Origin: a bacterium
GTDB lineage: Bacteria; B130-G9
Direction of reading: 5' to 3'
DNA length: 5,514 bases
NCBI GenBank assembly: GCA_021160245.1
Contig: JAGHCW010000072.1
Span: forward strand, 1 to 5,514
The translations under genes were made by a program, and so were the position numbers. Positions within the stretch are counted from its first letter, which is position 1. Every line of letters begins with the position of its first letter. This document shows positions 1 through 5,514 of this stretch, one piece after another. The notes beneath the pieces are model-generated. The model did no database searches and had not been told where the DNA came from. It saw only the letters and a program-made list of their open reading frames with translations.

Positions 1-2
1 AG

Positions 3-677
3 GAGTTGCTTGGGCTGAGGCAGCGTTTTGTGGTTGCGTTGGTCGGCAATCGGCATCTCAAGTGGCGTCGAGGCGTGGCTTTGGCGCGGGATATTTCGGT
101 TCCGATGCGTTTTGAGGCGGAGATCGTTAAGAGGCGGAATGGGGCTGAACGTTTGGATAAGATCACGTTTAGGAGTGTTTTGGTTCAACTGCCGCTTATG
201 AAGGGGCAGTTGCGGTTAGTGAAAGTGCAATTTAAGCGTGGGGGAACGCTTCTTTTGCTAACGAATGTTGAGATTAAGCCGACGCTCAAGGGTGTTTTGT
301 GGGTCGTGATGGCGTACGTTGCCAGATGGCGTGTTGAGGAAATGATACGTTTTATTAAACAGAGCTATAAGTTGGAAGATATTCGATTACGCAGTTATAG
401 TGGGCTTCGCAATATGACGGCTTTGGTGATGGCTTGCGCGAGTTTCGTGAGCCTGCAACTCGGCCTTCAGGCGAAACTTCAGATTTTCATGCGGAAGTTG
501 CTCTGCGACTCGCAGCGAGTTGGAGACATCATCAAGAACTTCAGGTATTACGCCATAGCGGACGGCCTGAAGGAGACCTTACGCTCCTCAGCGAACCCCT
601 GGCGGGAGCCAAATCCACCGCCCTCCCACCAGATGACCATCCTCATGGCAGCATCCGCAGGAGGCTCGCTCATGTGA
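3..677 (+). CDS. IS4-type DDE transposase, C-terminal part (cut by left window edge)
   Basis: This is the C-terminal half of a transposase that catalyses DNA cleavage and strand transfer for an insertion sequence. The frame is open to the left edge, so the true start and the first two catalytic Asp residues lie outside the window; the TTG at position 6 is not a convincing start. The diagnostic element is a perfect IS4-family signature Y-(2)-R-(3)-E-(6)-K at nucleotides 315-359 (Tyr, Arg, Glu, Lys within YVARWRVEEMIRFIK), where the Glu is the third catalytic acid. The upstream segment RFVVALVGNRHLKW resembles the strand that follows the second Asp. The C-terminus PPPSHQMTIL resembles the Pro-rich endings common in these transposases, so the 3' end looks intact. 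The right terminal inverted repeat should lie between 678 and the next gene, but I could not identify it. The first 420 bases are richer in G and T than the rest. Confidence 0.85.
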   Translation, partial: ELLGLRQRFVVALVGNRHLKWRRGVALARDISVPMRFEAEIVKRRNGAERLDKITFRSVLVQLPLMKGQLRLVKVQFKRGGTLLLLTNVEIKPTLKGVLWVVMAYVARWRVEEMIRFIKQSYKLEDIRLRSYSGLRNMTALVMACASFVSLQLGLQAKLQIFMRKLLCDSQRVGDIIKNFRYYAIADGLKETLRSSANPWREPNPPPSHQMTILMAASAGGSLM

Positions 678-708
678 ATACGAAAACTCCTCCTCTAGCG
701 TTGATCAG

Positions 709-738
709 TTGACAGGAGTGGGTCGGACGGTCTATCTT
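709..738 (+). promoter_or_regulatory. Sigma70-type promoter of the arsR-like gene
   Basis: A perfect -35 hexamer TTGACA lies at 709-714. An 18-base spacer separates it from a -10-like TATCTT at 733-738 (4 of 6 matches). Transcription would start close to 745, which is the ATG of the regulator, so the mRNA may be leaderless or nearly so. The -10 overlaps the palindrome at 737-752, as expected for an autorepressed promoter. The assignment rests on consensus matching only. Confidence 0.5.
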
Positions 739-752
739 CGACAGATGTCGAA
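737..752. promoter_or_regulatory. Palindromic operator candidate (TTCGAC-N4-GTCGAA)
   Basis: A perfect inverted repeat has 6-base arms TTCGAC (737-742) and GTCGAA (747-752) around AGAT. Allowing a two-base bulge on the left, the arms extend to CTA (732-734) and TAG (753-755). It covers the end of the -10 box and the ATG at 745. ArsR/SmtB dimers bind short imperfect palindromes overlapping their own promoter, so this is the natural operator. Binding is inferred, not shown. Confidence 0.55.
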
Positions 753-1116
753 TAGTCGAAAGAACGAGTTGAAGAGAATTGCCGACGTCCTAAAAGCGCT
801 GTCGAATCCCAGTCGCCTGCAGGTTCTATTGCGACTTGCCTCGCATTGTCCCTCCGAAGGCGCCTGTGATGGCGAGGTCTGCGCATGCGTCGGAGATATT
901 GGGCAGGACCTCGAGATTTCACCATCGACCGTCTCTCATCATCTAAAGGAGCTTAAGCACGCTGGGCTGATCCTGATGGAGAGGCATGGTCAGAGAGTTG
1001 AGTGTTCGATCGATTTCTCAACCGTGCAAAGCTTAATCGATTTTCTCAATGATAACCTTAGCCAAGATTGTTGTACCAATAAACGCTGCAACGGAAACGA
1101 ACCCAAGAAGGAATGA
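745..1116 (+). CDS. ArsR/SmtB-family metal(loid)-responsive repressor, Cys-rich
   Basis: This is a 123-residue winged helix-turn-helix repressor of normal family length. Residues 9-32 form the helical start with the typical A-D-V-L-K-A-L-S-N-P-S-R-L run. Cys46-Ala-Cys48-Val-Gly-Asp sits at the position of the CVCDL metal-binding loop. The recognition helix is SPSTVSHHLKELKHAGL (residues 59-75), followed by the wing. Eight cysteines are present (35, 41, 46, 48, 87, 109, 110, 115). The tail pair C109-C110 with C115 recalls the C95/C96/C102 As(III) site of Acidithiobacillus ferrooxidans ArsR. The ATG at 745 is chosen because family members start just ahead of the KRIADVLKAL helix; the in-frame TTG at 709 would place the start on the -35 box. 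No good ribosome site precedes either start, consistent with a leaderless message. The next gene begins one base after this stop, so they are co-transcribed. Family is certain; the inducer is inferred. Confidence 0.9.
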   Translation: MSNSRKNELKRIADVLKALSNPSRLQVLLRLASHCPSEGACDGEVCACVGDIGQDLEISPSTVSHHLKELKHAGLILMERHGQRVECSIDFSTVQSLIDFLNDNLSQDCCTNKRCNGNEPKKE

Positions 1117-1117
1117 C

Positions 1118-1867
1118 ATGACAGACAAAACGAAAGAACGAACTGAGAATGGCGAGGCGTGTTACGGATCGCATTCCGACGGCAGACCTCCGCGCAAGCC
1201 CTGGATTAAGACCGTGATATTGGCGGCGGTTCTGCTGGCGGCTGTTGCGCTGGCTGGGCACTTATTTTCTGATTGCTCCGCCAATGCGTCAACATGTCCC
1301 TTTTCAGCAGTCTGTGGCTCGTCAAAAGACTGTGTCTCTGCATCAGACTGTGCTTTTGCCCGCTGCTCTTGTGGCGCCTGTTCTGCCGCCAAGAGGCGCC
1401 CTTCGTCAACGGAGCAATCTCCCAAGAAGAGCGGCATCATCTGCCCACTCTTGGATTCTAAGACGAATGCTAAGGAGACAACCGCAGACAAAGCGGTCAT
1501 CTTCCTGCTGCTCAGCGGCGGTGATGTTGAGGCGTCAAGAAGGGCGTCGGACACGCTCGAGTCGGTAACGGCAAAGTTTGAGAAGGCTGACCTTCCCATT
1601 CTCACTTTGACTCTGGAAAAGGGCGAGAGAGGATTCGACCGGATGATCAAGCAGTTCTCCATCACTTCTCTACCGTGCATTGTAGCTTTTGGTCAGGGAT
1701 GCCAGTCTTCCGTTGTGAAGACGTCGGACATCGCTGAGGAGGCTCTTGGCAGCGCATTCAAAAGGGCTGCCAGCGATGATGCGTGCGGAACACCCAAGAC
1801 CGCTAAACGAAGTCTCAAATGCGGCGCATTTTGCCCAAGCAGTTCGCACGAGGCCAAGGGCAAATAG
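1118..1867 (+). CDS. Membrane-anchored Cys-rich protein with thioredoxin-like domain lacking CXXC
   Basis: This 249-residue protein has no family name I can give. Residues 1-29 are hydrophilic and basic (R23, R26, K27), and residues 30-50 form one transmembrane helix. By the positive-inside rule the rest is extracytoplasmic. Residues 53-88 hold eight cysteines at near-regular spacing (53, 60, 66, 72, 78, 83, 85, 88). Residues about 125-217 have a thioredoxin pattern: strand VIFLLL, helix, strand LPILTLTL, then ITSLPCIVAF with the likely cis-Pro at 186. Aligned without gaps to thioredoxin, the CGPC site is Val137-Glu-Ala-Ser140, so the normal dithiol is absent. Cysteines lie instead at 187 and 195, with three more near the C-terminus (223, 235, 239). 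No lipobox is seen at C53. The start is ATG 1118 with AAGAAGGA five bases upstream; an in-frame upstream ATG at 1049 lies inside the regulator gene and is rejected. Co-transcription with the ArsR gene suggests metal(loid) binding or thiol chemistry, which is inference. Confidence 0.85.
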   Translation: MTDKTKERTENGEACYGSHSDGRPPRKPWIKTVILAAVLLAAVALAGHLFSDCSANASTCPFSAVCGSSKDCVSASDCAFARCSCGACSAAKRRPSSTEQSPKKSGIICPLLDSKTNAKETTADKAVIFLLLSGGDVEASRRASDTLESVTAKFEKADLPILTLTLEKGERGFDRMIKQFSITSLPCIVAFGQGCQSSVVKTSDIAEEALGSAFKRAASDDACGTPKTAKRSLKCGAFCPSSSHEAKGK

Positions 1868-1883
1868 AAGTAATCATATACTT

Positions 1884-1926
1884 GGATTGGCGAGGCTCTC
1901 TGCAATTAGCATGCGCCTCGCAATCC
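1884..1926. terminator. Bulged stem-loop between convergent genes
   Basis: The left arm is GGATTG-(G)-CGAGGC (1884-1896) and the right arm is GCCTCG-CAATCC (1915-1926), giving 12 base pairs with one bulged G and an 18-base loop; TGC and GCA in the loop can pair again. A second small inverted repeat AAGTA/TACTT (1868-1872 with 1879-1883) abuts it. It starts 17 bases after the + strand stop at 1867 and ends 7 bases short of the - strand TAG at 1933-1935. It is well placed as a bidirectional terminator, but neither side has a U-tract, so intrinsic termination is not proven. Confidence 0.45.
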
Positions 1927-1932
1927 AGCGGT

Positions 1933-2001
1933 CTATTCTGACTGCTTGCTTTTCAGGACATTGAGTATCAGCTTGACCTCGCCGGCGGGAATCCTGAGGC
2001 T
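1933..2001 (-). pseudogene. C-terminal 22 codons cut off by an in-frame TGA
   Basis: Immediately after the TGA at 2002-2004 the same frame continues for 22 codons to a TAG at 1933-1935. The encoded start, SLRIPAGEVKLIL, is the second half of the helix-turn-helix motif whose first half, GLDVETIA, ends the gene before the stop. Together they match the usual pattern of I-A-x-x-L-x-I-x-x-G-E-V-x-L-I-L found at the C-terminus of SwrB/DUF6115/DUF2802-like proteins. The position of the TGA would normally hold a polar residue; CGA (Arg) to TGA is one transition away. The tail therefore belonged to the protein and is now either lost, made by readthrough, or hidden by a sequencing error. Confidence 0.75.
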
Positions 2002-2796
2002 TCATGCAATCGTTTCAACATCCAGACCTTGCTTGGATAGCTCTTTCACGAGTCTCTTCCTCTCCGGCATTTTGGGGTCCTCAACCTCGGACCTCATCTC
2101 TTGCCGGCCTGCATCCGTAATCGGTTGTTTCGAGGGCTGTTTAGTTGGCTTGAACAGTCCCTTCCGCCGTGTGTTCGCGTAGGTTTGCGGGGGTTGTTTA
2201 GGGTGAATCTGCCCTATTCCGGTCGGTCGGGGACCAGAAGCCGGCTGCGCCTCGTCAGCTGCGAATGCAATGGGTTTCTTCACTCTTGGCGCGATGTCAG
2301 CCAGAGATGGCGAGCCTTGCGTCGCGGGTCGAGAGTGGACATCCCTTTCATCTCGCAGTTGTTTTCCGGCCAGCGTGACCTTTTCTTCAATTGCTTCCTC
2401 GGTGGCGATTTGCTCTATTGGCTTGCTGACGGCGGGCTTGCGAGTTTTTTGCCTAGTGCTTTTTGTGACTTTCGGTTTGGTCTGGGGAGGATTGTCAATC
2501 GACACCTCAAAGCGGTCGGAGCGCCGGACGAGCTCCATTAACAGGCGGTCTGCGCGGTGAATTGTCTGCATCAGATCATTCTGCTTGCTGCTTATGTCCT
2601 CCTGAATGTTATCTGCCGCGCGTTTATATTCGTCCACAAGATGCTCCATGCTCTTGACGAGCTCGAGAATGCTTGTTTCAGAATCCGATAGTCTGGCGAT
2701 CTCTTTGCGGATGTGGCGCTTTTCCGCAAAGACGCGTAGAACTAGGAATAGGAGGATGAGATCGAACAAGAACAGAAACACATAGGAGATGATCAT
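2002..2796 (-). CDS. Membrane-anchored coiled-coil protein, SwrB/DUF6115/DUF2802-like, truncated by in-frame TGA
   Basis: This protein has 264 residues before the TGA. Residues 2-24 are a very hydrophobic helix (FLFLFDLILLFLVL), followed by basic residues, so the body is probably cytoplasmic. Residues about 25-95 are a charged, heptad-like coiled coil. Residues 100-240 are a low-complexity Lys/Pro/Gln linker, and from 243 a conserved helix (MPERKRLVKELSKQGLDV) begins the terminal motif. This order of anchor, coiled coil, linker and small C-terminal helix-turn-helix is that of SwrB-like and DUF2802/DUF6115 proteins, which often sit in flagellar or chemotaxis gene clusters. The start is ATG 2796, where GGAG lies four bases upstream; the adjacent GTG at 2799 would leave only one base. 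It is the second gene of a two-gene - strand unit, 50 bases after its neighbour. The TGA removes the last part of the conserved motif. Architecture is seen; the motility link is inference. Confidence 0.7.
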   Translation of the reverse strand: MIISYVFLFLFDLILLFLVLRVFAEKRHIRKEIARLSDSETSILELVKSMEHLVDEYKRAADNIQEDISSKQNDLMQTIHRADRLLMELVRRSDRFEVSIDNPPQTKPKVTKSTRQKTRKPAVSKPIEQIATEEAIEEKVTLAGKQLRDERDVHSRPATQGSPSLADIAPRVKKPIAFAADEAQPASGPRPTGIGQIHPKQPPQTYANTRRKGLFKPTKQPSKQPITDAGRQEMRSEVEDPKMPERKRLVKELSKQGLDVETIA

Positions 2797-2807
2797 CACG
2801 CTCCGGC

Positions 2808-2834
2808 CCCGACTTAGTATTAGTATTTGTCGGG
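2808..2834 (-). promoter_or_regulatory. Intercistronic hairpin with tandem hexamer in the loop
   Basis: Between the two - strand genes, CCCGAC (2808-2813) pairs perfectly with GTCGGG (2829-2834) around a 15-base loop. On the + strand the loop contains TTAGTA twice in tandem (2814-2825). It ends a few bases ahead of the GGAG ribosome site of the downstream gene, so in mRNA it could affect translation or processing. It has no U-tract and is unlikely to be a terminator. The role is unknown. Confidence 0.45.
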
Positions 2835-2846
2835 AATCTATCAGGG

Positions 2847-3164
2847 CTAGATAGTGATGTCTATCAAATGCGTCTCTCCTTGATTAAAAAGAACGTCCTC
2901 TTCAGTCTCTGAGTCGTCCGAGCACTCGTGTGAGGAACTCTCTTTTTCACTTGCATTGCCGCCTCGGCTTCCTCTCGCGTCAACCTGCTGACCATCCTCT
3001 GTCTTATGCGTGCTCTGAATCTCGTGAGCGCGCTGTTCGTCGGACTTCGCGAGTTCGGCCGCAAATAGCTGCTGATTGGTCTCGCCTTGGTGAGATTCTA
3101 CATGGGCGATCTTTTCGGCCGCTGCGGCCTGCAAGAGAGAGCCGTGAATACTCATCGCATCCAT
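2847..3164 (-). CDS. Small acidic hydrophilic protein, possibly flagellar-cluster associated
   Basis: This is a 105-residue protein with no signal peptide, no membrane segment and one cysteine. Residues 1-45 are Ala/Gln/Glu-rich and probably helical, residues 46-90 are charged low-complexity sequence rich in Ser, Glu and Asp, and the end is GETHLIDITI. A short hydrophilic protein ending in a motif like H-I-D-I-x-V just upstream of a DUF6115/DUF2802-type gene is a pattern I associate with flagellar gene clusters of anaerobic bacteria. I cannot give a family name, and the link is inference from memory. The start is well supported: on the - strand AGGAGGT lies seven bases before the ATG at 3164, the strongest ribosome site in the window. 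It is the first gene of a two-gene unit and divergent from the methyltransferase operon. Confidence 0.65.
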   Translation of the reverse strand: MDAMSIHGSLLQAAAAEKIAHVESHQGETNQQLFAAELAKSDEQRAHEIQSTHKTEDGQQVDARGSRGGNASEKESSSHECSDDSETEEDVLFNQGETHLIDITI

Positions 3165-3193
3165 ATTAGAAACCTCCTATATATACAATGCGT

Positions 3194-3201
3194 GAGTACT
3201 C
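3194..3201. repeat. 8-base perfect palindrome GAGTACTC
   Basis: GAGTACTC lies 29 bases upstream of the start of the small - strand gene. With one unpaired T it extends to CGT (3191-3193) and ACG (3203-3205). The position would suit an operator for the - strand unit, but an 8-base palindrome can arise by chance, so no function is claimed. Confidence 0.3.
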
Positions 3202-3223
3202 TACGTAAGATTCGGGCAAAAAC

Positions 3224-3254
3224 TTTACCCGGGACCCTTTGGGGGTGCTATATT
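3224..3254 (+). promoter_or_regulatory. Possible promoter of the methyltransferase operon
   Basis: TATATT at 3249-3254 is a good -10 element (5 of 6 matches). The only nearby -35 candidate, TTTACC at 3224-3229, matches 4 of 6 and has a long 19-base spacer. A start near 3261 would give a leader of about 46 bases that includes the inverted repeat at 3257-3272. The weak -35 suggests help from an activator or a wrong assignment. Confidence 0.3.
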
Positions 3255-3256
3255 CA

Positions 3257-3272
3257 CATCCTAATGAGGATG
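3257..3272. promoter_or_regulatory. Perfect inverted repeat CATCCT-AATG-AGGATG
   Basis: The 6-base arms CATCCT (3257-3262) and AGGATG (3267-3272) flank AATG. The repeat lies in the divergent intergenic region, directly after the -10-like TATATT and 34 bases before the methyltransferase start. It could be a DNA operator at the transcription start or a small 5' leader hairpin. The sequence does not decide between them. Confidence 0.4.
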
Positions 3273-3306
3273 CTCGCATCATAATCAACGCTTGTGAGGT
3301 ACTAGT

Positions 3307-4182
3307 ATGACCGCTCAAAATGACTCTGATATTTCAACCGCCTTTGTTAGTGGCAAGGGAAGCCCTCTGTCGATTGGCGGCAGAAGTGAATTTGTAATAA
3401 TTGGTGAACGCATTAATCCAACCAACAAGAAGGGGCTAACCAAGTCCATTTTAGAGCGGGATTTCGATGTCGCGCTTCGACATGCTAGAAAGCAGATTGA
3501 CAGCGGCGCAGCCGTCATCGACGTGAATGTGGGCGCGGCAGGTGTTTCCGAAAAGGATATTCTGCCGGCACTAGTTGCGTGCTTGCAGGAGCATGTCGAT
3601 GTCCCTCTTTCACTTGATTCGGCGTCAGCTGAGGCGCTTGAAGCTGCGGCTTCGGTCTATGTTGGCAAGCCTCTTATCAATTCCACAACCGGAGAGCTTG
3701 GGCGGCTTCGACGGCTACTTGAGCTAACGAAGTCGTGTGACGGTGCTCTGATTGCTCTCTTGATGGACGAAAAGGGCATACCCGACGACGTTGACGGGCG
3801 CTTAAGGATTGCAGATAGGATACTGAACGAGGCCTCCAAAGTCGGGCTTTCGATGGCGAATATCGTGATTGATTGCGTCGTGATGAGCGTTGGGGCGCTA
3901 CCTATGTCTGGGCGCACAACTCTTCTCACTCTGGGGGCAGTCGTCGAGAAGTTCGGTGTCGCGACGGTTTTGGGCGTGAGTAACATATCACATGGGATGC
4001 CGAGTCGCGACGTTTTGAACCGGAGCATGCTCTCTATTGCGGTTTTCGAGGGCTTATCGTCTGCGATCATGGACCCACTGGACGAGGGCATGAAGGACGC
4101 AATCGCATCCTGTCGTCTATTGGGCGGGCGAGACGAGATGGCCATGGACTATGTGACGTATTGTCGGCGGACGAAGAGCTAG
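3307..4182 (+). CDS. Methyltetrahydrofolate:corrinoid methyltransferase-like protein (AcsE/MtgA type)
   Basis: This 291-residue cytoplasmic protein has the pterin-binding TIM-barrel fold shared by AcsE, MtgA, the MetH folate domain and dihydropteroate synthase. The family moves a methyl group between methyl-tetrahydrofolate and cob(I)alamin held by a corrinoid protein. Visible landmarks in order are FVIIGERINPTN (29-40), IDVNVG (71-76), LSLDS (101-105), INSTTGE (124-130), VIDCVV (187-192) and GVSNISHG (223-230). These match the AcsE strands carrying the pterin-binding Asp and Asn residues; N226 corresponds to the N199 region of the Moorella enzyme. About 28 N-terminal residues precede the barrel, so it is slightly longer than AcsE (about 262). 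GAGGT lies six bases upstream of the ATG. There is no fused corrinoid domain and no corrinoid protein gene in the window, so its partner is elsewhere. The radical SAM gene follows four bases later. Family is firm; acetyl-CoA pathway versus methylotrophic use is open. Confidence 0.85.
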   Translation: MTAQNDSDISTAFVSGKGSPLSIGGRSEFVIIGERINPTNKKGLTKSILERDFDVALRHARKQIDSGAAVIDVNVGAAGVSEKDILPALVACLQEHVDVPLSLDSASAEALEAAASVYVGKPLINSTTGELGRLRRLLELTKSCDGALIALLMDEKGIPDDVDGRLRIADRILNEASKVGLSMANIVIDCVVMSVGALPMSGRTTLLTLGAVVEKFGVATVLGVSNISHGMPSRDVLNRSMLSIAVFEGLSSAIMDPLDEGMKDAIASCRLLGGRDEMAMDYVTYCRRTKS

Positions 4183-4186
4183 CGCG

Positions 4187-5092
4187 ATGCCCAAGCCCAG
4201 TTATTTGGCGCTTGCCAAAAACGGTGAGCTCTCGCGGCGCGCCGATGCTCTCTTTGACCATCTGAAGGACTGCGACCTCTGCCCGAGGCTGTGTCGCGTT
4301 GACCGCACCGCTGGTGAGAGGGGCTTCTGCGGCGTGGGCGATAAGGTCATGGTAAGCAGTTTCGGTCCCCATCCGGGTGAGGAGCCGGAACTCGTTGGTC
4401 GCCACGGCTCGGGCACGATATTCTTCACCTCGTGCAACCTGCTGTGCGTCTTCTGCCAGAACTACGACATAAGCCATCTCCGGCGAGGAAAAGAGCAGAG
4501 CTGCGAGGCGCTCGCCGTCAGTATGATGCGGTTGCAGGGATTGGGCTGTCATAACATCAACCTCGTTACCCCGACGCATTTTGCGCCTCAGATAGTCCGG
4601 GCAATTGACATCGCTGCAAAGGCGGGGCTTGACCTCCCGATTGTCTATAACTGCGGTGGCTACGAGCGGGTCGAGATACTGAGAATGCTCGATGGGATAA
4701 TCGACATCTACATGCCGGATATAAAATTCTCAGACCATGCTGCCGCGGAGAAATACATGCACGCAGAGGACTATCCGGATGTGGTCAAGATGGCTCTTTC
4801 GGAGATGCACCGGCAGGTGGGGGACCTCAAGGTTGACGATCGAGGCATCGCGACGAGAGGACTGTTGATAAGACACCTCGTCATGCCGGGGGGGCTTGCG
4901 GGCTCAAGCGAGTTCGCCCGGTTCATCGCCGATGAGATATCAAAGAACACTTATGTCAACGTCATGGCGCAATATCGGCCAGAGTACCGAGCCCGCGACT
5001 ATCCGGAGCTCATGCGCCTCGATATACCGGAGCAATATCTTGCCGCCAAGCAGGCTTTTGAGGCATTTGGCGTTCGCTGGCAGCCTCGTTAG
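4187..5092 (+). CDS. Radical SAM protein, PflX-like (putative pyruvate formate-lyase activating enzyme family)
   Basis: This is a 301-residue radical SAM enzyme. The cluster motif C-X3-C-X2-C is C83, C87 and C90 (SCNLLCVFCQNYDIS), which would bind the [4Fe-4S] cluster that cleaves S-adenosylmethionine. A second Cys set at the N-terminus (C29, C32, C36, C48 in CDLCPRLC and GFCGVG) is typical of the PflX/COG1313 group and may hold another cluster or zinc. Further landmarks are NLVTPTHF and YNCGGYE, then IYMPDIKFSD and LIRHLVMPGG, all usual for this group. The length is normal and nothing is missing. The true substrate of PflX-like proteins is not established, so 'pyruvate formate-lyase activating' describes only the relationship; no glycyl radical enzyme is encoded here. 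The start is ATG 4187, four bases after the methyltransferase stop, with GAAGAG (4173-4178) as a modest ribosome site. The tight spacing implies one operon with the methyltransferase. Confidence 0.88.
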   Translation: MPKPSYLALAKNGELSRRADALFDHLKDCDLCPRLCRVDRTAGERGFCGVGDKVMVSSFGPHPGEEPELVGRHGSGTIFFTSCNLLCVFCQNYDISHLRRGKEQSCEALAVSMMRLQGLGCHNINLVTPTHFAPQIVRAIDIAAKAGLDLPIVYNCGGYERVEILRMLDGIIDIYMPDIKFSDHAAAEKYMHAEDYPDVVKMALSEMHRQVGDLKVDDRGIATRGLLIRHLVMPGGLAGSSEFARFIADEISKNTYVNVMAQYRPEYRARDYPELMRLDIPEQYLAAKQAFEAFGVRWQPR

Positions 5093-5250
5093 AGACGCTG
5101 GGGAGGGATTGATGCGAGGCGGCGGGTGAGCTAATAGACTTGGTTACCCTACGTCGATCGTTCGGGCCATTTGTAAATGAGGCAGATGTATGGGAGAGTC
5201 CCTATGGCTATTGATTTATGGCGACGGTGTGTAAGCTAACGGAGCTATTC
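5093..5250. other. Intergenic gap with no clear feature
   Basis: This stretch separates the radical SAM gene from the partial gene at the right edge. I see no intrinsic terminator, tRNA or convincing small gene. A short GGGA-GAG-TCCC repeat (5192-5202) and a TTGATT (5211-5216) without a good -10 are the only visible signals, and both are weak. Confidence 0.5.
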
Positions 5251-5514
5251 ATGAAAGACAACTGTAAAATTCCAGAAGAAAATGCAGACTACCCCGAATG
5301 TTCTGAATTCGTGGTGCGAAAGGTATCTGCAATAATGGAGACCGCGATAGAGACCGGTCAGAATCTCATATTCATCCATACTAACCTCAAGCGCGGCTTG
5401 CCATTGGAGAATATCAACAAGGTCGCAGGCCCGTTTATCGAAGCGTGGGCACTAGAGCAGTTTGAGGGAATAGCCGCCGATGACGGCAATGAATATGAAT
5501 TGATAAATGTGGAG
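5251..5514 (+). CDS. Unrecognised protein, N-terminal 88 residues (cut by right window edge)
   Basis: The frame runs open from ATG 5251 to the window edge. CGGAG (5240-5244) lies six bases upstream, which favours this start over an in-frame ATG at 5218 that has no ribosome site; a stop at 5212-5214 limits any longer form. There is no signal peptide or membrane helix, so it is probably cytoplasmic. Visible segments are an amphipathic helix (SEFVVRKVSAIMETAIETG), a hydrophobic strand (NLIFIHTNL), a turn with GLPLENINKVAGPF, then IEAWALEQF and an acidic stretch before YELINVE. The NKVAGPFIEAWA part is faintly reminiscent of N-terminal helices in some type II restriction endonuclease-like proteins, but no catalytic motif is in view and I make no functional claim. 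It is 158 bases downstream of the radical SAM gene and may be a separate unit. Confidence 0.7.
   Translation, partial: MKDNCKIPEENADYPECSEFVVRKVSAIMETAIETGQNLIFIHTNLKRGLPLENINKVAGPFIEAWALEQFEGIAADDGNEYELINVE

Follow-up and report, generated by a model that had tools for sequence, protein, structure and literature searches.

A cysteine-rich protein encoded behind arsR belongs to a CXXC-less family of ars-operon proteins and probably handles arsenic

The window (the whole 5,514-nt stretch of DNA analysed here) encodes a membrane-anchored, cysteine-rich protein that is probably not a redox enzyme but an as yet undescribed protein of arsenic handling. It belongs to a small family, here called family X, whose C-terminal domain (domain X) is covered by no Pfam, NCBIfam or PDB family. 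Gene context is the strongest evidence on the role of the window protein, and two fusions of domain X to ArsD, in different phyla, are the best functional clue because ArsD serves ars operons as their arsenite metallochaperone (PMC2963123). We put at roughly 55% the reading that it is a non-catalytic thiol protein by which arsenite, or a comparable soft metal(loid), would be bound for export; the window copy would then be a paralog standing on its own, its cysteine sink enlarged.

Translation of the gene confirmed several features given in a preliminary description of this DNA, namely eight cysteines over 36 residues (53-88) after the membrane helix, VEAS at residues 137-140, Pro186 followed by Cys187, and three cysteines near the C-terminus (Table 1). 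The protein has 15 cysteines in all (residues 15, 53, 60, 66, 72, 78, 83, 85, 88, 109, 187, 195, 223, 235 and 239), with Cys15 ahead of the membrane helix. The near-regular spacing of 5-7 residues described for the row holds for its first six cysteines but not for the last two intervals (spacings of 7, 6, 6, 6, 5, 2 and 3). The clustering of eight cysteines in 36 residues is modest beyond the protein's own cysteine content (permutation p = 0.010 over the whole protein and 0.023 over residues 53-249), and the overall content of 6% cysteine is the stronger anomaly. Arg23, Arg26 and Lys27 lie ahead of the helix, and these charges point to an extracytoplasmic location of the C-terminal part, which holds 14 of the 15 cysteines.

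Table 1. Features of the window and of loci encoding relatives of the window protein
Feature	Position	Strand	Basis
IS4/IS701-like transposase, cut by contig start	3..677	+	DDE_Tnp_1, 23.9 bits
Sigma-70-like promoter TTGACA-18-TATCTT just 5' of arsR start	709..738	+	
arsR, metalloregulator	745..1116	+	NF033788, 68.6 bits, above cut-off
Ribosome binding site AAGAAGGA within arsR end	1105..1112	+	
Cysteine-rich membrane-anchored protein, 249 aa (family X)	1118..1867	+	translation of 1118-1864
Membrane helix, residues 29-51	1202..1270	+	hydrophobic segment
Row of eight Cys, residues 53-88	1274..1381	+	
Beta-alpha-beta-alpha-beta-beta-alpha domain, residues 125-220	1490..1777	+	thioredoxin-like in best model
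VEAS, residues 137-140, at expected CXXC place	1526..1537	+	
Pro186 (kept in 6/6 members) and Cys187 (window copy only)	1673..1678	+	
C-terminal Cys tail, Cys223/235/239	1784..1834	+	Cys tail kept in 6/6 members
Inverted repeat just 3' of stop codon, likely transcription end	1883..1927	+	
hgcA-hgcB-X-CcdA/ArsG-acr3-arsF cluster	L004:4119-8901 (G000:C238)	-	HgcA, HgcB, ACR3, ArsF above curated cut-offs
ArsD protein with unannotated C-terminal family X domain, membrane helix between	L035:2768-3805		
ArsD protein with unannotated C-terminal family X domain, no membrane helix between	L043:7728-8468		

The ArsR-family repressor reported upstream was borne out by an NF033788 match above cut-off; its start was placed by alignment to the ArsR of a related genome, G002 (60% identity). 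The arsR stop codon ends at 1116 and the ATG of the cysteine-rich protein lies at 1118 behind AAGAAGGA, a gap of 1 bp, so that the two genes form a unit and are probably translationally coupled. The G002 arsR is preceded by a promoter arrangement similar to that at 709-738. In both genomes the -10 box lies ~6-10 bases before the ATG (window 709-745; L010 before 7811), an arrangement that would leave the mRNA with little or no leader. The palindrome TTCGACA-GA-TGTCGAA at 737-752 is not claimed as an operator; it is absent before the G002 arsR. No pump or CcdA gene adjoins the gene of the cysteine-rich protein. Further downstream, window positions 3307-5092 carry a methyltetrahydrofolate methyltransferase-like gene (PRK07535, just under cut-off) and, after it, a radical SAM gene of AmmeMemoRadiSam-like type; both are unrelated to the cysteine-rich protein.

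The window protein had no sequence match in Pfam, NCBIfam or PDB. Whole-genome searches identified a full-length ortholog in the MAG G003, which was deposited under the name Candidatus Coatesbacteria, a paralog on contig C238 of the window's own genome and a further member in G002; family X is present in three of the four genomes of the phylum in the collection. Profile searches added members in two other phyla, in G375 (E 2e-21) and G399 (E 6e-24), bringing the family to six members in three phyla, a count that leaves out matches in G166 and G196. Samples of 384 and 387 further genomes from the same domain of life contained no other clear member, and no relatives were found in IMG/VR or plasmids. 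Among GTDB contigs the single-protein scan found no relative and the alignment scan found G003 only. Weak genome matches in G204, G203, G041 and G051 had no fitting open frame behind them and were set aside. The window domain is 54% identical to that of G003. A profile of the four ars-operon members retrieved the window protein by hmmsearch at E 6e-9, compared with 0.04 for the best of 1000 shuffled sequences, and hhalign of the window/G003 branch against these four gave a probability of 95%. At the sequence level, the homology of the window/G003 branch to the other four members is firm, and the window protein shares with them the CXXC-less domain, the kept proline and a C-terminal cysteine tail.

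Comparison of the six members revealed which features belong to the family and which to the window copy. CXXC occurs in none of the six, so the VEAS of the window protein is not the result of mutation in one copy, and on this point the preliminary description was right. Pro186, Gly194 and the C-terminal cysteine tail are kept in all six; the claim that the cis-Pro motif is retained thus stands in the alignment, as a statement about position and not geometry. The tail of the four ars-operon members has GCC or SCC and, after it, one or two more cysteines, whereas the window and G003 tails have three spaced single cysteines in place of this CC..C pattern. Of the eight-cysteine row, G003 keeps Cys66, Cys85 and Cys88 (3/8), in addition to Cys109, Cys195, Cys223, Cys235 and Cys239; the other four members have no linker cysteines, and Cys187 is unique to the window copy. 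Neither the row nor Cys187 is therefore a family trait. The ars-operon members with a membrane helix carry CGPxCxC ahead of it, where the window protein keeps one cysteine. The lack of CXXC and the cysteine tail thus define family X, and the cysteine row is, by sequence comparison, an addition of the window/G003 branch that is largest in the window copy.

AlphaFold2 was run on the window protein together with one ortholog. In the best model, residues 125-220 fold as strand-helix-strand-helix-strand-strand-helix with a pLDDT of ~75; the other four models have a mean pLDDT of 36-39. Structures similar to the best full-length model include thioredoxins, KaiB and PDI b' domains (E 1e-4 to 1e-3 by Foldseek); Z is 10-12, also for thioredoxins, and the rmsd mostly 2.3-3 over ~90 residues. 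A model of the isolated domain has the same order of elements at a pLDDT of 56, and its best matches, ATP synthase gamma subunits and aminoacyl-tRNA synthetase domains (Z 6-8), differ from those of the full-length model and were disregarded given this low confidence. Alignment of the family by hhalign with local thioredoxins, ArsF and ArsD was not significant, although known positives also failed with so few sequences. Domain X as a diverged copy of ArsD was likewise not retained, the two being colinear without significance in a comparison whose positive controls failed too. The gap-free alignment with thioredoxin given in the preliminary description thus has no significant sequence match behind it, and the thioredoxin-like domain rests on structure prediction, in which the best model fits well and a second, low-confidence model does not; in our judgement the predicted thioredoxin fold is likely, though not secure. 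With VEAS at the start of helix 1 and CXXC missing throughout the family, the protein does not present itself as a thioredoxin oxidoreductase.

Arsenic-resistance genes surround five of the six family members, although for the window copy this context consists of arsR alone. The paralog in the window genome lies in a cluster with the order hgcA-hgcB-X-CcdA/ArsG-acr3-arsF-arsF, in which HgcA (422.8 bits), HgcB (116.7) and ACR3 (371.3) all score above cut-off and the ArsG-like protein falls under the cut-off of its family. In G002 the order is arsR-arsM-X-CcdA/ArsG-acr3-arsF. X forms the C-terminal half of an ArsD-TM-X fusion in G375, encoded after arsA and an AhpD-like gene and before CcdA, radical SAM and acr3 genes. 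In G399, ArsD and X make up one chain of ~246 residues without a membrane helix, with acr3 next. The ArsD match in both fusions is confined to the stretch that precedes X. No ars gene is visible beside the G003 ortholog, which has a methyl-accepting chemotaxis gene upstream and the contig end 119 bases downstream. Altogether, a CcdA-like gene lies directly downstream of X in three of the six contexts, and an ACR3 pump is found in the clusters of four members. An arsR gene directly upstream, raised earlier as a possible constant, occurs only in the window, as G002 has arsR-arsM first and G003 a chemotaxis-receptor gene. The view that ArsR operons do not encode such a protein is off the mark, since relatives have their genes in ars operons and occur as ArsD fusions; the link to arsenic genes is real and stronger than could be seen from the window.

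Family X resembles several known systems without coinciding with any of them. ArsD (PF06953, NF033727), which has a thioredoxin fold (PMC3091736), is likewise a small ars-operon protein, binds As(III) by cysteine thiols and is twice fused to domain X. In contrast to ArsD, the window protein has no PF06953 or NF033727 match and no Cys12-Cys13-Cys18 site (CC-x4-C after the first strand), is membrane-anchored, and carries its cysteines in linker and tail. Genes for CcdA, thioredoxin and redox-active disulfide protein 2 occur as a set in ars operons (PMC2963123), and relatives adjoin a CcdA-like gene there, but the thioredoxins of that set carry CXXC (CIPC in the same phylum), which X lacks. ArsF genes and an ArsG-like CcdA are found in X clusters (NF040494, NF040495), and two genomes each have one ArsF copy that is itself CXXC-less; X nevertheless has no sequence match to ArsF (NF040494), and the ArsG-like matches are under the ArsG cut-off. 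CXXC-less thioredoxin-fold domains such as the PDI b' domain, KaiB and the SasA N-terminus rank high among the structural matches to the better model but are unrelated to X in function and sequence. Our literature search, in which subscription journals were thinly covered, yielded no account of a CXXC-less domain that is fused to ArsD or encoded behind hgcAB or arsM. What is known, then, are links between ars genes and hgcAB and the presence of CcdA and thioredoxin in ars operons; what would be new is X as an ars-operon thiol accessory protein. Although ars operons are well studied, domain X is missing from every family library searched, and its two ArsD fusions tie it to arsenite handling.

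These findings are consistent with a mechanism in which a small, probably thioredoxin-like domain without redox cysteines, equipped with a flexible cysteine tail and usually a membrane anchor, would use its tail thiols to capture arsenite, or another soft metal or metalloid of this kind, and would buffer it or hand it on near ACR3 efflux. The CcdA/ArsG-type membrane protein whose gene adjoins that of half of the members may keep these thiols in the reduced state. The G399 fusion, having no membrane helix, suggests that domain X is able to function next to ArsD in the cytosol as well. The window copy would be a second, stand-alone version in its genome, derepressed by its own ArsR, which the extra row of eight cysteines, presumably extracytoplasmic, would turn further towards a sink, and may show how such a protein can turn into one. 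As pump and CcdA are absent at the window, this copy would either serve as a sink under ArsR control or cooperate with partners whose genes lie on contig C238. The earlier proposal of a metal(loid) sink rather than an oxidoreductase thus holds in so far as CXXC is missing from all six members and a thiol-based metal(loid) role is the preferred interpretation, but the cysteine row is not family-wide and might form structural disulfides outside the cell. The G003 ortholog without a visible ars neighbour, the missing pump and CcdA at the window and the insecure fold all weigh against the arsenite-sink reading.

The same thiols could serve a redox partner of a CcdA/ArsG-type protein, in which the tail cysteines, not CXXC, would shuttle CcdA electrons to an extracytoplasmic arsenic compound or protein. 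The CcdA-like genes directly 3' of X and the known pairing of CcdA with thioredoxin in ars operons (PMC2963123) speak for such a role, as do ordinary CXXC thioredoxins found with CcdA and a permease elsewhere in genomes of the same phylum. However, an active-site CXXC is missing from every member, the G399 protein has neither a neighbouring CcdA nor a membrane helix, the spacing of the tail cysteines varies and ordinary thioredoxins are already present, and we regard this explanation as unlikely. Somewhat less likely again is a cell-envelope protein for another metal (Zn, Cu, Cd or Hg) that would be sensed by ArsR and trapped outside the membrane. ArsR/SmtB repressors do sense several metals, the window ArsR is under the cut-offs of all metal-specific NCBIfam models, and the own-genome paralog sits with hgcAB; yet the signs at other members are those of arsenic (arsM, ArsD fusions, arsA and acr3), and the G002 ArsR (60% identity) heads an arsM-acr3 operon.

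We consider it improbable that the window copy is a functionless paralog carried beside an insertion element, its cysteine row a product of drift. The transposase fragment directly upstream, the missing pump and CcdA and the unconserved row would fit this, but the gene has an open frame, a good ribosome binding site and a likely terminator, and the domain is 54% identical to that of G003, the two proteins sharing Cys66, 85, 88, 109, 195, 223, 235 and 239. The arsenite-binding reading is preferred. A wider version of it, which we hold to be doubtful, is that domain X, with its cysteine tail, is a new non-redox arsenite-handling module that extends ArsD in some bacteria and in others, in membrane-anchored form, links ArsM or HgcAB to CcdA and ACR3, as one thiol carrier for arsenite efflux and mercury methylation.

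The window genome carries hgcA and hgcB directly before the paralog of the window protein, and as both score above curated cut-offs the organism may be a mercury methylator; of the phylum's four genomes, only one yielded an HgcA. Linkage of arsR, acr3 and arsM with hgcAB is published (PMC7438021, PMC10349881), in passages that mention no X-like protein, and the own-genome paralog lies in such a cluster. Being encoded immediately behind hgcAB in one genome, X is a concrete candidate for what connects arsenic genes with mercury methylation, a link that is little understood. In the ars cluster of G375, a radical SAM/SPASM protein (L035:686-2053) is encoded between CcdA and acr3, with no arsenic-specific model among its best 25 matches. 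ArsF-family proteins without CXXC (L004:3045-3611 and L010:2155-2712) are encoded beside ArsF copies that keep it.
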